Part shown: positions 1 to 64,000 of the stretch, piece after piece
How positions within the stretch are numbered: the first letter of the stretch is position 1
Layout of the letters: every line of letters begins with the position of its first letter
Origin: Armatimonadota bacterium
GTDB taxonomy: Bacteria; Armatimonadota; Fimbriimonadia; Fimbriimonadales; Fimbriimonadaceae
DNA length: 64,000 nt
Direction of reading: 5' to 3'
Assembly (NCBI GenBank): GCA_016125185.1
Contig: WGMG01000001.1
Span: 620,001 to 684,000, forward strand
Program-made: the position numbers and the translations under genes
The notes under the pieces: generated by a model
The model's database searches: none
The model's input: only the letters and a program-made list of their open reading frames with translations
What the model was told of the DNA's origin: nothing

Positions 1-407
1 CCAAAGCGATTTGGTCGATCTGCTTCGTGGATAACCGAGAGATCGATGAGTTGAACATCCTCTGGGCAAGCATGGCGGCAATGAAGCGCGCCGTCGAAGG
101 GCTCTCGCAAGCTCCGAGCGGAATTTATGTCGACGGTAATCGGGTTCCGCCTGGTCTGACCGCCGAAGCGGTGGTCAAAGGGGACGGTAAGGTCGCCGAA
201 ATCGCGGCGGCATCGATCCTTGCCAAGACGGCCCGCGACCGGTACATGGTGGAAATTGACGTTCAATATCCGCAGTACGGGTTTGCCAAGCACTTTGGCT
301 ATCCGACGCCAGAACACCTAGAGGCGCTCCGACAACATGGTCCGTGCGATCTGCATCGGCAGAGCTACGGCCCGGTTCAACAGTTGGCGCAGGCGAGCCT
401 TTTCTAG
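1..407 (+). CDS. rnhB: Ribonuclease HII, C-terminal part (5' end outside window)
   Basis: Endonuclease that cuts the RNA strand of RNA-DNA hybrids and removes misincorporated ribonucleotides. The reading frame is open from base 3, so the true start lies upstream; the GTG at 27 is internal. Visible family features are the EIDELNI helix, the catalytic Asp in YVDGNR, the fourth acidic residue in the AKTARDR segment, and the terminal GYPTPEH...HRQSY motif. The N-terminal DEAGRG catalytic motif is missing because of the window edge. Its stop (405-407) interlocks by four bases with the stop of the opposite-strand gene. yraN follows 1.3 kb downstream on the same strand; rnhB-yraN is a common pairing, here split by an inserted reverse-strand gene. 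Confidence 0.95.
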
Positions 408-1726
408 GGATCGAGCGAGACGTGGATCAGATCGTTTCGGCGGAGAATGGCGAACGAAAGTTGGTGATCACCCGACCAAACAAAGGTTCCCGCACCGAGG
501 TTTTGAAGATCGTAATCTCCCTTCATCGCATCCTCGGCCTTGGCCAATCCGCCGACTGCGTATACGTAGGCGTGGGTTGCCTGCCCCTGGAATCCGGCGA
601 CCGCTACGTACTTGCCGTCGGGACTAACGGAGAACGTCTCGGGAATGGACATAAACGGCCCGATCTCAGCGACGCCCTTGTCCTCGACGTAGAGCAAGGG
701 CTTGCTACGGCGTGGCTGGAAAAGAAGGATCAGCTTGCCGTTGATGAATTTGGCTTGCTTGTATAGGTCGGTGACGCCGCCGAGACCGACCACATCTTCG
801 TACGCCATGAGTCCTCGATCAGAAAGGTAGAGGTACGGCTTCTTGCCGTTGAGGCCGCACATCACCCACCGCAAGCTATCGTCGCTGTACGTGAGGCCAC
901 TTTGAATTTGCAGGCCCTCGATTGGCTGTTCGTCGATGACGTATTGGTAGCGTTGGGTATTGATCTGGTTGACGACTTCGGTGAACTCGGTCCGAAAGGC
1001 GAAGTGCTTGCCGTCGGGCGAGAACTGCGGGTCACCGTAGACATGCCCGTGGACCTTGGCGGTTTGGCCCTTGAAGACCATGGTGTCGTCGATGGCGAGA
1101 GCGGCGAAGCCTCCGTTGTTAGGTGCGATGTAGACCTGCAAAACTCGCTCGCGCGGGACCCGCTTTCCGCCTTTGTACACGATGTAGTCGCGCGACGAGG
1201 GGCTATTGTCGTCCTTCGGCGCGTCCTTGTCCTTCTTGATCTTCTCGCTGGTGCGCATATAGAAGAGCAGTCCGTCGTCGCTGAAGTCCAGCTTTTCGAT
1301 CTTTTCGAACCAATCGGTGGTCTCGTCGGGTGTGACCAGGCGAGCGTGCTCGTCGTTGCGCTCTATCCAACAGATGGGGCCGTGGATCCCGCCGCGGAAA
1401 ACGCTACTGGGTGGAGCTTCGGTGTCCTTGGGAACGCCATCGAGAATCAGTTTCGGCGCTTCATCCTTTTTGATCTGAGCCAGCATGCCCCACTGCTTGC
1501 TGTCGCCCGAGAAGGTGGGTACGCCAGTTCCCACGTAGGGACCGTAGGATTTCCCGTCGACAATGACCTTGCCGTCTTTGGTAGTGTAGGAGTAGCGCTC
1601 CAGGTTGGGCGAGAGGACGATGGAGCTTGCGACATACTGTCCCTTTTTCAAGCTGAACAGTTTCTTTTCGACTATTTTTCCGTCGCCCCAAAGGATCGAA
1701 TTTGCTAAGATCGCCGCCAGAACCAT
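404..1726 (-). CDS. Secreted beta-propeller (TolB/PD40-like) protein of unknown function
   Basis: A protein of about 440 aa. I chose the ATG at 1726, which gives a short hydrophobic N-terminus ([12 protein letters not shown]); the longer frame from 1792 would run into yraN. The body is rich in beta strands with repeated propeller-type motifs, such as [11 protein letters not shown] and [14 protein letters not shown], spaced as in WD40-like/TolB blades. No catalytic motif is visible. It sits convergent to rnhB (four-base stop overlap) and divergent from yraN with only 17 bases between starts. The fold assignment rests on repeat pattern alone, and the function is unknown. Confidence 0.75.
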
Positions 1727-1743
1727 AATGTGATGGGAGCCCG

Positions 1744-2079
1744 ATGAACTCGAAAGTTGAAACCGGACGAACGGCCGAAGACCGCGCGGCAAGCTACCTT
1801 TTGAGTTTGGGCTACACCATTATCACTCGGAATTACCGGATTCGTGGAGGAGAAATCGACTTGATCGCGCTCGATGGCGAGGTTCTGGTGTTCGTCGAAG
1901 TTCGGTGGCGCACCGACGACATGGGCGATGAAACGATCGGGCCGAAAAAGGCGGAAGCGCTTCGGCGAACGATGCGATCGTACATGGATGAAATGGGAGA
2001 GGAGAGAGATTTCCGGTGCGATTTGATCGCCCTGAGCCCACGAGACCTGCGACATCATCCAGATTTCCTCAGTTCATAG
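1744..2079 (+). CDS. yraN: YraN/UPF0102 family endonuclease-like protein
   Basis: A 111 aa protein matching the small YraN family (restriction-endonuclease-like fold) over its whole length. Visible features are the N-terminal GRTAEDRAASYLLSLGY helix, the core RGGEIDLIALDGEVLVFVEV with the E-I-D and E-V acidic pattern of PD-(D/E)xK-type folds, and the following KKAEALRR helix. The family often sits next to rnhB and has been linked to DNA uptake or processing, but its biochemical role is not settled. The start ATG lies 17 bases from the divergent start at 1726. Confidence 0.92.
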   Translation: MNSKVETGRTAEDRAASYLLSLGYTIITRNYRIRGGEIDLIALDGEVLVFVEVRWRTDDMGDETIGPKKAEALRRTMRSYMDEMGEERDFRCDLIALSPRDLRHHPDFLSS

Positions 2080-2115
2080 TTGCCATTTGAGGCCCGCTAC
2101 GTCCAATAATTCGTT

Positions 2116-5100
2116 GTGCGAGCGATCGTATCGTTTATTTTTGCCATTGCGACAGCGTTGTGCCTGGCCCAGTTCAAGGTTGACGAACAGCATATTCCTA
2201 TCGTCCAATCTCGCCGTCGAGCGCTGATCATCGGGGCAAGCCAATACGAGCACTTGGGGGCCCTGCATTATTCAACAAGTGATGCCAAGCGGTTTCGCGA
2301 TGCCTTAGAACGGGGATTTCGCTTCACGGATGACTCGATCCGGTTTCTGTCCGACGAGGGCGAGGCCGAAAAGCCGACCTCGAAAAACATTCTGTCCGCC
2401 CTTCAGGATTTGCTGGCCGACCCGGTTTTGGATAAGGGCGACCTATTCATTCTCTATTTCAGCGGACATGGAATGGGGACGCCGCATGGTGACTATTTGT
2501 GCGCCACGGATTCGACTCCACAAGACGTGGAGAAGACAGGTTTGCCCGTTCGCGAGGTCATTCAAAAGCTCGTCGACGCCCAGTTGCGGAATGTTGTGAT
2601 CATCGCCGATGCCTGCCGCGCGGGCGACAAAAACGACTTTGGCAGCGAACTTTACGGCTTGGCCAAGAAGGCCAATCTGGCGGTGCTTTTGGGTTGCGAG
2701 CCGGGGCAGAAGTCGTACGAGTCAAGCCGAATTCATTCGGGGGTATTTACCTACTTCCTCCTGCGCGCCATGGCCGACCCGGCCAATCGAACCGCGTCCG
2801 GGGGCCTGTGGACCAGTCGCATCAGCGATAGCATCGCCAACGGCGTTTATGAGTTCACTAGACCGGACTATGGCGACAATGCCCAACGTCCGATGGGTTT
2901 TGCCGATCCGACAAGTGACGTTCTGCTCGCGAAGTTTTTGGATGCGAAGCAGTCCACCCAGCTATCCAAGGGCGATGTCGACCTCAAGCAAGTTTCGAAT
3001 CCGAAAAAGATAGCCGACGAAATCCGAGCCACGGTCGAACCGCTCTTCGATGGCCACGACTACGAGGCCATCCTCGACCTTTGCAAGCAAGCGCTTTCCC
3101 TCGATCCGACCAACATGTATTGCGCCTACTATGCGACCGTAGCGACGCCGTACCTCGGTCGAAGCGGCGAACAGGAAAAGTACTGCGACATGCTGAAGCG
3201 GTCGAAAGATCCTTACTTTTACAACCTCGGCTTCGTTCAGTCAGACAGTCGCATGACGGCGGTCGATGACCGGACCAAATCACTTCGCGCCTACTGGGAG
3301 TCGTCACCTAAGGACGAGGTCACGGCCCTGATCGTGTGGGGCAAGGCGCGTGAGTTTGCGCCGCTGACCTCGCTCCGAGAACTGCTTCAGATGATGATGC
3401 CGGACCTGAAAGATGGGCGGCTCAAGTCGTTTTTTGCCGGAGAAATTGCCTTTACCAAGAACGAGCTTGCGAAGTCGTTGGAGCTCTACCGAGCTGCGTT
3501 AAAGCAACCGGAGACCGTACCGAGTCTTTCGGACGACGTCCTCACCGTCATCCAGTTCCCAATCCTTCGGCTCTTGAACCGGAACGAAGAACTCAAAACG
3601 ATGATTGAAGCGCTCCTGAAAAAGGACGACGTCAGCCCGATCATCGCGGTAACCGGAGCGGCGAACCTGCGGGCGATCGGCGAGCGAAAAGAGGCGGTGG
3701 AGACAATCAAGAAGCTGCTCAATCGTTCCCACCTGTCGGAAATGGAGGTGATCTTGTCAGCTCAAATCATTGGCGCGAACCTAATCGAAGTCGCCGATGA
3801 ATTGGAGTTGCAGGTGCTCGATCAGCCCTACAGTTGGAGAATCCGCACAGCGGCTGCAATTGCGGTCGGGATGCGGGACAAGGATGCCAACGCGACGGCG
3901 AAAGCCTTCGAGGCGGCAGAGCGCTACTGTGACGACGAACTTGAAGTCATATCGCTCACTTATAAGATTGAAAATGCGGTCCTGGAAGACGGAACCCAGA
4001 ACTTCGGCATCGATCCCAGCTCCTTGATGGAGACCTACGACTTGTTCCGAATGCTGTACTTCAACCAAGCAGATCGGATCGGAACCGATTGGGAGAAGTG
4101 GGCCGAACTGGGTCAACTGGGAGCGGAGACGCTTCAGGGACCGGCGACCATGCGCCTGATGCGAAAGTATATCAAGGACTTTGCCTCGGCGCCCGATATG
4201 GGTACCGACTTCTACTTGACGCTGTTCCAACTGGCGACATCGGTGGAGGACGACGACCTGGTGAAGTTCGCCACGAGTCGACAGGTGTTTGTCGAACCCG
4301 ACTCATCGGACATGCGAGTGATGTATGCCGCTTACCTGATTTCTCGCGGAAAGGACGCCGAAGCGTTCACGGTCGCGGCCACGGTGAAGGGTGGTTCGGA
4401 GACGAACGCGATTGTGAAACGGGCGATCGAAGTGGTGCGAAAGGGGCGGTCGGGCGATGTCGGGGCGATGAAGCAGTTCTTGTCCGAGAAGTTCGAAAAC
4501 AACGAAGCCGGTATCGCGGCGAGGGGCATCGTGGCCCTTACAATGTGTGATCTGGGCCATGGCGAGGAAGCCCTGGACGTGCTGGCTACTCTGGCCAATA
4601 TTCACGGGTCGATGGTTAGCTCGGTTTCGCTCCGGTGCGAACAGCAATACCTGAAGCTGCTGAAGAAGCAGGGCAAAACGGCGGAAGCCGACGACCTGAT
4701 GTACGAACTCCTGAAGGTCAATCAGACGTCACCAGCCGTCACCGAGATGTTCTTCGGAACCAAGGCGGACATCGGGAACTACGTGGGCACAACTGAGGCG
4801 GAAACTTCCTGGATTTCTGACGAAGAATTTGACAGCCAGAACCCGACTCACACCAAAAATTACTTGACCTGTGCGGTTGGTGACGGGCACATCAAAGTGA
4901 CGGTGGCGACTGATGGTGCGGTGACTGGGTACATCGACGTGAAGAACGGCGAGCGGTTCGAGATCGCGGGAAGAGTGGATGCGAACGGCAACCTTCGAGG
5001 CGAGGCGAAAAGCGCAACTCACCGATTCGACCTGACCGCAAAAATGGTCAGCAACGCCTATCGCAAGTCGGAGACGTTCAAGAAATCGCACGTGGGGCAG

Positions 5101-5184
5101 TCGTTCCAGTTCTTCAATGAGAAGGGCCTGGTCACGCAGTGGATGCTTCCGGCCGATGTGCTCAACCCCGGCGGAGGCGGATAA
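2116..5184 (+). CDS. Secreted caspase-like (peptidase C14) protein with TPR-type repeats
   Basis: A 1022 aa protein starting at GTG, with an N-terminal signal peptide (about residues 1-19). Residues 35-270 form a caspase/metacaspase-like domain with the expected dyad: His118 in YFSGHGMG and Cys167 in ADACRAG. A long alpha-helical region (about 280-880) of TPR-like repeats follows, then a beta-rich C-terminal domain (about 890-1015). Caspase-fold proteases of this kind usually cleave after basic residues or act as signalling or scaffold proteins; the TPR part would bind partners. No partner gene is apparent. The 3' end overlaps the convergent TauE-like gene by 23 bases. Export is inferred from the N-terminus only. 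Confidence 0.85.
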   Translation: MRAIVSFIFAIATALCLAQFKVDEQHIPIVQSRRRALIIGASQYEHLGALHYSTSDAKRFRDALERGFRFTDDSIRFLSDEGEAEKPTSKNILSALQDLLADPVLDKGDLFILYFSGHGMGTPHGDYLCATDSTPQDVEKTGLPVREVIQKLVDAQLRNVVIIADACRAGDKNDFGSELYGLAKKANLAVLLGCEPGQKSYESSRIHSGVFTYFLLRAMADPANRTASGGLWTSRISDSIANGVYEFTRPDYGDNAQRPMGFADPTSDVLLAKFLDAKQSTQLSKGDVDLKQVSNPKKIADEIRATVEPLFDGHDYEAILDLCKQALSLDPTNMYCAYYATVATPYLGRSGEQEKYCDMLKRSKDPYFYNLGFVQSDSRMTAVDDRTKSLRAYWESSPKDEVTALIVWGKAREFAPLTSLRELLQMMMPDLKDGRLKSFFAGEIAFTKNELAKSLELYRAALKQPETVPSLSDDVLTVIQFPILRLLNRNEELKTMIEALLKKDDVSPIIAVTGAANLRAIGERKEAVETIKKLLNRSHLSEMEVILSAQIIGANLIEVADELELQVLDQPYSWRIRTAAAIAVGMRDKDANATAKAFEAAERYCDDELEVISLTYKIENAVLEDGTQNFGIDPSSLMETYDLFRMLYFNQADRIGTDWEKWAELGQLGAETLQGPATMRLMRKYIKDFASAPDMGTDFYLTLFQLATSVEDDDLVKFATSRQVFVEPDSSDMRVMYAAYLISRGKDAEAFTVAATVKGGSETNAIVKRAIEVVRKGRSGDVGAMKQFLSEKFENNEAGIAARGIVALTMCDLGHGEEALDVLATLANIHGSMVSSVSLRCEQQYLKLLKKQGKTAEADDLMYELLKVNQTSPAVTEMFFGTKADIGNYVGTTEAETSWISDEEFDSQNPTHTKNYLTCAVGDGHIKVTVATDGAVTGYIDVKNGERFEIAGRVDANGNLRGEAKSATHRFDLTAKMVSNAYRKSETFKKSHVGQSFQFFNEKGLVTQWMLPADVLNPGGGG

Positions 5185-5977
5185 TTTCGAGGATGGGGAC
5201 CACGAAGGCCAGCGAAAGGACAAAGTAGCCGAAGCCGACCTTCAGCTTCGAGCCGTCGATGCGTTGGCGTAGGTGCGAGCCGATGACCATGCCCGTGGCC
5301 GCCATCGCCATGATTCCGGCGATAAAGCCCCAAGGCATGTTGGGGTGATTCAAGTACTGGGCGGTGAATGCACAGGAAGTGATCATCACCACGCTGCACA
5401 GCGTGGTGCCTACGGCGTTCTTCATCTCCAGGCCAAAGAAGAGGGTCAGGGTAGGAACGATGATGAACCCTCCGCCGATGCCGAACACGCCGCTGAAAAC
5501 GCCAATCAGGGCACCGAACCCAAGCCCCGCCATTGGGTGAGGATTCTCCGGCGGCTGAATCTTCTTGCTTCGGATCATGGTGACGCCGGCTCCCACTAAA
5601 AGGAGAGCGAAGGCGAACATCATCGCCGACTTTCGCGGGAGGCCGAACATCATTTCGGGCAGAGCGGGAAGGATGAACTTGCGGGAAAGAAAGGAAATGA
5701 TGGCGGTCGGGATGCCGAATTCCAGCGCCTTTTTGAAATCGATCGACCTGTGCTTTGCGGCAATGACGGTGCCGACCCCGCTGACAAGCACGCTGATGGG
5801 TAGGGCGTAGCCGGTCGCCTCGTCGAAGGTTTTGCCCAGCATATATACCAGGATTGGCACCACGATGATCGCGCCTCCGGCCCCGATCAAACCGAAGGTT
5901 ACCCCGGTCATCAGGATCAAAATGTAGGCGAGAACGTGCATTGGCTGGGGCCGAAGGGCCGCACCAGCATACGACAT
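5162..5977 (-). CDS. TauE/SafE family membrane permease (sulfite/anion exporter type)
   Basis: A 271 aa integral membrane protein with about eight hydrophobic helices in two halves, each opening with the family glycine-rich motif (GLIGAGGAIIVVPIL near the N-terminus, GVFGIGGGFIIVPTL in the middle). The family exports sulfite, sulfoacetate or other small organic anions; the substrate cannot be told here. The start at 5977 is preceded by AAAAGG nine bases upstream; an internal ATG at 5941 lacks such a site. It is convergent with and overlaps the caspase-like gene, and divergent from the PEP-CTERM protein at 6032. Confidence 0.9.
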   Translation of the reverse strand: MSYAGAALRPQPMHVLAYILILMTGVTFGLIGAGGAIIVVPILVYMLGKTFDEATGYALPISVLVSGVGTVIAAKHRSIDFKKALEFGIPTAIISFLSRKFILPALPEMMFGLPRKSAMMFAFALLLVGAGVTMIRSKKIQPPENPHPMAGLGFGALIGVFSGVFGIGGGFIIVPTLTLFFGLEMKNAVGTTLCSVVMITSCAFTAQYLNHPNMPWGFIAGIMAMAATGMVIGSHLRQRIDGSKLKVGFGYFVLSLAFVVPILEIIRLRRG

Positions 5978-6031
5978 TTAACAGTACCTTTTGTTAGGTT
6001 CAACTGAAGCGACGGTAAAATAGCTAGGCTT

Positions 6032-7477
6032 ATGCATTCCTGTCTTTCTTGGAGGGCGCTTTCGCTTGCTTGTGGCTTCGGGTTGACCTCTACGGCTTTG
6101 TCCCAGCTTCGCATGGCGACGTGGAACATCACTAACTATTCCAGTGGCCGCACCAGCGCTTTCCAGACCGCACTTTTTTCGTCGTTCGAGGGTCGGAGCT
6201 TTAATCCCGACGTGCTCGTCGTTCAGGAACTTCAAGGCACGACCGGTGTCAACAACTTCCTTAATCTACTGAACAGCGCTCCGGGCCAATCGGGCCAGTG
6301 GGCGGTTGGCACGCCGTACCTTTCGACGGGCGACACCGATAGCGCAATGTTCTATCGAAAATCGAAGGTTGACTTCATCGGTCTTTCGAACATCACCGGC
6401 GATCCGCGGGACACGCAGCGATACGACTTCCGGCTGAAGGGATACGACGCCAGCAGTACGGTTAACCCCGAGATCAGCTACTACTCGTCGCACCTTAAGG
6501 CGGGTTCGACGTCGGACGACAAGGCGCGACGGCTGACGGAAACCACGAATATCCGTAACGACGCGGCCTCGCTTCCGGCGGGCCGAAACTTCATGATCGG
6601 CGGAGACTTCAACATTCAAAGCTCGGCCGAGACCAGCTATCAGAAGCTGATTGATACGTCGGTTTCGAACGGTCGATTCTACGATCCGATCAACACGTCG
6701 TACACCAGCGGTGGAAGCACCATCACCTGGAACAACAACAGCGCGTACCGCTTTGTCCACACGCAGGATCCTTACGGGGCAGGCGGGCTGGATGACCGAT
6801 TCGACTTCATCCTGACCGGCAATTCGCTTCGCGATGGCAAAGGGCTGGAGTACATCGGATCGACGACACAAGCGTATAGCAACACCACCTGGAACGACCC
6901 TAACCATAGCTACCGCGTTTGGGGCAACGATGGGACCAGCTTTAACAGCACTCTGACCACCACCGGCAACACGATGGTGGGTTCGACCATCGCCCAGGCG
7001 CTGATCGACTCGGTTGGCAACAGCAACCCGAACAACACGGGCGGCCACCTACCGGTTTTCCTCGACCTGAAGGTTCCGGCCGACCTGGCCGCGAACAAGA
7101 CGGCGATCGACTTCGGTACCCAAATGATCAACACGTCGATCTTCGAGACCGTGACGGTTTCGAATGCAGTCGATGCGGCGATTTGGGGTTCGGTTGGCGT
7201 GCAGGACCTGACCTACTCGTGCTCGATTACTGGCTCCGGCTTCTTTGCTCCGGGCGGGACGTTCACGCTGGGTGCGGGCGAGAGCTTCACCAACCACTTC
7301 CAGTTGGACACGTCGACGACCGGCAGCAAGAGCGCGCTCTTGACGATCACGGATACCGCGACCGGCCAACAGCGATTCGTGAATCTGAGCGGTGTGGTGA
7401 TGGTTCCCGAGCCGAGCAGCGTGGCTGCGCTAGGCCTCGGTTTGGTGGTTCTCCTGCGACGCCGCAAGAAGAAGTAA
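6032..7477 (+). CDS. Secreted endonuclease/exonuclease/phosphatase-fold protein with PEP-CTERM tail
   Basis: A 481 aa protein with a signal peptide (about 1-24). Residues 25-350 look like an EEP-superfamily domain: ATWNI (Asn), VVQEL (Glu), MIGGDFNIQ (Asp/Asn) and a terminal GHLPVFLDL (His) in the right order. Next is a beta-sandwich of the kind that opens with DFGT and ends in NLSGVV (about 360-455). The last 24 residues are a PEP-CTERM sorting signal: VPEPSS, a hydrophobic stretch, then RRRKKK. It is therefore probably exported and processed by an exosortase. It could act on extracellular DNA or phosphoesters. A TAAAAT -10-like box sits at 6016-6021. Confidence 0.88.
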   Translation: MHSCLSWRALSLACGFGLTSTALSQLRMATWNITNYSSGRTSAFQTALFSSFEGRSFNPDVLVVQELQGTTGVNNFLNLLNSAPGQSGQWAVGTPYLSTGDTDSAMFYRKSKVDFIGLSNITGDPRDTQRYDFRLKGYDASSTVNPEISYYSSHLKAGSTSDDKARRLTETTNIRNDAASLPAGRNFMIGGDFNIQSSAETSYQKLIDTSVSNGRFYDPINTSYTSGGSTITWNNNSAYRFVHTQDPYGAGGLDDRFDFILTGNSLRDGKGLEYIGSTTQAYSNTTWNDPNHSYRVWGNDGTSFNSTLTTTGNTMVGSTIAQALIDSVGNSNPNNTGGHLPVFLDLKVPADLAANKTAIDFGTQMINTSIFETVTVSNAVDAAIWGSVGVQDLTYSCSITGSGFFAPGGTFTLGAGESFTNHFQLDTSTTGSKSALLTITDTATGQQRFVNLSGVVMVPEPSSVAALGLGLVVLLRRRKKK

Positions 7478-7501
7478 CAAACTCGGTATTCTATCTGCTA
7501 A

Positions 7502-8890
7502 ATGAAGAAGCTTTGGGGCGGGGCATTTAGGGAGTCCACCGCCGATCTGGTGGATCGTTTCGGCCAAACGATCCACACCGATCTTAACTTTTGGCAAGAA
7601 GACATCATCGGCAGCGTCGCCCACGCCCGGATGCTCGGCGAGACCGGCATCATCACCAAGGCCGAGGCACAAACGCTGATCGATGGGTTGGAAAAGATCC
7701 ACGAGGACGGCCCCGAAGCTCTGAAGATGGATGTCGAAGACATCCATACCGCTATCGAAATGCGGCTTTTCGAGTTGGTCGGCGACGTAGCGGGCAAGCT
7801 CCACACCGCCCGAAGCCGAAACGACCAGGTCGCCACGGCGGCTCGGCTGATGCTCCACAACGAACTGCTGATCGTCCTCGATCTCATCAAGGACCTGCAG
7901 GGCGAACTTCTGAAGCAGGGCGAGCAGTATAAAGACACGATCATGCCGGGCTACACGCACCAACAGCACGCCCAGCCGATCACCCTTGGCTTCTATCTGA
8001 TGGCGCACTTTTGGGCGCTCCAACGTCACGGCCATCGAGCCGAGCAGTTGTTCCAGTTGGCGAACTACTCGCCACTTGGTGCGGCGGCGCTGGCGGGCAC
8101 CGGATTCCCGATCGACCGACACATGACGAGCGAAGAGCTTGGCTTCACGTCCCCGATCCCCAATGCCCTCGATGCGACGAGTGACCGCTCGTTCATCTTG
8201 GACGCTCTGCACGTTTGCGCGCTCATCATGATCGACCTCAGCCGCATTTCGCAGGAGTTGGTTCTGTATAGCGGCCGAGAGTTCGGCTTCGTGAAATTGG
8301 CGGACTCGGTCACGACGGGTTCGTCGATCATGCCGCAAAAGCGCAATCCGGACATGGCCGAGCTGATCCGCGGACGTACGGGCCGCGTGATTGCAAACTG
8401 GGTCACGCTCGCGACGGTCATGAAGGGCCTGCCGCTGGGATACAACCGCGACACGCAGGAAGACAAGCCGCCGCTCTTCGATTCGCTGGGCAAGGTCAAG
8501 GATTCGCTGAAGCTGATTCTGCTTCAACTGGAGTCGTGCGACTGGCAGTTGGAGGCGATGAAGAAGGCGACGACCGGCGACTTTTCGACGGCGACCGATC
8601 TGGCCGACTACTTGGCGGCTTCGGGAATCCCGTTCCGCACCGCCCACGAGATGGTGGGCAAGGTCGTCGTGGGTTGCAACGAACGAGGTATCACGCTGGA
8701 AGACCTCGACGAAGCGACGCTGAAGGCGATCGCGCCGGAGATTCCGTCGGAAGCGTTGAATGTGCTCAAGCCCGAAGGCTCGGTCCAGCGACGGGAGTCG
8801 TTTGGTGGTCCGGGACCAAAGGCGATGCAGGTTCAGCTTGCGCGGGCGCAGGAACTCATTGACGAGCGCGGATTCTGCAATATCGCTTAA
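7502..8890 (+). CDS. argH: Argininosuccinate lyase
   Basis: A 462 aa cytosolic enzyme of arginine biosynthesis that splits argininosuccinate into arginine and fumarate. The fumarase/aspartase superfamily signature GSSIMPQKRNP is at residues 273-283, the substrate-binding SRNDQV at 105-110, and the catalytic His region THQQHAQP at 152-159. The N-terminus MKKLWGGAF is typical, which supports the ATG at 7502. Length is normal. No other arg genes are in the window. The stop overlaps the convergent gene by four bases (TTAA). Confidence 0.98.
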   Translation: MKKLWGGAFRESTADLVDRFGQTIHTDLNFWQEDIIGSVAHARMLGETGIITKAEAQTLIDGLEKIHEDGPEALKMDVEDIHTAIEMRLFELVGDVAGKLHTARSRNDQVATAARLMLHNELLIVLDLIKDLQGELLKQGEQYKDTIMPGYTHQQHAQPITLGFYLMAHFWALQRHGHRAEQLFQLANYSPLGAAALAGTGFPIDRHMTSEELGFTSPIPNALDATSDRSFILDALHVCALIMIDLSRISQELVLYSGREFGFVKLADSVTTGSSIMPQKRNPDMAELIRGRTGRVIANWVTLATVMKGLPLGYNRDTQEDKPPLFDSLGKVKDSLKLILLQLESCDWQLEAMKKATTGDFSTATDLADYLAASGIPFRTAHEMVGKVVVGCNERGITLEDLDEATLKAIAPEIPSEALNVLKPEGSVQRRESFGGPGPKAMQVQLARAQELIDERGFCNIA

Positions 8891-9438
8891 AGGCCGAGGC
8901 GCACGCGGTTGAGAAACATGCGGGATTCCTCGTCGGGTCCACCGTATGTGAGGCGCATGACGTCTTCGATGGGGAAGACGCGGCGACCGTCCTCGTAGCC
9001 AAGGAAGCTGATCTCTTCAAGTTCGACGTGGTCGTCGGAGTAGGCGCGGACATAGCCGTACATAACCGAACCATCTTCGGTGTGGACGCCACAAAGGATG
9101 TTCTTCGAGGCGACAAATGCCAGGAGCTTTTCCATCTCCAGGCTATCGGGAGCGCCGTGTGAGTGGCCGTTGGTGCGCTTCTGCCGTTCGAGCAGTAGTT
9201 GAACCGCCTGCATATACTGGGTGCCGTACTGGACCCTCAGCACCTTGTCCAGCGTGCCGACGAACGAGCCCCAGTTTTGGCCATAGCGGTCGATGCGTTC
9301 CAGGCGGAACGAGTCGCCGTCGATTTCGCGCACAAATCCGACTTCGAAGGAGTCCGGTTCATAGTGCACTCCGCACAGCTCTTCCCGCTCGTTGCAGTCG
9401 AAAAGAACTTGGCGAATTCGCTCGAAGAGTTCGGACAC
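8887..9438 (-). CDS. Hypothetical protein made of two similar beta-rich halves
   Basis: A 183 aa protein of unknown function with no signal peptide. It appears to be an internal duplication. One half begins CGVHYEPDSFEVGFVREI and runs to VLRVQYGTQYMQAVQLLL. The second begins CGVHTEDGSVMYGYVRAY and runs to VMRLTYGGPDEESRMFL. Each half is about 60-65 residues and reads as a small beta barrel followed by a short helix, somewhat like Sm/SH3-type domains. The fold is a guess. Convergent with argH (TTAA stop overlap). Confidence 0.7.
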   Translation of the reverse strand: MSELFERIRQVLFDCNEREELCGVHYEPDSFEVGFVREIDGDSFRLERIDRYGQNWGSFVGTLDKVLRVQYGTQYMQAVQLLLERQKRTNGHSHGAPDSLEMEKLLAFVASKNILCGVHTEDGSVMYGYVRAYSDDHVELEEISFLGYEDGRRVFPIEDVMRLTYGGPDEESRMFLNRVRLGL

Positions 9439-9635
9439 GCAGAGGTTGTACCCTCAATTTGGGATGCGGTAGACGCAGGAAGAATGCGTTCAGAACGGAA
9501 GTGGAAAATCCTGGTACCGAATGGCAGTACTTAACTACTTATTAAGAGTCATTGCTAGCGCATGGGGCGGGATATTTTTTGGCCCTTTGGTGAATAGGGA
9601 ACCAGATTCAATTTAGGCTGGTATCTTTACCGGTA
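9439..9635. promoter_or_regulatory. Divergent intergenic region between 9438 and ftsE
   Basis: 197 bases between the divergent starts at 9438 and 9636 that must hold promoters for both sides. It is more AT-rich than its surroundings and contains ACTTATTAAGAG and a T-run next to GGCC (9574-9584). On the minus strand the latter reads GGGCCAAAAAATATCC, similar to a motif found upstream of two other genes. No convincing -35/-10 pair can be assigned. Confidence 0.35.
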
Positions 9636-10490
9636 GTGTCCACGGGAAATCCCTACATCGAATTTCGAGACGTTTCCGTGTCTTATCGGAAGCATGCAGA
9701 GGCGGTAGCCCAATGCAATCTCGTTATCGAAGAGGGAGAATTTGTGTTCCTGGTGGGCAAAACGGGAGCGGGAAAAAGCACCCTGCTCAAGCTGATTTCC
9801 CGCGAAGTTGCGCCGAATGCCGGGCGAGTGGTGGTAGCGGGAAAAGAGATCAATAAACAGCTTCCGCTGACGATTCCTAGGCTGCGCCGCAAGATGGGCA
9901 TCGTGCCGCAGGACTTCGCCCTTCTGCCCAAAAAGACGGTCGCCGAGAACATCGCTTACGCCAGCCGCGCGGCGGGCAAGACCAAGCGGCAGACGCGCCG
10001 TCGAATGGCGTTCATCTTGTTCGGAATCCACCTCGACCACAAGATGAACAGCTTCCCGGACGAGCTTTCGGGCGGTGAACGGCAGAGGGTGGCGATCGGA
10101 CGGGCGCTGATCAACGATCCTCCGCTGTTGTTGGCGGATGAGCCAACCGGTAACCTTGACCCCGAGCACTCGATGGAGGTCATGCAACTCCTGATGAACC
10201 TCAACGAGCGCGGGACGACGGTCGTGGTCGCCAGCCACGACATGATGGTGGTGGAGAAGCTTGGTAAGCGGATCATCCGCTTGGATCAAGGTCGCGTTGT
10301 TTCGGACACGAAGTTCCCCGAAATGGGTCAAGACGAGCCGCCGACCGATGAGATTGAAGAGCCGGTCGAAGAAGTCGCGGCCGGGGAAGCGAGCGAACCA
10401 GCGATCGTCGGAGAGCCTGTAACGGAAGAAGAAATCGGAGCCGTTGAAGAGCCCGGTGATCCCGAAGAGGAGTCGTCCGCCGATGTTTGA
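9636..10490 (+). CDS. ftsE: Cell division ATP-binding protein FtsE
   Basis: A 284 aa ABC ATPase that pairs with FtsX to regulate septal peptidoglycan hydrolases. Walker [10 protein letters not shown] is at residues 41-49, the signature is LSGGERQR, Walker B is [12 protein letters not shown] and the switch His is in VASHD. It starts at GTG. The usual FtsE is about 220-230 aa; here an acidic tail of roughly 55 residues, rich in Glu and Pro, is added. The 3' end overlaps ftsX by eight bases, and the order ftsE-ftsX-M23 peptidase is a clear operon. Confidence 0.96.
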
Positions 10491-11358
10491 TCGCCTAACC
10501 TTTATCCTTGGCGAGACCTTGGTTTCCATCCGCCGAAACTTCGGCATGGTCATCCTCGGAATCCTCACTGTGTCGGTTTGTCTGTACATCACCGGCGGCC
10601 TGACGCTGACGTATCGGAGTATCCTGACATACGGTCAAGGATTGACCGGACGGTTCGAGATGCGGGTTTATCTCCAGGACGGGACCTCGAAATACCAGAT
10701 TTCCGACATCGCGAAGCAGATTCGCGCGATGGACGGCGTTGCTACCGTCAACTGGATTCCCAAGGACCTCGCCTGGGAGAAAATGAAGCGCGAAAATCCC
10801 GAACTGACGCGCGATCTTAACAACGTTCTGCCCGACGCCTACAAGGTCGTTTTAACTGACCTGAGCAAGGGCGACGCCATCGCCAAAACGATTCAAGCGA
10901 TCCCCCAAGTTGAGCCGGGCGGCGTGCGGTATCTCCGCAACGCCCAGAAGCAGGTCGATGACCTCTTACGCTTTTTGAAATGGATCGGCCTTGTGGCCGG
11001 GGGCCTGCTGGCGCTGATTTCTGGCGTCCTGATCTTCACCGTCGTTCGCCTGACGGCCATGTCGCGCCGCCTGGAACTGCGCATCATGAACCTCGTGGGG
11101 GCCAGCTACGCCACGATCTACACGCCTCTGATGCTTGAGGGCGTCTTCCAGGGCCTGGTCGGTGGATTGGCGGCTAGCCTTTTGCTCCAACTCTCGTACC
11201 ACGAACTCGCGAGGGTGGTACACGGCTACGAATTTCTGGCGGAGCTTCCGCCATTTCCCGGCAATCAGGTCATGGTGGCCTGCTCGATCGCTGGCGGGAC
11301 CTACGGGCTGATCTGCTCGCTCCTGGCCCTCGTCAGCCTCCAAAGGAGAATCGCATGA
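10483..11358 (+). CDS. ftsX: Cell division membrane protein FtsX (permease-like)
   Basis: A 291 aa integral membrane partner of FtsE. The ATG at 10483 fits best: it gives the typical [20 protein letters not shown] start and follows GAAGAGGAG at 10464-10472. There is one N-terminal helix, an extracytoplasmic domain (about residues 45-165) that in known systems contacts a murein hydrolase or its activator, then three C-terminal helices. It overlaps ftsE upstream, and its TGA overlaps the ATG of the next gene (ATGA). Confidence 0.95.
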   Translation: MFDRLTFILGETLVSIRRNFGMVILGILTVSVCLYITGGLTLTYRSILTYGQGLTGRFEMRVYLQDGTSKYQISDIAKQIRAMDGVATVNWIPKDLAWEKMKRENPELTRDLNNVLPDAYKVVLTDLSKGDAIAKTIQAIPQVEPGGVRYLRNAQKQVDDLLRFLKWIGLVAGGLLALISGVLIFTVVRLTAMSRRLELRIMNLVGASYATIYTPLMLEGVFQGLVGGLAASLLLQLSYHELARVVHGYEFLAELPPFPGNQVMVACSIAGGTYGLICSLLALVSLQRRIA

Positions 11359-12527
11359 GAAAAGGACTACTCATTTGCGCACTCGCGCTGGTCGTCGTCC
11401 CCGTGGCGACCCTCGGACAGAAGTCGCTCAAAACACTCAAGAGGGGATTGGAAGACGTTCAGCGTTCCAAGCGCTCGGCCCAGAAGAAACTGAAGCAGAC
11501 TAAGGCGAATATCGTCGATGTCAAGGCTCAGATGAGCCAATTGGAGGATCGCATGCAGAAGGCGTCCGACAACCTGGAAGATACGAAATCCCGCCTGGAG
11601 CGCGAGCGCGAACAACAGGCGACCTTGACCAAGGAATTGGCGGCGGCCCAGGCGAAGGTGAAGGAGAAGCGGGTCGAAGTTGAGCGGCGAGTACGCTCGC
11701 TCTACATGGAAGGCAAGCCCAATGTGCTGGAGTTCGTGTTCGGGTCGCAAAGCTCGGCAGATCTTGCCACGCGAGAGTTCATCGCTACGCGGGTGAAGAA
11801 AGCCGACCACAAGTTGTTTGAAGACTTCCGCGACGACCGCGACGATGCGCAGAAGAAGAAGAAGGAACAGGACCAGGTGGTGCGCCAGGTGGCCTCGCTT
11901 CAGCAGGAGCAGGTTCAACGCCAGCACGAATTGGAGAGTACGCAGAAGGCGAAGGAGAGCTATCTCAACGGCCTGGAAAGCAAGAAGGTCGATTTGCAGG
12001 AGGCTCTGGATCAACTCGATTCCGACTCCGAAGCGATTCAAAGCGAAATTCGAGCCGCGATGGCTCGCGCCAAAGCCGAGGAAGCACGCCGTCGAGCCGA
12101 GGCGAAGAAGCAGGGCAAGCCCTACGTTCCACCACCCAAGAGCAAGGGTGGGTTGGTTCGCCCCACGGGCGGGCCGATCACCAGTGGCTTTGGCCAGCGA
12201 TACCACCCGATTTTGCACTACACGCGGCTCCATGCCGGCATCGACTTTGGCGGCGGCTACGGCGCGGCAGTATATTCGGCAGGAACCGGAACGGTTATCG
12301 CCGCGGGCACGCGAGGCGGCTACGGAAACTGCATCGTGATCGACCATGGCAACGGCATGTCGACTCTGTACGGCCATCTTTCGAGGATCATGGTTTCCGC
12401 CGGTCAAACCGTCGGCAGTCACCAGAGAATCGGGTCGATCGGCTCGTCGGGATTGGCGACTGGCCCCCACCTTCACTTCGAAGTCCGTATCAACGGCTCG
12501 CCGGTGAATCCGCTCCGATACTTGTAA
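11355..12527 (+). CDS. Coiled-coil M23 peptidoglycan endopeptidase (EnvC-like), FtsEX partner
   Basis: A 390 aa exported protein: signal peptide 1-21, a long coiled coil (about 22-250), a Pro/Lys linker, and a LytM/M23 domain (about 260-390). The zinc ligands look intact: HAGID (HxxxD) and the HLH of PHLHFEV, so it is probably an active DD-endopeptidase rather than a degenerate activator like E. coli EnvC. It is translationally coupled to ftsX by an ATGA overlap. In known systems FtsX pulls on the coiled coil of such partners to switch on hydrolysis at the septum. Confidence 0.93.
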   Translation: MRKGLLICALALVVVPVATLGQKSLKTLKRGLEDVQRSKRSAQKKLKQTKANIVDVKAQMSQLEDRMQKASDNLEDTKSRLEREREQQATLTKELAAAQAKVKEKRVEVERRVRSLYMEGKPNVLEFVFGSQSSADLATREFIATRVKKADHKLFEDFRDDRDDAQKKKKEQDQVVRQVASLQQEQVQRQHELESTQKAKESYLNGLESKKVDLQEALDQLDSDSEAIQSEIRAAMARAKAEEARRRAEAKKQGKPYVPPPKSKGGLVRPTGGPITSGFGQRYHPILHYTRLHAGIDFGGGYGAAVYSAGTGTVIAAGTRGGYGNCIVIDHGNGMSTLYGHLSRIMVSAGQTVGSHQRIGSIGSSGLATGPHLHFEVRINGSPVNPLRYL

Positions 12528-12568
12528 AGCCAGTATTTATACGAGGCTCCTGGCAATTCTAACAGGGA

Positions 12569-12579
12569 ATCACCTCCTT
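12569..12579 (+). other. 11-base match to the 3' end of 16S rRNA (anti-Shine-Dalgarno)
   Basis: The string ATCACCTCCTT in the short gap before the second M23 gene equals the conserved terminal bases of bacterial 16S rRNA. It could pair with a Shine-Dalgarno sequence but is most likely chance. Confidence 0.2.
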
Positions 12580-12616
12580 GGTCTCCGCTCATGGATGGGC
12601 GGTTGCGTGGGAATTC

Positions 12617-13579
12617 ATGGATCGATTCAGCTTAGCCCGTCGGTGGGCGTTCCTTTTGGCGTGCCTGTGTCTCGGCGTCGCCGCGTTGGCCTTTGGCGCT
12701 CGCCACAAGAGCCTGTCTCGGCTTCAGGCCGGGCTCGAAGGCGTGCGTAAGAGTTCCGTCGCGGCCCAGGACCGAATCGATGCTTTGGACGAGCGAGAGG
12801 CTGGCCTCATGGACAAGGTGGAAGCGTCGAAGTCGTTCGTCAAGGTGCACGAGAGTCTGGCCACCGTCAAGAAGGCCGTTGAAAAGGCAAGATCGGTTCG
12901 CGATCTTCGCAAGAAACTGACGAGCCTATATGACCATGGTCACACGAAGGCGCTCGCTTTGATCATCGATGGCGACGTCCGACAAGGACTCTCCGAGGTC
13001 ACATCCAAGCAGGAAGTTCTTGATGCCATCGAAAAGGCCGATGACTACAGCCCAAAGACGATTCCGCTTGCAAATGCCGAGCTGAAGAAGATCCGCTACG
13101 AGCGAGATGCGCTTCAGAAAAAGCTGGACAAGTGCGCCGTCGATGAGCGATCGATCCTGGCCGAAATGAAGGTGGTCAAAGACCTTGGATTGGGAGATAT
13201 CGAATTCATTCGACCAGTGCCGGGCAAGGTCACGAGCCCGTTCGGCGAGCGCCTGCACCCGCTGGAACACACGGATAAGCCCCACGAAGGCGTCGATCTG
13301 CGGGGTGGCATCGGCGATCCGGTCAAGGTCGCCGCTTCGGGCAAGGTCATCTTCACCGGCGTCCAGCGCGGCTACGGAAACATCATCGTTGTCCAGCACA
13401 ACGACACGTATGAGACGGCCTATGGTCACCTCTCGGAAATCGACGTCGAGGTCGGCGATACCGTCGAGCAGGGTGATGTGATCGGTAAGGTGGGCGCGAC
13501 TGGTCGTGTGACCGGCCCCCATCTTCACTTTGAAATTCGTGTGAATGGCGAACCGGTGGACCCGCTTCCCTACCTTTAA
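12617..13579 (+). CDS. Second coiled-coil M23 peptidoglycan endopeptidase
   Basis: A 320 aa exported protein. The ATG at 12617 is preferred because it gives a clean signal peptide (MDRFSLARRWAFLLACLCLG); a TTG at 12578 would add 13 residues. A shorter coiled coil (about 35-190) precedes a LytM/M23 domain with ligands HEGVD (HxxxD) and PHLHFEI. The protein ends VDPLPYL, closely like the NPLRYL end of its neighbour, so the two are probably duplicates that diverged in the helical part. It lies 89 bases after the first M23 gene on the same strand and is likely part of the FtsEX operon. Confidence 0.9.
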   Translation: MDRFSLARRWAFLLACLCLGVAALAFGARHKSLSRLQAGLEGVRKSSVAAQDRIDALDEREAGLMDKVEASKSFVKVHESLATVKKAVEKARSVRDLRKKLTSLYDHGHTKALALIIDGDVRQGLSEVTSKQEVLDAIEKADDYSPKTIPLANAELKKIRYERDALQKKLDKCAVDERSILAEMKVVKDLGLGDIEFIRPVPGKVTSPFGERLHPLEHTDKPHEGVDLRGGIGDPVKVAASGKVIFTGVQRGYGNIIVVQHNDTYETAYGHLSEIDVEVGDTVEQGDVIGKVGATGRVTGPHLHFEIRVNGEPVDPLPYL

Positions 13580-13616
13580 TGCCGCCGGACAAAAGTAAAC
13601 TGTCGTCATTAAAGAT

Positions 13617-15005
13617 ATGGCGACGACTCTTTTTGACAAGGTTTGGGATCGACACAAGGTTGCGGATTTACCGGGCGGCGGCACGCTACTCTACATCGAC
13701 CGACACCTCGTCCACGAAGTGACGTCGCCGCAGGCGTTCGATGGTCTGCGCGAGAAAAACCGTCCGGTGCGCCGACCTGACTTGACCTTCGCCACCGCCG
13801 ACCACAACGTTCCGACCGATGGCCGAGCGATCGATGAATCGACGCTGAGCGGCAAACAGCTTGCCGCCCTCTCTCGAAACGCGAAGGAGTTCGGCGTGCC
13901 ACTTTTCGGCTATGGCCACGCGAAGCAAGGCATCGTCCACATCATCGGCCCTCAGCTTGGCATCACGCTTCCCGGCCTCACTATCGTTTGTGGCGACAGC
14001 CACACATCCACTCATGGCGCGTTCGGCGCGCTCGCATTCGGCATTGGCACCACCGAGGTTGAGCACGTTCTGGCGACGCAGACCCTGCGCAGTTCGGCAA
14101 AGCCGAAGTCGCTCGGTATTCGGGTTGACGGCAAACTGGGCTTCGGCGTCACGGCAAAGGACGTCATCCTCGCGATCATCCGCAAGCTGGGTGCGAGCGG
14201 TGGAACCGGCTACGTGGCCGAATACTATGGTCCGGCGATCGAAAACCTGGGGATGAGTGGCCGCATGACAATCTGCAACATGAGCATCGAGATGGGCGCT
14301 CGGGCGGGCATGATCGCCCCCGACGACATCGCATTCGAATACATTCAGGCCGAAGACCGTCCGTTTGCACCAAAGGGTGCCGACTTCGACGCGATGGTCG
14401 CCCAGTCAAAAGATTTGAAGACCGACGATGCGTCGGCGTTCACCCGCCACGAGACCCTCAACGCCGACGATTTGGCGCCGCAGATTTCGTGGGGAACGAC
14501 CCCGGCCATGACAATCGACATCGACGGCGCAATTCCCGAGCCGAAGGACGCCTCGGAGGAAAGGGCCTTGCGGTACATGGGTTTGCACGCTGGAGACCGA
14601 ATGGCCGACCAAAACGTCAATACCGTGTTCATCGGCTCGTGCACCAACGCCCGCATCGAAGACCTGCGTCAGGCGGCTTCGGTGGTCAAGGGGCACCACG
14701 TCGCTTCGGGCGTCCGAGCTATGGTGGTACCGGGTAGCGAGGCGGTGAAGGAGTTAGCCGAAGCTGAAGGATTGCGAGAAATCTTCACCGAAGCCGGGTT
14801 CGAATGGCACCGCGCCGGATGCTCGATGTGCCTGGGCATGAACGGAGATATTTTGCGACCCGAACAGCGAAGCGCTTCGACCTCCAACCGACCGTATGAA
14901 GGGCGACAAGGACCGGGTTCGCGCACGCACCTGGTTTCGCCGATTACGGCGGCGGCGACGGCCCTCAAGGGCAAGTTCGCCGACCCTCGCGAGTATTTGT
15001 CATGA
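13617..15005 (+). CDS. leuC: 3-isopropylmalate dehydratase large subunit
   Basis: A 462 aa aconitase-family enzyme that isomerises 2- to 3-isopropylmalate in leucine synthesis. The 4Fe-4S ligands are visible as the Cys in GSCTNAR and the CSMC pair of GCSMCLGMN; the substrate region DHNVPT and the RTHLVSP end are also typical. The small subunit leuD, needed for activity, is not adjacent and not in the window; the next gene is ogt, joined by an ATGA overlap. The isopropylmalate rather than homoaconitate specificity is inferred from overall resemblance. Confidence 0.95.
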
Positions 15006-15499
15006 CCGAATCGGCGATCGTTCACGCGGAGATCGACTCGCCGATCGGACCGATTCACCTCTTTGCCAACGAGAACGGACTCACCGGGCTGTACATGAAC
15101 ACGCACCGCGACGCGTTGCCTCCGGCCGCCATGCTGTCCGCCGATCAGAACCTGTTTTTGGCCTCAGCGGCCAAGGAGTTGGGCGAGTACTTCGAGGGCA
15201 AAAGGAAGGATTTCTCTGTCACGTTGGACCCGCAAGGAACGCAGTTCCAGATGCGCGTGTGGACCGAATTGCTGAACATTCCGTTTGGCCAAACCATCAG
15301 CTACGGCGAGTTGGCTAAGCGGCTCGGTGACCCATTGTTGACAAGGGCGGTTGGAACAGCCAACGGTCAAAATCCCATTTCCATCATTATTCCGTGCCAC
15401 CGGGTGATTGGCGCGAATGGGCATCTGACCGGATACGGCGGTGGAATCGAAAAGAAGCGATGGCTTTTGGACCACGAGGCCGAGGACACTCTCTTTTGA
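15002..15499 (+). CDS. ogt: Methylated-DNA--protein-cysteine S-methyltransferase
   Basis: A 165 aa suicide DNA-repair protein that removes O6-alkyl groups from guanine. The acceptor cysteine is in the IIPCHRVIG motif. The upstream helix [16 protein letters not shown] (DNA-binding) and the downstream [13 protein letters not shown] are typical of the family. The ATG overlaps the leuC stop (ATGA), so it is probably cotranscribed with leuC, a partner with no evident functional link. Confidence 0.95.
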
Positions 15500-15957
15500 G
15501 CGCCGCGGAATACATGATCAGCTTCGACCCCGGCCAACTCCAGCGGGATCGAATGTACGAATATCTGAGCCGGAGTTACTGGTCGCCGAACATCCGCCGG
15601 GACGTCTTCGACCGCCAGATCGACCATAGCTTCTGCGTTGGTGCGTACTTGACCGAAACCGGTGAGCAGATCGGCTTTGCCCGGCTTGTTACCGATTACG
15701 GTCGGTTCGCCTACTTGGCCGACGTGTATGTTCTGCCCGAGCATCAAGGCAAGGGCATCGCCCAAGCGATGGTCGGTGGGCTTATCGAGCACGACTGTGT
15801 GAAGACGGTGGGGCATTGGATTCTGGCCACCAAGGATGCCCACACCTTGTACGAAAAGTTCGGATTCGAAGCCACGAACGAGCGATACATGTTCATGCGG
15901 AAGTCGATGGAACGATGGCAAGAAGCCGTTTCTCCGCCGACCGAAAATGCTTCATAA
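15496..15957 (+). CDS. GNAT family N-acetyltransferase
   Basis: A cytosolic protein of about 153 aa with the GNAT fold: FARLVTDYGRFAYLADVYVLPEHQGKGIAQAM contains motif A (V..EHQGKGIA) for acetyl-CoA binding, and DAHTLYEKFGFE is the C-terminal motif. The substrate is unknown. The likely start is TTG at 15496, which overlaps the ogt stop as TTGA and has GAGGA at 15482-15486 with good spacing; the first ATG in frame (15514) has no such site. Confidence 0.85.
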   Translation: MSAAEYMISFDPGQLQRDRMYEYLSRSYWSPNIRRDVFDRQIDHSFCVGAYLTETGEQIGFARLVTDYGRFAYLADVYVLPEHQGKGIAQAMVGGLIEHDCVKTVGHWILATKDAHTLYEKFGFEATNERYMFMRKSMERWQEAVSPPTENAS

Positions 15958-15963
15958 TGAGTT

Positions 15964-16197
15964 ATGCCGACTGTTCGCGTGTCCGTCACTCTCAAGCCAT
16001 CTCTGCTCGATTCTGCGGGCCGAACGGTTGCCGGTTCTCTCCAGCACCTTGGCTACGGTGAAGTCCAGGACGCCCGAATCGGCAAGCTGATCCAACTGGA
16101 AGTCGACCAAGTCGAGGAAGGCCGAATTCGCGAAATGTGCCAGAAGCTCCTCGCGAACCCGGTGATCGAAGACTTTTCTTACGAGGTGGTTGGTTGA
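15964..16197 (+). CDS. purS: Phosphoribosylformylglycinamidine synthase subunit PurS
   Basis: A 77 aa structural subunit of the three-part FGAM synthase (PurS-PurQ-PurL) of purine synthesis. The sequence VSVTLKPSLLDSAGRTVAGSL and the KLIQLEVD strand match the family, and the length is standard. It lies six bases after the GNAT gene and overlaps purQ by four bases. purL is not in the window. Confidence 0.95.
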   Translation: MPTVRVSVTLKPSLLDSAGRTVAGSLQHLGYGEVQDARIGKLIQLEVDQVEEGRIREMCQKLLANPVIEDFSYEVVG

Positions 16198-16877
16198 AGG
16201 TTGCCGTTCTCCAATTTCCCGGCTCGAACTGTGACCAAGACGCGCTGAAGGCGTTGCGTGAGGACATCGGCGTGGCTGCCGAATACGTGTGGCATGACGA
16301 GTCGTCGCTGGCTGGTTACGACGCGGTTTTTGTTCCCGGTGGCTTCACCTACGGTGACTATCTCCGCTGTGGCGCCATCGCCTCCCGTTCCCCAATTTTG
16401 CTCGCGACAAAGCAGTTTGCCGAAGAAGGGCGACCGGTCATCGGCGTCTGCAATGGCTTCCAGATTTTGACCGAAGCTGGTTTGTTGCCTGGAGCGCTGA
16501 CCCGCAATATCCGCCAACAGTTCATCTGCGACGACGTCTATCTCCGGGCCGAAACGCGACGCTCGATTTGGACGTCGGGAGTGGAAAGGGTCATCCGAAT
16601 TCCTATCGCTCACGGCGAAGGTCGGTATATAATCGATGAAGACGGCCTGAAGAAGCTCGAAGATAACGAACAAATCGCGTTCCGATACGTTAACTCGTCT
16701 GGCGAACCTGACGAATCGGCCAATGTGAACGGTTCAGTCTCTAGCATCGCCGGTGTTTTGAACCGGCAAGGCAACGTTCTCGGCATGATGCCGCACCCCG
16801 AACGAGCGTCAAAGGAACTCTTGGGAGGAACCGATGGGTTAACAATCCTAAGGGCCTTTTCTCTCGTGAAGGCATAG
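16194..16877 (+). CDS. purQ: Phosphoribosylformylglycinamidine synthase subunit PurQ (glutaminase)
   Basis: A 227 aa class I glutamine amidotransferase supplying ammonia to PurL. It begins KVAVLQFPGSNCDQD and has the nucleophile Cys in GVCNGFQ and the His/Glu pair in PHPE. The start is TTG at 16194, giving the normal family length; it overlaps the purS stop as TTGA, and GAGGTGG at 16183-16189 serves as ribosome-binding site. The longer frame from 16137 would lie inside purS. Confidence 0.96.
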   Translation: MKVAVLQFPGSNCDQDALKALREDIGVAAEYVWHDESSLAGYDAVFVPGGFTYGDYLRCGAIASRSPILLATKQFAEEGRPVIGVCNGFQILTEAGLLPGALTRNIRQQFICDDVYLRAETRRSIWTSGVERVIRIPIAHGEGRYIIDEDGLKKLEDNEQIAFRYVNSSGEPDESANVNGSVSSIAGVLNRQGNVLGMMPHPERASKELLGGTDGLTILRAFSLVKA

Positions 16878-16890
16878 AGATTTTTGGGGT

Positions 16891-16902
16891 TTGGCCAAAA
16901 AT
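16891..16902 (+). promoter_or_regulatory. TTGGCCAAAAAT motif upstream of NlpC/P60 gene
   Basis: Twelve-base string 14 bases before the ATG at 16917; the same string lies 11 bases before the J-domain gene at 36330. It contains the palindrome TTGGCCAA. Possible operator or promoter part; function not known. Confidence 0.35.
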
Positions 16903-16916
16903 TACTTTTAGGGACC

Positions 16917-17576
16917 ATGATGAGAAAGAGAGCATTAGTTGGTTTGATGGTTGGAATGGCGTCCCTGTCGCTCGCTTCGGACGGACGCGTTCTTGGCAAC
17001 CTCGGCCAAACGCTTGAAACCGCGAAGATTTATGCCGCGCCGAACACCAAGTCGCGCGTTTACTACAAGGCCAAGCAATACCAGTATCTGATCGTTAGCA
17101 AGTACAACGACAACTACCACAAGGTGGTGATGTCGAACGGCGTGTACGGCTATGTGCGATCCTCGGAAGCGGTCATTCTGCCGCAGGTCGTGCGCACGGC
17201 TCAGCTTTCGTCGCGAGCGTCCGCCGCCCGCAAAGGTTTGAATTACATCGGCACGCCCTACGTTTGGGGCGGTGACGACATCAACAACGGCATCGACTGT
17301 TCCGGCTTCGTGAAGAAGCTGTACGGCGACATCGGCATCGATCTGCCGCGAACCGCCGCCGAGCAGGCCAAGGTCGGTAAACCGATTACTCGCCTGGAAG
17401 AGCTTCAGCCCGGCGACCGACTGTATTTCTGGGAAAAGAAGCGCAACACGATTGGTCACACGGGGCTGTATCTTGGCAACGGCTACTTCGTCCACTCCTC
17501 GCGGGGGCACAACGGCGTCAACACCGACCGCCTGACCGAGAAGTGGCTGAAGATCCTGGTTGCGGCTCGACGCTAG
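16917..17576 (+). CDS. Secreted NlpC/P60 peptidoglycan hydrolase with SH3-like domain
   Basis: A protein of about 219 aa. The ATG at 16917 gives a signal peptide (MMRKRALVGLMVGMASLSLA). An SH3b-like region (about 25-85, containing KIYAAPNTKSRVYYKAKQ) precedes an NlpC/P60 domain with catalytic Cys in GIDCSGFVKKLY, His in GHTGLYLGNG and a third polar residue near FVHSSRGH. Such enzymes cut gamma-D-Glu to diamino-acid bonds in cell-wall peptides. The stop interlocks with the convergent gene (CTAG). Confidence 0.92.
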   Translation: MMRKRALVGLMVGMASLSLASDGRVLGNLGQTLETAKIYAAPNTKSRVYYKAKQYQYLIVSKYNDNYHKVVMSNGVYGYVRSSEAVILPQVVRTAQLSSRASAARKGLNYIGTPYVWGGDDINNGIDCSGFVKKLYGDIGIDLPRTAAEQAKVGKPITRLEELQPGDRLYFWEKKRNTIGHTGLYLGNGYFVHSSRGHNGVNTDRLTEKWLKILVAARR

Positions 17577-18439
17577 TCGTTCAACCGGTCCATCACCCGA
17601 AGCTCTTCTTGCGCCTTGGCTTCCATTCGAAGCTGATCTAGCACGTTGTCCATCACGGTCGTCGAGCTCAGGTGATCGACCAGAGTCGTCGGACCCGAAA
17701 GCATTTCTTCGTAGCGGTCGGCGAGTTCCTTCAGCTTATGGATCTGGCTCCCACACTGACTGACGATTGCCGCCTGAGTTTCGGGATTGTCTTCTAGCAG
17801 CCCAATTTGATTGATGAGGCTGATCATTGCTTCGTCGCTAGCGGCCTGAATCTGCGGCGCAAAGTTCGAAGAGCGTCCTTGCGAGTCCTTTGCGAGCTTG
17901 AGGAGGCCGGCTAGGCGGTTGTAATGGGTGCATCCCGCTTCCAATAGCTCGGTGCTTTGCGCCGTCAGGACATCGCTGGCGGTTTTGATCCCAAAGACGG
18001 ATTGCCACCAGTTGCCCCACTGGTTGTGTTGGTAGCCGCGAGCGGCGTCGGGATCATACCAGCCGATGTGGCTTCCAATTCGATGCAGAAGCTTTCGTCC
18101 GCTCCCCGTGATCTTGATTTCCGGTTGAAGCGGCTTCTTGATCCGAATCCTTAGCACCACGGCAAGGATGATCGAGGCGATAGCAAGCGGAACGAAGGTA
18201 GCGGCTAACGCCAGCGGAAAGCCGCGGATGGCGAGACTGAGGATGACAAAGACGATGGCTGCCAGCGTGAAGTTGATCGACATGATCCACGATGCGACGC
18301 TGAAGTTGTTGATCGATCCGGCGAAGAGTTTGCCGCTCTTGGCCCAGAAGAAACGATCGATGCTCGACGGCTTTTTAGCCTGTCGTTCGGGACCGAGGTT
18401 GATGTTGAAGTTCACCGCTTTGTCACGCCCTTGCCTCAA
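17573..18439 (-). CDS. Hypothetical protein with two membrane helices and helical cytoplasmic tail
   Basis: A 288 aa protein of unknown function. After a polar N-terminus there are two hydrophobic segments (about 48-70 and 74-96), then a long alpha-helical region with likely coiled-coil stretches in the last 80 residues (KLKELADRYEEML, LRMEAKAQEELR). No enzymatic motif is seen. The CTAG stop overlap with the NlpC/P60 gene leaves no room for a terminator between them. The topology is my reading. Confidence 0.65.
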   Translation of the reverse strand: MRQGRDKAVNFNINLGPERQAKKPSSIDRFFWAKSGKLFAGSINNFSVASWIMSINFTLAAIVFVILSLAIRGFPLALAATFVPLAIASIILAVVLRIRIKKPLQPEIKITGSGRKLLHRIGSHIGWYDPDAARGYQHNQWGNWWQSVFGIKTASDVLTAQSTELLEAGCTHYNRLAGLLKLAKDSQGRSSNFAPQIQAASDEAMISLINQIGLLEDNPETQAAIVSQCGSQIHKLKELADRYEEMLSGPTTLVDHLSSTTVMDNVLDQLRMEAKAQEELRVMDRLND

Positions 18440-18522
18440 TGCTTACGGACGGCCCATCGCTAAGGATTCAGGCTGACAGAGATGTAAGCAACTTAACGTA
18501 AAGTTACCATCCAGAGCTGGCG

Positions 18523-18528
18523 TACAAT
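18523..18528 (+). promoter_or_regulatory. TACAAT -10-like box
   Basis: TACAAT lies 16 bases before the ATG at 18545 and overlaps an earlier in-frame ATG at 18527, which argues for the later start. No good -35 element is seen. Confidence 0.3.
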
Positions 18529-18544
18529 GACACTGGAAAGGGAC

Positions 18545-18937
18545 ATGACACGAGCGAAACTTTTGTGGATCGTTTCTGCGGTTAGCTTGTGCTTTGGAGC
18601 GGTAATGGTGGCTTTCCTTGGAAACTATGATAGCCACCGGACGAATGCCCGATACCTGTGGTGGAAGAGTGGACACGCTCCCAATGACTATCGATGGTGC
18701 CTCCATTTGTTCTTCGTCGATCCTTCCTTCCAGGATTCGATGAAGGGTAAATCCATGAGCGAGTTGCGCGACTGGCTCCCAGCAACTGGCCCTGCCAAAC
18801 CCGGCTCATGGCAGCAGGGTTGGCTTGAATCGACGCCGCCGAAACCCCACGAAACGTTCCAAGTGATCGGAGACACGAGCATAGCCATTCGTTTGGTCGA
18901 TGGAAGGTTCGACGGCATTTTTCCGATGAAGGGCTGA
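18545..18937 (+). CDS. Small membrane-anchored hypothetical protein
   Basis: A protein of about 130 aa with one N-terminal hydrophobic helix (TRAKLLWIVSAVSLCFGAVM), then a Trp- and Pro-rich outer part with no recognised domain. GGAAAGG lies just upstream of the ATG at 18545; an in-frame ATG at 18527 would add six residues but coincides with a -10-like box. No functional clue comes from the neighbours. Confidence 0.55.
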   Translation: MTRAKLLWIVSAVSLCFGAVMVAFLGNYDSHRTNARYLWWKSGHAPNDYRWCLHLFFVDPSFQDSMKGKSMSELRDWLPATGPAKPGSWQQGWLESTPPKPHETFQVIGDTSIAIRLVDGRFDGIFPMKG

Positions 18938-18970
18938 GCCAACGAGTCTCTGTTGCGGCGCCACTGTGGT

Positions 18971-19429
18971 CTAGGCGGTCCGTCGCATTCGGATGCACGG
19001 AATCTCGACTCCGCGCCGGACCTTTACCAGCGCTTCGACGCTCCAGAAACCGAACTTTTGGTAAAAGCGTTCTGCGTTTAGCGATGAGGTCAACGCCAGA
19101 TCGCCGACAGGCATCGAAGCGATGGCGTGTCGCATCAATATCGAGCCAATCCCGGTTTGATTGGGCAAAGCATAGACGTGTTCGATCTCCGACCGTTGCC
19201 AGGAAATGAAGCCGACGATCTCGCCGTCTCGAACAGCGACAAAGAAGGTCAGCTCCAGAATACGAGTCGGCCAAGATTCGGGTAAGACCGCCGCTTCCCA
19301 AGCCAGCTTTTGCTCGGATGAATAGAAAGTCTCGTCGATCGCACGGATCGACGAGACAAAGACGCGGTGGAGGGCGGCGCCATCCGCCACGTCGGCCGGT
19401 CGGATGATTAGGCCAGCTGTCGCTTCCAC
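18971..19429 (-). CDS. GNAT family N-acetyltransferase
   Basis: A 152 aa protein with the GNAT fold: IRPADVADGAALHRVF at the start, the beta4 strand GEIVGFISW, the acetyl-CoA loop NQTGIGSILMRHA, and the terminal NAERFYQKFGF. The substrate is unknown. It begins at GTG, 22 bases inside the end of the S9 peptidase gene, so it is probably cotranscribed with it. The usual Q/RxxGxG/A motif reads QTGIGS here. Confidence 0.82.
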   Translation of the reverse strand: MEATAGLIIRPADVADGAALHRVFVSSIRAIDETFYSSEQKLAWEAAVLPESWPTRILELTFFVAVRDGEIVGFISWQRSEIEHVYALPNQTGIGSILMRHAIASMPVGDLALTSSLNAERFYQKFGFWSVEALVKVRRGVEIPCIRMRRTA

Positions 19430-21414
19430 CAGTTGACGATTTCCTGCAGACGGTGCATGCGGAGGTCGGCGGGGCCAGAGCGGCTCATGCCGTGCGATGT
19501 GTTCTTGGGGTACCGTACGAACCGAGTCTCAATGCCCTGCATCTTAAGGGCGACGAAGACTTGCTCGCTCTGCTCAATGTTGCAACGCAGGTCGCCCTCA
19601 CTGTGGATGATGAGCGTTGGGGTTTTGACCTTGTCGAAGAAAGCGATCGGTGACTGTTGCCACAGGCCCTCGATATCCTGGAGCGAACCGTAGGCAACTC
19701 CCCGGAAGTAGCCGTCCTTGTTGAAGGGAAAGTCGCTGTTGCCCGCCATGCTGACGAGGTTCGAAACGCACCGGTCGGTGATGGCGGCTTTGAATTCGTC
19801 GGTATGGCCGATGGCCCAGTTGGTCATGTAGCCGCCATACGAGCCGCCCATGATCCCAAGTCGGGTCGTGTCCACATAGGGCTGAGCCTTCATCCAGGCC
19901 ATGACAGTCTGAACGTCGACCCAATCCTTATTGCCCCAATCGCCGCGAATGGCGTTGCAGTGATTCTCGCCGTAGCCTTTCGATCCGCGCGGATTTGAGT
20001 AAACCACCACGTAGCCCTGAGCGGCAAGCAACTGGAATTCGTGGAAGAAGACCCAGCCGTATTGGGCGTGTGGACCGCCATGAACCTCCAGGATCGCTGG
20101 GTACTTCTTGGTAGGATCGAAGCCGCTTGGTTTGAGAATCCATGTATGAACCTGAGTTCCGTCTGGAGCTTCGAGGAACATGCCTTCAGGGGTGGAAAGC
20201 TCGACCTGGTTTGTCCACGCTTCGTTAAAGTGGGTGAGCCGTTTGGACTCACCCGTGCGGCAGTCCACTATGGCGATTTCGGGAATCGTGTTGGCATCAC
20301 CATATACCAACGGCGTGTACGTACCGGCACCGTTGAGGTTGCCGACGAAGTAAGCGCAGTCGCCGCTGGTGAGGAGCTTAATCTCACCGCTTTGGATGTC
20401 GATGTGAGCAACTTGGCTGCCTCCATGCCATCCGATCTGGGAGATCAGACCCGAGGAGTCGGGTAGCCAATTGAGGACGGCTCCTCCACCGGCGTCCTTG
20501 GTGTCGCTAAGGGTGCCGACGTCGAGATCCATTTCGGTTGTCGGCGTCAGGCATTCATAGCCGGAGCCGTCCGGGTGGACTTTGTACAGTCGGGCGTTGA
20601 GCGCGCCCCACGGGTCCTCGACGCTATCGTTTCCGGCGAAGACCAGCCACTCGCCGCTCGGCGACCATTTCAGGCATTCCTTGTTTCCTTTGGGAATGTT
20701 AGGAATCTGGGTCTCGTTGCCCTTGAGGTCGAGAATGTACACCTGGTCGTTCGGCTTGGCGACGAACGGCTCTTTCTCGGCCGACCGAATGACCGCAATT
20801 TTGTCGGAATTGGGACTCCAGGTAAAGCTATAGTTGCCGTGTGCGCTCTTATCAGAGAGGAGCGTCACTTCGCCAGAATCGACATGCAAAAGGTAGAGTT
20901 TGTACCTCTGCTCGCCAAAATAGCCATCTCCATCCAGTCGGTACCAGGTAGATTCGAAAGCAAGCGGCGGCTCGCTCTTACCGTTCTCTTTTCGCTCTTC
21001 GGTGGCTTTCTTGGTGAAATCGGGATGGTTGAGGCGGTGGGTGAAGGCAACATACTGGCCATTCGGCGACCATTCGTAGCCGCCAATCGAGCCTTCGTCG
21101 AGCGTGGTGATTTGAGATGCCTCGCCATTTTCGGGGAGGACGAACAACTGATCTCCCACGGTGCCTCGGCCAGAAACAAAGCTGACCGATTTTCCGCCGG
21201 GAACCCATCGACCTCCGCCGCACCCCTTTTCGCCTTGAGTGAGCTGGCGAATGTTGCCATCGAAGTCGACGACATGGAGGTGACCGGTCGATTTAAACTT
21301 CTCGTCCGTGGTCTTGAGACCAAACAGGATCAGGGATTCGGTTGGGTGAATTTGGGGATCGCCGACCAGTTTGAACTGGAGAAGGTCGTCGATCGTGACC
21401 GCGCGCTTTGACAT
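19408..21414 (-). CDS. S9 family peptidase (acylaminoacyl/dipeptidyl peptidase type)
   Basis: A 668 aa serine peptidase with an N-terminal beta-propeller (about 1-400, repeats such as WSPNGQYVAFTHR and WSPSGEWLVFAG) and a C-terminal alpha/beta hydrolase. The catalytic triad is readable as Ser525 in GGSYGGYM, Asp608 in HSEGDLR and His641 in NTSHGM. No signal peptide is seen, so it is probably cytosolic and cleaves short peptides. A GNAT gene overlaps its 3' end. Confidence 0.93.
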   Translation of the reverse strand: MSKRAVTIDDLLQFKLVGDPQIHPTESLILFGLKTTDEKFKSTGHLHVVDFDGNIRQLTQGEKGCGGGRWVPGGKSVSFVSGRGTVGDQLFVLPENGEASQITTLDEGSIGGYEWSPNGQYVAFTHRLNHPDFTKKATEERKENGKSEPPLAFESTWYRLDGDGYFGEQRYKLYLLHVDSGEVTLLSDKSAHGNYSFTWSPNSDKIAVIRSAEKEPFVAKPNDQVYILDLKGNETQIPNIPKGNKECLKWSPSGEWLVFAGNDSVEDPWGALNARLYKVHPDGSGYECLTPTTEMDLDVGTLSDTKDAGGGAVLNWLPDSSGLISQIGWHGGSQVAHIDIQSGEIKLLTSGDCAYFVGNLNGAGTYTPLVYGDANTIPEIAIVDCRTGESKRLTHFNEAWTNQVELSTPEGMFLEAPDGTQVHTWILKPSGFDPTKKYPAILEVHGGPHAQYGWVFFHEFQLLAAQGYVVVYSNPRGSKGYGENHCNAIRGDWGNKDWVDVQTVMAWMKAQPYVDTTRLGIMGGSYGGYMTNWAIGHTDEFKAAITDRCVSNLVSMAGNSDFPFNKDGYFRGVAYGSLQDIEGLWQQSPIAFFDKVKTPTLIIHSEGDLRCNIEQSEQVFVALKMQGIETRFVRYPKNTSHGMSRSGPADLRMHRLQEIVNWWKRQLA

Positions 21415-21430
21415 GCTGCGCGCAGTTTAC

Positions 21431-22480
21431 TTAGTTGCCGCCGCCTGTCGTCTTAACCTGGTCGGTCGTTGGACCATTCGTCGCATCGTTGGCCGGGGTC
21501 TTGTCCGAATCTCGAGTCGGCCCAACCGACTTGGAATCCTTGTTGATGGTCGGCTTGCTCATCGACATCGGCTCGAACAAGGTGGCCTCCAGTTTGGAAA
21601 CCGGAGCTTTGGTCAGATCGAGCTTGACGATCTTGGAGTACAGCGCACCATTCTTGCGCACCTCAACGATGCCCACGTGCGGGAGCTTGTCGTCACCAAC
21701 CGCGCCGCCGACCGCCATGTTGAATACGCTCTTTTCGTCGGGCCGCGAGAGGTCGGGCGACTTGCTCGAAGCGGAAACAAACAGCTTAACCTTGGAATCC
21801 TTGGCCAGGATATCGGCAGTCGAGATCACGGGCGTCGGGTCATCCTTGCCGAGGGCCCGAAGCGAGCGGAATCCCACCACCACGGCCGAGCTCTCCTTCA
21901 TCTCCTTTTGGCGAGCGAGGAACCATAGGCGCGGAATCGAACCTTCCTTAGGTGTCTTCAGCGGAGTATCGGTGTTGAGGAAAAAGAATCGTACGCCATC
22001 GTACACCGCTGTGGATGTGGATGACTTCTGGTCGGTGGCGAGCAGGTCGGCGTTCGGTCCGCCGATCGTCGGACCGTTGCCGTAAATCTTGTTGGCGCTA
22101 AGAGTCTTCAGAACCTTGTCCCACTCCTTGGTCGAGGGACCAAGCACCGGAACCGCAGAAATCTTTGCATCGCTGAGCGGCTTCTTGAACCATTCGGCCG
22201 CCTCAAGGGTCGCTCCAATCAGGAAAACCCGCTTTGGCGGAACGGTCAGCTTTTTCAGGCCATCGACGGCCAGACCGGCTTGCTTCGCGTCCTTAATGTC
22301 GCCGACATTGAGGAACGCATCCACGGCGACGATCTCGTTGGCGGACGGAGCGCCCATCATTGTCGAGGTTGGGGCGTAGTCGCTCCCCGCACCGCGATTG
22401 TAGGGCGAAACGCCGTCATTGGTGGTCGTGCCGCCGCATCCGGCGAGCAAAATCAAACCTAACCATGAAAGGCGTCGCAT
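21431..22480 (-). CDS. Lipoprotein of unknown function, possibly a degenerate phosphoesterase fold
   Basis: A 349 aa protein. The ATG at 22480 gives a lipoprotein signal, MRRLSWLGLILLAGC, with lipidation at Cys15. The frame continues upstream to 22630, but that would overlap metG. The order of strands (VDAFLNVGDIKD, RVFLIGATLEA, VYDGVRFFFLNTD, SSAVVVGFRSL) recalls calcineurin-like phosphoesterases, yet the metal-binding Asp, His and Asn motifs are missing. The C-terminus is Ser/Thr/Asp-rich. It lies 16 bases downstream of the S9 peptidase start, on the same strand. Confidence 0.65.
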   Translation of the reverse strand: MRRLSWLGLILLAGCGGTTTNDGVSPYNRGAGSDYAPTSTMMGAPSANEIVAVDAFLNVGDIKDAKQAGLAVDGLKKLTVPPKRVFLIGATLEAAEWFKKPLSDAKISAVPVLGPSTKEWDKVLKTLSANKIYGNGPTIGGPNADLLATDQKSSTSTAVYDGVRFFFLNTDTPLKTPKEGSIPRLWFLARQKEMKESSAVVVGFRSLRALGKDDPTPVISTADILAKDSKVKLFVSASSKSPDLSRPDEKSVFNMAVGGAVGDDKLPHVGIVEVRKNGALYSKIVKLDLTKAPVSKLEATLFEPMSMSKPTINKDSKSVGPTRDSDKTPANDATNGPTTDQVKTTGGGN

Positions 22481-22538
22481 ATAAACATTGTGACGTACAA
22501 ATGGCCGATCTGTATCCCTCGGTAAACTAATTGGGTTC

Positions 22539-24473
22539 ATGCCGAAAACGACGATTGTGACGGCGATACCGTACGTCAACAGCACCCCCCATATTGGCAA
22601 CATTCTGACGACCTTGTCGGGCGATATCACGGCCCGCTACTTCAGGATGCGTGGCATGGACGTCTTTGCTGTTGCCGGAGCCGACGAGAACGGCCTGAAG
22701 ATCAAGGAAGCCGCCGAGGCCCAAGGTCGCGATCCTCACGAGTTCGTGAAGGAGATCACCGACCGCTTTGTCGCCATCTTCGATGGCATGGGCATGCAGT
22801 TTGACGCCTTTATGCGAACTTCGCGCGAGGACCATAGGATCGCCTCACAGGCGTTGTTCAAGAAGCTCCAAGAGAACGGCTACATCTACACGGCGACCTA
22901 TGAGGGCTGGTACGACGTCTCGACCGAGACGTACTACAAGGAGTCAGACTTGGTCGACGGCAAGAGCCCGGACGGCAACCCCGTGCGCTGGGTCAGCGAA
23001 GAAAACTACTTCTTCAAGCTCTCGGCGTTTGAAGACCGTCTGCTGAAGCACATCGACGAGCACCCCGATTTCATCATTCCCGAAACACGGAAAAACGAGG
23101 TGGTCAGCTTCATCCGTCAGGGTCTGTTGGACCAGTGCATCTCGCGTAAGAACAACGGCTGGGGAATTCCTGTGCCTGGCGATGAGAGCCAGGTTATTTA
23201 TGTCTGGTTCGATGCGCTGATCAACTACATCACGGCGACTGGGTGGCCGAATCCGGGCTGGGAAGACAAGTGGCCGGCTTTGTGCCAATGGCTCGGCAAG
23301 GACATCCTCACCCGATTTCACGCTACGCTGTGGCCCGCAATGCTCATGGGCGCAGATCTGCCATTGCCGAAGCACGTAATCGCCCACGCCTGGATTCTGT
23401 TGGGTGGCGAGAAGATTTCGAAGTCGAAGGGCAACGTCATCACGCCGCTCGAACTCTCGAAGGAGACAAGCGAGCGAACAGGCTGTAAGCCGGAGATTGG
23501 CGTCGATGTCGTGCGGTACTACCTGACGGCGACGATGGGCTACGAAAACGACACGGTGTTCACCTACGAAGACTTTGACAAGCGCTATAACAGCGACCTC
23601 GCGAACGACTTGGGCAACGCCCTCAACCGTTCGCTCTCAATGGCGCATAAGTTCGTCGGTGGTGTCGTACCGGATGACGCACCTGAAGCAGAAGTCCTAT
23701 CTGCGATCGCAGACGCCAAGGCGGCTTTCGAGAAGGCGATGGACGGCTTTCGACTCGAACGCGCGGCAGCAGCGGGCATCGAGGTCATTCGCTTTGTCAA
23801 CAAGTATGTGGACACCCGAGCCCCATGGGCGCTGGCCAAAGCCAACGACCCGTCGCTCCCCAGCGTGGTGCGGTCGATGTTGCTTTGCGTCCGCGCTGCC
23901 GAGGGCTTCATGAGGCCCTACATGCCCCATGCGGCCGATGCGATCGCCGCTCAGCTTGGCCTTGCTCCGCTCACCGATTGGAGTCAAATCGGCTCGCCCG
24001 AATCGCTCCCAGGCGGCACTCAACTCGGTTCACCCGAACCAATTTTCCCGCGACTTGAAATCGCCAAAACCTCCGCTCCGGCCTCCAAACCGAAACCCGA
24101 ACCCAAGCCCGAGCCTAAGAAAGAAAAAATGGAAGAAACCAACGGAAACATCATCGGCATCGAAGACTTCGCAAAGGTCCAGCTCAAAGTTGGGCGCGTC
24201 TTCGAGGCTGAGCCGGTCGAAGGGAGCGACAAGCTCCTGAAGCTCCAGGTCGTCATCGGCGAAGAGAAGCGACAGATCGTCGCTGGCATCCGCGCCAACT
24301 ATACGCCGGAAGACCTGATCGGTCGCCAGGTCGTGGTCGTCTACAACCTGAAGCCGGCCAAACTGCGTGGCGTCGAGAGCCAAGGCATGCTATTGGCGGC
24401 AACCGATGAAAACGGCGGCGCAATCCTGCTCCAGCCCGACAAGGAAGCGCCAGAAGGTACCCAGGTTCGCTAG
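22539..24473 (+). CDS. metG: Methionyl-tRNA synthetase
   Basis: A 644 aa class I synthetase that charges tRNA-Met. Signature motifs are HIGN (18-21) and KISKS (292-296). The connective insert (about 121-160) that carries a zinc knuckle with Cys pairs in many homologues has no Cys here: the region reads YEGWYDVSTETYYKESDLVDG. After the anticodon-binding domain comes a Lys/Pro/Glu-rich linker (about 515-530), then a C-terminal EMAPII-type tRNA-binding domain (about 535-644). A TAAACT box at 22523-22528 may be its -10. Stop interlocks with the convergent gene (CTAG). Confidence 0.97.
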   Translation: MPKTTIVTAIPYVNSTPHIGNILTTLSGDITARYFRMRGMDVFAVAGADENGLKIKEAAEAQGRDPHEFVKEITDRFVAIFDGMGMQFDAFMRTSREDHRIASQALFKKLQENGYIYTATYEGWYDVSTETYYKESDLVDGKSPDGNPVRWVSEENYFFKLSAFEDRLLKHIDEHPDFIIPETRKNEVVSFIRQGLLDQCISRKNNGWGIPVPGDESQVIYVWFDALINYITATGWPNPGWEDKWPALCQWLGKDILTRFHATLWPAMLMGADLPLPKHVIAHAWILLGGEKISKSKGNVITPLELSKETSERTGCKPEIGVDVVRYYLTATMGYENDTVFTYEDFDKRYNSDLANDLGNALNRSLSMAHKFVGGVVPDDAPEAEVLSAIADAKAAFEKAMDGFRLERAAAAGIEVIRFVNKYVDTRAPWALAKANDPSLPSVVRSMLLCVRAAEGFMRPYMPHAADAIAAQLGLAPLTDWSQIGSPESLPGGTQLGSPEPIFPRLEIAKTSAPASKPKPEPKPEPKKEKMEETNGNIIGIEDFAKVQLKVGRVFEAEPVEGSDKLLKLQVVIGEEKRQIVAGIRANYTPEDLIGRQVVVVYNLKPAKLRGVESQGMLLAATDENGGAILLQPDKEAPEGTQVR

Positions 24474-26692
24474 CGGAGAGCAGGCGGAATCACGGCAGGA
24501 GGCGGAACCCTCCTCGGATTGAAGCGAAACTGATCTCGGAAAGCACCACCCTCTTTGTCCGATTTGGCCATGTCGTCGAAGGCTTGCTTGACCTTCAGCT
24601 GAATCTCGCTTGGAAGGTTAGCCGCCGTGTACGTTTTGGGATCGGTGACGATTGTCTGCCCCAGGTGCCACTGGTAGCACAGCAGGGGCGAGACCATGAC
24701 CTTGATCGATAGTGACCGGGCCGAGGCGATGCGGATGTTCTTGTCGTCCAGCTTGAAGTACGGATCGTAATTCTCGCCATACGTCTCAGGCTTGGTCGCC
24801 ATGAACAACAACTGTCCGAGGTCCTCGGGCGTCATCGAGCGACCGTTCGCCATCGTCCCGAACTCTGTGTGCACCGGTTGTGAGCCGCAGTAAAGCGTCG
24901 GCTCGGTCTCGTCCGTGATCTTCAGGATAAATTTGCCATTGAGGCCGTCCGGCAGGGCGAAGGTCGGCTCGGCATAGATGCCTTGAAAGATCAGCTCCTC
25001 CACTTCATTGATCTGCTGTTGCTCCTTGTCGGTCATCTCGTGTTGGTAAAGGTCCTCGTCGACGTCCAGTCGCGACATGCCGAATTGGTTGTAGTAGATT
25101 GCGCGGAAGAGCTCCAGCCTGGCGCTTTCCGAGAGGCGATCAATCGTGATTCCGCTCTTCTTGGCGGCTTCCCGCTGGTCGCTTGTGAGTGCACCATAAA
25201 AGCGCAAACCGCTTTGGTCCGAGTTAAATTCGACCTCGTCCGTCTTGATCAGGCGGAGGTAGTCGTTGTAGCGACCAGTCCAATCGAACTCCCAAGGGAA
25301 TCGGTCGGCGAGTTCGCCCTGCTCTTCGATGGAGAGCGGTCGCCGCACCTTGTTCAGGTACCGAAATGCGGGGCCGAGGACCTTCCGATCGACAAACTGC
25401 GCGCGGCTCACGATCGGGTCCTTGTGGGCGAGCACGAACCAGCCGTCTCCGCGTGTGATGGTGCCGTCGCCGTACTTTGCGTAACTGTCGTCGAGAAACT
25501 CTGCAGTGCGAACCGCACGCTCGTCTTCGCTCAAAACCATGGCGACGTTCGGCTCGGGGATCGCGCCCAAGTAAACATCGGGCGCAGCGATGGAGAGCGG
25601 ATCGATGGTCTCCGGCTGAAGCACCATCTGAAGAAGCTGAGGACTGAGCGCCTTATTCTCGCCCCGCAACAAGCGGGGATCGACCGGCGACACGGCGTCG
25701 GCGTACTCCTTTGCGATCCCTGTCAGCTTGGTCGCCTTGCGAATCGAGTCTTCGATTTCTTGGTCGTAGGTCGTGTTGCCCGTCGCTTCAGTGTCGTCCT
25801 CGTCGAATAGGTTGTCGTCGGCGTTGAAGACCTGCTTGCCTTTCCGGTCATAGACATTCACGGTGAACGTGCTGTAGGGAAGCTGGAACGCCACCGTGAC
25901 CATATAGCAGTCGCTGAGGTGCAGAGGTTCGCGGCGCTGGTTCATGTCGCCCAAGAAAACCGGGGTCCCTTGGCCCTCGCGACGGGAGCCTTGAACGGGT
26001 GTGGTTCCGGCGATGTTGGACCACAAAGTCTGCTGGTCGCATAGCTGACGCAGAAGATCGTCAGTTGCGAACGGCATCGGGTATTGGGTTTGCGTGGGGT
26101 GGTTCGAAAAGACGATGCGGGGCGTTTCGCCGGTAAGGTGCAACAGCATGTCCGGCGTCAACCGCAGTCCGATGGCTGTGGTGAGGCGGGAGGCTGGCCC
26201 CTGTAGGTCGAGCTTTACTGCTCGCGGGTCATCGAAATAATCGCCTTTGGGTGGCGCACTTTTCGAAAGCTCTTCCAGCCCGCGTTGAATCTGCCGACAA
26301 GCCGCTTCGTCGAACGGTTTCATATCGGCGTACCGCTTCTTCGAAGTCCTCAGAATCTCGTTGATGAACTCATACCGATTCTTCGTAAAGGTCTTCTTGT
26401 CCGCGTCCTTCTGTTCGTCGGTTTGGGCCAGCCACCACCCCTCGCTTCGGTGTTCCCATGTCGCATGGAGGGCTAGCGCGATCTTGGCCTTCAGGGTTTC
26501 GGGATCGACATCGTGGGCTCGCACGAGCAAGACCTCGTTGGTCAGCGTCGGGCCAATCTGAAGCGAATCCAACCCGAGCGTTTGGGCTAGCGTATTGGCG
26601 GCGTTCTCAAGTCTCACCCCTCGTAGGTCCAGGCTGACCTTGGGCACTTGACGCGTAGCGACGACGAAGCCTAAGATGAGCGGCGCGAACAT
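24470..26692 (-). CDS. Large exported protein of unknown function, STN-like N-terminus (paralogue A)
   Basis: A 740 aa protein with a short hydrophobic signal (MFAPLILGFVVATRQ). Residues about 18-100 resemble the secretin/TonB short N-terminal (STN) domain: KVSLDLRGVRLENAANTLAQ, then a second half ending EGWWLAQ. The remaining 640 residues match no domain I know but align along their whole length with the next gene, including DPLSIAAPDVYLG, RSMTPEDLGQLLF and the VSPLLCYQW segment. It ends in a Pro-rich stretch. Probably periplasmic or surface-exposed. Promoter box at 26701-26721. Confidence 0.7.
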   Translation of the reverse strand: MFAPLILGFVVATRQVPKVSLDLRGVRLENAANTLAQTLGLDSLQIGPTLTNEVLLVRAHDVDPETLKAKIALALHATWEHRSEGWWLAQTDEQKDADKKTFTKNRYEFINEILRTSKKRYADMKPFDEAACRQIQRGLEELSKSAPPKGDYFDDPRAVKLDLQGPASRLTTAIGLRLTPDMLLHLTGETPRIVFSNHPTQTQYPMPFATDDLLRQLCDQQTLWSNIAGTTPVQGSRREGQGTPVFLGDMNQRREPLHLSDCYMVTVAFQLPYSTFTVNVYDRKGKQVFNADDNLFDEDDTEATGNTTYDQEIEDSIRKATKLTGIAKEYADAVSPVDPRLLRGENKALSPQLLQMVLQPETIDPLSIAAPDVYLGAIPEPNVAMVLSEDERAVRTAEFLDDSYAKYGDGTITRGDGWFVLAHKDPIVSRAQFVDRKVLGPAFRYLNKVRRPLSIEEQGELADRFPWEFDWTGRYNDYLRLIKTDEVEFNSDQSGLRFYGALTSDQREAAKKSGITIDRLSESARLELFRAIYYNQFGMSRLDVDEDLYQHEMTDKEQQQINEVEELIFQGIYAEPTFALPDGLNGKFILKITDETEPTLYCGSQPVHTEFGTMANGRSMTPEDLGQLLFMATKPETYGENYDPYFKLDDKNIRIASARSLSIKVMVSPLLCYQWHLGQTIVTDPKTYTAANLPSEIQLKVKQAFDDMAKSDKEGGAFRDQFRFNPRRVPPPAVIPPALR

Positions 26693-26700
26693 GTGATCCT

Positions 26701-26721
26701 TCTAACCTTCACTATAAACGA
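26701..26721 (-). promoter_or_regulatory. Promoter box identical to that of paralogue B
   Basis: On the minus strand TCGTTTATAGTGAAGGTTAG plus one base is identical to 28968-28988. TATAGT (26711-26716) is a good -10, and TAAACA 17 bases further upstream is a possible -35. AGAAGGA follows as ribosome-binding site. Transcription would start about 15 bases before the ATG. Confidence 0.6.
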
Positions 26722-26754
26722 ATCCGAGGCGGATGTTTACGTCATTCTTACGCT

Positions 26755-28956
26755 TCATCGGCTTGGCGGAGGATTCGCGTGCGTCGGCCTGGGGTAGTTG
26801 CCGATCTGATCGCCGTACTGCTTGTCGTACTTCTCCGCTTCGGCATAGCCTTTCTTGATCTCGTCGAGAATGTTTTGGGGCAGGGTGTCTGCCGTATACA
26901 CCTTCGGATCGGTGAACAGCGACTGCGTCAGCGTCCACTGACAGTTCAGCAAAGGGGAAATCGCTAACTTGATCGTAAGGTTTCGCTGGCTGATCAGGCG
27001 AATATTCTTTTCGTCGATTTTGTTGTAATTATCAACTTCCCATCGGTAGCGTTGGGGGAACTTGATCTTGAAGAGATATTGGCCAAGCTCGTTGGCTCCC
27101 ATCGATCGACCTTCGCCGTAGTAGTATCGATCGTCTTGAGCCGGCGGGCGACCGGCGTAAAGCTTATCGGTTGAATTGTCTTTGATGGTCAGAACGAAAT
27201 TGTTCAGAAGACCCTGCGGGATAGCGAATGTCTTCTCCTCGTAGATGCCTCCCCAGATCAGTTCCTGCATCTTGTAGAACTCGTTCCGCTCCTTATCCGT
27301 CATCTTGTTGACGGCTTCGTAATCGAAGTTCAGTTGAGTTTCGTAACGCTGGGAGTAGAAAAGCGCTCGGTACAGTTCCAATTTGGTGGAATCGGACATC
27401 TGCGATACGCGCAGGCCCTGGCCGGCGGCTTGCTTGCGCTGAACGTCGGACATGGATCCATAAATTCGGAGGCCGGTCCGGTTGCCGTAGTTTTCGACCT
27501 CCTTGTTACTGAGGAGGTCCAAGTAGCGTTGGTAGGCGTAGGCGTAATCTTGTTCCCACGGCAGGCTGATCGCGAGGTCGGCTTGCTCCTCCAAGTTGAG
27601 GGGCCGCTGATTCTTGTAGATATAGCGGAGGATTGGTCCGAGCCTCTTTCGGTCCGGCATCGATTTACGATTGGCGACAGGGTCGGGCTGGCGATAAATG
27701 AACCAACCATTTTCGTCAGTAATGGCCCCTAGCATTCCGTACCGAGCGTAGCGCGGGTCCTTGAACTCGGCGAAACGGGCCCCTCGCTGGTAGTCGTTCA
27801 ACACCATGATGACGTTCGGCGTGTCGATGCTGGACAGGTAGACGTCGGGGGCAGAAATCGAAAGCGGATCGACCTTTTCCGGGTGAAGGATTTTTTCGAG
27901 CAAGGACGGGCTGATATCGTGTTGCTTAGCCTTTTGGCGGTCCTTCATGCTCATGGGAGAGATCAAGTTGACGTATTCGTCGGCGTCGCCGGTCAACTTG
28001 ACCGCCATCTTCCTCTGCTTATCTAGTTCGTCCTGATAATTGTAGTTATCGTCGCCGTAGTCGTAAAAGCTGACGCTGGACTGGAAGGATCGGTGCCCAT
28101 CGCGGTCATAGCCTGCGAATTCAATGCTCTCCTGTCCGTATTGCAGGGTCATCGTAACAGTCGCAAAGTCGGTCGTTTTATACGGGTCGCGCTTTTGGTT
28201 TAGCTCGCCCAGGGAGTAGTAGCCGTCTTCCTCGGAGTTCCCAGCCCGAGGTCCGGGCAAGGGCTGGCCCGCCGCGTAGATGGACCACTGGTTCTGGTCC
28301 TGCGCCACTTGGGACAAGAGGTCATCGACCTGGAAGGGAAACGCCTGCTGCATCGCGTTCGGGTGGTTGCAGAACACAATGCGTGGATTCTCGGGAGTCA
28401 ACTGCATCCATGTCTGCGGCTTCAGGCGCATGGCGGCGCGATAGCCGAACCGACTAGCGGGGCTCTGCGAATCGATCGCCTGAATCTGACGCCAAAAACT
28501 GTTGCTGAACCGGTCAACTCGTGTCTTTGAAAGCGCCTCCAATCGCTGGACGAGGGCCTTGCAGTTCTGCTCGTCGAACGGCTTCATCTCTTGAAGCTTC
28601 TTCTGCGCCTTCTCGGTGAGCTCCTTGTAGAACTTAAAGTGTTGCTCGGCGTCGTACTTCTTTTCGGCGTCCTTCTGGTCGTCCGATTGGGTGAGACGCC
28701 AGCCTTCCTTACGGTGCTCCCAAGTTCCATTGAGGGCAAAGGCAAGCTTGTCGCGCAGGACCGAGGGTTCGATATCTTTGGCGCGCACCAGGATGACTTC
28801 GTTGATGAGAGTTGGGCCGATTTCCAGTGAATCCCAGCCAAATGTTCTGGCTAGAATTGGCGCGGCATTCTCTAGCCGAACGCCCCGGAGATCCAACGAT
28901 ACTTTCGGCTCCTGCCGAGTGATAAGACAAGCCCCAAAAAGAATCGACGCAATCAT
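26755..28956 (-). CDS. Large exported protein of unknown function, STN-like N-terminus (paralogue B)
   Basis: A 733 aa tandem paralogue of the preceding gene, with a signal-like start (MIASILFGACLITRQ) and the same STN-like region (KVSLDLRGVRLENAAPILAR ... EGWRLTQ). Conserved landmarks include DPLSISAPDVYLSS, RSMGANELGQYLF, DEKNIRL and AISPLLNCQW. The middle is rich in Tyr, Asp and Gln. No catalytic motif is visible. It has its own promoter box at 28968-28988, so the two copies are separate transcription units that duplicated together with their control region. Confidence 0.7.
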   Translation of the reverse strand: MIASILFGACLITRQEPKVSLDLRGVRLENAAPILARTFGWDSLEIGPTLINEVILVRAKDIEPSVLRDKLAFALNGTWEHRKEGWRLTQSDDQKDAEKKYDAEQHFKFYKELTEKAQKKLQEMKPFDEQNCKALVQRLEALSKTRVDRFSNSFWRQIQAIDSQSPASRFGYRAAMRLKPQTWMQLTPENPRIVFCNHPNAMQQAFPFQVDDLLSQVAQDQNQWSIYAAGQPLPGPRAGNSEEDGYYSLGELNQKRDPYKTTDFATVTMTLQYGQESIEFAGYDRDGHRSFQSSVSFYDYGDDNYNYQDELDKQRKMAVKLTGDADEYVNLISPMSMKDRQKAKQHDISPSLLEKILHPEKVDPLSISAPDVYLSSIDTPNVIMVLNDYQRGARFAEFKDPRYARYGMLGAITDENGWFIYRQPDPVANRKSMPDRKRLGPILRYIYKNQRPLNLEEQADLAISLPWEQDYAYAYQRYLDLLSNKEVENYGNRTGLRIYGSMSDVQRKQAAGQGLRVSQMSDSTKLELYRALFYSQRYETQLNFDYEAVNKMTDKERNEFYKMQELIWGGIYEEKTFAIPQGLLNNFVLTIKDNSTDKLYAGRPPAQDDRYYYGEGRSMGANELGQYLFKIKFPQRYRWEVDNYNKIDEKNIRLISQRNLTIKLAISPLLNCQWTLTQSLFTDPKVYTADTLPQNILDEIKKGYAEAEKYDKQYGDQIGNYPRPTHANPPPSR

Positions 28957-28967
28957 GTCGTTGCCCC

Positions 28968-28988
28968 TCTAACCTTCACTATAAACGA
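28968..28988 (-). promoter_or_regulatory. Promoter box identical to that of paralogue A
   Basis: Same 21 bases as 26701-26721, with TATAGT at 28978-28983 and AGAGGGG as ribosome-binding site. Bases outside the box differ, so only the -10 region and the transcript start are conserved. Confidence 0.6.
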
Positions 28989-29006
28989 TTCGCCGTTGAT
29001 GGCGAA
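28989..29006 (-). terminator. Small hairpin after the MFS gene
   Basis: TTCGCC, a six-base loop, then GGCGAA forms a perfect 6-bp stem just past the end of the MFS gene and immediately before the next promoter box. There is no strong T-run, so termination is uncertain. Confidence 0.35.
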
Positions 29007-29011
29007 GGGTA

Positions 29012-30319
29012 TTAGTCTAGTTCACCCTTTTTTAATCGAAAAAGCAATGGAAAGGCGAGCGCGCAGACCAGCGTCATTCCCGCTGGGACCGCGAAGACTG
29101 CCTGCCAGTTGATGAGCTTTTCCAAATCGCTCATGCCCGGAAGTGGTAGCCGAACCGGGAGCACTGTCGTATTCATATTCTCGATCTGGCCGCCGAGGAT
29201 CGACCCAATGACGCGACCGAACCCGAAGGTGACGATGGCATACAAGGCCTGGGCCGAGGCGCGAATGTTATCGGGAGCGACTTTGGCGACGTAGATCGAA
29301 CCGCCAATCAGGAAGCAAGCAATGCAAAAGCCATGAAGAAGGATTGCGATGATCGCGCCAAGAAGCGTGGGAAGGAACACGTAGATCGCGAAGCGGAGGA
29401 ACCAGGCGAGGATTCCCAGATAGATCGTCCACTTGTATCCCAGCCGCTTGATGAGGAACGGCAGGGACAGCATCAGAATGACTTCCGACATCTGCGCAAA
29501 CGACATGTAGAACGAAACCTTTTGTGGGAGGATGCCTAAGCCCGCTCCGCCCACGCCCTGATACGAACTGGGCAAGATACGTGACAGGGTTTCCTGGGTC
29601 GGCGACGTCAGAAAGCCCGGCGTGAACATGTAGAAGAAATCGAACTGTGTGCAGATGACGAACGCAATGATCATCAGCATCATGAAGTTCGTGTTGTTCA
29701 TCAGCTTGAGCGCCGCGCCAAAGGCGAAGCGGTCGCCATCTGCCGCCGCCTTGCTCGGCGGTGTTCGCGGGATGAAGAAGCAGACGATGCCAAGGATCAG
29801 GCTGAGGACGCTCGCCATCACGAACAGGTCGCCTGGAGTCTGGAACCGGCCCGAGACTCGCCAAAACCCAAGCACCCAACCCGAAACCATCCACCCAATC
29901 GTCCCTGCCACTCGCACGTTGCCGAACTGCGTGGCTGGATCGTCGAGGTGGTGCATCACCACCGACGTGCAAAGCGCAACGGTGGGCGAAAAGAGCAAGC
30001 AATGAATGAGCAAGCAGACCAACGTGCCCGTAAAAGTGGTCTGGCGCGACATCGCGAACAGCGTCACCGCCGAAAGCAGATGAAGTGTGGCCAGCAGACG
30101 TTCGGAGTTGAAGACGCGATCCGCCAGTTGGCCGAATAACGGCGCCATGAAGATACTGCAGGCCGGCATCAGGGCGAAAAGGATGCCGAGTTGAGTGCCG
30201 TTGAAGCCGAGTCCTGCCGGAACCTGGCCTTGAAAATACGTCTGGGCTACCGGTAACCATGCTCCCCAAATCGCAAATTCTAGGAACATGAGGAGAAACA
30301 AGAGTCCAAAACGCCGCAT
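29012..30319 (-). CDS. MFS transporter of the nucleoside symporter (NupG-like) family
   Basis: A protein of about 435 aa with 12 hydrophobic helices. The ATG at 30319 gives MRRFGLLFLLMFLEFAIWGAWLPV, the typical start of nucleoside:H+ symporters of the NupG/XapB group. GFNGTQLGILFALMPACSIFMAPLFGQLADR is the first MFS inter-helix loop. The substrate is only inferred; a sugar or nucleoside is likely given the neighbouring GH20 enzyme and sugar isomerase. Start lies 30 bases from the divergent GH20 start. Confidence 0.85.
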   Translation of the reverse strand: MRRFGLLFLLMFLEFAIWGAWLPVAQTYFQGQVPAGLGFNGTQLGILFALMPACSIFMAPLFGQLADRVFNSERLLATLHLLSAVTLFAMSRQTTFTGTLVCLLIHCLLFSPTVALCTSVVMHHLDDPATQFGNVRVAGTIGWMVSGWVLGFWRVSGRFQTPGDLFVMASVLSLILGIVCFFIPRTPPSKAAADGDRFAFGAALKLMNNTNFMMLMIIAFVICTQFDFFYMFTPGFLTSPTQETLSRILPSSYQGVGGAGLGILPQKVSFYMSFAQMSEVILMLSLPFLIKRLGYKWTIYLGILAWFLRFAIYVFLPTLLGAIIAILLHGFCIACFLIGGSIYVAKVAPDNIRASAQALYAIVTFGFGRVIGSILGGQIENMNTTVLPVRLPLPGMSDLEKLINWQAVFAVPAGMTLVCALAFPLLFRLKKGELD

Positions 30320-30349
30320 TCGCAGTAAGTTTAGACCTACAATTCGGAA

Positions 30350-32527
30350 ATGCTTGGCATTTTGGCGGCTCTTTGGACCCAAAACCCGGGTGTTTTGCCC
30401 CTCGTTCCCCTCCCGACCAGCGTAAAGTCCGTGGCATCGAAGCCCTTTCTGTTCGATAAGTGGACAGTAGTCACCACCGACAAAAAGATGTTCGCCGTCA
30501 GCGAGCTTCGGAGCCTAGTTCCGCAGTTCAAGTTGGCCTATTCGGCGGGCAACGCCAAGAACGTCGTCACGTTTCAGCACGACGCCAAGTTGGGTAACGA
30601 AGCCTACACCCTCCACGTTGATTTCGACCACATCCTGGTCCGATACAGTAAGCCCGCCGGAGCGCTGTACGCCATCGAAACGCTGAAGCAACTCCGGCAG
30701 GGAACATCCAACCAGTTCGCCTCGGTGGACATTCAGGACTCGCCTCGCTTCAAGTGGCGCGGCATGCACCTCGACGTCTCTCGCCATTTCTTCCCTGTGA
30801 CTGTCATCAAGCGGACGCTCGACCTCATGAAGGCGGTCAAGATGAACGTGTTCCATTGGCATTTGGTCGACGACGGCGGCTGGCGACTGGAGATCAAGAA
30901 GTATCCCAAACTCACCGAGATCGGCGCATGGCGAAAGGGAACGGGCGTGCCGTGGAGTTATTCAGACATCAATCTCGCCAAGCCGGTGCCGGGCGAAGAG
31001 AGCTACGGCGGCTTCTACACCCAGGCGCAGGTCCGCGATGTGGTGAAGTACGCGGCGGACCGTGGCATCACCGTTGTGCCCGAGATCGAGATGCCGGGCC
31101 ATACTCTGCCGGTGCTGGTTGCCTATCCCGAACTCGGGTGTACCGGCGCGACCAAGTATCCCGGCAACTCATGGACGACCAACGTCTACTGCGCGGGCAA
31201 AGATGCCACCTTTCAATTCATCGACAACGTGCTCGACGAGGTCATGAAGCTGTTCCCCTCGCCGTGGATTCACATCGGCGGCGACGAGGTGGATAAGAAG
31301 TGGTGGAATGCCTGTCCCGACTGTCAGGCGCGGATGAAGGCCGAGAACCTGAAGGACGCGGGTGAACTCCAAAGCTACTTCATCAAGCGGGTCGAGCAGT
31401 ACATCAATTCGAAGGGCCGAAAGATGATCGGCTGGGATGAGATTCTCGAAGGCGGACTCGCGCCCAATGCAACGGTCATGTCCTGGCGCGGTATCGACGG
31501 CGGTATCGCCGCCGCCAAGTCCGGCCATGAGGTCGTCATGTCGCCGACGTCGCACTGCTACTTCGACTACAGCTACGACGCCATCTCGACTGAGCACGTC
31601 TACAACTGGGAGCCTGTACCCCCCTCGCTGGTCGGCAAGGAGCGAAACTACGTGATTGGTGGCCAGTGCAATGTCTGGACCGAATGGATTCCCACCGTTG
31701 AGCGATATGACCGCATGGTGTGGCCGCGAGCCTTTGCGACCGCCGAAGTGCTGTGGTCATCCGCGCCGAAGGATTGGGACAATTTCCAGACCCGACTCCT
31801 GCCGAACGTGCGGAATCTGGATTCGATGGGTGTCGCCTACTACCTCGAAGCGCCGAGCATTCCGTGCGCCTTCTCGTTCGACACCAAGCCAATGACGATC
31901 TATCGGAGCGACTTCAATCAACCCGTCTTCGGGAGCGGGGCGGCCAACGCCCAAGCTCGCGACTGGAAGCTAGTGTTGGCTCAGCAACTCCCGATGGATA
32001 CGCCGTTCTACCTCGCCTACAAACGTGGCGATGGTACTCTGGGCGACGCTGCCGCGCTCTATCAAAGCTCGAAGGTGTATCCGCTTCCGTCCGTGATGCC
32101 GGCCAACGGCCTCTCGGTCGAAGTGATCAAGGGCAAGTACTCCAGCGTCGATGAGTTCGAGCATGCGCCGCCTCAGGCGGCCGTACCAGTGACCGATGTC
32201 GACCTGGCGAAGAAACCAAGCGGCGACCAGCCGTTTGCTCTGCGCTTTAAGGCGAGAATTCACTTTCCCGACCGCAAGTTTCGGCTGTATGTGACCAGCG
32301 ACGACGGCTCGGTGGTGAAGCTGAACGGCGTTCGTGTGGTGGATAACGACGGCCTCCACGGAGCGGTGCCGAGGAGTTCTGGAATTCAGGCCGCCGACGG
32401 CTTCTACAACCTGGAAGTGCTCTTCTTTGATGCGGGTGGCGCGTCGTCGCTAAAGCTCGAATACGAGTCGGACACGGTCAAGCGCGAAGCTATCCCGACC
32501 AGTTGGTACTACCAGCCGGGATCGTAA
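30350..32527 (+). CDS. Secreted beta-N-acetylhexosaminidase (GH20) with PA14-like C-terminal domain
   Basis: A 725 aa protein that would release terminal N-acetylglucosamine or N-acetylgalactosamine, for example from chitin fragments or cell-wall material. A short N-terminal hydrophobic segment suggests export. The GH20b domain is about 25-130 and the catalytic barrel about 135-480, starting FKWRGMHLDVSRHFFPV; the catalytic pair is Asp312-Glu313 in HIGGDEVDKKWW. The end (about 610-720: KARIHFPDRKFRLYVTSDDG ... LEVLFFDAGG) looks like a PA14 carbohydrate-binding module. Divergent from the MFS transporter. Confidence 0.93.
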   Translation: MLGILAALWTQNPGVLPLVPLPTSVKSVASKPFLFDKWTVVTTDKKMFAVSELRSLVPQFKLAYSAGNAKNVVTFQHDAKLGNEAYTLHVDFDHILVRYSKPAGALYAIETLKQLRQGTSNQFASVDIQDSPRFKWRGMHLDVSRHFFPVTVIKRTLDLMKAVKMNVFHWHLVDDGGWRLEIKKYPKLTEIGAWRKGTGVPWSYSDINLAKPVPGEESYGGFYTQAQVRDVVKYAADRGITVVPEIEMPGHTLPVLVAYPELGCTGATKYPGNSWTTNVYCAGKDATFQFIDNVLDEVMKLFPSPWIHIGGDEVDKKWWNACPDCQARMKAENLKDAGELQSYFIKRVEQYINSKGRKMIGWDEILEGGLAPNATVMSWRGIDGGIAAAKSGHEVVMSPTSHCYFDYSYDAISTEHVYNWEPVPPSLVGKERNYVIGGQCNVWTEWIPTVERYDRMVWPRAFATAEVLWSSAPKDWDNFQTRLLPNVRNLDSMGVAYYLEAPSIPCAFSFDTKPMTIYRSDFNQPVFGSGAANAQARDWKLVLAQQLPMDTPFYLAYKRGDGTLGDAAALYQSSKVYPLPSVMPANGLSVEVIKGKYSSVDEFEHAPPQAAVPVTDVDLAKKPSGDQPFALRFKARIHFPDRKFRLYVTSDDGSVVKLNGVRVVDNDGLHGAVPRSSGIQAADGFYNLEVLFFDAGGASSLKLEYESDTVKREAIPTSWYYQPGS

Positions 32528-32531
32528 TTAG

Positions 32532-33374
32532 TCAGTCGGCGACGGCGAAGGCTTTTGCCATTGCCGCGCCGACCTTTTCGAGCCGGTCCTTGTCGCTCGG
32601 AAGCTCTTTCAACGTCTCATCGAACGGCTCGGCTTCCACCGGGCCCTCGTAGCCAATCTCGCGCAGCGTAGCCATGAAGGCGGGAAGGTCGATGACGCCA
32701 GTCGAACATGGCAGGCACCGTTTGTGGTCGACCAGTTCATCCAGTCCGAGGTTCGGGGGCGCGTCGTTGATGTGCACGAGCGAAATCTTGTCGGCGGGAA
32801 TGGTAGCTAGGTCCGTCAGACTGCTCTCGCTGGTGTGCATGTGCCAGGCGTCCACCAGCAAACCGACGTTCGGACCAACTGTCTGCGCGAATTCGTACAT
32901 CGGCATCAGGCTATAGAAGAATCCATGCGTGAACTTGTCGCGCAAGGTCTTGGGGCCGACGAACTCCAGGCCGAAGATCATGCCGTGGTCGGCCAGTAGC
33001 TGGGCGATCGGCGTTAGCCGCTGACGGTGGAATTCGGTGTTCGCTTCGGTCGTCAAATCGTTCGATCCCGGCAAAATCCAGGTCGCGCATCGGGTCACAC
33101 CGACCCCTTGCATGGTTTTGATTTGAGCCTTCATCGCGCTGAACCCGGCGTCGAAGTCGTCTTGGCTGGCTCGCCAGTTGAAGGGAACTCCCCATGCCCC
33201 CGGGGCGACGACCGCGTCGAAAAGCGCTTCCTTGACTTCCTCTGCCTCCTTATCGGCGAGAAGACCGGGCGACATCGCCAAGCAGTCGAACCCTCCGACC
33301 CGGCACGCCGCCAGTCCGTCGTCGAGGTTATTGATGGCTACATGAATTGCGCCGCCATTTAGTGCACGAAGCAT
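32532..33374 (-). CDS. Sugar phosphate isomerase/epimerase family protein (xylose-isomerase-like TIM barrel)
   Basis: A 280 aa protein resembling the AP-endonuclease-2/IolE-type barrel. Metal-site segments are readable: LGLEFVGPKT (Glu), LLVDAWHMHTS (Asp and His), LVHINDAPP (His, Asp) and the final EAEPFDE (Glu). Such enzymes epimerise or isomerise small sugars or inositol derivatives. The substrate is unknown. It ends four bases from the convergent GH20 gene, which may hint at amino-sugar or related carbohydrate use. Confidence 0.85.
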   Translation of the reverse strand: MLRALNGGAIHVAINNLDDGLAACRVGGFDCLAMSPGLLADKEAEEVKEALFDAVVAPGAWGVPFNWRASQDDFDAGFSAMKAQIKTMQGVGVTRCATWILPGSNDLTTEANTEFHRQRLTPIAQLLADHGMIFGLEFVGPKTLRDKFTHGFFYSLMPMYEFAQTVGPNVGLLVDAWHMHTSESSLTDLATIPADKISLVHINDAPPNLGLDELVDHKRCLPCSTGVIDLPAFMATLREIGYEGPVEAEPFDETLKELPSDKDRLEKVGAAMAKAFAVAD

Positions 33375-33395
33375 TCAAGATTGTTACCTTAATAG

Positions 33396-33401
33396 TAAGA
33401 T
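33396..33401 (+). promoter_or_regulatory. TAAGAT -10-like box close to the start codon
   Basis: TAAGAT ends seven bases before the ATG at 33409, as expected for a leaderless transcript; no Shine-Dalgarno sequence is present. Similar spacing occurs before 34865 and 36330. Confidence 0.35.
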
Positions 33402-33408
33402 AAATGTT

Positions 33409-34761
33409 ATGCCCTTTCTGCCATTTGAAGCTGTGGACTCAAGTGGTAAGACTGTGCGAGGCACCCTGCAAGCCAATAGCATGCAGGACCTCGAGATGAT
33501 GCTGATTCAGCGAGGGCTCCGGCTGGTTTCCTCTGGTCAGGCCGCGCCTATCCAAGCCGCTCCGCCCACTCAGCCTCGACCGATGCAGTCGGCCAGACCC
33601 ATCGCCCAACCGGCCCCTGTCATTCGTCCGTCCGCGCCGCAACCGCGTCCGCAGGAGGTCGCCCGTGCCGTTCCGGCGGCGGCTCCCGCCAGTACGACCC
33701 CGCCCTCGGCGGTGGACTACCACACGCCCGAGCTTTCGGACAAGCAAATCTATTTCATCTTCAGTCAGTTCGCCAGCTTCTTTCGGTCGGGCTTCTCGGC
33801 CAGTCAGATGATCCAGCACACGACGGCTAAGGCCCCGCCCAAGATTCACGCCGTTTTTGCCCAAATGGAGCGAGAAGTGGCGGGTGGCAAGCCGCTTTCG
33901 GACGCGATGGAGCTTCGCCCTCGAACCTTCCATCCCGACATGGTGTCGATCGTCCGCGCGGGTGAGCGAAGCGGCCAACTGGGTGAGGCGTACGACGTTA
34001 TCGCCGATCAGGCTCAGCGCAGTCGCGCCTTTCGCCTACCCCTCGGCTACTTCTTCGCGATGACGCCTTTTCTCATCTTCTGCGGTATCGGCGGCATCGG
34101 CATTCAGACGGCCTCGAACGCCACCATCCGACGTCAGTTTGACGCTGACGGTCAGCTTCCGCCGGTGGGAACCCTGATGCAAGAAATCCAAAAGCAGATG
34201 TCGCACAGCATCCTCGCCGGGCTTCTCATTGCGCTGGCCTTCGTTGCGACGGTCGTTTTCCTGAAGAAGTATCCGTTCCGCATGTTCCGCCACCGGTTCG
34301 GTCTCATGATGCCCATCGGCTACTCGCGAGCCAAATCCGAAGCGATCGAGCGTTTTTCGTGGAGTATGGGCGCGATGCTGAAGGGTGGTGCGTCGCCGTC
34401 TTCCTCCGTCCAAATTGCTGCGGGAAGCATTCCCAACCTTGCCCTGCGCCAGAAAGCCTTGGATGCGCTTGGATCGACGCGGGAAAACGAATCGCTCGCC
34501 ACGGTGCTTCAACGGACGGGCCTACTGAGCCCCGAGTATGTGAACATCGCTCAAAACGGCGAGTTGGTGGGCGATACCCCTGGAGCCCTGGCGAGCATCG
34601 AACGGGCCGAGGCCGCCTCGGCCGAAACCAAGACCGGCGGTCTGAAGATCGTCATCATGGCCACTACGACGCTGGCGATGGCCGCCTTTGTCGCCATCAT
34701 GGTGGTCATCCTATACAAAATGTACGCCACCGGCATCATCAAGCTGATGATGGAGCAGTAG
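33409..34761 (+). CDS. Type II secretion/type IV pilus platform protein (GspF/PilC family), copy 1
   Basis: A 450 aa inner-membrane protein. The first 45 residues (LPFEAVDSSGKTVRGTL ... LIQRGLRLVSS) are the usual GspF N-terminal motif. A Pro/Ala/Gln-rich linker (about 46-105) leads to two GspF repeats, the first with FASFFRSGFSASQMIQ and RPRTFHPDMVSIVRAGERSG, the second with MLKGGASPSSSV and AQNGELVGDTPG. Hydrophobic helices lie near 210-230, 265-285 and 410-440. In the pilus or secretion machine it anchors the assembly ATPase, but no ATPase or pilin gene is nearby. Confidence 0.88.
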   Translation: MPFLPFEAVDSSGKTVRGTLQANSMQDLEMMLIQRGLRLVSSGQAAPIQAAPPTQPRPMQSARPIAQPAPVIRPSAPQPRPQEVARAVPAAAPASTTPPSAVDYHTPELSDKQIYFIFSQFASFFRSGFSASQMIQHTTAKAPPKIHAVFAQMEREVAGGKPLSDAMELRPRTFHPDMVSIVRAGERSGQLGEAYDVIADQAQRSRAFRLPLGYFFAMTPFLIFCGIGGIGIQTASNATIRRQFDADGQLPPVGTLMQEIQKQMSHSILAGLLIALAFVATVVFLKKYPFRMFRHRFGLMMPIGYSRAKSEAIERFSWSMGAMLKGGASPSSSVQIAAGSIPNLALRQKALDALGSTRENESLATVLQRTGLLSPEYVNIAQNGELVGDTPGALASIERAEAASAETKTGGLKIVIMATTTLAMAAFVAIMVVILYKMYATGIIKLMMEQ

Positions 34762-34763
34762 CC

Positions 34764-34781
34764 AAGCGGGAAAATCCGCTT
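34764..34781 (+). terminator. Weak hairpin between the two GspF genes
   Basis: AAGCGG, a six-base AT-rich loop, then CCGCTT, followed by TGAG. The stem is 6 bp and there is no proper T-run; it could slow rather than end transcription. Confidence 0.3.
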
Positions 34782-34864
34782 TGAGAACGCTGAACCCACC
34801 ACCGAATTCACACGCTTTTCATTTTGCTACTGGATTCGGAAGATAACCCCATAATATAACTAGT

Positions 34865-36271
34865 ATGCCGACGTTCCAATATCAGGCCCTGAATCCCGAG
34901 GGTGAGGCCATTAGTGGCATCGTCTTTGGGACGAGTCTCGATAACGCGATGGGCGATCTGTTGAAGCGCGGACTCAATATCCAGTCCATCGGCGTCGCGA
35001 CTGCGCTCGGCGACCCGCTTGCCAACCAGCCCGTCTACCGGCCAGACTCGTCTGCTGCCGTCGTGTCCGATCCCGTTGAATCTCCGACCGAGTACGGCAA
35101 TGAATACATCATCGATGGTCGCGGTGGAAAGATCGACGCCTCCGTTTCGGTCACGAAGTCCGTCGCGGAAGGCATCGAAAGCTATTCAGGACATGAAGGG
35201 GCCAAGAAAGGTCCTCCCACCCACCAGCGTAACTACGTCGCCACCAGCGTCGTCGGCCCAATCGCCGGCAAGGTTTCGCTCGCCAATCTCGCATTCTTCT
35301 TCAACCAGCTCGGCACCATGATGAAGGCCGGTGTGCCAATGGTCCAGAGTCTGGACACGCTGTCCAATCAAGCCCGCGACCCACGCTTCAAGCACGTCAT
35401 CAAGGAAATGGTCGGCCACGTCGAGGCCGGACGCCCGATGACGGCCGGCATGCAACGCTACCCGGAAATCTTCTCCCCGGTCATGCTCAGCATTATCCGC
35501 ACCGGCGAAGAAGGTGGCTTCCTGGATGAAGCGCTCTTCACCGTCGCTAAGTACACCGAAGACGAGATTGAGCTTCGCAACCTCTATCGCCGAGTCACCA
35601 TCTACCCGAAACTCCTTATCATCGCCTCGATCATCATCATCGTCGGCGCAAACGCGGTCATCCATTTTCTCGCGCCCGGCGCAAAGGGCCTCTCGTCGCC
35701 GCTGACCAACATCTCGACGTGGTACATCCTCACGCCGATCATCATTGGTCTGTTCTTGTTCTTCCGCGTCGGCCTTGCCAACTTCGGCATCAAGTACATG
35801 TGGGACATGTTCATCAGTTTGGTCCCGTTCCTAGGCAAGACCATTCGCCAGATGGCGATGGCCAAGTTCGGTCGGGCGTTTGGCGCGTTGTACAAGGCCG
35901 GTGTACCGCTACCGCGGGTGGTTAAACTCGCCGCCGACTCGTGCGGAAACGAATATTTACGCTCCAAGCTCTACCCCGCCTCAAACGTTTTGGAGGGTGG
36001 CGCGGGGATTACCGAAACACTCGCTTCGACCGGTGCGCTGTCGCCTATTGTCGTCGACATGCTGAGCACGGGCGAACGGACCGGCAACCTGGACCACATG
36101 CTCAACAAGATGTCCGACTATTACCACGACGAGGCCAAAACTCGGTCCGTGCAGTTGGGACAATTCGTCGGTGTGGTGGTGCTCCTGATGGCCGCCATCT
36201 ACATCGCCTACGTCATCATCACGTTCTACCAGAGCTACGGAAGTCAGGTGACGAACCAGATCAATCAGTAA
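34865..36271 (+). CDS. Type II secretion/type IV pilus platform protein (GspF/PilC family), copy 2
   Basis: A 468 aa inner-membrane protein with the same layout as copy 1: N-terminal motif FQYQALNPEGEAISGIV (1-45), a polar linker (about 50-135), then two GspF repeats (FFNQLGTMMKAGVPMVQSL with IIRTGEEGGFLDE, and FGALYKAGVPLPRVV with STGERTGNLDHM). Hydrophobic helices lie near 245-275, 285-305 and 430-455. It is closer to canonical PilC than copy 1. TATAAC ends four bases before the ATG, so the transcript may be leaderless. Confidence 0.92.
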   Translation: MPTFQYQALNPEGEAISGIVFGTSLDNAMGDLLKRGLNIQSIGVATALGDPLANQPVYRPDSSAAVVSDPVESPTEYGNEYIIDGRGGKIDASVSVTKSVAEGIESYSGHEGAKKGPPTHQRNYVATSVVGPIAGKVSLANLAFFFNQLGTMMKAGVPMVQSLDTLSNQARDPRFKHVIKEMVGHVEAGRPMTAGMQRYPEIFSPVMLSIIRTGEEGGFLDEALFTVAKYTEDEIELRNLYRRVTIYPKLLIIASIIIIVGANAVIHFLAPGAKGLSSPLTNISTWYILTPIIIGLFLFFRVGLANFGIKYMWDMFISLVPFLGKTIRQMAMAKFGRAFGALYKAGVPLPRVVKLAADSCGNEYLRSKLYPASNVLEGGAGITETLASTGALSPIVVDMLSTGERTGNLDHMLNKMSDYYHDEAKTRSVQLGQFVGVVVLLMAAIYIAYVIITFYQSYGSQVTNQINQ

Positions 36272-36306
36272 TTCCTTCCGCCTAAGCGGTGAAAATTACT
36301 AGGTTC

Positions 36307-36318
36307 TTGGCCAAAAAT
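36307..36318 (+). promoter_or_regulatory. TTGGCCAAAAAT motif upstream of J-domain gene
   Basis: Same 12 bases as 16891-16902. Just after it, TAGTAT ends about six bases before the ATG at 36330, as in a leaderless promoter. A CCGC-loop-GCGG hairpin (36278-36289) precedes it. Confidence 0.35.
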
Positions 36319-36329
36319 AGTATTGGGTC

Positions 36330-37436
36330 ATGGCGCAGGATCATTATCGAACGCTGGGAGTGAGTCGGAATGCAACGGCGGCCGAAATCAAATCGGCGTA
36401 CCGGAAGATCGCGCTTGCCCACCACCCCGACCGTTCGCAGACTCTGCAGTCGTCGGAAATCTTCCTCAAAGCCACTGAGGCGTACGAGGTCCTGGGCGAT
36501 CCCGACCGGCGCAAACAGTACGACGTCTTCGCCGATGCCGAGCGCCGTCGTCCAACCCAGACGCCGCCCACTCAGACGCAAACCCAGCCGAAGCCTCAGC
36601 CCAAACCGCAGTCGCGTTCGGAGGCGAAGGTCTCGACCATCGCGGCCGACGTCACCAAGCTGACTCTGATTTTTACGCGAGGTCAGTACAACGAGTCGGA
36701 GAAGCTGGCCCGCCAGATTTTGCAGAAGGACGGCAAACAGCCGATCCCGTACGCTGTACTGGGCGACATCGCTCGCGCCAAGGGCAACCTGGATGAAGCC
36801 GCCAAAATGTATGCCTACGCGGCTCAGATGGACCCGCGAAACCCCATTTACCAACAGCGTCACGAAGAGCTGATCCGAACTCATAAGCCGGGCAGAAGTG
36901 TCGGTGACGCCGCCACCAAGGCCAGCCAAAAGTCGGTGATGACCGCCATCGTCGGCGTGCTGCTGGTTCTCAGTTCGGCCCTGTACGTCATGCTCGCCAA
37001 CGAGCCCGCCATTGCGCCGGGTATCAGCCTGGTCAGCACTTGGACCCTCGGCCTGGCCATCATGCTGTTCCTCAGCGGCGTCAGCGCTGGAGCCGTGCTT
37101 TGCGCCGGCAACTACATCGACCGCTTCAACGCCTCGACCGTCACGGCAACCGGCAAGGTTTCGTCGCCGATCGTGACCCTCACCACGGTTGCCATCGTGA
37201 ACTTCTGGGCCGCCGCCGCCCTCTACGGAGCCGTCTGCATCGCCCAACGGGGCTATACCTACAGCCATCTGCGATTCGTGGTTGCCATCGCCGTCACGAC
37301 GCTAGTGATGGTTGGCGCGTCCGCCCTCTCCGTGGCTCGATTCGAGCCCGGCCAAGTCCTGCTCTGGGGCGGAAATATCACCTATCTAGGGGGAATCTGC
37401 GGCTGGATGGTCGCAGATTCCTTTAAGCGAATTTAG
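36330..37436 (+). CDS. Membrane-anchored J-domain protein
   Basis: A 368 aa protein. The J domain is residues 1-68, with HPD at 32-34 in LAHHPDRS and [15 protein letters not shown] Pro/Gln/Thr linker follows, then a helical stretch like one or two TPRs (about 105-185: [21 protein letters not shown]), and about five hydrophobic helices from 200 to the end. It could recruit DnaK to the membrane. There is no zinc-finger or C-terminal DnaJ domain, so it is not the housekeeping DnaJ. Placement right after two pilus-platform genes may be significant. Convergent with scoB (TTAG stop overlap). Confidence 0.85.
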
Positions 37437-38092
37437 ACGCTGACCGTCTTCAGGTCGGGCGAGACCGAGAACTTCGCCGCCGTCTTCGCCGTCACTTCCT
37501 CGACCGTCACATCTGGTCCCAACTCGATCAGAGTCAAGCCCTTTCCGCGCGATACTTCGAAAACTGCGAGGTCGGTGATGATGAGGTCCAGGCATTGTTT
37601 GCCCGTCAGCGGCAGAGTGCATTCGGGCAGAATTTTCGACTCGCCCGCCTTGTTGGTGTGCTCCATGACCACGACCACGCGCTTGACGCCCGCGACCAGG
37701 TCCATTGCGCCGCCCATGCCCTTCACCATCTTGCCCGGAATCATCCAATTGGCCAGATCGCCCTTCTCGCTGACCTCCATTGCGCCGAGGATCGAAAGGT
37801 CGATGTGCCCGCCGCGAATCATCGCAAACGAGTCCGCGCTGGAGAAGAACGACGACCCGCCAATCTCGGTAACCGTCTGCTTGCCTGCGTTGATGAGGTC
37901 GGCGTCTTCTTCGCCCTCAAACGGAAACGGGCCGAGACCCAACATACCGTTCTCGGACTGAAGCGTTACATCCATCCCCTCAGGAATATAGTTTGCCACC
38001 AGAGTCGGAATGCCGATGCCGAGGTTCACATAGAAACCGTCTTGCAGTTCCTGCGCCGCCCGCTGGGCAAGCTGATCTCGCGTAAGAGGCAT
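37433..38092 (-). CDS. scoB: 3-oxoacid CoA-transferase subunit B
   Basis: A 219 aa subunit of the heterodimeric succinyl-CoA:3-ketoacid CoA transferase that moves CoA between succinate and acetoacetate. The catalytic glutamate that forms the enzyme-CoA thioester is Glu47 in [21 protein letters not shown] and [14 protein letters not shown] are also typical. Its ATG overlaps the stop of scoA (TGATG), so the two are translationally coupled. Butyrate- or acetate-type specificity cannot be excluded. Confidence 0.94.
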
Positions 38093-38802
38093 CAGTTCAC
38101 CTCCGCCTTCGGACGGGTTGTCCGACGTTCGATGCGCTTCTCATAGTTCGTGCCCTGAATGATCCGGCTGACGTAGATCGCGGGAGTATGAATCTGGTCC
38201 GGGTCGAGTTCGCCGACCTCCACCAACTCCTCGACTTCGGCGATGCAGACCTTGCCCGCCGTCGCCATCATGGGGTTAAAGTTTCGCGCGGTCTTGCGGA
38301 AGATGAGATTGCCCGCCTTGTCGCCCTTCCACGCCTTGACGATGCTGAGGTCGGCGACCAGCCCGCTCTCCATCACGTACATCTCGCCGTTAAACTCGCG
38401 TGTCTCTTTGCCCTCGGCGACCAGCGTTCCGTAGCCGGTCTTGGTGAAGAACGCGGGGATGCCCGCTCCACCCGCGCGGATGCGCTCGGCCAGGGTCCCT
38501 TGAGGGTTGAATTCCAGTTCCAACTCACCGCTGAGGAACTGCCGTTCGAACTCGGCGTTCTCGCCCACGTAGCTCGAAACCATCTTTTTGATTTGCTTCG
38601 TCTGCAGGAGGATGCCCAGCCCGAAGTCGTCGACTCCGCAGTTGTTGCTGATGACCGTGATGCCCTGAACACCGGAATCACGAAGCGCGAGGATCAGGTT
38701 TTCCGGGATGCCGCAAAGGCCGAACCCGCCCGACATGATGGTCATGCCGTCGAAGACCAGTCCTTCCAATGCTGACGTTGCATTAGAGAAAACTTTGTTC
38801 AT
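38092..38802 (-). CDS. scoA: 3-oxoacid CoA-transferase subunit A
   Basis: A 236 aa partner of scoB. The ATG at 38802 gives the typical [20 protein letters not shown] start; the frame extends to 38868 without a better start. The CoA-binding glycine motif is [12 protein letters not shown], with [14 protein letters not shown] and [22 protein letters not shown] following. It is the first gene of a two-gene operon, preceded by a terminator hairpin of the upstream gene. Confidence 0.95.
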
Positions 38803-38846
38803 TTCTGCCTTCGATTCTACTATCAGAACCGTCTTAAAAGAAAAAA

Positions 38847-38866
38847 GGGAGTCCGGGGAGACTCCC
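38847..38866 (-). terminator. Rho-independent terminator of the 109 aa gene
   Basis: GGGAGTC, loop CGGGGA, then GACTCCC is a perfect 7-bp stem; on the minus strand it is followed by TTTTTTCTTTT. It ends the transcript coming from 39270 and insulates scoAB. Confidence 0.85.
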
Positions 38867-38940
38867 AATCTATTTCAAGGATAAGGCCCTCTGTCGGGGG
38901 CCACTTACTCTGACGAACCCTCAGAAGCATTGTTCGACCC

Positions 38941-39270
38941 CTAGGACTTTTGGGCTTTGGCTCCGGCCAGTATCGACTCTAGCTTGTTCGTGATTTCGCT
39001 GTTGGTCGCCACTCGGTCGACCTTGATTTCGCGTCCGAGCTCCAGCAATTCTTTCTCCTTGTGCCCTGCGTGGGCGACGGTGTAAATTCCCTTGGCGGAG
39101 AGTTGAGCGACAATACCTGCGACGTTCGGGTCGCTGAGATTAACGATGGCGGCGTCCGCGTCGCCGTCCGGCACTTTGGCGGTGACGATGCCTTCATGGC
39201 CGAAGCCCTTCACAGAGTTGAGGAATCGAGACGACCACATCAAGTTCGATTCGAAAATCCAAATGGTCAC
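38941..39270 (-). CDS. Small hypothetical protein, possibly receiver-like fold
   Basis: A 109 aa cytosolic protein with alternating strands and helices: MTIWIFESNLMWSSRFL, DADAAIVNLSDPNVAGIVAQL, YTVAHAGHKEKELLELGREI and DRVATNSEITNKL. The arrangement recalls a CheY-type receiver fold, but the phosphorylatable Asp is not obvious; NLSD in the second strand-loop is the nearest candidate. It is monocistronic, with a clear terminator downstream. Function unknown. Confidence 0.65.
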   Translation of the reverse strand: MTIWIFESNLMWSSRFLNSVKGFGHEGIVTAKVPDGDADAAIVNLSDPNVAGIVAQLSAKGIYTVAHAGHKEKELLELGREIKVDRVATNSEITNKLESILAGAKAQKS

Positions 39271-39310
39271 AGTTATAGTTTAGCGTTTTCAGGAATAGTC
39301 TCCCCTCTTT

Positions 39311-39340
39311 GCACTTGCACTTGCACTTGCACTTGCACTA
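39311..39340 (+). repeat. Hexanucleotide tandem repeat (GCACTT)n
   Basis: Four perfect copies of GCACTT followed by GCACTA, then a GC-rich CTCGCCCTTGCC-type imperfect repeat up to about 39372. It lies between the divergent starts at 39270 and mtnA. Such arrays can change length by slippage. Confidence 0.9.
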
Positions 39341-39392
39341 CGCACTCGGCTCTCGCCCTTGCCCTCGCCCTGAAACGAGGTACCTTGAAGAC

Positions 39393-40358
39393 GTGTTGAC
39401 TCCCCTGCGATGGACCGACGGACACCTGGAAATGCTCGACCAGCGAATCCTGCCGAACAAGGTCGAGTGGATCTCCTACGACCACGCCGCTGACGTCGCC
39501 GAGGGGATTCGCGAGATGGTGGTGCGTGGCGCCCCCGCCATCGGAATCGCCGCCGCTTATGGCATGGCGCTCGCCGCCAAGAATGGGGCAGACCTTTCGG
39601 AGGCTGACAAAGTCCTCCGCGCCTCGCGTCCGACGGCCGTGAACCTGTTTTGGGCATTGGATCGCATCAATCGCCTTCCTAACCACGACTTCGAAACCAT
39701 CCTGAACGAAGCGAAGAAGATCGAGCAGGAAGACCTCGCGATGAACCTCGCTATCGGCCACAACGGAGCCGAACTGATCGGCAAGGATTGGAACATCATG
39801 ACGATCTGTAATACCGGCGCATTGGCAACTGCCGGACACGGCACAGCCCTTGGCGTCATCCGAAGCGCGCATCAGGAGGGCAAGAACATCCATGTGTGGA
39901 CGTGCGAGACGCGCCCTCGTCAGCAGGGCCTACGCCTAACGACCTTCGAACTCCTGCACGACAGTATCCCCTTCCATGCCATCAGCGAGGGCATGGCCGC
40001 CTCGCTGATGCGAGCCGGAAAGGTCGATTGCGTCATTGCCGGGGCCGACCGCATCGCTGCCAACGGCGACACCGCCAACAAGATCGGGACCTTCATGCTG
40101 GCGATCCTCGCCCACCACCATCACATTCCGTTCTATATTGCGGCTCCAAGTTCCACCTTTGATCCCTCGCTGGCCAACGGAGACGAAATTCCGATCGAGG
40201 AGCGAAGTTCACAGGAATTGACCCACATCGAAGGTGTGCAAGTCGCGCCAGCCAATACACCAACCTATAATCCGGGCTTCGACGTGACGCCCGCCGAACT
40301 CATCACCGCTGTCATCACCGAGGCCGGGGTCTTTCGACCGCCCTATCGCTTCACCTAG
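39393..40358 (+). CDS. mtnA: S-methyl-5-thioribose-1-phosphate isomerase
   Basis: An enzyme of about 321 aa of the methionine salvage pathway that converts methylthioribose-1-phosphate to methylthioribulose-1-phosphate. The eIF2B-like fold motifs RGAPAIGIAAAYGMALAA, ILTHCNTG-type NIMTICNTGALATAGHGTA (catalytic Cys), ETRPRQQGLRLT and GADRIAANGDTANKIGT (catalytic Asp) are present. The frame is open back through the hexamer repeat, but homologues start near LRWTDGHLEMLDQRILP, so GTG at 39393 (GAGG upstream at 39377) is preferred; TTG at 39396 is possible. A nucleoside phosphorylase follows 38 bases later. Confidence 0.92.
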   Translation: MLTPLRWTDGHLEMLDQRILPNKVEWISYDHAADVAEGIREMVVRGAPAIGIAAAYGMALAAKNGADLSEADKVLRASRPTAVNLFWALDRINRLPNHDFETILNEAKKIEQEDLAMNLAIGHNGAELIGKDWNIMTICNTGALATAGHGTALGVIRSAHQEGKNIHVWTCETRPRQQGLRLTTFELLHDSIPFHAISEGMAASLMRAGKVDCVIAGADRIAANGDTANKIGTFMLAILAHHHHIPFYIAAPSSTFDPSLANGDEIPIEERSSQELTHIEGVQVAPANTPTYNPGFDVTPAELITAVITEAGVFRPPYRFT

Positions 40359-40396
40359 GGTACAACCAGATTCGGCCCAGCGCCGTATAGAGAACG

Positions 40397-41713
40397 ATGG
40401 ATTTTCGCACGATCATTGCCAAGCGCCGCGAGGGAATGGTGCATTCGAAGGAGGAACTAGTCTTCCTCGCCAATGGCGCGGCCAAGAGCGAAATTCCCGA
40501 CTATCAGCTTTCGGCGTGGCTCATGGCCGCCTATCTGAAGCCGCTCACCGACCAGGAAACCGCCGATCTCACCATCGCGATGGCCGATACGGGCGACCGG
40601 TTGGACCTCACCGGCGTACCCAAGCCGTGGGTCGATAAGCACAGCACCGGTGGCGTCGGCGACAAGACCACCATGGTGCTCGGCCCCCTGTTGGCGGCTT
40701 GTGGCCTGAGCGTGGTCAAGATGAGTGGGCGCGGCCTGGGGATTACCGGCGGCACCATCGACAAGCTTCACGCCATCCCCGGATTCTCCTCCGATCTCAC
40801 TCCCAAGAAGATGATCTCGCAGGCGAAGAAGATCGGTATTGCGCTGGCCGGTCAATCGGCTGAACTCGCTCCTGCCGACAAGACGCTTTACGCCCTTCGC
40901 GACGTAACCGAAACGGTGTCGTCTCTCCCGCTCATCGTGAGCTCGATCCTCTCCAAAAAGATCGCGGGTGGAGCCGAAACCGTCATTCTCGACGTCAAAT
41001 GCGGATCGGGATCGTTCAACCCAACCCGGGAGCACGCCGAAAAGCTGGCCGATGCTCTGGTGACGGTGGGCAAGCAGGCAGGACTGAAAGTTTACGCCGC
41101 CATTTCCGACATGGATCAGCCCCTCGGTTCGGCGGTCGGAAACGCGTTGGAAGTGAAGGAGGCCATTGAGGTTCTGTCCAAGCCGGAAGAAGAACTGTCG
41201 GGAAACACACGACGCTTCCGCGAGCTATGCCGCTACTATGGGGCGATCGCTTTGCGCGTCAGTGGTTTGGCCACCAGCGCTGGCGACGCCTTGGCTCGGG
41301 TTGAGGACACGCTTCAAAGCGGCCGCGCGCTCGATAAGGCGAACCAGTGGATCAAGGCGCAAGGCGCAACCGTTGATTTTTCCGAGACCTCCTGGCTGGT
41401 TCAGGCACCGATTCAGGTGGATTATTCATCGAAGCAAGCCGGATGCGTCGGCCGGGTTGACGCCCGAACGATCGGCGAAATCGCTCTCGATCTCGGGGCC
41501 GGACGTAAAACAAAGGATGATGAAATCGACCTTGCCGCCGGTCTGGAGATTCATGTGAAGGTCGGCGATCTCATCGGCGAAGGCCATCGTTTGGCCACTG
41601 TCCACGCGGCGACGCAAGAACTCGCTGACGCCGCCCTCGTGCGACTGTCAACCGCGATTCAGATTCAAACGGCTCCGATTCCGCCCCGCCCGATCCTCAT
41701 CCGTCCGGCATGA
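40397..41713 (+). CDS. pdp: Pyrimidine-nucleoside/thymidine phosphorylase
   Basis: A 438 aa enzyme splitting thymidine, uridine or both with phosphate to the free base and (deoxy)ribose-1-phosphate. The signature DKHSTGGVGDKTTMVLGPLL, the glycine loop SGRGLGITGGTIDKL and KCGSGSF are intact, and the three-domain length is normal. I cannot tell DeoA from Pdp specificity. With mtnA upstream on the same strand it suggests a nucleoside salvage unit, though MTA phosphorylase itself is not here. Confidence 0.93.
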   Translation: MDFRTIIAKRREGMVHSKEELVFLANGAAKSEIPDYQLSAWLMAAYLKPLTDQETADLTIAMADTGDRLDLTGVPKPWVDKHSTGGVGDKTTMVLGPLLAACGLSVVKMSGRGLGITGGTIDKLHAIPGFSSDLTPKKMISQAKKIGIALAGQSAELAPADKTLYALRDVTETVSSLPLIVSSILSKKIAGGAETVILDVKCGSGSFNPTREHAEKLADALVTVGKQAGLKVYAAISDMDQPLGSAVGNALEVKEAIEVLSKPEEELSGNTRRFRELCRYYGAIALRVSGLATSAGDALARVEDTLQSGRALDKANQWIKAQGATVDFSETSWLVQAPIQVDYSSKQAGCVGRVDARTIGEIALDLGAGRKTKDDEIDLAAGLEIHVKVGDLIGEGHRLATVHAATQELADAALVRLSTAIQIQTAPIPPRPILIRPA

Positions 41714-41716
41714 GAA

Positions 41717-41743
41717 AGCCCTCCCGCCAGAGCCGGAAGGGCT
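41717..41743. terminator. Bidirectional terminator hairpin
   Basis: AGCCCTCCCG pairs with CGGAAGGGCT (9 of 10 bp) around a seven-base loop, in the 41-base gap between convergent genes. On the minus strand it is followed by TTTCT. Confidence 0.7.
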
Positions 41744-41754
41744 AATTCATCGCT

Positions 41755-42789
41755 TTAGAGTGGGTTCGCGTCGATGATCGAGTCGCGGTCGAATCGCACG
41801 CCAAGGAGCGTTCCTGTGTTCAGGGTCACTTCGTTAGGCAGGCCTCGATCTGGGACGGCCTGATCGACGTCGTCCATCGAAACCGAGTTTCCATACGAGA
41901 CGAGCGGAACCAGCATTCCCGAGTCTGAGTAGTTGACGCCGACGTACTTCAGATCCTGCTTTGTAAGTGCGCTGGACGTCGCCGCCCATCGGCCATCTTC
42001 ACCCGTCGTGATGTCCGCATCCGCGTCAATCGGTGTGGCGGAAATAGCGATCTTTCGTCCATCCTTGAGCACTAGCTCGTCGTACGTGATGCCGAGGATT
42101 CCTGGCACGCCATCGCGCATCGGTTGAACGAAAGAAACGTGACCTCGTAAGGTGGCTCCGTCGGAGAAACCGTAGAAGTCCGAAGTTCCGTCGGTGATGA
42201 CCGTGGCCGTAAACGGTTGTCCAACGTACGAGTTCAGGGAGCTAAGCTGGTCATCCAGTTCAGCCTTAATGGCCGAGCCGGTTGGTTGCTCCCACATCAT
42301 CTCCGGCGAAGGAGGCGTCGGGTTGTCGTTGGTTGAGTTAGAGACTGTCGGGGTCGAGTCAGTCATTAGTACGTTGACCACGTTGAGGTCGCCGTCATAT
42401 TGGATATCCGCCCCGAGGGAGTCTGCCAAGAATCGAATCGGAACCATTGTGCGGCCATCTTGAATGTGAACAGGTCCGTCGATGGATTCTTCCATACCGT
42501 TTACCGTGGCTTCTTCCGTGGGGACCTGAATCTCGAGGTTCGTATCGCCCTTTTGGGCGGTGACGGTTTTGTCGACGGAATTCCAGCCAACGTCTCCTCC
42601 CGCCTGCTCGATGACGTCGCGGATGGGAACCATGATCTGATCACCCATCATGTGGGGCTTTGCGTCAGTAAATTGCACAAGTTGTCCGTCGATACGGATC
42701 GTAATTGGGTCGGCTTGGCTGATTGCGGCAAACGCGGAGATTGCAGCTAAGCCAAGGATTCTTCCGCTGAATGTGTAGACTTTCTTCAT
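41755..42789 (-). CDS. Exported copper-amine-oxidase-like stalk-domain protein
   Basis: A 344 aa protein with a signal peptide (1-26). Residues about 27-140 form the copper amine oxidase N-terminal (stalk) domain with its two hallmark lines, MVPIRDVIEQAGGDVGWNSV and TMVPIRFLADSLGADIQYD. The rest (about 165-344) is a polar region that looks beta-rich and has no known enzyme motif, so this is not an amine oxidase. Such domains are common in secreted or S-layer-associated proteins. A nested hairpin occupies its 5' leader (42790-42834). Confidence 0.85.
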   Translation of the reverse strand: MKKVYTFSGRILGLAAISAFAAISQADPITIRIDGQLVQFTDAKPHMMGDQIMVPIRDVIEQAGGDVGWNSVDKTVTAQKGDTNLEIQVPTEEATVNGMEESIDGPVHIQDGRTMVPIRFLADSLGADIQYDGDLNVVNVLMTDSTPTVSNSTNDNPTPPSPEMMWEQPTGSAIKAELDDQLSSLNSYVGQPFTATVITDGTSDFYGFSDGATLRGHVSFVQPMRDGVPGILGITYDELVLKDGRKIAISATPIDADADITTGEDGRWAATSSALTKQDLKYVGVNYSDSGMLVPLVSYGNSVSMDDVDQAVPDRGLPNEVTLNTGTLLGVRFDRDSIIDANPL

Positions 42790-42834
42790 GGGAGTCTTCC
42801 TCTAAGGCAGAGTGCCTTACCTATTCGGACTCCC
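42790..42834 (-). promoter_or_regulatory. Structured 5' leader: nested hairpins touching the start codon
   Basis: An outer 7-bp stem GGGAGTC/GACTCCC (42790-42796 with 42828-42834) encloses a perfect inner hairpin AAGGCA-GAG-TGCCTT (42804-42818). The outer stem ends at the base next to the ATG of the stalk-domain gene, and the AGAGGA ribosome-binding site lies inside. It could control translation. No known riboswitch class is recognised. Confidence 0.5.
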
Positions 42835-42888
42835 TAATTTGGCCAAGGTGTATGGGCTTGGGCCAAAGACCCATGCCCCCACCAACGA

Positions 42889-44547
42889 TCAAACGATCGA
42901 CTTTTCGAAGTAGCTTCGACCCTTGTTCCGACCAATTGGACGAACGCTCACCACATTCTCCGGCGACAGGTCGAGCAACTGAAGCCAGTCCTCCATCGCG
43001 TCGCTCTTCGGGAAGATTTCGTTCTCCTTAAACTCTTGGTCCAAGGCATCCACCAAATCCTCCAGTGTGATGCCGGTCTCGACCTTCGGATTCGCCAGCG
43101 TGCGCCGAATCGCCGTTTCCTTGGCCCGGTCCACGATGCTCTCCAGGATCGCGCCAGAAACCAGATCGCCCCGATACAGCGTGTCGGTCTTGCCGCTTCG
43201 CAGATTGATCTCCAAGAACTCGTTCGAAGCCTTCTTGGACCAAAGCGCATCCAGCACGCCCTCCACGATCTCGCGCTGAGCGCACACCGTCTCGCCGTCG
43301 TGCTTGGCCACGATTTCGGGATCGAGCGGGAGCGAAGGCGACAGGTAGATGTTGAGAATCTGCCGCGAGGCGTCCTTGTCCGGGCGCACAACCTTCACCT
43401 TTCGGTCGATTCGACCCGGTCGCAACACGGCCGGATCGATGTAGTCCGGTCGGTTCGAGGTCAGCATCAAAACCACGTTCTCAAGCGACTCCAGGCCGTC
43501 CAACTCGGCGCAGAACTGCGGCACGACGGTGTTGCTCATGCTGAAGTACCGCCCGCTGGAGCGGGTTCGCAACAACGATTCGGCCTCATCCATGAAGATG
43601 AACACGAGGTAGCCGTCCTTCGCCTTCTCGCGGGCGGTGCGGAAGATTTCGCGCACCATGCGCTCGGTCTCGCCCACCCACATGTTCAGAATCTTCGGGC
43701 CCGAAATCGCCATGAAGTACTCCTTCACTTCGCGTCCCTCGCGCTCGCTGTACTCCTTGGCCAACGTATGCGCGGTGGCCTTGCCCAACAGAGTCTTTCC
43801 GCAGCCTGGAGGACCGTACAGCAGGATTCCTTTGACCGTCTTCTTGCCGTATTTTTCGTAAATCTCGGGGTGCAGAAGCGGGTGCTCGATAGTCTCTTGG
43901 ATCAGCCGAATTGCCTCCGGCTGGCCGCCGACTTTGTCCCACGTAATATCGGGGACCTTCTCCATGAAGAGGTCTCGGTTCTCGATGCGCACAAAGTGCT
44001 CCACCGCCACCCGACCGGTCGCGTCGAGGCGAACCTCGTCGCCCGCGTGAACCTTGGCTTCCTTTAGCTCTTCGCTCAGGAAGATCAGTCGTTGGTCGAG
44101 GCCGGGCGAATCGCCGCCGATGCGCAGACGACCATCGTCTAGGACCTGGGCGACGCGCACGATCGAGCCCTGCTCGGTCATCGGTGCCAGTCCAACGATG
44201 GCGTAGGCTTCATTCAATCGAACTCGGGCACCGAGCACGAGTGCGTCCTCGGGGACGGCAGGGTCATAAGTGACGATGTACTCAGAATCGCCGAGCAAAA
44301 TCAGGGGTAGTTGGCCGTTGTCGGTCTCGGTCCATTTCAGGAACACACCGATGCGGTTGGCCGGTTGGGTCAGCTTCTCATAAGCCTCCCGATATTGGGA
44401 TAGCTCTTCGTTTTTCCGTTCCGTTTCGCGGTCCTCAGCTTCGAGGGTTTCTCGCAATGCGCCGACGTACGTTCGCAGGCGGGTGTTGTCGGCAGGAACC
44501 TGTTGCTCGATCAGGTCGAGCATCTCCAGGGACTCACGCGGGGGCAT
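42889..44547 (-). CDS. ARC/Mpa-type proteasomal AAA+ ATPase
   Basis: A 552 aa ring ATPase of the bacterial proteasome-associated family: an N-terminal coiled coil (about 1-60), tandem OB-type domain (about 65-190), then one AAA domain with Walker A GPPGCGKT (245-252), Walker B IFMDEAES (about 317-324), and NRPDYIDPAVLRPGRIDRKV (arginine fingers). Members unfold tagged proteins for 20S proteasomes. The C-terminus reads GRSYFEKSIV, without the Hb-Y-X tail (GQYL in actinobacterial Mpa) that opens the 20S gate. No prcA, prcB, pafA, dop or Pup/UBact gene is in the window. Confidence 0.9.
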   Translation of the reverse strand: MPPRESLEMLDLIEQQVPADNTRLRTYVGALRETLEAEDRETERKNEELSQYREAYEKLTQPANRIGVFLKWTETDNGQLPLILLGDSEYIVTYDPAVPEDALVLGARVRLNEAYAIVGLAPMTEQGSIVRVAQVLDDGRLRIGGDSPGLDQRLIFLSEELKEAKVHAGDEVRLDATGRVAVEHFVRIENRDLFMEKVPDITWDKVGGQPEAIRLIQETIEHPLLHPEIYEKYGKKTVKGILLYGPPGCGKTLLGKATAHTLAKEYSEREGREVKEYFMAISGPKILNMWVGETERMVREIFRTAREKAKDGYLVFIFMDEAESLLRTRSSGRYFSMSNTVVPQFCAELDGLESLENVVLMLTSNRPDYIDPAVLRPGRIDRKVKVVRPDKDASRQILNIYLSPSLPLDPEIVAKHDGETVCAQREIVEGVLDALWSKKASNEFLEINLRSGKTDTLYRGDLVSGAILESIVDRAKETAIRRTLANPKVETGITLEDLVDALDQEFKENEIFPKSDAMEDWLQLLDLSPENVVSVRPIGRNKGRSYFEKSIV

Positions 44548-44585
44548 GTCTCATACTACGCTCAAAAGCGCAGATTATTCTGAAA

Positions 44586-46004
44586 CTACTCGGCCAAAAA
44601 CGCAGAAATTACAACCAGCCCGACGGTGTCGTCGAGGTCGCCGTTTGCCTCAGCCTGAGCGGTGATGTCGCGCTCGACTCCGTCTCGCAGAGCACGAACC
44701 CGAGCCGTCACCAGTTCGGTCGATCCCGCCCGCTCGATGTTCACCGAATCGATGGTCACGCGGGACTCGGCGAACGTCTTCTCGAGTGCCTTACCGGTTG
44801 CGATCGCGATGGACTCTGCCCGCGAGTGCCCCATCTTCGGCGAGACGCCGACGGCGAGTTTTCCGGCATACTTGACGACCACATAGGTGAGACTGCCCGG
44901 CTCGTCGTCGGCCTGAATCGTTTCGATCACCGGAGCCTCGGTCTGCGCGACCGGGGCCTGAGTTTCGACCACTGGTTCGACAACGTCTTCAACGACGGCT
45001 TCCGAATCAATCTCTTCACTCACAACCGGATCAGGCTCAGGGACCGTAGCCTGGGTTACCCTCTCGGTCGGTACCGCGGATGCAGCTGGACCACCGGTAT
45101 CGCTATCGGGGCTTTGTGGTGTCGTCGCCACCGCGACGGGTGCATTCTCCGACTCGCGCTGGGGCACCTGCACCACCGCCATGCCAAAGCCTTCCTTTTT
45201 CGCCAAACAGTCGCGACTCGCTAAATTCACAAGATCATCGACGTTCGATGGGATGTGGATGTCATGCCGCATCTTGGTTCTTTTTCCACCATAGATGCCA
45301 ATCGTGAACGTAACCGGCGAGCCGATGTGGTCGACGGCCAAGCCCTCGCCGTAGTCCGTGAGGCGATTCATCAACTCTTCGGCTTCTTCGCGGGGACGGA
45401 TAGTAGCGATGGCAAATTCATCACCACCGTAGCGAACCAAAATGTCCTGAGTCGGGTCAATCTTGGTCTTGATGTGTTCCGCCGCCCGCTGGATGACTCG
45501 GTCGCCGATGACGTGCCCGTACTGCTTATTGAAACTGCCAAAGTGGTCGAGGTCGATGAACAGCACCGCGATCTCCGCATTGTGCTCCAGCTTATCCACG
45601 CCCCACTCTCGGAGCGCGTCGCTCCACGGAAGCTCGGTCATCGGATCGTAGGATTCTCGAAGCTTGCCGAGCAGACTTCGCGCGGTGACGATGGCGAAGT
45701 ATCGGCCGCCCTTCACGACGGGAAGATAATCGACATCGCTCTTGACCAATTCACCCGCCGCGTCTCGAATAGTGATGTCGGCCTGAAGCGGCGTAGGCGC
45801 GTTCGCCATCACATCACGCACCTTGGTCGAGACATTGGCGCCGACCAATTCGACGGCCGTGATCCAGCCAATCAGGCGATGTTCGGAGTCGACGATGCCT
45901 AGCGCGGGGACCTTATATCCATCCATCAAAATACGTGCAGTCGTAGCCGTTTGATCGGCATCCAACCACACATGAATCAATGGAAGGGATTCAAGGGTGT
46001 ACAT
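44586..46004 (-). CDS. CBS-GGDEF protein (probable diguanylate cyclase) with unknown C-terminal domain
   Basis: A 472 aa cytosolic protein. Residues 1-115 form a CBS pair (LGIVDSEHRLIGWITAVEL, DYLPVVKGGRYFAIVTARSLL), which often bind adenosyl ligands. A GGDEF domain follows (about 117-270), with GGDEF intact at 193-197 in VRYGGDEFAIA and FIDLDHFGSFN; the inhibitory RxxD site reads PTQD, so product inhibition may be lost. A Pro/Glu/Thr/Val-rich linker (about 285-370) leads to a terminal domain of about 100 aa (VVVKYAGKLAVGVSPKMGHS ...) that I cannot assign. It should make cyclic di-GMP. Confidence 0.85.
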   Translation of the reverse strand: MYTLESLPLIHVWLDADQTATTARILMDGYKVPALGIVDSEHRLIGWITAVELVGANVSTKVRDVMANAPTPLQADITIRDAAGELVKSDVDYLPVVKGGRYFAIVTARSLLGKLRESYDPMTELPWSDALREWGVDKLEHNAEIAVLFIDLDHFGSFNKQYGHVIGDRVIQRAAEHIKTKIDPTQDILVRYGGDEFAIATIRPREEAEELMNRLTDYGEGLAVDHIGSPVTFTIGIYGGKRTKMRHDIHIPSNVDDLVNLASRDCLAKKEGFGMAVVQVPQRESENAPVAVATTPQSPDSDTGGPAASAVPTERVTQATVPEPDPVVSEEIDSEAVVEDVVEPVVETQAPVAQTEAPVIETIQADDEPGSLTYVVVKYAGKLAVGVSPKMGHSRAESIAIATGKALEKTFAESRVTIDSVNIERAGSTELVTARVRALRDGVERDITAQAEANGDLDDTVGLVVISAFLAE

Positions 46005-46077
46005 ATTGGTAGACAGCGTCCGAACCTTATTGTATCGGGCTTGTACGCTCAGTTCCCCCTGTAGGAATACTAGTTTC

Positions 46078-47064
46078 CTAGGCCAGGCGAGCCAAAATCG
46101 ACTCTGTGCACTGATGAGTTAGACGCGCGACGGACGCATCCGTTCTCACCACTCGCGCAACCTTACGAGCGTTTTGGTAACAAAGGGTGGGGTCGGTTTC
46201 AAGATAATTGGCAACCGACGATTCGCATAAACCCGCAACATCAATCATTAAATAACATGCCAATTCTACACCGTCGAGCTTGGGTTCGCGTGCGACCGCT
46301 TCTTGCGCTCCTCGAAAAATTCGATGGCGCAAGTCCCAATGGGAGTTGTCGGCAAAATAAGGGTCGAGCAGACCGCATCCCTTCAGCACTTGGTGCGAAT
46401 CGGACCAGTCGTTCTTGGCCAGCTTCAGGCGTCGAAGCGCGCCCGCCACCACCCGCCCATTACCCAACAGCTTCGCGCCGATGATTCGGGCAAAGGTGTC
46501 GGAGATGTTCAGCCGCTCGACTCGTGCCAGGTGCTGAACCAACGACGTTCGTTCCGTTACGTCAGGGTCCCCGATCGTCTCTAGGCACCACTTGCGTGGC
46601 GCGGGCAAGACACCGGCGATGCGTCGGTCGCGATTGCCGGCCGTGAATGCCACGAGTGTCGGACGGTTGCCGCGCACCCGGCGATCGAGGGCGAGGCGCA
46701 AACGCAGGCACTGTTTCGGCTTACCAAACACGTCCTGACAGTCGTCGAGGATCAGCGTTTTTTCCAGTCCAATCCGCCCTTCCATCTTCAGAAACTGCTC
46801 GGCCGACATGCATTCGACCGCAGCGGTTCCGTGGGCGGAAACATAGCGGTGGGCGGCGTTCAACAACAAGCTCTTGCCGCAACCGGACGGACCGGTGAGC
46901 GCTACAAACGGCTGATGGTCGGTGGCGAAAAGGAGGCTCGCTTCGATGGCTCGCACATTACTGTGAAGCGGCGCGATCATCCTGAATCCGCTTTCCTCCG
47001 CCGGGAGAACAAGGGCCGATAATCGGCTCTCGCCCGCAGGCGTTTGTACGCTGTGTGTTACCAT
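46078..47064 (-). CDS. DnaA-like AAA+ ATPase (DnaA paralogue, Hda/DnaC-like regulator)
   Basis: A 328 aa protein that reads like DnaA domains III and IV without the N-terminal domains. Walker A GPSGCGKS is at 58-65 and Walker B TLILDDCQD at 103-111; sensor region AFTAGNRDRRIAGVL follows. The last 70 residues (ELACYLMIDVAGLCESSVANYLETDPTLCYQNARKVAR) resemble the DnaA helix-turn-helix, but the DNA-contact signature DHSTV is replaced by DPTLCY. It may load or regulate the initiator or helicase. The start ATG has GGAGG directly adjacent, so a later start (46980) is possible. Confidence 0.7.
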   Translation of the reverse strand: MVTHSVQTPAGESRLSALVLPAEESGFRMIAPLHSNVRAIEASLLFATDHQPFVALTGPSGCGKSLLLNAAHRYVSAHGTAAVECMSAEQFLKMEGRIGLEKTLILDDCQDVFGKPKQCLRLRLALDRRVRGNRPTLVAFTAGNRDRRIAGVLPAPRKWCLETIGDPDVTERTSLVQHLARVERLNISDTFARIIGAKLLGNGRVVAGALRRLKLAKNDWSDSHQVLKGCGLLDPYFADNSHWDLRHRIFRGAQEAVAREPKLDGVELACYLMIDVAGLCESSVANYLETDPTLCYQNARKVARVVRTDASVARLTHQCTESILARLA

Positions 47065-47084
47065 CCTCCAACCAAGAAATGAAT

Positions 47085-47115
47085 GCCCCCTCAGAACGTC
47101 ATGCTCTGGAGGGGC
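47085..47115 (-). terminator. Imperfect hairpin between tetraheme gene and DnaA-like gene
   Basis: GCCCCCTCAGA pairs with TCTGGAGGGGC at 9 of 11 positions around a nine-base loop. It lies in the 187-base gap upstream of the DnaA-like gene. On the minus strand it is followed by ATTCATTTCTTGG, a poor T-run, so it may be a terminator of the upstream gene or a leader structure. Confidence 0.5.
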
Positions 47116-47251
47116 TCAGTCATTGTGAAGCCTTGAGGCACTCAGGTCAAGGGCTGAGATTCGCCGGAAATACGGATTGATTACGCCACAAAGCTCTCGA
47201 TTTCGAAGAATTCCTTCGCTTTTCGATATTTATTCACATTCTGTATTTTTG

Positions 47252-48403
47252 CTAGTGCTTGATCTTTTTCCAGTACAACTGAAAGTTGAATTTTGGGCTG
47301 TTACTCGGTGTGTGGCAAGAGAGGCACTTTTGCTCCGTGACCTTGGGAAGGTGCACGGCTCTTGGGTTTCGCGCGTGCTCTCGACCTGCGCCGTGGCACG
47401 ATTCGCACCCCACCTGCGCCAGCGCTGGTGTCTGTTGGTAGAAGAACCCCTTGGTTGAGTCCAACCCGACCACATGGCACCCGACGCAGTCGGGGTCGGC
47501 TTGGTGGCCTTCGTGTTCTAGGCTCTTGTACGCGCCTGCATGTCGGGTGGTCAGATACTGGTGGTACACGACTCCGTGACAGCTTCGACAGTTCTTCGAT
47601 CCTGCATAGTCGTCGTCCTTGTCCCGAGGCACCTTGTCGATCAGTCGCTCGTCTGTGACTCGCTTCAGGTAGTAGCTATAAATCTTGTCCGCCTTGGGAT
47701 CGTTAGGAATCGACGCTTTAAGCGTCTCGACCTTGGCCGATACAAAGCGCCCATCGCGAAACGTGGCGACAACCACGCCGCGAAGGTTGGACCCCGGCGA
47801 GACTTTCGCGCCGTTGACCGTCGGTATGCCCTCGGAGGCAAAAACCTCCAACTGATGGCTCTTCTTGATCTGGTCGAGTTGGCCTGCAGGACCATCGAAG
47901 ACCAAAATATCGGAGTCCTTTTCGGCACCAAAATCGACCGATTGGTTGTCGGCGGTCGTAACCCTGAGGCCGTGGATGGTTTTTTCGTCCATCGTCGGCT
48001 CATCGGGACCCGGAAGAGGCGTGAGCCATTTTGTGCCAGAAAGCGGCGATCCTGAGGCCAGCAAACCGGCTCCCTGCTGTCGGTCGCGCCGGGTGTAGGC
48101 TACGGCATCGACCCCCAGGTCGCCCATCAACTCGGCATACGTTTCTACTTTAAGCTGAGATTGCCGCCCGGGTTCGTCGATGATATCGCCGGTATCGATC
48201 CACACAACCGATCCCCTGGTTTTCGCCGCGCGCACGATGGTGGCCAGGCGCTTCAAGCCTCCGCTCATCGGGCTCGTGCATCCGCACGGCGAGAGATGTC
48301 CTCTCGCGCCGCCGGAAATGATGACCGTCACATCGGTCGAGCCGCCGCCCGAAAAGCCGGCCCCGAAAAGCGCGAGACCAGCCACGGGCAGCAGAAGCTT
48401 CAT
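47252..48403 (-). CDS. Exported fusion of phosphoesterase-like domain and tetraheme cytochrome c
   Basis: A 383 aa protein with a signal peptide (about 1-18). The first 250 residues resemble the 5'-nucleotidase/metallophosphoesterase-type domain found on bacterial multiheme proteins (ISGGARGHLSPCGCTSPMSGG, VWIDTGDIID), but the full metal-binding set is not visible. The last 120 residues are a cytochrome c554-like region with four haem motifs CRSCH, CVGCH, CESCH and CLSCH. Probably periplasmic electron transfer. Its ATG overlaps the stop of the DUF1573 gene (ATGA), so they form an operon. Confidence 0.85.
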   Translation of the reverse strand: MKLLLPVAGLALFGAGFSGGGSTDVTVIISGGARGHLSPCGCTSPMSGGLKRLATIVRAAKTRGSVVWIDTGDIIDEPGRQSQLKVETYAELMGDLGVDAVAYTRRDRQQGAGLLASGSPLSGTKWLTPLPGPDEPTMDEKTIHGLRVTTADNQSVDFGAEKDSDILVFDGPAGQLDQIKKSHQLEVFASEGIPTVNGAKVSPGSNLRGVVVATFRDGRFVSAKVETLKASIPNDPKADKIYSYYLKRVTDERLIDKVPRDKDDDYAGSKNCRSCHGVVYHQYLTTRHAGAYKSLEHEGHQADPDCVGCHVVGLDSTKGFFYQQTPALAQVGCESCHGAGREHARNPRAVHLPKVTEQKCLSCHTPSNSPKFNFQLYWKKIKH

Positions 48404-50034
48404 ACGCCGCTAGTTTGGACCGGAACGCGAATCGTTCCCTGCTTGGGATCGTCGGTCTCGATCACGATTTCCGACTTGATCTTATGCAAAGGTGCATTCC
48501 CATCGTAGGTGACCTTGATGAAGTACTCAGAACCGCTCAAGCGGTCGTTCCGAACAACCTCGAAGCTCAGGTATTTGGAGTCCGACGATATCTTTTTGAT
48601 GGCAAACGGACGACCCGGTCGAGTAAGAACGAAGTTCGACTCAGTTCTGCCCTTTGGTGTGCCGAAAAAGACCGTCTCTGGCAGGCTCACGATTCCTTTC
48701 TGAAGGTAAAGGTTAACCCGCATAATATTCAACTTGGGGTTATCCGTCTTCATGTACATTACGGCCGACATGCGCCCGAACAATGCCCCGGCATTGTACT
48801 TGCTGGAATCCACTGTGACTTTGTAACCCCTTACGTGCTGGGACCGCCCTGGCGTCAAGTAGTTCGAGGTCTCGCCATCGAATGGCTCGTAAGTAGCGGA
48901 CAGGTCAGCCCCTACCGCGACGACGTTGAGAATCTTAAAGATGTTCTTTTCGACTGAGTTGATGTAGAACGTAAACGTCTTGTTCGAACCATCCATATAG
49001 ATGGTGTTCGATTCAGGGAATACGACCTCGGATCGCGGACTGACGGAAATGCTGACGGGAATAACCTTGGTTGTCAAATCCGGGTCATTGGTCATGAGAA
49101 TCAGATTGTGATGAACGTCGCCAACGAGCTCAGATGTATCGAATACTCCTGTCAAGAGTGTTGATTTTCCGGGAGCCAAGGGAGACTCGACGACGCCAGA
49201 AATACACCCGCAATCACCTCGAACAAAGAGATCGAGCGGTGCGTTACCTTTGTTAGTGATCACCATCTGCGACCTGCCCTTATCGCCTTGCAGGACGGGT
49301 TCGAACGAGAGAGAATCCTTTTCGATAGTGACGCTCGGCTCACTGACTGGGATCGTGCCTTTCTTTTCGACTGCCTGACGAATCAAATCGGAAAGCGTGA
49401 GAATGCGTCGAATTGCCGTCGTCTCTTGGGAAGTAACCTCCGATGGGCTGGCCATCGGACCGTCGTAACGGCCCATCGCAGTTCCATAGATCGGATCGGG
49501 ACCCAATCCATAATATCGCCCAAAAGTAAACAGGGCCTCGTTGTAGACGTCGCGGCCCAGAACCGGTTGAAGTTTGGCGCCTCGTTTGAGCCCAATCACG
49601 GCTTCGACGAAGGGTTGGCTAGGCTCGGTTGCCAAAAACCACGTGGCACCAGCAACCATATCCTCATTTGGAAGTTTTGCGAGCGCAGGCTCAAAGCTGA
49701 AAGTAACATCCGCGTTCTTGGTTGTGACGGCTTGAACCTTTAGCTGGCGGAGTGAAAGCTTCTGCCAAGTTTCGGCTGCAGAAGAAATTGCCGCTTCGAA
49801 TTCAGCCTTTTGGTTCATGTCCAACTTTTCGGTGTTGAGTCGATAAGTAAGGGTCGACTTCGGCAGCAAACCCGAGAGCTTCCTGGCGGTCACATAGTCC
49901 TTGCCCGCCAGCGCCTTGCTAATGTCGATGATCGTGTGATGCAGTTCGGACGAGGTCCCGATCGGCACCGTATAGTCCGGCTTCGTGTCAGGGATTTGGG
50001 CAAGCGTCGCCAATACAAGCGAAGTAATGATCAT
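48400..50034 (-). CDS. Exported DUF1573-type protein with degenerate matrixin-like N-terminus
   Basis: A 544 aa protein with a signal peptide (MIITSLVLATLAQIPDT). Residues about 60-190 resemble a matrixin-type metalloprotease fold, but where HExxHxxGxxH is expected the sequence reads EALFTFGRYYGLGPDPIYG, so zinc catalysis is unlikely. From about 235 there is an Ig-like DUF1573 domain with its mark GDCGCISG and two further Ig-like domains. It lies four bases downstream of prfB and overlaps the tetraheme gene. DUF1573 proteins often accompany cytochrome or thioredoxin-type exported systems. Function unknown. Confidence 0.75.
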   Translation of the reverse strand: MIITSLVLATLAQIPDTKPDYTVPIGTSSELHHTIIDISKALAGKDYVTARKLSGLLPKSTLTYRLNTEKLDMNQKAEFEAAISSAAETWQKLSLRQLKVQAVTTKNADVTFSFEPALAKLPNEDMVAGATWFLATEPSQPFVEAVIGLKRGAKLQPVLGRDVYNEALFTFGRYYGLGPDPIYGTAMGRYDGPMASPSEVTSQETTAIRRILTLSDLIRQAVEKKGTIPVSEPSVTIEKDSLSFEPVLQGDKGRSQMVITNKGNAPLDLFVRGDCGCISGVVESPLAPGKSTLLTGVFDTSELVGDVHHNLILMTNDPDLTTKVIPVSISVSPRSEVVFPESNTIYMDGSNKTFTFYINSVEKNIFKILNVVAVGADLSATYEPFDGETSNYLTPGRSQHVRGYKVTVDSSKYNAGALFGRMSAVMYMKTDNPKLNIMRVNLYLQKGIVSLPETVFFGTPKGRTESNFVLTRPGRPFAIKKISSDSKYLSFEVVRNDRLSGSEYFIKVTYDGNAPLHKIKSEIVIETDDPKQGTIRVPVQTSGV

Positions 50035-50038
50035 TGTC

Positions 50039-51155
50039 TTATTCTATGTAAGCGTCTTCCGACGGCTTTTGTTTCAGATAGGCCTCAATAAATCCGTCAA
50101 TATCGCCATCGAGCACGGCGGTCACGTTGCCGGTTTCGTGGCCAAGGCGGTGGTCTTTCACCATCGTATAGGGTTGCATCACATAGCTCCGGATCTGTCG
50201 GCCCCACGCCGCGGGACCTCCATCACCCTTCAGTTCGTTGATTCGATCCTGCGATTGGGCCTTCTCTAGCTCCATTAGACGCGCGAGCAACACCGACATT
50301 GCGCTGGCTCGATTCTTATGCTGACTCCGTTCGTTTTGGCACGTCACGACGATGCCGGTCGGGAGGTGCGTGATGCGCACGGCCGACTCAGTTTTGTTGA
50401 CGTGCTGACCGCCCGCGCCACCCGCGCGAAGGGTATCGATCTTGAGGTCGTCGGGGTTAATGGCAACCTCGGATTCTTCGATTTCGGGAAGAACCTCGAC
50501 CTTGGCGAACGACGTGTGCCGACGGGCTGCGGCATCAAAAGGTGAAATGCGGACCAAACGATGGACGCCATGCTCCGACTTCAGAAACCCGTAAGCATTG
50601 TTGCCCGAGATCAGCATCTGCACCGAGCGGTAGCCGACCACGTCGCCCGGCGTTTCGCTGATGATCTCACACTTAAAGCCTTTGCGTTCGGCCCACCGCG
50701 CATACATGCGCTGGAGCATCGATGCCCAATCGCACGCCTCGCTGCCGCCGGCTCCGGCGTTCACTTCCAAAAGAGCGTTGCGAGAATCGTGCTCGCCGTT
50801 TAGCAAGGTTCGAAGCTCGTAAGCGTCGAGATCGACGAGGAACTTTGCCGCAAGCGTATCTGCCTCGTCCTGAAGAGAAGCATCGGGCTCAAGGGAGAGC
50901 ATTTCATAGAGCTCAGCGACGTCACGTTCCGTCTTATCAAGTTCCGCGAACGGGTTCAGAATATCTTTGAGCCGACTAAGTTTCTGCAGGACTTTGTTGG
51001 CTGAAGAGGGATCTTCCCAAAATTCTTGTCGTGACGACTGGGCTTCGAGTTCAGTTATTTGTTTGCGTAGCGAAGGCAGGTCAAAGATGACCTCCAATAG
51101 CGTCTAGGCGCGGACGTGCCTTGGACAGCGCTTCATGCTGCTCGAGAGTTAGCAT
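50039..51155 (-). CDS. prfB: Peptide chain release factor 2, expressed by programmed +1 frameshift
   Basis: Releases finished proteins at UGA and UAA codons. A 24-codon zero-frame ORF starts at ATG 51155 and ends at the in-frame TGA (51081-51083) within CTTTGAC. After +1 slippage translation continues as DLPSLRKQ to the stop at 50039, giving about 371 aa. GGQ is present in [12 protein letters not shown], and the RF2 recognition tripeptide SPF in [16 protein letters not shown] at 51097 that opens the main frame is only a by-product of the frameshift. The DUF1573 and tetraheme genes follow closely. Confidence 0.97.
51080..51095 (-). promoter_or_regulatory. prfB programmed frameshift site
   Basis: Minus strand reads GGAGGTCATCTTTGAC: an SD-like GGAGGT (51090-51095), three-base spacer, then CTT TGA C (51080-51086). 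This is the classic autoregulatory arrangement: low RF2 lets ribosomes pause at UGA and slip forward. Confidence 0.95.
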
Positions 51156-51300
51156 GGAGAGAATTCTACCAGTCCAACCTGGGACAATATGCCTGAAATA
51201 CCTCAGAATTCAAGTCGAATGCGTAATTGAAAGACTAATTTAGCAGACCAAAGTACGCTATATCTGTTAGACTGGAATTTAAGCATATTTTCGGTGCCTT

Positions 51301-53430
51301 ATGACGAAACAGAATCATTTGAAATTCCCAATCGTCGGATTGGGTGCATTGGCAATGGCTGCGGTTGCGAGCGCTGCTCCGCAAAGTCCCTCCCGGCTTG
51401 TCCCTATGCCCCATACCGTTTTGCCGGTGCTTTCGCAAAGCATGCCTTCCTTCGTGAAGGCGCTTTCGTCGGGAGGCCGGTTTGAAGTAGCTATCAGTCT
51501 CAAGCCTTCGGATCCGACTGGGCTCCAGGCGTTTGTCGATGCAGTGAGCGATCCGAAGTCGGCGATGTATCGTCAGTTCATTTCTCCAACCGAAGTCGGC
51601 AATCGATTCGGTGCTTCGGTGAAGGACATCTATGCGGTCAAGACCTTCCTGTCCCGTGGTGGTCTGACCATCACCCACGTTGGAAAGGACGGCATGACGA
51701 TTGCAGCCCTGGGCACGCAGGCGCAGATGGAAGCGCTCTTCCAAACGACGATTAGCAATTTCACGGTGACGGACGAAACGGGAACCGTGACCTATCGAGC
51801 CAACACCACTCCGCTCTACGTTCCTGCAACTCTCGTCAATAAGATTCAGAGCATCGATGGCATCGAGACCTACTCTCGACCAAAGCCGCGAACCACCATG
51901 CTCACACCCCCGCTGACGCGACAACTTTATGGAGTTGCACCGCTCTTTGCGGCGAATTGGCAGGGTCAAGGCCGAACGGTTGGAATTTCAAACTGGGATG
52001 GATTCGATCTTAATAACGGAAATCTCTTCATCACTCAATACAACCTTCCGACCCCGTCTGCCGGCCCAATGACCAATGTGTCAGTCGTTAAAGTTGGTAC
52101 CGGCAGCCAAAACAATGGCGCTGCGGGAGAAGGCGACCTAGACTTCCAAATGGTTTTGGCCGTTGCGCCGCTCGCTAATATCGTTATCTATGACGGTACA
52201 GGCGGCAATATCACGACTGTCCTTTCGACCGAAGCGTCGGACAACGTCGCCGACGTCCTAACCGAGAGCTACGGTTGGTTCCTCGGTGCCGCTACGGCGG
52301 GTGCTTGTCACAACACGCACCTTGCGATGGAAGCTCAAGGCATGACCTACATGGCGGCTTCGGGTGACAGCGGAACTGACCTCGAGCCGTTCGACTACCC
52401 AGATTACGATCCAGAGGTGCTGTCGGTTGGAGGTACCGACGCGACGACCGACAATCAAGGCAACCGCGTCGATGAGCAGACTTGGGGACTCCAGTTCGGA
52501 AGCGGCGGCGGAAGCGGCTGGTGCGTGAGCGCTGGCGCGGATGGTTCGGCCTTCAACGTTCGTCCTAGCTGGCAGGTTGGCAACGGCGTTCCTACCACGA
52601 TCAACAAGCGAATGGTGCCGGATGCCTCGCTCCATGCGACCGACTACGCCATCTACTATAATGGCGGCCTGATCCAAATTGGTGGAACCAGCGCTTCATC
52701 GCCGACCTTTGCTGGAAGTCTGGCCGTCTGCGAAGGAAAGCTCTTTGCGGCAACCAACAAGGCACGACTCGGTCGGCTCCAAGACAGAATCTACGCGCTG
52801 AACGGTCGATCCGACGTTTGGTTCGACGTAACGACCGGCTTGAGTACTGGACTTCTTCCGAACGGAGCCTCGGCTGACCCAACTGTCGGCTGGGACTTCC
52901 CAACCGGTTGGGGTGCCATCAACTTCGACAAATTCTTCCAGACCCTGATCGGTGGGGACCAAACGCCATTCTATGCGCAGGCCGTAACCACGGTCGCGGG
53001 AACGAGGCTCAATGGAACCCATTCTAGTCTGGATGCCGTTGACGGAAACATCTACTCGATCCGCTCCACGCTTATCAAAGGTCTTGGGCAAGTCGGTGGC
53101 TTCAATGCCGTCTACGTCAGCCCATTCACGAACATTTCTTCGATGTCCCTTACGTTTACGGTTGCTGGACAGCGAGGTGCATCGGCGATTGTGTCGCTGC
53201 TGAATGTGAACACCGGGACCTTCGAAACGGTGACGACGATGGGTCTGACTGGCTTTGGTCAGACAAAGACCCTTAGCCTGAGTTCAAGTCAGATCGCGTC
53301 CTATGTAAGCAGCACGGGCAATGTGTCCATGATCATCCGTGCGGTCCTCCCGTCGCGGTCGGGTATCAGTCCGGCTCCTTTCACATTCCAGTGTGACAAG
53401 GCAGCGTTCGCGGCGGCGCCGACGAGCTAA
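51301..53430 (+). CDS. Secreted S53 family serine-carboxyl peptidase (sedolisin/kumamolisin type)
   Basis: A 709 aa protease with signal peptide (1-26), an activation pro-domain (about 50-190, with YRQFISPTEVGNRFG) and a catalytic domain (about 200-545). Catalytic residues are readable: Glu277 and Asp281 in GEGDLDFQ, oxyanion Asp356 in SGDSG, and Ser464 in GGTSASSP. A C-terminal beta-rich extension (about 560-709) is extra to the core family and may bind surfaces. Such enzymes are acid-active endopeptidases. It is monocistronic and ends in a strong hairpin terminator. Confidence 0.94.
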   Translation: MTKQNHLKFPIVGLGALAMAAVASAAPQSPSRLVPMPHTVLPVLSQSMPSFVKALSSGGRFEVAISLKPSDPTGLQAFVDAVSDPKSAMYRQFISPTEVGNRFGASVKDIYAVKTFLSRGGLTITHVGKDGMTIAALGTQAQMEALFQTTISNFTVTDETGTVTYRANTTPLYVPATLVNKIQSIDGIETYSRPKPRTTMLTPPLTRQLYGVAPLFAANWQGQGRTVGISNWDGFDLNNGNLFITQYNLPTPSAGPMTNVSVVKVGTGSQNNGAAGEGDLDFQMVLAVAPLANIVIYDGTGGNITTVLSTEASDNVADVLTESYGWFLGAATAGACHNTHLAMEAQGMTYMAASGDSGTDLEPFDYPDYDPEVLSVGGTDATTDNQGNRVDEQTWGLQFGSGGGSGWCVSAGADGSAFNVRPSWQVGNGVPTTINKRMVPDASLHATDYAIYYNGGLIQIGGTSASSPTFAGSLAVCEGKLFAATNKARLGRLQDRIYALNGRSDVWFDVTTGLSTGLLPNGASADPTVGWDFPTGWGAINFDKFFQTLIGGDQTPFYAQAVTTVAGTRLNGTHSSLDAVDGNIYSIRSTLIKGLGQVGGFNAVYVSPFTNISSMSLTFTVAGQRGASAIVSLLNVNTGTFETVTTMGLTGFGQTKTLSLSSSQIASYVSSTGNVSMIIRAVLPSRSGISPAPFTFQCDKAAFAAAPTS

Positions 53431-53447
53431 GTTCGCCGGTCGAAGCA

Positions 53448-53486
53448 AAAAAATGGCCCTGTCGAATATCGACAGGGCCATTTTTT
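53448..53486. terminator. Strong bidirectional rho-independent terminator
   Basis: A perfect 18-bp inverted repeat with a three-base ATA loop: six A, then TGGCCCTGTCGA, and the mirror ending in six T. It sits between the convergent S53 and FliT-like genes and should stop both transcripts. Confidence 0.95.
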
Positions 53487-53496
53487 CTTTGTCTGC

Positions 53497-53784
53497 TTAG
53501 GACGCTTTGTAAAGGCTGGCGACCTTTTTGCGGTTCGTCAGGACTCGAATCTCTTGTCCAATCGCGGACTGAACGCGCCGAAGCGCGGTATCGAGTCGCT
53601 CCTCGGCCGATTTGAGCTGAGCCGCTTCGGCCTCACTGACCGTCACGCCGTGCTCTTGCCACTTCTGGAGAAGCTCTTCGCGTCGGCGGATCAGGGCATC
53701 CAGATGCTCAAAATCTTGGTCGAACGCAGCTTGTTCGGCGGAAAGCGTAAGGATGAACCAGGTTGAAATATCGTCATGCTGCAT
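53497..53784 (-). CDS. FliT-like flagellar chaperone candidate
   Basis: A 95 aa all-helical protein (DFEHLDALIRRREELLQKW, EERLDTALRRVQSAIGQEI). It overlaps the 3' end of fliS by 11 bases. Size, helical make-up and place directly after fliS match FliT or FliT-like chaperones, which bind the FliD cap or other export substrates; sequence identity alone would not prove this. No other flagellar genes are in the window. Confidence 0.6.
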   Translation of the reverse strand: MQHDDISTWFILTLSAEQAAFDQDFEHLDALIRRREELLQKWQEHGVTVSEAEAAQLKSAEERLDTALRRVQSAIGQEIRVLTNRKKVASLYKAS

Positions 53785-54181
53785 TTTGAATAAGCTCCGG
53801 ATTCTGTTTGGTCATTTGCTCCAACTGGTACCAGCCGTCTCGCAATTCGCTCATCGTTCGCATCGCGTTGTCGATCTTGGTCGGGTCGTCATGAATGTTG
53901 CCCTCGACCAGTTCGTTGACCACAAACGTGTAAAGGCTAAGTAAATTCTTGGCAATTTCACCGCCTTGCTGGAGGTTGAGAGTGCTCATCAATTCGACGA
54001 CGATCTTCTGCGCCCGCTGAAGCTTGAAATTCTGCGTCTCCAGGTCCTTCGCCGCCATCGCGCGCTTGCCTTCCTCCATGAACCTCAGCGCACCGTCGTA
54101 GAGCATCACGACGAGCTGCACCGGCGACGCGCCCATCACCGCGTTCTGTCGATATGCTTGAGCTCCCTTCCCGTATCCCAT
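53774..54181 (-). CDS. fliS: Flagellar export chaperone FliS
   Basis: A 135 aa helical-bundle chaperone that keeps flagellin unpolymerised before export. Typical features: YRQNAVMGASPVQLVVMLYDGALRFMEEG near the N-terminus, the second helix DLETQNFKLQRAQKIVVELMSTLN, and LLSLYTFVVNELVEGN. Length is normal. It is cotranscribed with the FliT-like gene; fliC and fliD are not in the window. Its presence implies a flagellum encoded elsewhere. Confidence 0.94.
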   Translation of the reverse strand: MGYGKGAQAYRQNAVMGASPVQLVVMLYDGALRFMEEGKRAMAAKDLETQNFKLQRAQKIVVELMSTLNLQQGGEIAKNLLSLYTFVVNELVEGNIHDDPTKIDNAMRTMSELRDGWYQLEQMTKQNPELIQNAA

Positions 54182-54234
54182 CTGTAGTGAGCCGGCGACA
54201 CCGTCGGCAATATTAAGATCATCGGAATATTGGG

Positions 54235-54669
54235 CTAGGATTCTTCACGGTCCAGGCGCTTGTTTTTCAATAAAGGAGTAAGACTCGCTACGGCGCCGAT
54301 GATAAACCAGGCCAGGGGCACCAAATACATGGTCGAATCCAGGTACTCCGTCGGCTCGCCAGTTTCGGCCAAAGCCTTCGCGATCGTCTGCTGGAGATGC
54401 AGGAACCAGTAGGCCGCACCGCAGGCGAAACCACCCAAGGCGCCAAAGCCCGGAGCGATCCCAAACCGACGGACGACCGGAAAGGTGATGACGACCGTCA
54501 CCGCCATAGCAGTAAGGAACATCCGCATCAGGCCTGCGCTCGTGTTGATGTCGTGGTTCGAAGTCCCGCGAATGGTGCAGACGATGATAGGCACGATCAG
54601 GTCAACGAGTGCGATGCCTCCCGAGAGGAGGCACCCTCCCAGAAGTTCCTTGTCTGGATCGCGACTCAT
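54235..54669 (-). CDS. Small four-helix membrane protein of unknown function
   Basis: A 144 aa protein with four hydrophobic segments (about 8-32, 44-64, 70-92 and 112-132) and a charged C-terminus (LLKNKRLDREES). No domain recognised. It lies 13 bases downstream of map on the same strand and may be read from the adk-map transcript. Confidence 0.6.
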   Translation of the reverse strand: MSRDPDKELLGGCLLSGGIALVDLIVPIIVCTIRGTSNHDINTSAGLMRMFLTAMAVTVVITFPVVRRFGIAPGFGALGGFACGAAYWFLHLQQTIAKALAETGEPTEYLDSTMYLVPLAWFIIGAVASLTPLLKNKRLDREES

Positions 54670-54682
54670 ATCGCTAGCTTAG

Positions 54683-55438
54683 CTAATCTTCGGTGGTCAG
54701 AATCACTGGCCCTGCCTTGGTAATGGCGACCGTGTGCTCAAAATGCGCCGCGAGTTTACCATCAGCCGTGACTACAGTCCAGCCATCGCTCAGTGTCTTG
54801 ACCTGATAGTCGCCTTCGTTGATCATTGGTTCGATGCAGATCGTCATTCCTTCCCTTAGTTTTTCTCCCTTTCCGGGTTTGCCGAAGTTGGGGACATTGG
54901 AAGGCTCTTCATGGACTCGCTGCCCGATACCATGTCCCACCAAATCTCGTACCACTCCGAACCCATGAGACTCAACATATTTTTGGACTGCGTGGCCGAT
55001 GTCGCCAACCGTGTTTCCGGGGCGTGCTTTGGCGATTCCCTGCATGAGCGACTCTCGGGTGACATTGAGAAGCTTACGGGCAATTGGTGAGACCGTGCCT
55101 ATCGGGTAAGACCATGCGCCATCGGCGTGCCAACCGTCTTTGTGGACGCCGAAGTCCAATGTGATGATATCGCCTTCTTGAACCACTTGGCTCGTAGGAA
55201 TACCGTGTACGACGACATTATTGAGGGCGATGCAGGTGGCATTGGGATATCCACGGTAGCCGAGGAAACTGGGAATACCCCCTTCTTCGCGAATTAACCT
55301 ATCGGCCAGCGAATCGAGGTCGAGAAGGGAGGTCCTACCAGGAACAATGGATTCCGAAACCTGGCGAAGCGTTTTGGCGACAATGCGCCCGGACTCCTTC
55401 ATCTTAGCAATCTGATCGGGAGTCTTCAATAAGGGCAT
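54683..55438 (-). CDS. map: Methionine aminopeptidase, type I
   Basis: A 251 aa dinuclear metalloenzyme that removes the N-terminal Met from new proteins. Metal ligands are in DFGVHKDGWHADGAW (two Asp), GHGIGQRVHEEP (His) and EPMINEG (Glu), with the last Glu before HFEHTVAI. Its ATG directly abuts the adk stop (TAAATG). The secY-adk-map order is the classic end of the spc operon. Confidence 0.97.
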   Translation of the reverse strand: MPLLKTPDQIAKMKESGRIVAKTLRQVSESIVPGRTSLLDLDSLADRLIREEGGIPSFLGYRGYPNATCIALNNVVVHGIPTSQVVQEGDIITLDFGVHKDGWHADGAWSYPIGTVSPIARKLLNVTRESLMQGIAKARPGNTVGDIGHAVQKYVESHGFGVVRDLVGHGIGQRVHEEPSNVPNFGKPGKGEKLREGMTICIEPMINEGDYQVKTLSDGWTVVTADGKLAAHFEHTVAITKAGPVILTTED

Positions 55439-56083
55439 TTAGTTCGCCACCATCACAATATCTTTGTAAACCTCTTCGGCGTCGCGCGTCGCGTCGATGG
55501 CCGTAAGCATACCGAGATCGCTGTAGTATTCGACGACCGGCGCGGTGTTCTCACGGAACACGCGCAGCCTTTCTCGAATTGTCTCGGGTTGATCGTCGGA
55601 CCGGACCACGATCGGGCTGTTGCAAACGTCGCAGTAGCCCTCGCGCCGTGGTGGTTTGTTGACCGAATGGTAAATCGCGCCGCACTTCGTACAGCCCATG
55701 CGTCCGCTCAGCCGCTTGACGATCAATTCGTCCGGAGCCTGAAGCGAGAAGACCCGCTGTAGCGGCATCTCCAGTTCGGTGAGGATCTCCTGCAGAGCGT
55801 CGGCCTGTTTGACCGTCCGTGGGAAGCCGTCGAGAATAAATCCATGCTTGCGAACCTCAGCATCGCGAAGGCGCTTGGCCATCATCTCGATGGTGACGCC
55901 GTTCGGCACCAGTTCACCGTGTGAGATGTACCGCTGAGCCAGACGTCCAAGATCGGTCTGAGCCTCGATCTCGCGGCGGAAGATTTCGCCCGACGAGAGC
56001 GTATGCACACCCTTGCGACTGGCAAGAAGCGCGGCCTGAGTCCCTTTTCCAACTCCCGGCGGTCCGATTAGGATGATTCTCAT
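55439..56083 (-). CDS. adk: Adenylate kinase
   Basis: A 214 aa enzyme balancing AMP, ADP and ATP. The P-loop GPPGVGKGTQ lies near residue 7, and FILDGFPRTVKQADAL is the AMP-site signature. The LID carries a four-Cys zinc site (CTKC ... CDVC), as in many Gram-positive and thermophilic enzymes. A hairpin between secY and adk suggests partial termination or a separate promoter for adk-map. Confidence 0.97.
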   Translation of the reverse strand: MRIILIGPPGVGKGTQAALLASRKGVHTLSSGEIFRREIEAQTDLGRLAQRYISHGELVPNGVTIEMMAKRLRDAEVRKHGFILDGFPRTVKQADALQEILTELEMPLQRVFSLQAPDELIVKRLSGRMGCTKCGAIYHSVNKPPRREGYCDVCNSPIVVRSDDQPETIRERLRVFRENTAPVVEYYSDLGMLTAIDATRDAEEVYKDIVMVAN

Positions 56084-56113
56084 TCTCTTAAAAGTGGTAT
56101 CGGAAAAATGAAC

Positions 56114-56142
56114 AAAGACCTCGCCTTTTGGGTGAGGTCTTT
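56114..56142 (-). terminator. Hairpin between secY and adk
   Basis: AAAGACCTC and GAGGTCTTT form a perfect 9-bp stem with an 11-base loop. On the minus strand the stem is followed by GTTCATTTTTCC, a delayed T-run. It may terminate or attenuate the ribosomal-protein transcript before adk. Confidence 0.65.
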
Positions 56143-56158
56143 GGAAAGATTCGCGTGA

Positions 56159-57559
56159 TTACTGATCGTATTGCTTCATCAGCAGGTTGGCTTCGATCTG
56201 GCGCATCGTTTCGAGCGCGACGCTAACCAAGATGAGAAGCGAGGTTCCACCGACGGCACCGACGCCGTAGTTGTAGCTAAGGCCGGTCAGCGGAGGCATT
56301 ACGTACTGCAGGAGTGCAATGGCGGCGATGAAGAACGCACCGACGAGGGTGAGCTTGGAAATAATGTCGTCCAAGAAATCCTTCGTCTGCTTTCCGGGTC
56401 GCACGCCGGGGATGATCGATCCGCCACGCTTCAGGTTGTTGCTGATGTCTTCCACGTTGTACTGGATCGCGTTCCAGAAGTACGAGAAGAATAGAATCAT
56501 CACCAGGTAGATCACACAACCGATTGGGTTGATCGGGATCGAGAATTTGCCAATCACAAACGGCTGGCCCGGGCCAATGAAATTGCCAACCTTATTGAGG
56601 AAGCCACCGATCGGCGTTGGCGTCGGTAGGTTTCCACCTAGCATCTGACCGAACTGAGACGGCATGTAGATGATCGCCGAAGCGAAGATGATCGGAATAA
56701 CGCCCGCCATCAGGAGCGAGAACGGCAGGTAGCTGGTCTTGCCACCGACCGCCTTAGTGCCTACCATTCGGCGCATGTGCTGAACCGGAATTCGTCGCTG
56801 AGCCGAAGTGAAGTGGACAACCAACCAGGTTGAGACCAGGAAGATCACCAACAGGAGAACGACCTGCCCCGGGTGCACAGCATGGTCGCTGAGAGCCTTC
56901 CAAAGCTTGGCGCCTTGGTAGGGAAGGGCGATCATGATACCGGCGAAGATCATGAGCGAGACGCCATTACCGATACCCTTTTCAGAAATCTGCTCACCCA
57001 GCCAAAGCGTGAACATCGAACCCGCCGTCCAGAAGAGAAGGACGACTGCGATCGTTGCGAAACTGAGGTGCGTGTTGCCTCCACTCTGGATCATCTGAAC
57101 GTATCCATAACCCTGGAATGCGCACATGATGAGCGTCAAGAGGCGAGTGCGTTGATTTTGCTTTTTACGCGCATATTCGCCGCCTTCCTCAAGCTCTTTC
57201 TTGAGCTGAGGAAAGGCCGACGAAAGAATCTGCATGATAATCGAGGCTGTGATGTACGGGTTCAAACCAAGCGCAAATACGGACAGACGGCGAAGGCCGC
57301 CACCACCGAAGGCATCGATCATCTGAAAGATGTACGAACCGCTCAAGTTCTTCATGACCGCTTCGCGGTCGATGCCAGGAATCGGGACGGGAATGTGAAT
57401 TCCCAATGCGAAAACCGCGAACATGAAGAAGACGAACTTAATTCGAGCCCGAAGGTCGTCGTCTTCCCAAGCAAGTTTGAAAACCTGCGTTAGCGGGAGC
57501 GAGAGAGACTTGTCTCCCCCGCCGCCGCCTAGCGTGCCACCAAAGCCGCCGAAGCTCAA
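56159..57559 (-). CDS. secY: Preprotein translocase subunit SecY
   Basis: A 466 aa channel subunit of the Sec translocon with ten membrane helices. Typical motifs are the plug region [10 protein letters not shown]-type start ([17 protein letters not shown]), [15 protein letters not shown], and the cytosolic loops around RRIPVQH and [12 protein letters not shown] Gly-rich N-terminus ([14 protein letters not shown]) is unusual. It starts at TTG 57559, overlapping the rplO stop as TTGA. Confidence 0.97.
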
Positions 57560-57999
57560 AGTGTTACGGCCTCTCCTCCGTTCGCTTTGATGGCCTCTTC
57601 GGCCTTACCACTGAATTTGTGAGCAGAAACCTTCAGCTTCTTGCTCAGAGTTCCGAACGCGAGAATCTTCACGCCGTCGACTCGGTTCAGGGAAATGATT
57701 CCCTTCTGCTCAAGCAGTTCCGGAGTGATTTCTGCGCCCTTTTCGAAGTTCTTCTCGAGATCGTCCAGGTTTACGATGGCGTATTCCTTGTGGTTGACGT
57801 TTCGGAAGCCCTTCTTGACCGGCAGTCGTCGGAAAATCGGGGTCTGGCCACCTTCAAAGTTCGGGTGGATTTGTCGTCGAGCCTTCTGGCCTTTGGTGCC
57901 GCGAGTCGCGGTCTTACCCATGCCGGAACCGATACCTCGGGCGATACGCCGCTTGCGCGTCGTACTGCCGGGGCTTGGACTAAAGTTGTGGAGACCCAT
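57556..57999 (-). CDS. rplO: 50S ribosomal protein L15
   Basis: A 147 aa large-subunit protein. The N-terminal [41 protein letters not shown] is diagnostic (loop that threads the rRNA), as is [18 protein letters not shown]. It lies two bases after rpmD and overlaps secY by four bases, in standard spc order. Confidence 0.98.
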
Positions 58000-58001
58000 G
58001 A

Positions 58002-58334
58002 TTAGTTATCCTCTGCCTTCTTAGCCGTCTTCTTTTTGGGCTTTTCTTCAGACGCCGCGGGTGCTTCGGCTGTTGCAGCCTTGGCCTTGGTCGCCTTCTT
58101 AGGGGCTTCTTCGGTCTTGGCGGCAGCCGGAGCGGCGGCCTTCTTCTTCGTCGGCGAGCCTTCGACCTCTTCGACGTGAAGGAGTTCCTTCACGCGATGA
58201 ACCATGCCGCGGATCGCGGGCGTGTCGTCATGTTCGACGACCTGGTTGATCTTTCGAAGTCCAAGGGACTCGACGACTCGACGAGTTCGCCACTGGTGGG
58301 CGACGGTGGATCGGACCAGCTTAATGCGCAGCAT
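58002..58334 (-). CDS. rpmD: 50S ribosomal protein L30 with long Lys/Ala tail
   Basis: A 110 aa protein. The ATG at 58334 has AAGGAGG upstream and lies 14 bases inside rpsE. Residues 1-60 are a normal L30 ([20 protein letters not shown] ... [21 protein letters not shown]). The remaining 50 residues are a low-complexity Ala/Lys/Glu/Pro extension ([18 protein letters not shown] and more), unlike the typical family length of about 60. The tail may bind rRNA or be disordered. Confidence 0.95.
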
Positions 58335-58893
58335 TGAACTCTTCCTCCTTTCGTGCCTTCTCCAGCCACGGGACCAGCGCGTTGACGTCCATCTCTCGTC
58401 GAGCGGCGACGTCTTCCGGGTTGGCCAGGCTTTGGAACGCGGCGATCGTGGCGTAGGCCATGTTGATCGCGTTTCGGCTGCCCAGCGACTTGGCGAGAAC
58501 GTTGTGGATGCCCGCCGCTTCCAGGCAAAGGCGAACCGCGCCACCGGCCTTAACACCGGTACCGGGCGCTGCCGGTCGCAGAATGACCGAAGCCGTTCCG
58601 CTGACCGCGTTGATCGCGTGCGGAATGGTGTCGCCGATCATCGGGACCTTGAACATCGCCTTTCGGGCGGCTTCTTCGGCCTTGCGGATGGCGTCCGGGA
58701 TGCCCCGTGCCTTTCCGAGTCCGAGTCCGACGCTGCCTTTGTTGTCGCCGACGACCACGAGGATCGACCAGCTGGCGGTCTTACCACCCTTGTGGGTCTT
58801 GAAAACCTTGTTGGTACGGATGATTCGCACGTCGAGCTGCGGCCCACCATCGGTGTTCCGGCTCTCGCGCTTTCCGCTCATTCGCATTTTCAT
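58321..58893 (-). CDS. rpsE: 30S ribosomal protein S5
   Basis: A 190 aa small-subunit protein that supports decoding accuracy. The double-stranded RNA-binding part (VVGDNKGSVGLGLGKARGIPDAIRKAEEAA) and the C-terminal ILRPAAPGTGVKAGGAVR ... SLGSRNAINMAYAT are typical. It overlaps rpmD downstream and lies three bases from rplR. Confidence 0.98.
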   Translation of the reverse strand: MKMRMSGKRESRNTDGGPQLDVRIIRTNKVFKTHKGGKTASWSILVVVGDNKGSVGLGLGKARGIPDAIRKAEEAARKAMFKVPMIGDTIPHAINAVSGTASVILRPAAPGTGVKAGGAVRLCLEAAGIHNVLAKSLGSRNAINMAYATIAAFQSLANPEDVAARREMDVNALVPWLEKARKEEEFNAAH

Positions 58894-58896
58894 GGT

Positions 58897-59250
58897 TTAA
58901 AACTCCAGCCCGGCTTCGCGAGCGCCATCGGCAAGCGAGGCGACGCGTCCGTGGTACTGAAAGCCTCCACGGTCAAAAATAACGGTCGAAAGGCCAGCCT
59001 TCTTGGCGCGCTCTCCGAGAGCGGCGCCAACCTTCTTGGCTCCCTCGATGTTGCCGCCTGCCTTCAGGTCTTTCTCTTTCGAGCTTGCGGCGACCAGGGT
59101 CTGACCGGTCGTGTCATCGATAATTTGCGCCGAAATGTGCTTCAGGCTGCGGAACACCGACAGTCGCGGCTTCTCAGGAGTACCGGAGACGCGTTTTCGG
59201 ATTCGAGCATGCCGTGCAAGGCGCAGCGTTTGTCTTGTCTTAGTTGCCAT
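58897..59250 (-). CDS. rplR: 50S ribosomal protein L18
   Basis: A 117 aa protein that binds 5S rRNA. Motifs [46 protein letters not shown] and the C-terminal [26 protein letters not shown] are family-typical. Placed between rplF and rpsE as in most bacteria. Confidence 0.98.
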
Positions 59251-59265
59251 AACTGAACGATCTCC

Positions 59266-59832
59266 TTACTTCTTCGCCGAGGCGCGCTTACCGGCCTTGA
59301 GCTTGATGACTTCACCACGATAGCGAATACCCTTACCCTTGTACGGTTCAGGCTTTCGGACCTTTCGGATGTCGGCGGCGACTTGGCCAACGAGGGCCTT
59401 ATCGATACCGGAGACGGTGATACTGGTGGTTCGGGCCTTTTCATCGGCCTTGACCTCGAGCGTGATGCCCGCCGGTGCGTTGACGGTAACCGGGTGCGAG
59501 TAGCCCATGTTCAGAAGCAGGTTGGAACCTTGCATCGTGGCACGGTAGCCGACGCCGATGACGTCGAGCTGCTTGCTGTGGCCCTTGGTCACGCCTTCCA
59601 CCATGTTGAACAGAAGCGTTCGGGCGAGGCCGTGCTGGCTTCGCGCTTCGCGCAGGTTGTTCGGTCGCTCTAGCATGAGCTTTCCGTCTTCCTGCTTGAC
59701 GGTCAAAAGTCGGCTGATCGGCTGGTTGAGTTCGCCCTTCGGACCCTTGATGCTCACCACGTTGGTGGCTGCATCGACGGTCACGGTGACGCCGCTCGGA
59801 ACCTCAATCGGTCGAATTCCAATTCGAGACAT
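59266..59832 (-). CDS. rplF: 50S ribosomal protein L6
   Basis: A 188 aa protein. The ATG at 59832 gives the typical MSRIGIRPIEVPSGVTV start and overlaps the rpsH stop by one base (TAATG). C-terminal KPEPYKGKGIRYRGEVIKLKAGK is the conserved signature that contacts the sarcin-ricin loop region. Confidence 0.98.
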   Translation of the reverse strand: MSRIGIRPIEVPSGVTVTVDAATNVVSIKGPKGELNQPISRLLTVKQEDGKLMLERPNNLREARSQHGLARTLLFNMVEGVTKGHSKQLDVIGVGYRATMQGSNLLLNMGYSHPVTVNAPAGITLEVKADEKARTTSITVSGIDKALVGQVAADIRKVRKPEPYKGKGIRYRGEVIKLKAGKRASAKK

Positions 59833-60227
59833 TAATACACCTCGCAAAGCACTTCGCCACCGATCTTGCGTCGGCGTGCTTCTCGGTCGGTCATCAAGCC
59901 TTGGTTGGTGGTCAGGATTCGGGTCGCGAGACCGTTTCGGAGCGGCTTAAGCTCGTCCATGGTCGCGTAAACCCGGAGACCCGGCTTGGAGACGCGCTTG
60001 ATCTCATGGATGAGAGCTCGGCGTCGGTTGTCGTATTTGAGAGTGACTCGGATGTTCGGGAACTTGCTTTCGGTCGTGACTTCGTGGGCTTCGACGTATC
60101 CTTCGGCCTGAAGAAGCTTGACAATCTCAAGCTTGATCTTGCTGTGGGGGACGTCCACGCTCACCATCTTCGCCTGGCAACCGTTTCGAATGCGAGTCAA
60201 TAGGTCTGCAATAGGATCACTGTGCAT
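59832..60227 (-). CDS. rpsH: 30S ribosomal protein S8
   Basis: A 131 aa primary 16S rRNA-binding protein. Start MHSDPIADLLTRIRNG and end TRILTTNQGLMTDREARRRKIGGEVLCEVY are diagnostic. In E. coli S8 represses the spc operon by binding its mRNA; the same is possible here, but no target structure was identified. Confidence 0.98.
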   Translation of the reverse strand: MHSDPIADLLTRIRNGCQAKMVSVDVPHSKIKLEIVKLLQAEGYVEAHEVTTESKFPNIRVTLKYDNRRRALIHEIKRVSKPGLRVYATMDELKPLRNGLATRILTTNQGLMTDREARRRKIGGEVLCEVY

Positions 60228-60246
60228 ATTCTTATTTCCTCGTCGA

Positions 60247-60540
60247 CTACCAGCTCGACTTGACTACGCCGGGCAGTTCGCCGCGGTGGGCCTTTTCTCG
60301 GAGGACCTGTCGGCAGACCCCGAAGAATCGGGAGACGCCATGAGACCGGCCCGTGATGGAGCATCGATTGTAACGTCGAGTCTTGAACATTCGGTTCTTA
60401 ACTCGCTTCGCCGTGAAGGCGGCAAGGGCTTCATCTCGCTTATCCTTGGGGAGCTCCAAAATGGCTCGTTCTTCGGCCAGAAGCTTCTCCCACTTGGCGG
60501 ATTGCACCTTGTGTTTTTCAATTAAGCATTGTTTCGCCAT
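60247..60540 (-). CDS. rpsN: 30S ribosomal protein S14 (long, zinc-free type)
   Basis: A 97 aa protein: [17 protein letters not shown] at the start and [40 protein letters not shown] at the end. It lacks the four-Cys zinc ribbon of short S14 and is the long form. It is the first gene of this cluster: rplE, which normally precedes rpsN, is absent and a chemoreceptor lies divergently upstream. Confidence 0.97.
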
Positions 60541-60752
60541 AGATTTTCACCGTTGTCGGGTAGGTATGCGTCGGAGGCGAATCCGGTCGTACGGTACCCG
60601 TGGTTGTAGCTGCCGTGAGACAGCCAACAAGAAATCATACCTAAAATCCGTGAATCTTTTCGACGTTCTTTGTCGTCGGGGCAACCGAACCGTAATTGTT
60701 TGATCTTTGCCTGAGCCGCGCGTTTCAGAAACCCGACAATTATCCCAGGCTT
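60541..60752. promoter_or_regulatory. Divergent intergenic region between rpsN and the chemoreceptor
   Basis: 212 bases that must contain the promoter for the rpsN-to-secY cluster. A TATGAT -10-like hexamer lies on the minus strand at 60634-60639, without a good -35. No clear structured leader was found. Confidence 0.4.
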
Positions 60753-62606
60753 ATGGATTCCCTACTGAATTGTCCTGAAAGAAGGATTTTGCGGCGCTTC
60801 TCGATTGAAGACTTCGAATTGTCAGTCCACCGTATCATGATTCCGCTTCTCTGGTTTCATGTCGTGGTCGGCTTCGGACTCGCCTTTTGGCACAACACGT
60901 TTCTCCCCGCGCTCTTCATCGGAGTTCCTGCTGCCGCTTTCCCAGCATGGCTGGCCAAGAAAAATCCCCACGCAACCCTGACGAAGTGCGTGATCGGCTC
61001 CGCCCTGATTATGTTCTCTGGACTGTTCATTTATCAGTCCCACGGCGTCACCGAACTTCACTTTCATATCTTTGCCGCGCTGGCCATCACGCTCGCATAT
61101 CGAGACTGGCGCGTGACCGTCACGGCCGCCGCCGTTGGTGCGGTTCACCACCTCACGCTCGCTCTGTTGATGATGGCTGGCTTGCCCGCCTACCTTTACA
61201 GCACGGCGATGCACCCGCTTCTGCTCACGTTGATCCACGCGCTCTTCGTCGTCTTCGAAACGTCGATTCTGGTCAAGATTGCCCTCGACGGTCGTAAGGA
61301 CCTGATTCGTATGGAAGATACGACTCGGGTCGGTGCCGCCCTTCGTGGGATCGACGCCGAGACGCTGCAGAAGTACATGCCTGCCGATGGCATGCAGAAT
61401 ATCGATTACGTTTTACGACACATCGTCGATCGAATCCAGGGTGTCATCGCTCTTGGCGATCAGGTTGTATCGCAGTCCGGTCGCATCTCGACGCTAACCG
61501 ACAAGGTCGAAGATTCCGCTATCGAGGCAGGCCACCAGGTTGAGGACCTAGCTGTCAAAGCCGCTGAAATTCAGCAACACTTCCGCCACCAAGCGGGTGC
61601 CATCGGCGAATTCTCGTCCGCGATCGAGTCGATCTTTACCCAGGCAGAGCGGATTCAAGAATCGAGCGATCTCCAAAAGAGCACGGTCGGCCAAGCCGCC
61701 GAAGCGTTGGGCTCGGTCGAACTTTCCGCCGCCAACACCTACGAGACGGCAGAACATGCTCAGGAGTCCGCCCAAACCGTCGCCAAGCGAACCACCGACT
61801 TTGTCGATTCGCTGGACGAGTCGATGCTCAAGGCTGAGGGCAATATCCAGGGTCTGACCGAGTTCGCCAACCAGATTCGTTCCTTCGTCGACATTATCGA
61901 CGGCATTGCCGAGCAAACCAACATGTTGGCCCTTAATGCGGCCATCGAAGCGGCCCGGGCCGGTGAGGCCGGACGCGGTTTCGCAGTCGTCGCCGACCAG
62001 GTTCGATCTCTCGCCGAGCAATCGGCCCAGTCGTCCGCCGAAGTCAACCGCTCGGTGCAGAACATGATTCAGCGCATCAACGAAGTGGTCGAATCATTCA
62101 GCGGCAGCAAGGGCAAGAAGGGTCTGCGATCCGAAGCACGAAGCGTCGTCGAAGAACTTGCCACCTCGGTTCGCGATCTGTGCGAGCACTTCGATACGGT
62201 CCTGAGCAACTCGCAGCAGGTTCAAAAGGAAACCGGAAAGCTTTCGGTCCATATGGACTCGATTCTTGAAATCGTGGAGCGAAACAGCATGGCGATCCAC
62301 GAACTCGATGCCGTTGGTACCGAACTCAGGGCGAGCGTCCACGAGCAGGTCGAATCCCTGCCGGTCGTCGAAGCATCAGTGAACTCCATCGAACATTCGG
62401 TGGCCGAAACCAAGACGTTCATCGGAACGGTGGCGTCCATCTCGACAAACGCCAAGAACGCGGCGGCCGAAGCGAAAGTCTCGGTTAACGGTCAGCAGGA
62501 ATCGCTGTTCGCGATCCAAGAAGGTTTCCGTTTTGCTTTGCACGACATCGAAACCTTGGACGACGATAACACGATCGACCTGAGCTCTTCGCTTGAGGCG
62601 GCGTAG
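60753..62606 (+). CDS. Methyl-accepting chemotaxis protein with multi-helix membrane sensor
   Basis: A chemoreceptor of about 617 aa. The ATG at 60753 is preferred over a TTG-type start at 60696. The first 200 residues form about six membrane helices with a His-rich core ([23 protein letters not shown] ... [10 protein letters not shown]), a sensor type also seen on other signalling proteins; the His could bind metal or haem (inference). There is no periplasmic domain. The signalling hairpin carries [38 protein letters not shown]. Adaptation sites are not resolved. The thioredoxin-like gene starts two bases after its stop. Confidence 0.92.
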
Positions 62607-62608
62607 CC

Positions 62609-63199
62609 GTGAAGTACGGACTTCTCACATTTCTGTGGGTAGTTCTGATGGGGGGAGCTTTCTGGAAATACGAAGGCTCCTACCTGATCCCTCGCCAGAA
62701 GGCGGCAGGAGCTTTGGCGCCGATTCCAACCCACGAAAAGATCGATGGCATCGACCTCTCGGCGTACGATGGCAAGATTCTGCTCATCAATTTTTGGAAC
62801 CCCGATTGTGGCTGCTCGGAGTTTGCCGAGCCACATGTGAAGCATCTTGAGGAGAAATTCTCAAACCAGGGCGTCTCCTTTGTGACTGTAATCGTCACCG
62901 ATCACGAGGGGGCCGAGTCGGGTCTCCAAAAGGCTAAAGACCATCATCTGCCCGGCAAACTGGTCCTCGATGCCGACGGCAAAATCTGCAAAGATTTCGA
63001 TATCCTCGCCGCTCCGGCGGCGGTCGTGTACGACCGCTCAGGCAAAGCCGTCTATCGCGGGTCGTACAACATCGCGCGGTTCTGCAACAACGAAGACAGT
63101 GCGTTTGTGGAGCAAACGCTGGATGCGATGATCTCGGGCAAAGGCAAGATCAAAGAGAGCTTGCCGTTTTACGGTTGCCACACCATCGTTTCCAAGTAA
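62609..63199 (+). CDS. Membrane-anchored thioredoxin-like protein with CGC motif
   Basis: A 196 aa protein starting at GTG. One N-terminal hydrophobic helix (YGLLTFLWVVLMGGAFW) is followed by a thioredoxin fold: ILLINFWNPDCGCSEFAEPHVKHL, then the cis-Pro loop DILAAPAAVVYD. The redox site is Cys-Gly-Cys instead of CxxC. Related proteins are TlpA/ResA-like, facing the periplasm. It probably shares a transcript with the chemoreceptor, a curious pair. Confidence 0.85.
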   Translation: MKYGLLTFLWVVLMGGAFWKYEGSYLIPRQKAAGALAPIPTHEKIDGIDLSAYDGKILLINFWNPDCGCSEFAEPHVKHLEEKFSNQGVSFVTVIVTDHEGAESGLQKAKDHHLPGKLVLDADGKICKDFDILAAPAAVVYDRSGKAVYRGSYNIARFCNNEDSAFVEQTLDAMISGKGKIKESLPFYGCHTIVSK

Positions 63200-63214
63200 G
63201 AGCCTTGGAACGCT

Positions 63215-63271
63215 CCCTCAGGGCTGAGGCATAGACTGGCCCCTCGAACAGCTTACCAGAGGTCCTGAGGG
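63215..63271 (+). terminator. Competing hairpins downstream of the thioredoxin-like gene
   Basis: CCTCA-GGGC-TGAGG (63216-63229) is a local hairpin. CCCTCAGG (63215-63222) can instead pair with CCTGAGGG (63264-63271), a perfect 8-bp long-range stem. There is no T-run. Termination or a small structured RNA are both possible. Confidence 0.35.
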
Positions 63272-63364
63272 TAAATGGCGTTTAGAGGCGCCGCCAATTC
63301 ACCCTTAGGCAAAGTGGCTGACTCTCATAGCTTGACATCCCTCGCCGTACAATAGCAGTAATCC

Positions 63365-63569
63365 ATGGGTTACGAGATTCCTCCTTCAAAAACAGCAAAA
63401 GTTTGCGTTAGTACAAACAACTGCTTACAGCGACTTCTTTACACCTTCGATCATCGCTGAACTCGATGCCATATCGGCGGATCTGGAGACTGGTGGACCT
63501 TCGTTTTCACTTGAGGAAGTGCGATCGCACTTTGCATCGAAACTTGTATCTGATCTTCGCGAAGACTAG
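63365..63569 (+). pseudogene. Probably frameshifted small gene (antitoxin-like C-terminus)
   Basis: Two frames look coding. ATG 63365 opens MGYEIPPSKTAKVCVSTNN and stops at TGA 63458-63460. In another frame, TAYSDFFTPSIIAELDAI, then SADLETGGPSFSLEEVRSHF, then ASKLVSDLRED runs to TAG 63567-63569, but has no ATG, GTG or TTG start. Its stop interlocks with dapF by the same CTAG overlap seen at other junctions, which supports a real gene end. Size and the late LEEVRSHF... pattern recall small antitoxin-type proteins. TACAAT lies upstream at 63348-63353. A frameshift or sequencing error is likely. Confidence 0.4.
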
Positions 63570-64000
63570 AACTCGCCTTCAAACAGCGTCTTCGCTGTCC
63601 CCTCGATCGTGATCGGATGATGCCAGGTATCCGCCGACACCCATACCGATCCGCCCGGGTTCTTCACCTCGATCCGTCCTCCCGACCCGCGTCGGCGCAT
63701 CCAATCGACCGCCGCTGCCGAAGAGCCCGTGCCGCATCCGAACGTCTCGCCCACTCCACGCTCCCAGATGCGAATCTTCAGCGCGTCGCCATCCTGAACC
63801 GCCCAAATAACGCTGGTGCGCTTGGGAAACCGAGGGTCGTGCTCCAGCATCGACGAAATCTTGCGAAAGCCGTCGTCATCCGGCAGAGAGCCGGTGGGCA
63901 GAACCACGTGCGTCGAACCCGTCGAGAGTGCACTGCCGGGCAGAACCACCGACCAGTCGTCCACTCGCGCGGCAAAAATCGTGACGTTGAACAGTTCGCC
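63566..64000 (-). CDS. dapF: Diaminopimelate epimerase, C-terminal part (5' end outside window)
   Basis: Converts LL- to meso-diaminopimelate for lysine and peptidoglycan. The frame stays open to the window edge (FNVTIFAARVDDW before the internal GTG at 63964), so the N-terminal half is missing. The second catalytic Cys is in GETFGCGTGSSAAAV, preceded by the conserved IRIWERGVG. The usual partner residues around the first Cys lie outside. Stop interlocks with the small gene (CTAG). Confidence 0.93.
   Translation of the reverse strand, partial: GELFNVTIFAARVDDWSVVLPGSALSTGSTHVVLPTGSLPDDDGFRKISSMLEHDPRFPKRTSVIWAVQDGDALKIRIWERGVGETFGCGTGSSAAAVDWMRRRGSGGRIEVKNPGGSVWVSADTWHHPITIEGTAKTLFEGEF

Follow-up and report, generated by a model that had tools for sequence, protein, structure and literature searches.

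Tandem proteins from a widespread and probably exported Armatimonadota family with a duplicated STN and helical unit

The STN fold is found at the N-terminus of secretins as the N0 domain (PilQ 4ar0/4av2, InvG 6pem, XcpQ 4ec5), and at the N-terminus of TonB-dependent transducers such as FecA, PupB, and FoxA, where it follows the signal sequence. Previous studies showed that STN domains bind each other, the STN domains of other secretins, and inner-membrane partners (PMC11637429), and for secretins and transducers there is published evidence of STN-STN as well as STN-partner binding (PMC11637429, PMC7186176). STN domains are reported to sit N-terminal to other domains, the C-terminal STN of PupR being the exception (PMC7186176). 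A literature search on STN or secretin proteins in Armatimonadota found nothing relevant.

Two tandem genes in the window (the whole 64-kb stretch of Armatimonadota DNA that was analysed) encode the proteins W733 and W740 (Table 1). They align end to end over 743 columns with 43% identity and 60% similarity (E = 0), which agrees with the original prediction of two full-length paralogues of 740 and 733 aa, although the label "giant" was too strong for proteins of about 740 aa. The family has the N-terminal STN fold in common with secretins, but it has no barrel, helical modules and beta-meanders replace N1/N2 and the pore, and two STN copies are present, about 250 residues apart. Like the family, TonB-dependent transducers start with an STN-type domain behind the signal sequence; unlike them, the family has neither plug nor beta-barrel and its own genome has no FecR partner. 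The same fold occurs in the C-terminal STN subdomain of FecR/PupR-type sigma regulators (4m0h match; PMC7186176), a rare STN that is not N-terminal, like the second STN of the family; unlike these regulators, the family proteins have no anti-sigma or FecR domain, are soluble-looking, and carry their STN modules N-terminally and internally. Having one STN at the N-terminus and another internally, through duplication of a unit, is unusual, and, judged from sequence comparison, an STN with a helical module occurring twice in one protein is a new architecture on a known domain.

Table 1. Positions of the two family genes, their modules, and neighbouring features in the window.
Feature	Position	Strand	Evidence or remark
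W740, family protein, 740 aa, tandem paralogue of W733	24470..26692	-	ORF intact
W740 degenerate STN module 2 (about residues 361-423)	25424..25612	-	alignment to W733
W740 STN module 1 (about residues 17-92)	26417..26644	-	alignment to W733
21-nt promoter-like element TCGTTTATAGTGAAGGTTAGA upstream of W740, identical to that of W733	26701..26721	-	-10 TATAGT
W733, family protein, 733 aa	26755..28956	-	ORF intact
W733 disordered tail, ends PPP	26758..26799	-	pLDDT below 50
W733 C-terminal beta strands and long helix (about residues 586-719)	26800..27201	-	AF2
W733 helical module 2 (about residues 424-535)	27352..27687	-	hhalign to phylum-wide helical modules
W733 degenerate STN module 2 (about residues 360-423)	27688..27879	-	aligns with phylum-wide internal STN copy
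W733 beta-meander 1 (about residues 262-298)	28063..28173	-	AF2 strands 266-272, 277-283, 288-296
W733 helical module 1 (about residues 92-190)	28387..28683	-	AF2 helices 92-183; corresponds to helical module of phylum-wide members
W733 STN module 1 (about residues 17-92)	28681..28908	-	PilQ N0 profile match; fold Z 7.2-7.5
W733 short uncharged hydrophobic N-terminus MIASILFGACLITR, probable signal sequence	28915..28956	-	hydropathy
21-nt promoter-like element TCGTTTATAGTGAAGGTTAGA upstream of W733	28968..28988	-	-10 TATAGT
Nuc_H_symport/MFS transporter gene upstream of W733	29012..30382	-	PF03825 E 3e-86

Neither protein gave a significant match in Pfam or NCBIfam. The Pfam STN model (PF07660 / SM00965, curated cut-off 28.4 bits) missed both W733 and W740, with no match even at E 10, and the best PF07660 match among their relatives had E 0.0026-0.0031. 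The secretin model PF00263 was not matched in W733, W740, or 14 other members, and six other ORFs of the same genome exceeded its cut-off. No plug or beta-barrel of TonB-dependent receptors and transducers (PF07715, PF00593) was detected in W733, W740, or relatives, FecR (PF04773) was absent from both proteins, and the AlphaFold2 (AF2) model of W733 (pLDDT 81.6, pTM 0.77) is alpha/beta without a series of barrel-length strands. Searching the PDB with a single protein sequence returned chance matches only.

The first STN module was recovered with profiles and structure. A 16-member family profile matched the N0 domain of Neisseria PilQ (4ar0) over profile columns 24-112 (E = 2e-4), and PilQ N0 also ranked first in the PDB with a phylum-wide profile of this module (E 2.4e-3). 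Residues 16-98 of the W733 model superpose on secretin N0 and FecR-type STN domains with Z 7.2-7.5, including PilQ 4av2 (Z 7.5, rmsd 2.9 Å over 81 residues), InvG 6pem (Z 7.4, 2.6 Å over 75), and 4m0h (Z 7.3, 2.4 Å over 72). The module shows the beta-alpha-beta type STN fold (rmsd 2.3-2.9 Å over 72-81 residues), and the first STN of W733 and W740 is canonical. The STN-like N-terminus proposed from the sequence was thus confirmed by the PilQ N0 profile match and the model superposition, though PF07660 misses both proteins.

The remaining 640 or so residues had been described as a body without any known domain, which holds only in part: about 200 of them comprise a second, degenerate STN and helical unit. 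Profile comparison of W733 with phylum-wide members by hhalign linked its second STN to their second STN (86%, E 4.8e-6) and to their first (37% probability), and its second helical module, the body block conserved most widely, to their helical module 2 (98.8%, E 6e-17) and module 1 (94.6%, E 6e-8). Among the phylum-wide members, half 1 matched half 2 over 185 columns (98.3%, E 2.1e-14), while reversed or column-permuted half-on-half controls gave nothing significant (E 0.3-0.8); the helical parts alone, with the STN parts removed, still reached 90% (E 1.5e-6), and STN1 matched STN2 with 97% probability (E 1e-10 to 5e-12). The phylum-wide STN2 profile by itself placed PilQ N0 first in the PDB (E 2e-4). 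Because the STN copies, the helical modules, and the halves match each other, each protein derives from an [STN + helical module] unit that was duplicated within the chain long ago, an architecture well supported by these sequence comparisons. The duplication is clear only once phylum-wide members are compared: within the W733-like subfamily, half against half was weak (20%, E 1e-3) in a consistent register, STN1 and STN2 of the W-family compared directly gave 12% probability only, and segment-against-segment comparison inside the W733-like set alone saw no repeat. STN2 is degenerate in the W733/W740 subfamily and clear in relatives from other classes, and residues 365-424 of W733 were unfolded when modelled without the N-terminal half.

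A beta-meander comes after each STN and helical unit in the W733 model, and the chain closes with a C-terminal helix plus a proline tail. The helical modules, meanders, and C-terminal domain found no PDB match at E <= 0.001, with either the full model or the C-terminal half alone, the latter being a poor model for fold search (pLDDT 67, residues 365-424 unfolded). Only the STN part therefore has a solved counterpart in structure prediction and remote-homology searches. Matches to the Bet v 1/START fold recurred (E 0.06-0.8, rmsd 16-20 Å) and were judged chance, as were matches to the ssRNA-phage maturation protein fold. Conserved His or Cys residues are absent, the near-invariant positions being mostly P, G, W, R, V, Q, and L. 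The last 12 residues contain PP in 31 of 48 relatives, compared with 0 of 74 neighbouring ORFs.

The family extends well beyond this locus. In a sample of about 290 Armatimonadota genomes, with limited scoring per genome, the 16-member profile matched 205 of 291. Outside the order, its matches covered the STN region and, as a second block, residues ~413-545, within ORFs mostly 600-850 aa long. A second profile, built from these divergent proteins, detected full-length members in further classes, with matches at E <= 1e-5 in 193 of the 291 sampled genomes. Aligned with one another, the profiles match over 463 columns (E 1.9e-29) and therefore describe one phylum-wide family. The genome of W733 and W740 holds about 11 members by the 16-member profile, several of them as tandem pairs or triplets, and arrays elsewhere run to as many as six consecutive members (G225 contig 117). 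A pattern-limited scan of genome contigs returned 3 loci, all from Armatimonadota, and a single-protein scan returned no match; relatives were not found in plasmids (query L107, a phylum-wide member) or in phages (query W733). The relatives have no Pfam or NCBIfam family either. By sequence, W733 and W740 belong to an undescribed, lineage-expanded family with many copies that spans most of Armatimonadota, and a multi-copy family in about two-thirds of the sampled genomes of the phylum that is missing from Pfam/NCBIfam represents a sizeable annotation blind spot.

Most relatives have hydrophobic, signal-like N-termini, many of them ordinary charged Sec-type signals. Short signals that lack charge are found in W733, W740, and several other Fimbriimonas copies, so the likely export of the two proteins is deduced mainly from relatives; the neighbouring GH20 protein has an N-terminus of similar kind (MLGILAALWTQNPG). 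The expectation of a new exported family probably holds, given the signal-like N-termini in most members and the lack of any Pfam/NCBIfam family.

The MFS gene, whose true start is probably an internal ATG near 30319, is separated by 55 bp from W733 on its downstream side, and a GH20 hexosaminidase gene lies divergently beyond it; on the other side, metG and W740 are convergent, with a four-base overlap at their stops. The locus is syntenic in three named relatives (uncultured Fimbriimonas sp., Armatimonadetes bacterium, and Fimbriimonadales bacterium), which places the window in Armatimonadota, class Fimbriimonadia. Two of these relatives, together with two further congeners, preserve the order GH20 - MFS - family gene(s) - metG, and in the third named relative an MFS gene adjoins the family pair; two of the congeners carry one family gene at this locus and three carry two. 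Orthologues of W733 in other Fimbriimonas-type genomes share 49-51% identity. The tree places W740 next to, but outside, the clade that W733 forms with its orthologues (support 97/96); in two other genomes, the second copy is an older paralogue. Gene neighbours vary from one family copy to another.

As to function, our main reading, with a probability of about 0.4, is a periplasmic, non-enzymatic scaffold or adaptor that docks through two STN modules. W733 and W740 would be exported to the periplasm and, as residue conservation suggests, would act without catalysis. By analogy with the STN interactions reported elsewhere, the two modules may dock with each other, with other family members, or with other STN-type envelope proteins, and paralogue-specific binding may be carried by the variable loops and the C-terminal domain. 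A structural role had also been suggested originally, and a structural or scaffolding role is possible, whereas the suggested link to outer-envelope transport is not supported in the form given: neither protein carries a domain of the secretin, TonB-receptor, or FecR type, FecR is missing from the genome as well, and family-free genomes keep their secretins. The twin-STN architecture offers a testable hypothesis on how envelope proteins dock in a diderm phylum that has received little study. That the family forms a phylum-specific class of periplasmic scaffolds, with up to tens of paralogues per genome, whose STN-STN assembly builds an envelope structure or docking network absent from other bacteria, is a more ambitious idea that we consider doubtful.

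A secretin accessory, in which the N0-type STN docks to secretins of type II secretion or type IV pilus systems and guides substrates or pseudopilins, would fit with PilQ N0 as the closest solved relative of both STN modules, with the six secretins of the genome (beside two TonB-dependent receptors), with the 79 pseudopilin genes reported in Fimbriimonas ginsengisoli (PMC4072686), and with prepilin-like genes near the locus in two relatives. However, secretins occur in 19 of 20 sampled genomes whether the family is present or not, and the numbers do not run in parallel (G081 has 7 secretins and no family match, G023 has 3 secretins and many family candidates); no family copy directly adjoins a secretin gene in the stretches examined. 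Such a role is unlikely, and an obligate secretin partnership was rejected, since family presence does not track secretins and family-free genomes keep them (2-7 each, apart from two reduced genomes). Cell-surface signalling of the FecA/FecR and PupB/PupR kind, in which the STN would act on an anti-sigma factor as a signal relay, draws on the fold common to transducers and FecR-type C-terminal domains (4m0h Z 7.3) and on weak FecR_C matches. It is very improbable because the genome has no FecR domain at E <= 0.01, at which control genomes were positive; moreover, the proteins have no receptor barrel, and no sigma or anti-sigma gene was noticed adjoining the copies examined.

The conserved neighbourhood raises amino-sugar uptake, with W733 and W740 as periplasmic sugar-binding or -handling proteins working with the GH20 hexosaminidase and the MFS symporter; the shared gene order in four relatives, and the MFS gene adjoining family genes in a fifth, speak for it. 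Yet most copies adjoin unrelated genes (aconitase-, alaS-, and leuS-like, by N-terminus inspection), both genes here have their own promoter-like leaders, and within-genus synteny may reflect mere inheritance, which makes this role distinctly unlikely. Less credible still is an enzymatic role for the C-terminal half through a fold that has escaped recognition: the absence of a PDB match at E <= 0.001 for that half and the good conservation of R436, D388, E574, and T576 would allow it, but no His/Cys/Ser cluster is conserved and the near-invariant residues are mostly structural.

Returning to the scaffold or adaptor reading, the tandem copies would be transcribed separately, each from its own promoter-like leader. 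Within the window, the element TCGTTTATAGTGAAGGTTAGA is present in exactly two copies; its 20-nt core likewise has exactly two occurrences across the whole 4.5-Mb assembly, with the two start codons following at 8 and 11 bases. As each gene has its own copy with a predicted -10, W733 and W740 appear to be controlled separately but jointly. A related sequence was also found upstream of orthologues in two other genomes, in one of which it forms the dyad AATCGTT-N6-AACGATT.

The two tandem window paralogues, W733 and W740, which belong to a family of probably exported twin-STN repeat proteins, are each preceded by a 21-nt promoter-like element, the 20-nt core of which is found in the genome only before these two genes. 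Before one orthologue, the element takes the form of a dyad, AATCGTT-N6-AACGATT. The short uncharged hydrophobic N-termini, which W733 and W740 share with the GH20 hexosaminidase, may be a style of signal sequence used in this lineage. PP or PPP is present in the final 12 residues of 31 of the 48 family members versus none of 74 neighbouring ORFs.

Sequence features of W733, W740 and the GH20 gene
Feature	Position	Strand	Remark
21-nt promoter-like element before W740	26701-26721	-	identical to W733 copy
21-nt promoter-like element before W733	28968-28988	-	identical to W740 copy
Short uncharged hydrophobic N-terminus, W733	28915-28956		
Short uncharged hydrophobic N-terminus, W740	26651-26692		
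Short uncharged hydrophobic N-terminus, GH20 gene	30350-30391		
Proline tail, example from family C-termini	26758-26799		C-terminus of W733

According to the alignment, a 941-aa paralogue in another genome (L086:1023-3848) carries long Gly/Asn-rich insertions in two loops. Neither family profile matches in G152, G153 (1.5 Mb) or G028, three genomes of the same family-level taxon; two of the three are reduced genomes, with one secretin or none.

An adjacent pair of T2SSF (GspF/PilC-like) genes (33409-34761 and 34865-36271) is located near W733/W740; in L085, a related locus, an equivalent of the first of the two is similarly placed. At 30319-30382, the TTG start of the MFS ORF overlaps the divergent GH20 start; the MFS gene probably begins in reality at the ATG close to 30319, and the L085 orthologue starts (MRRFGLL) at the matching position.
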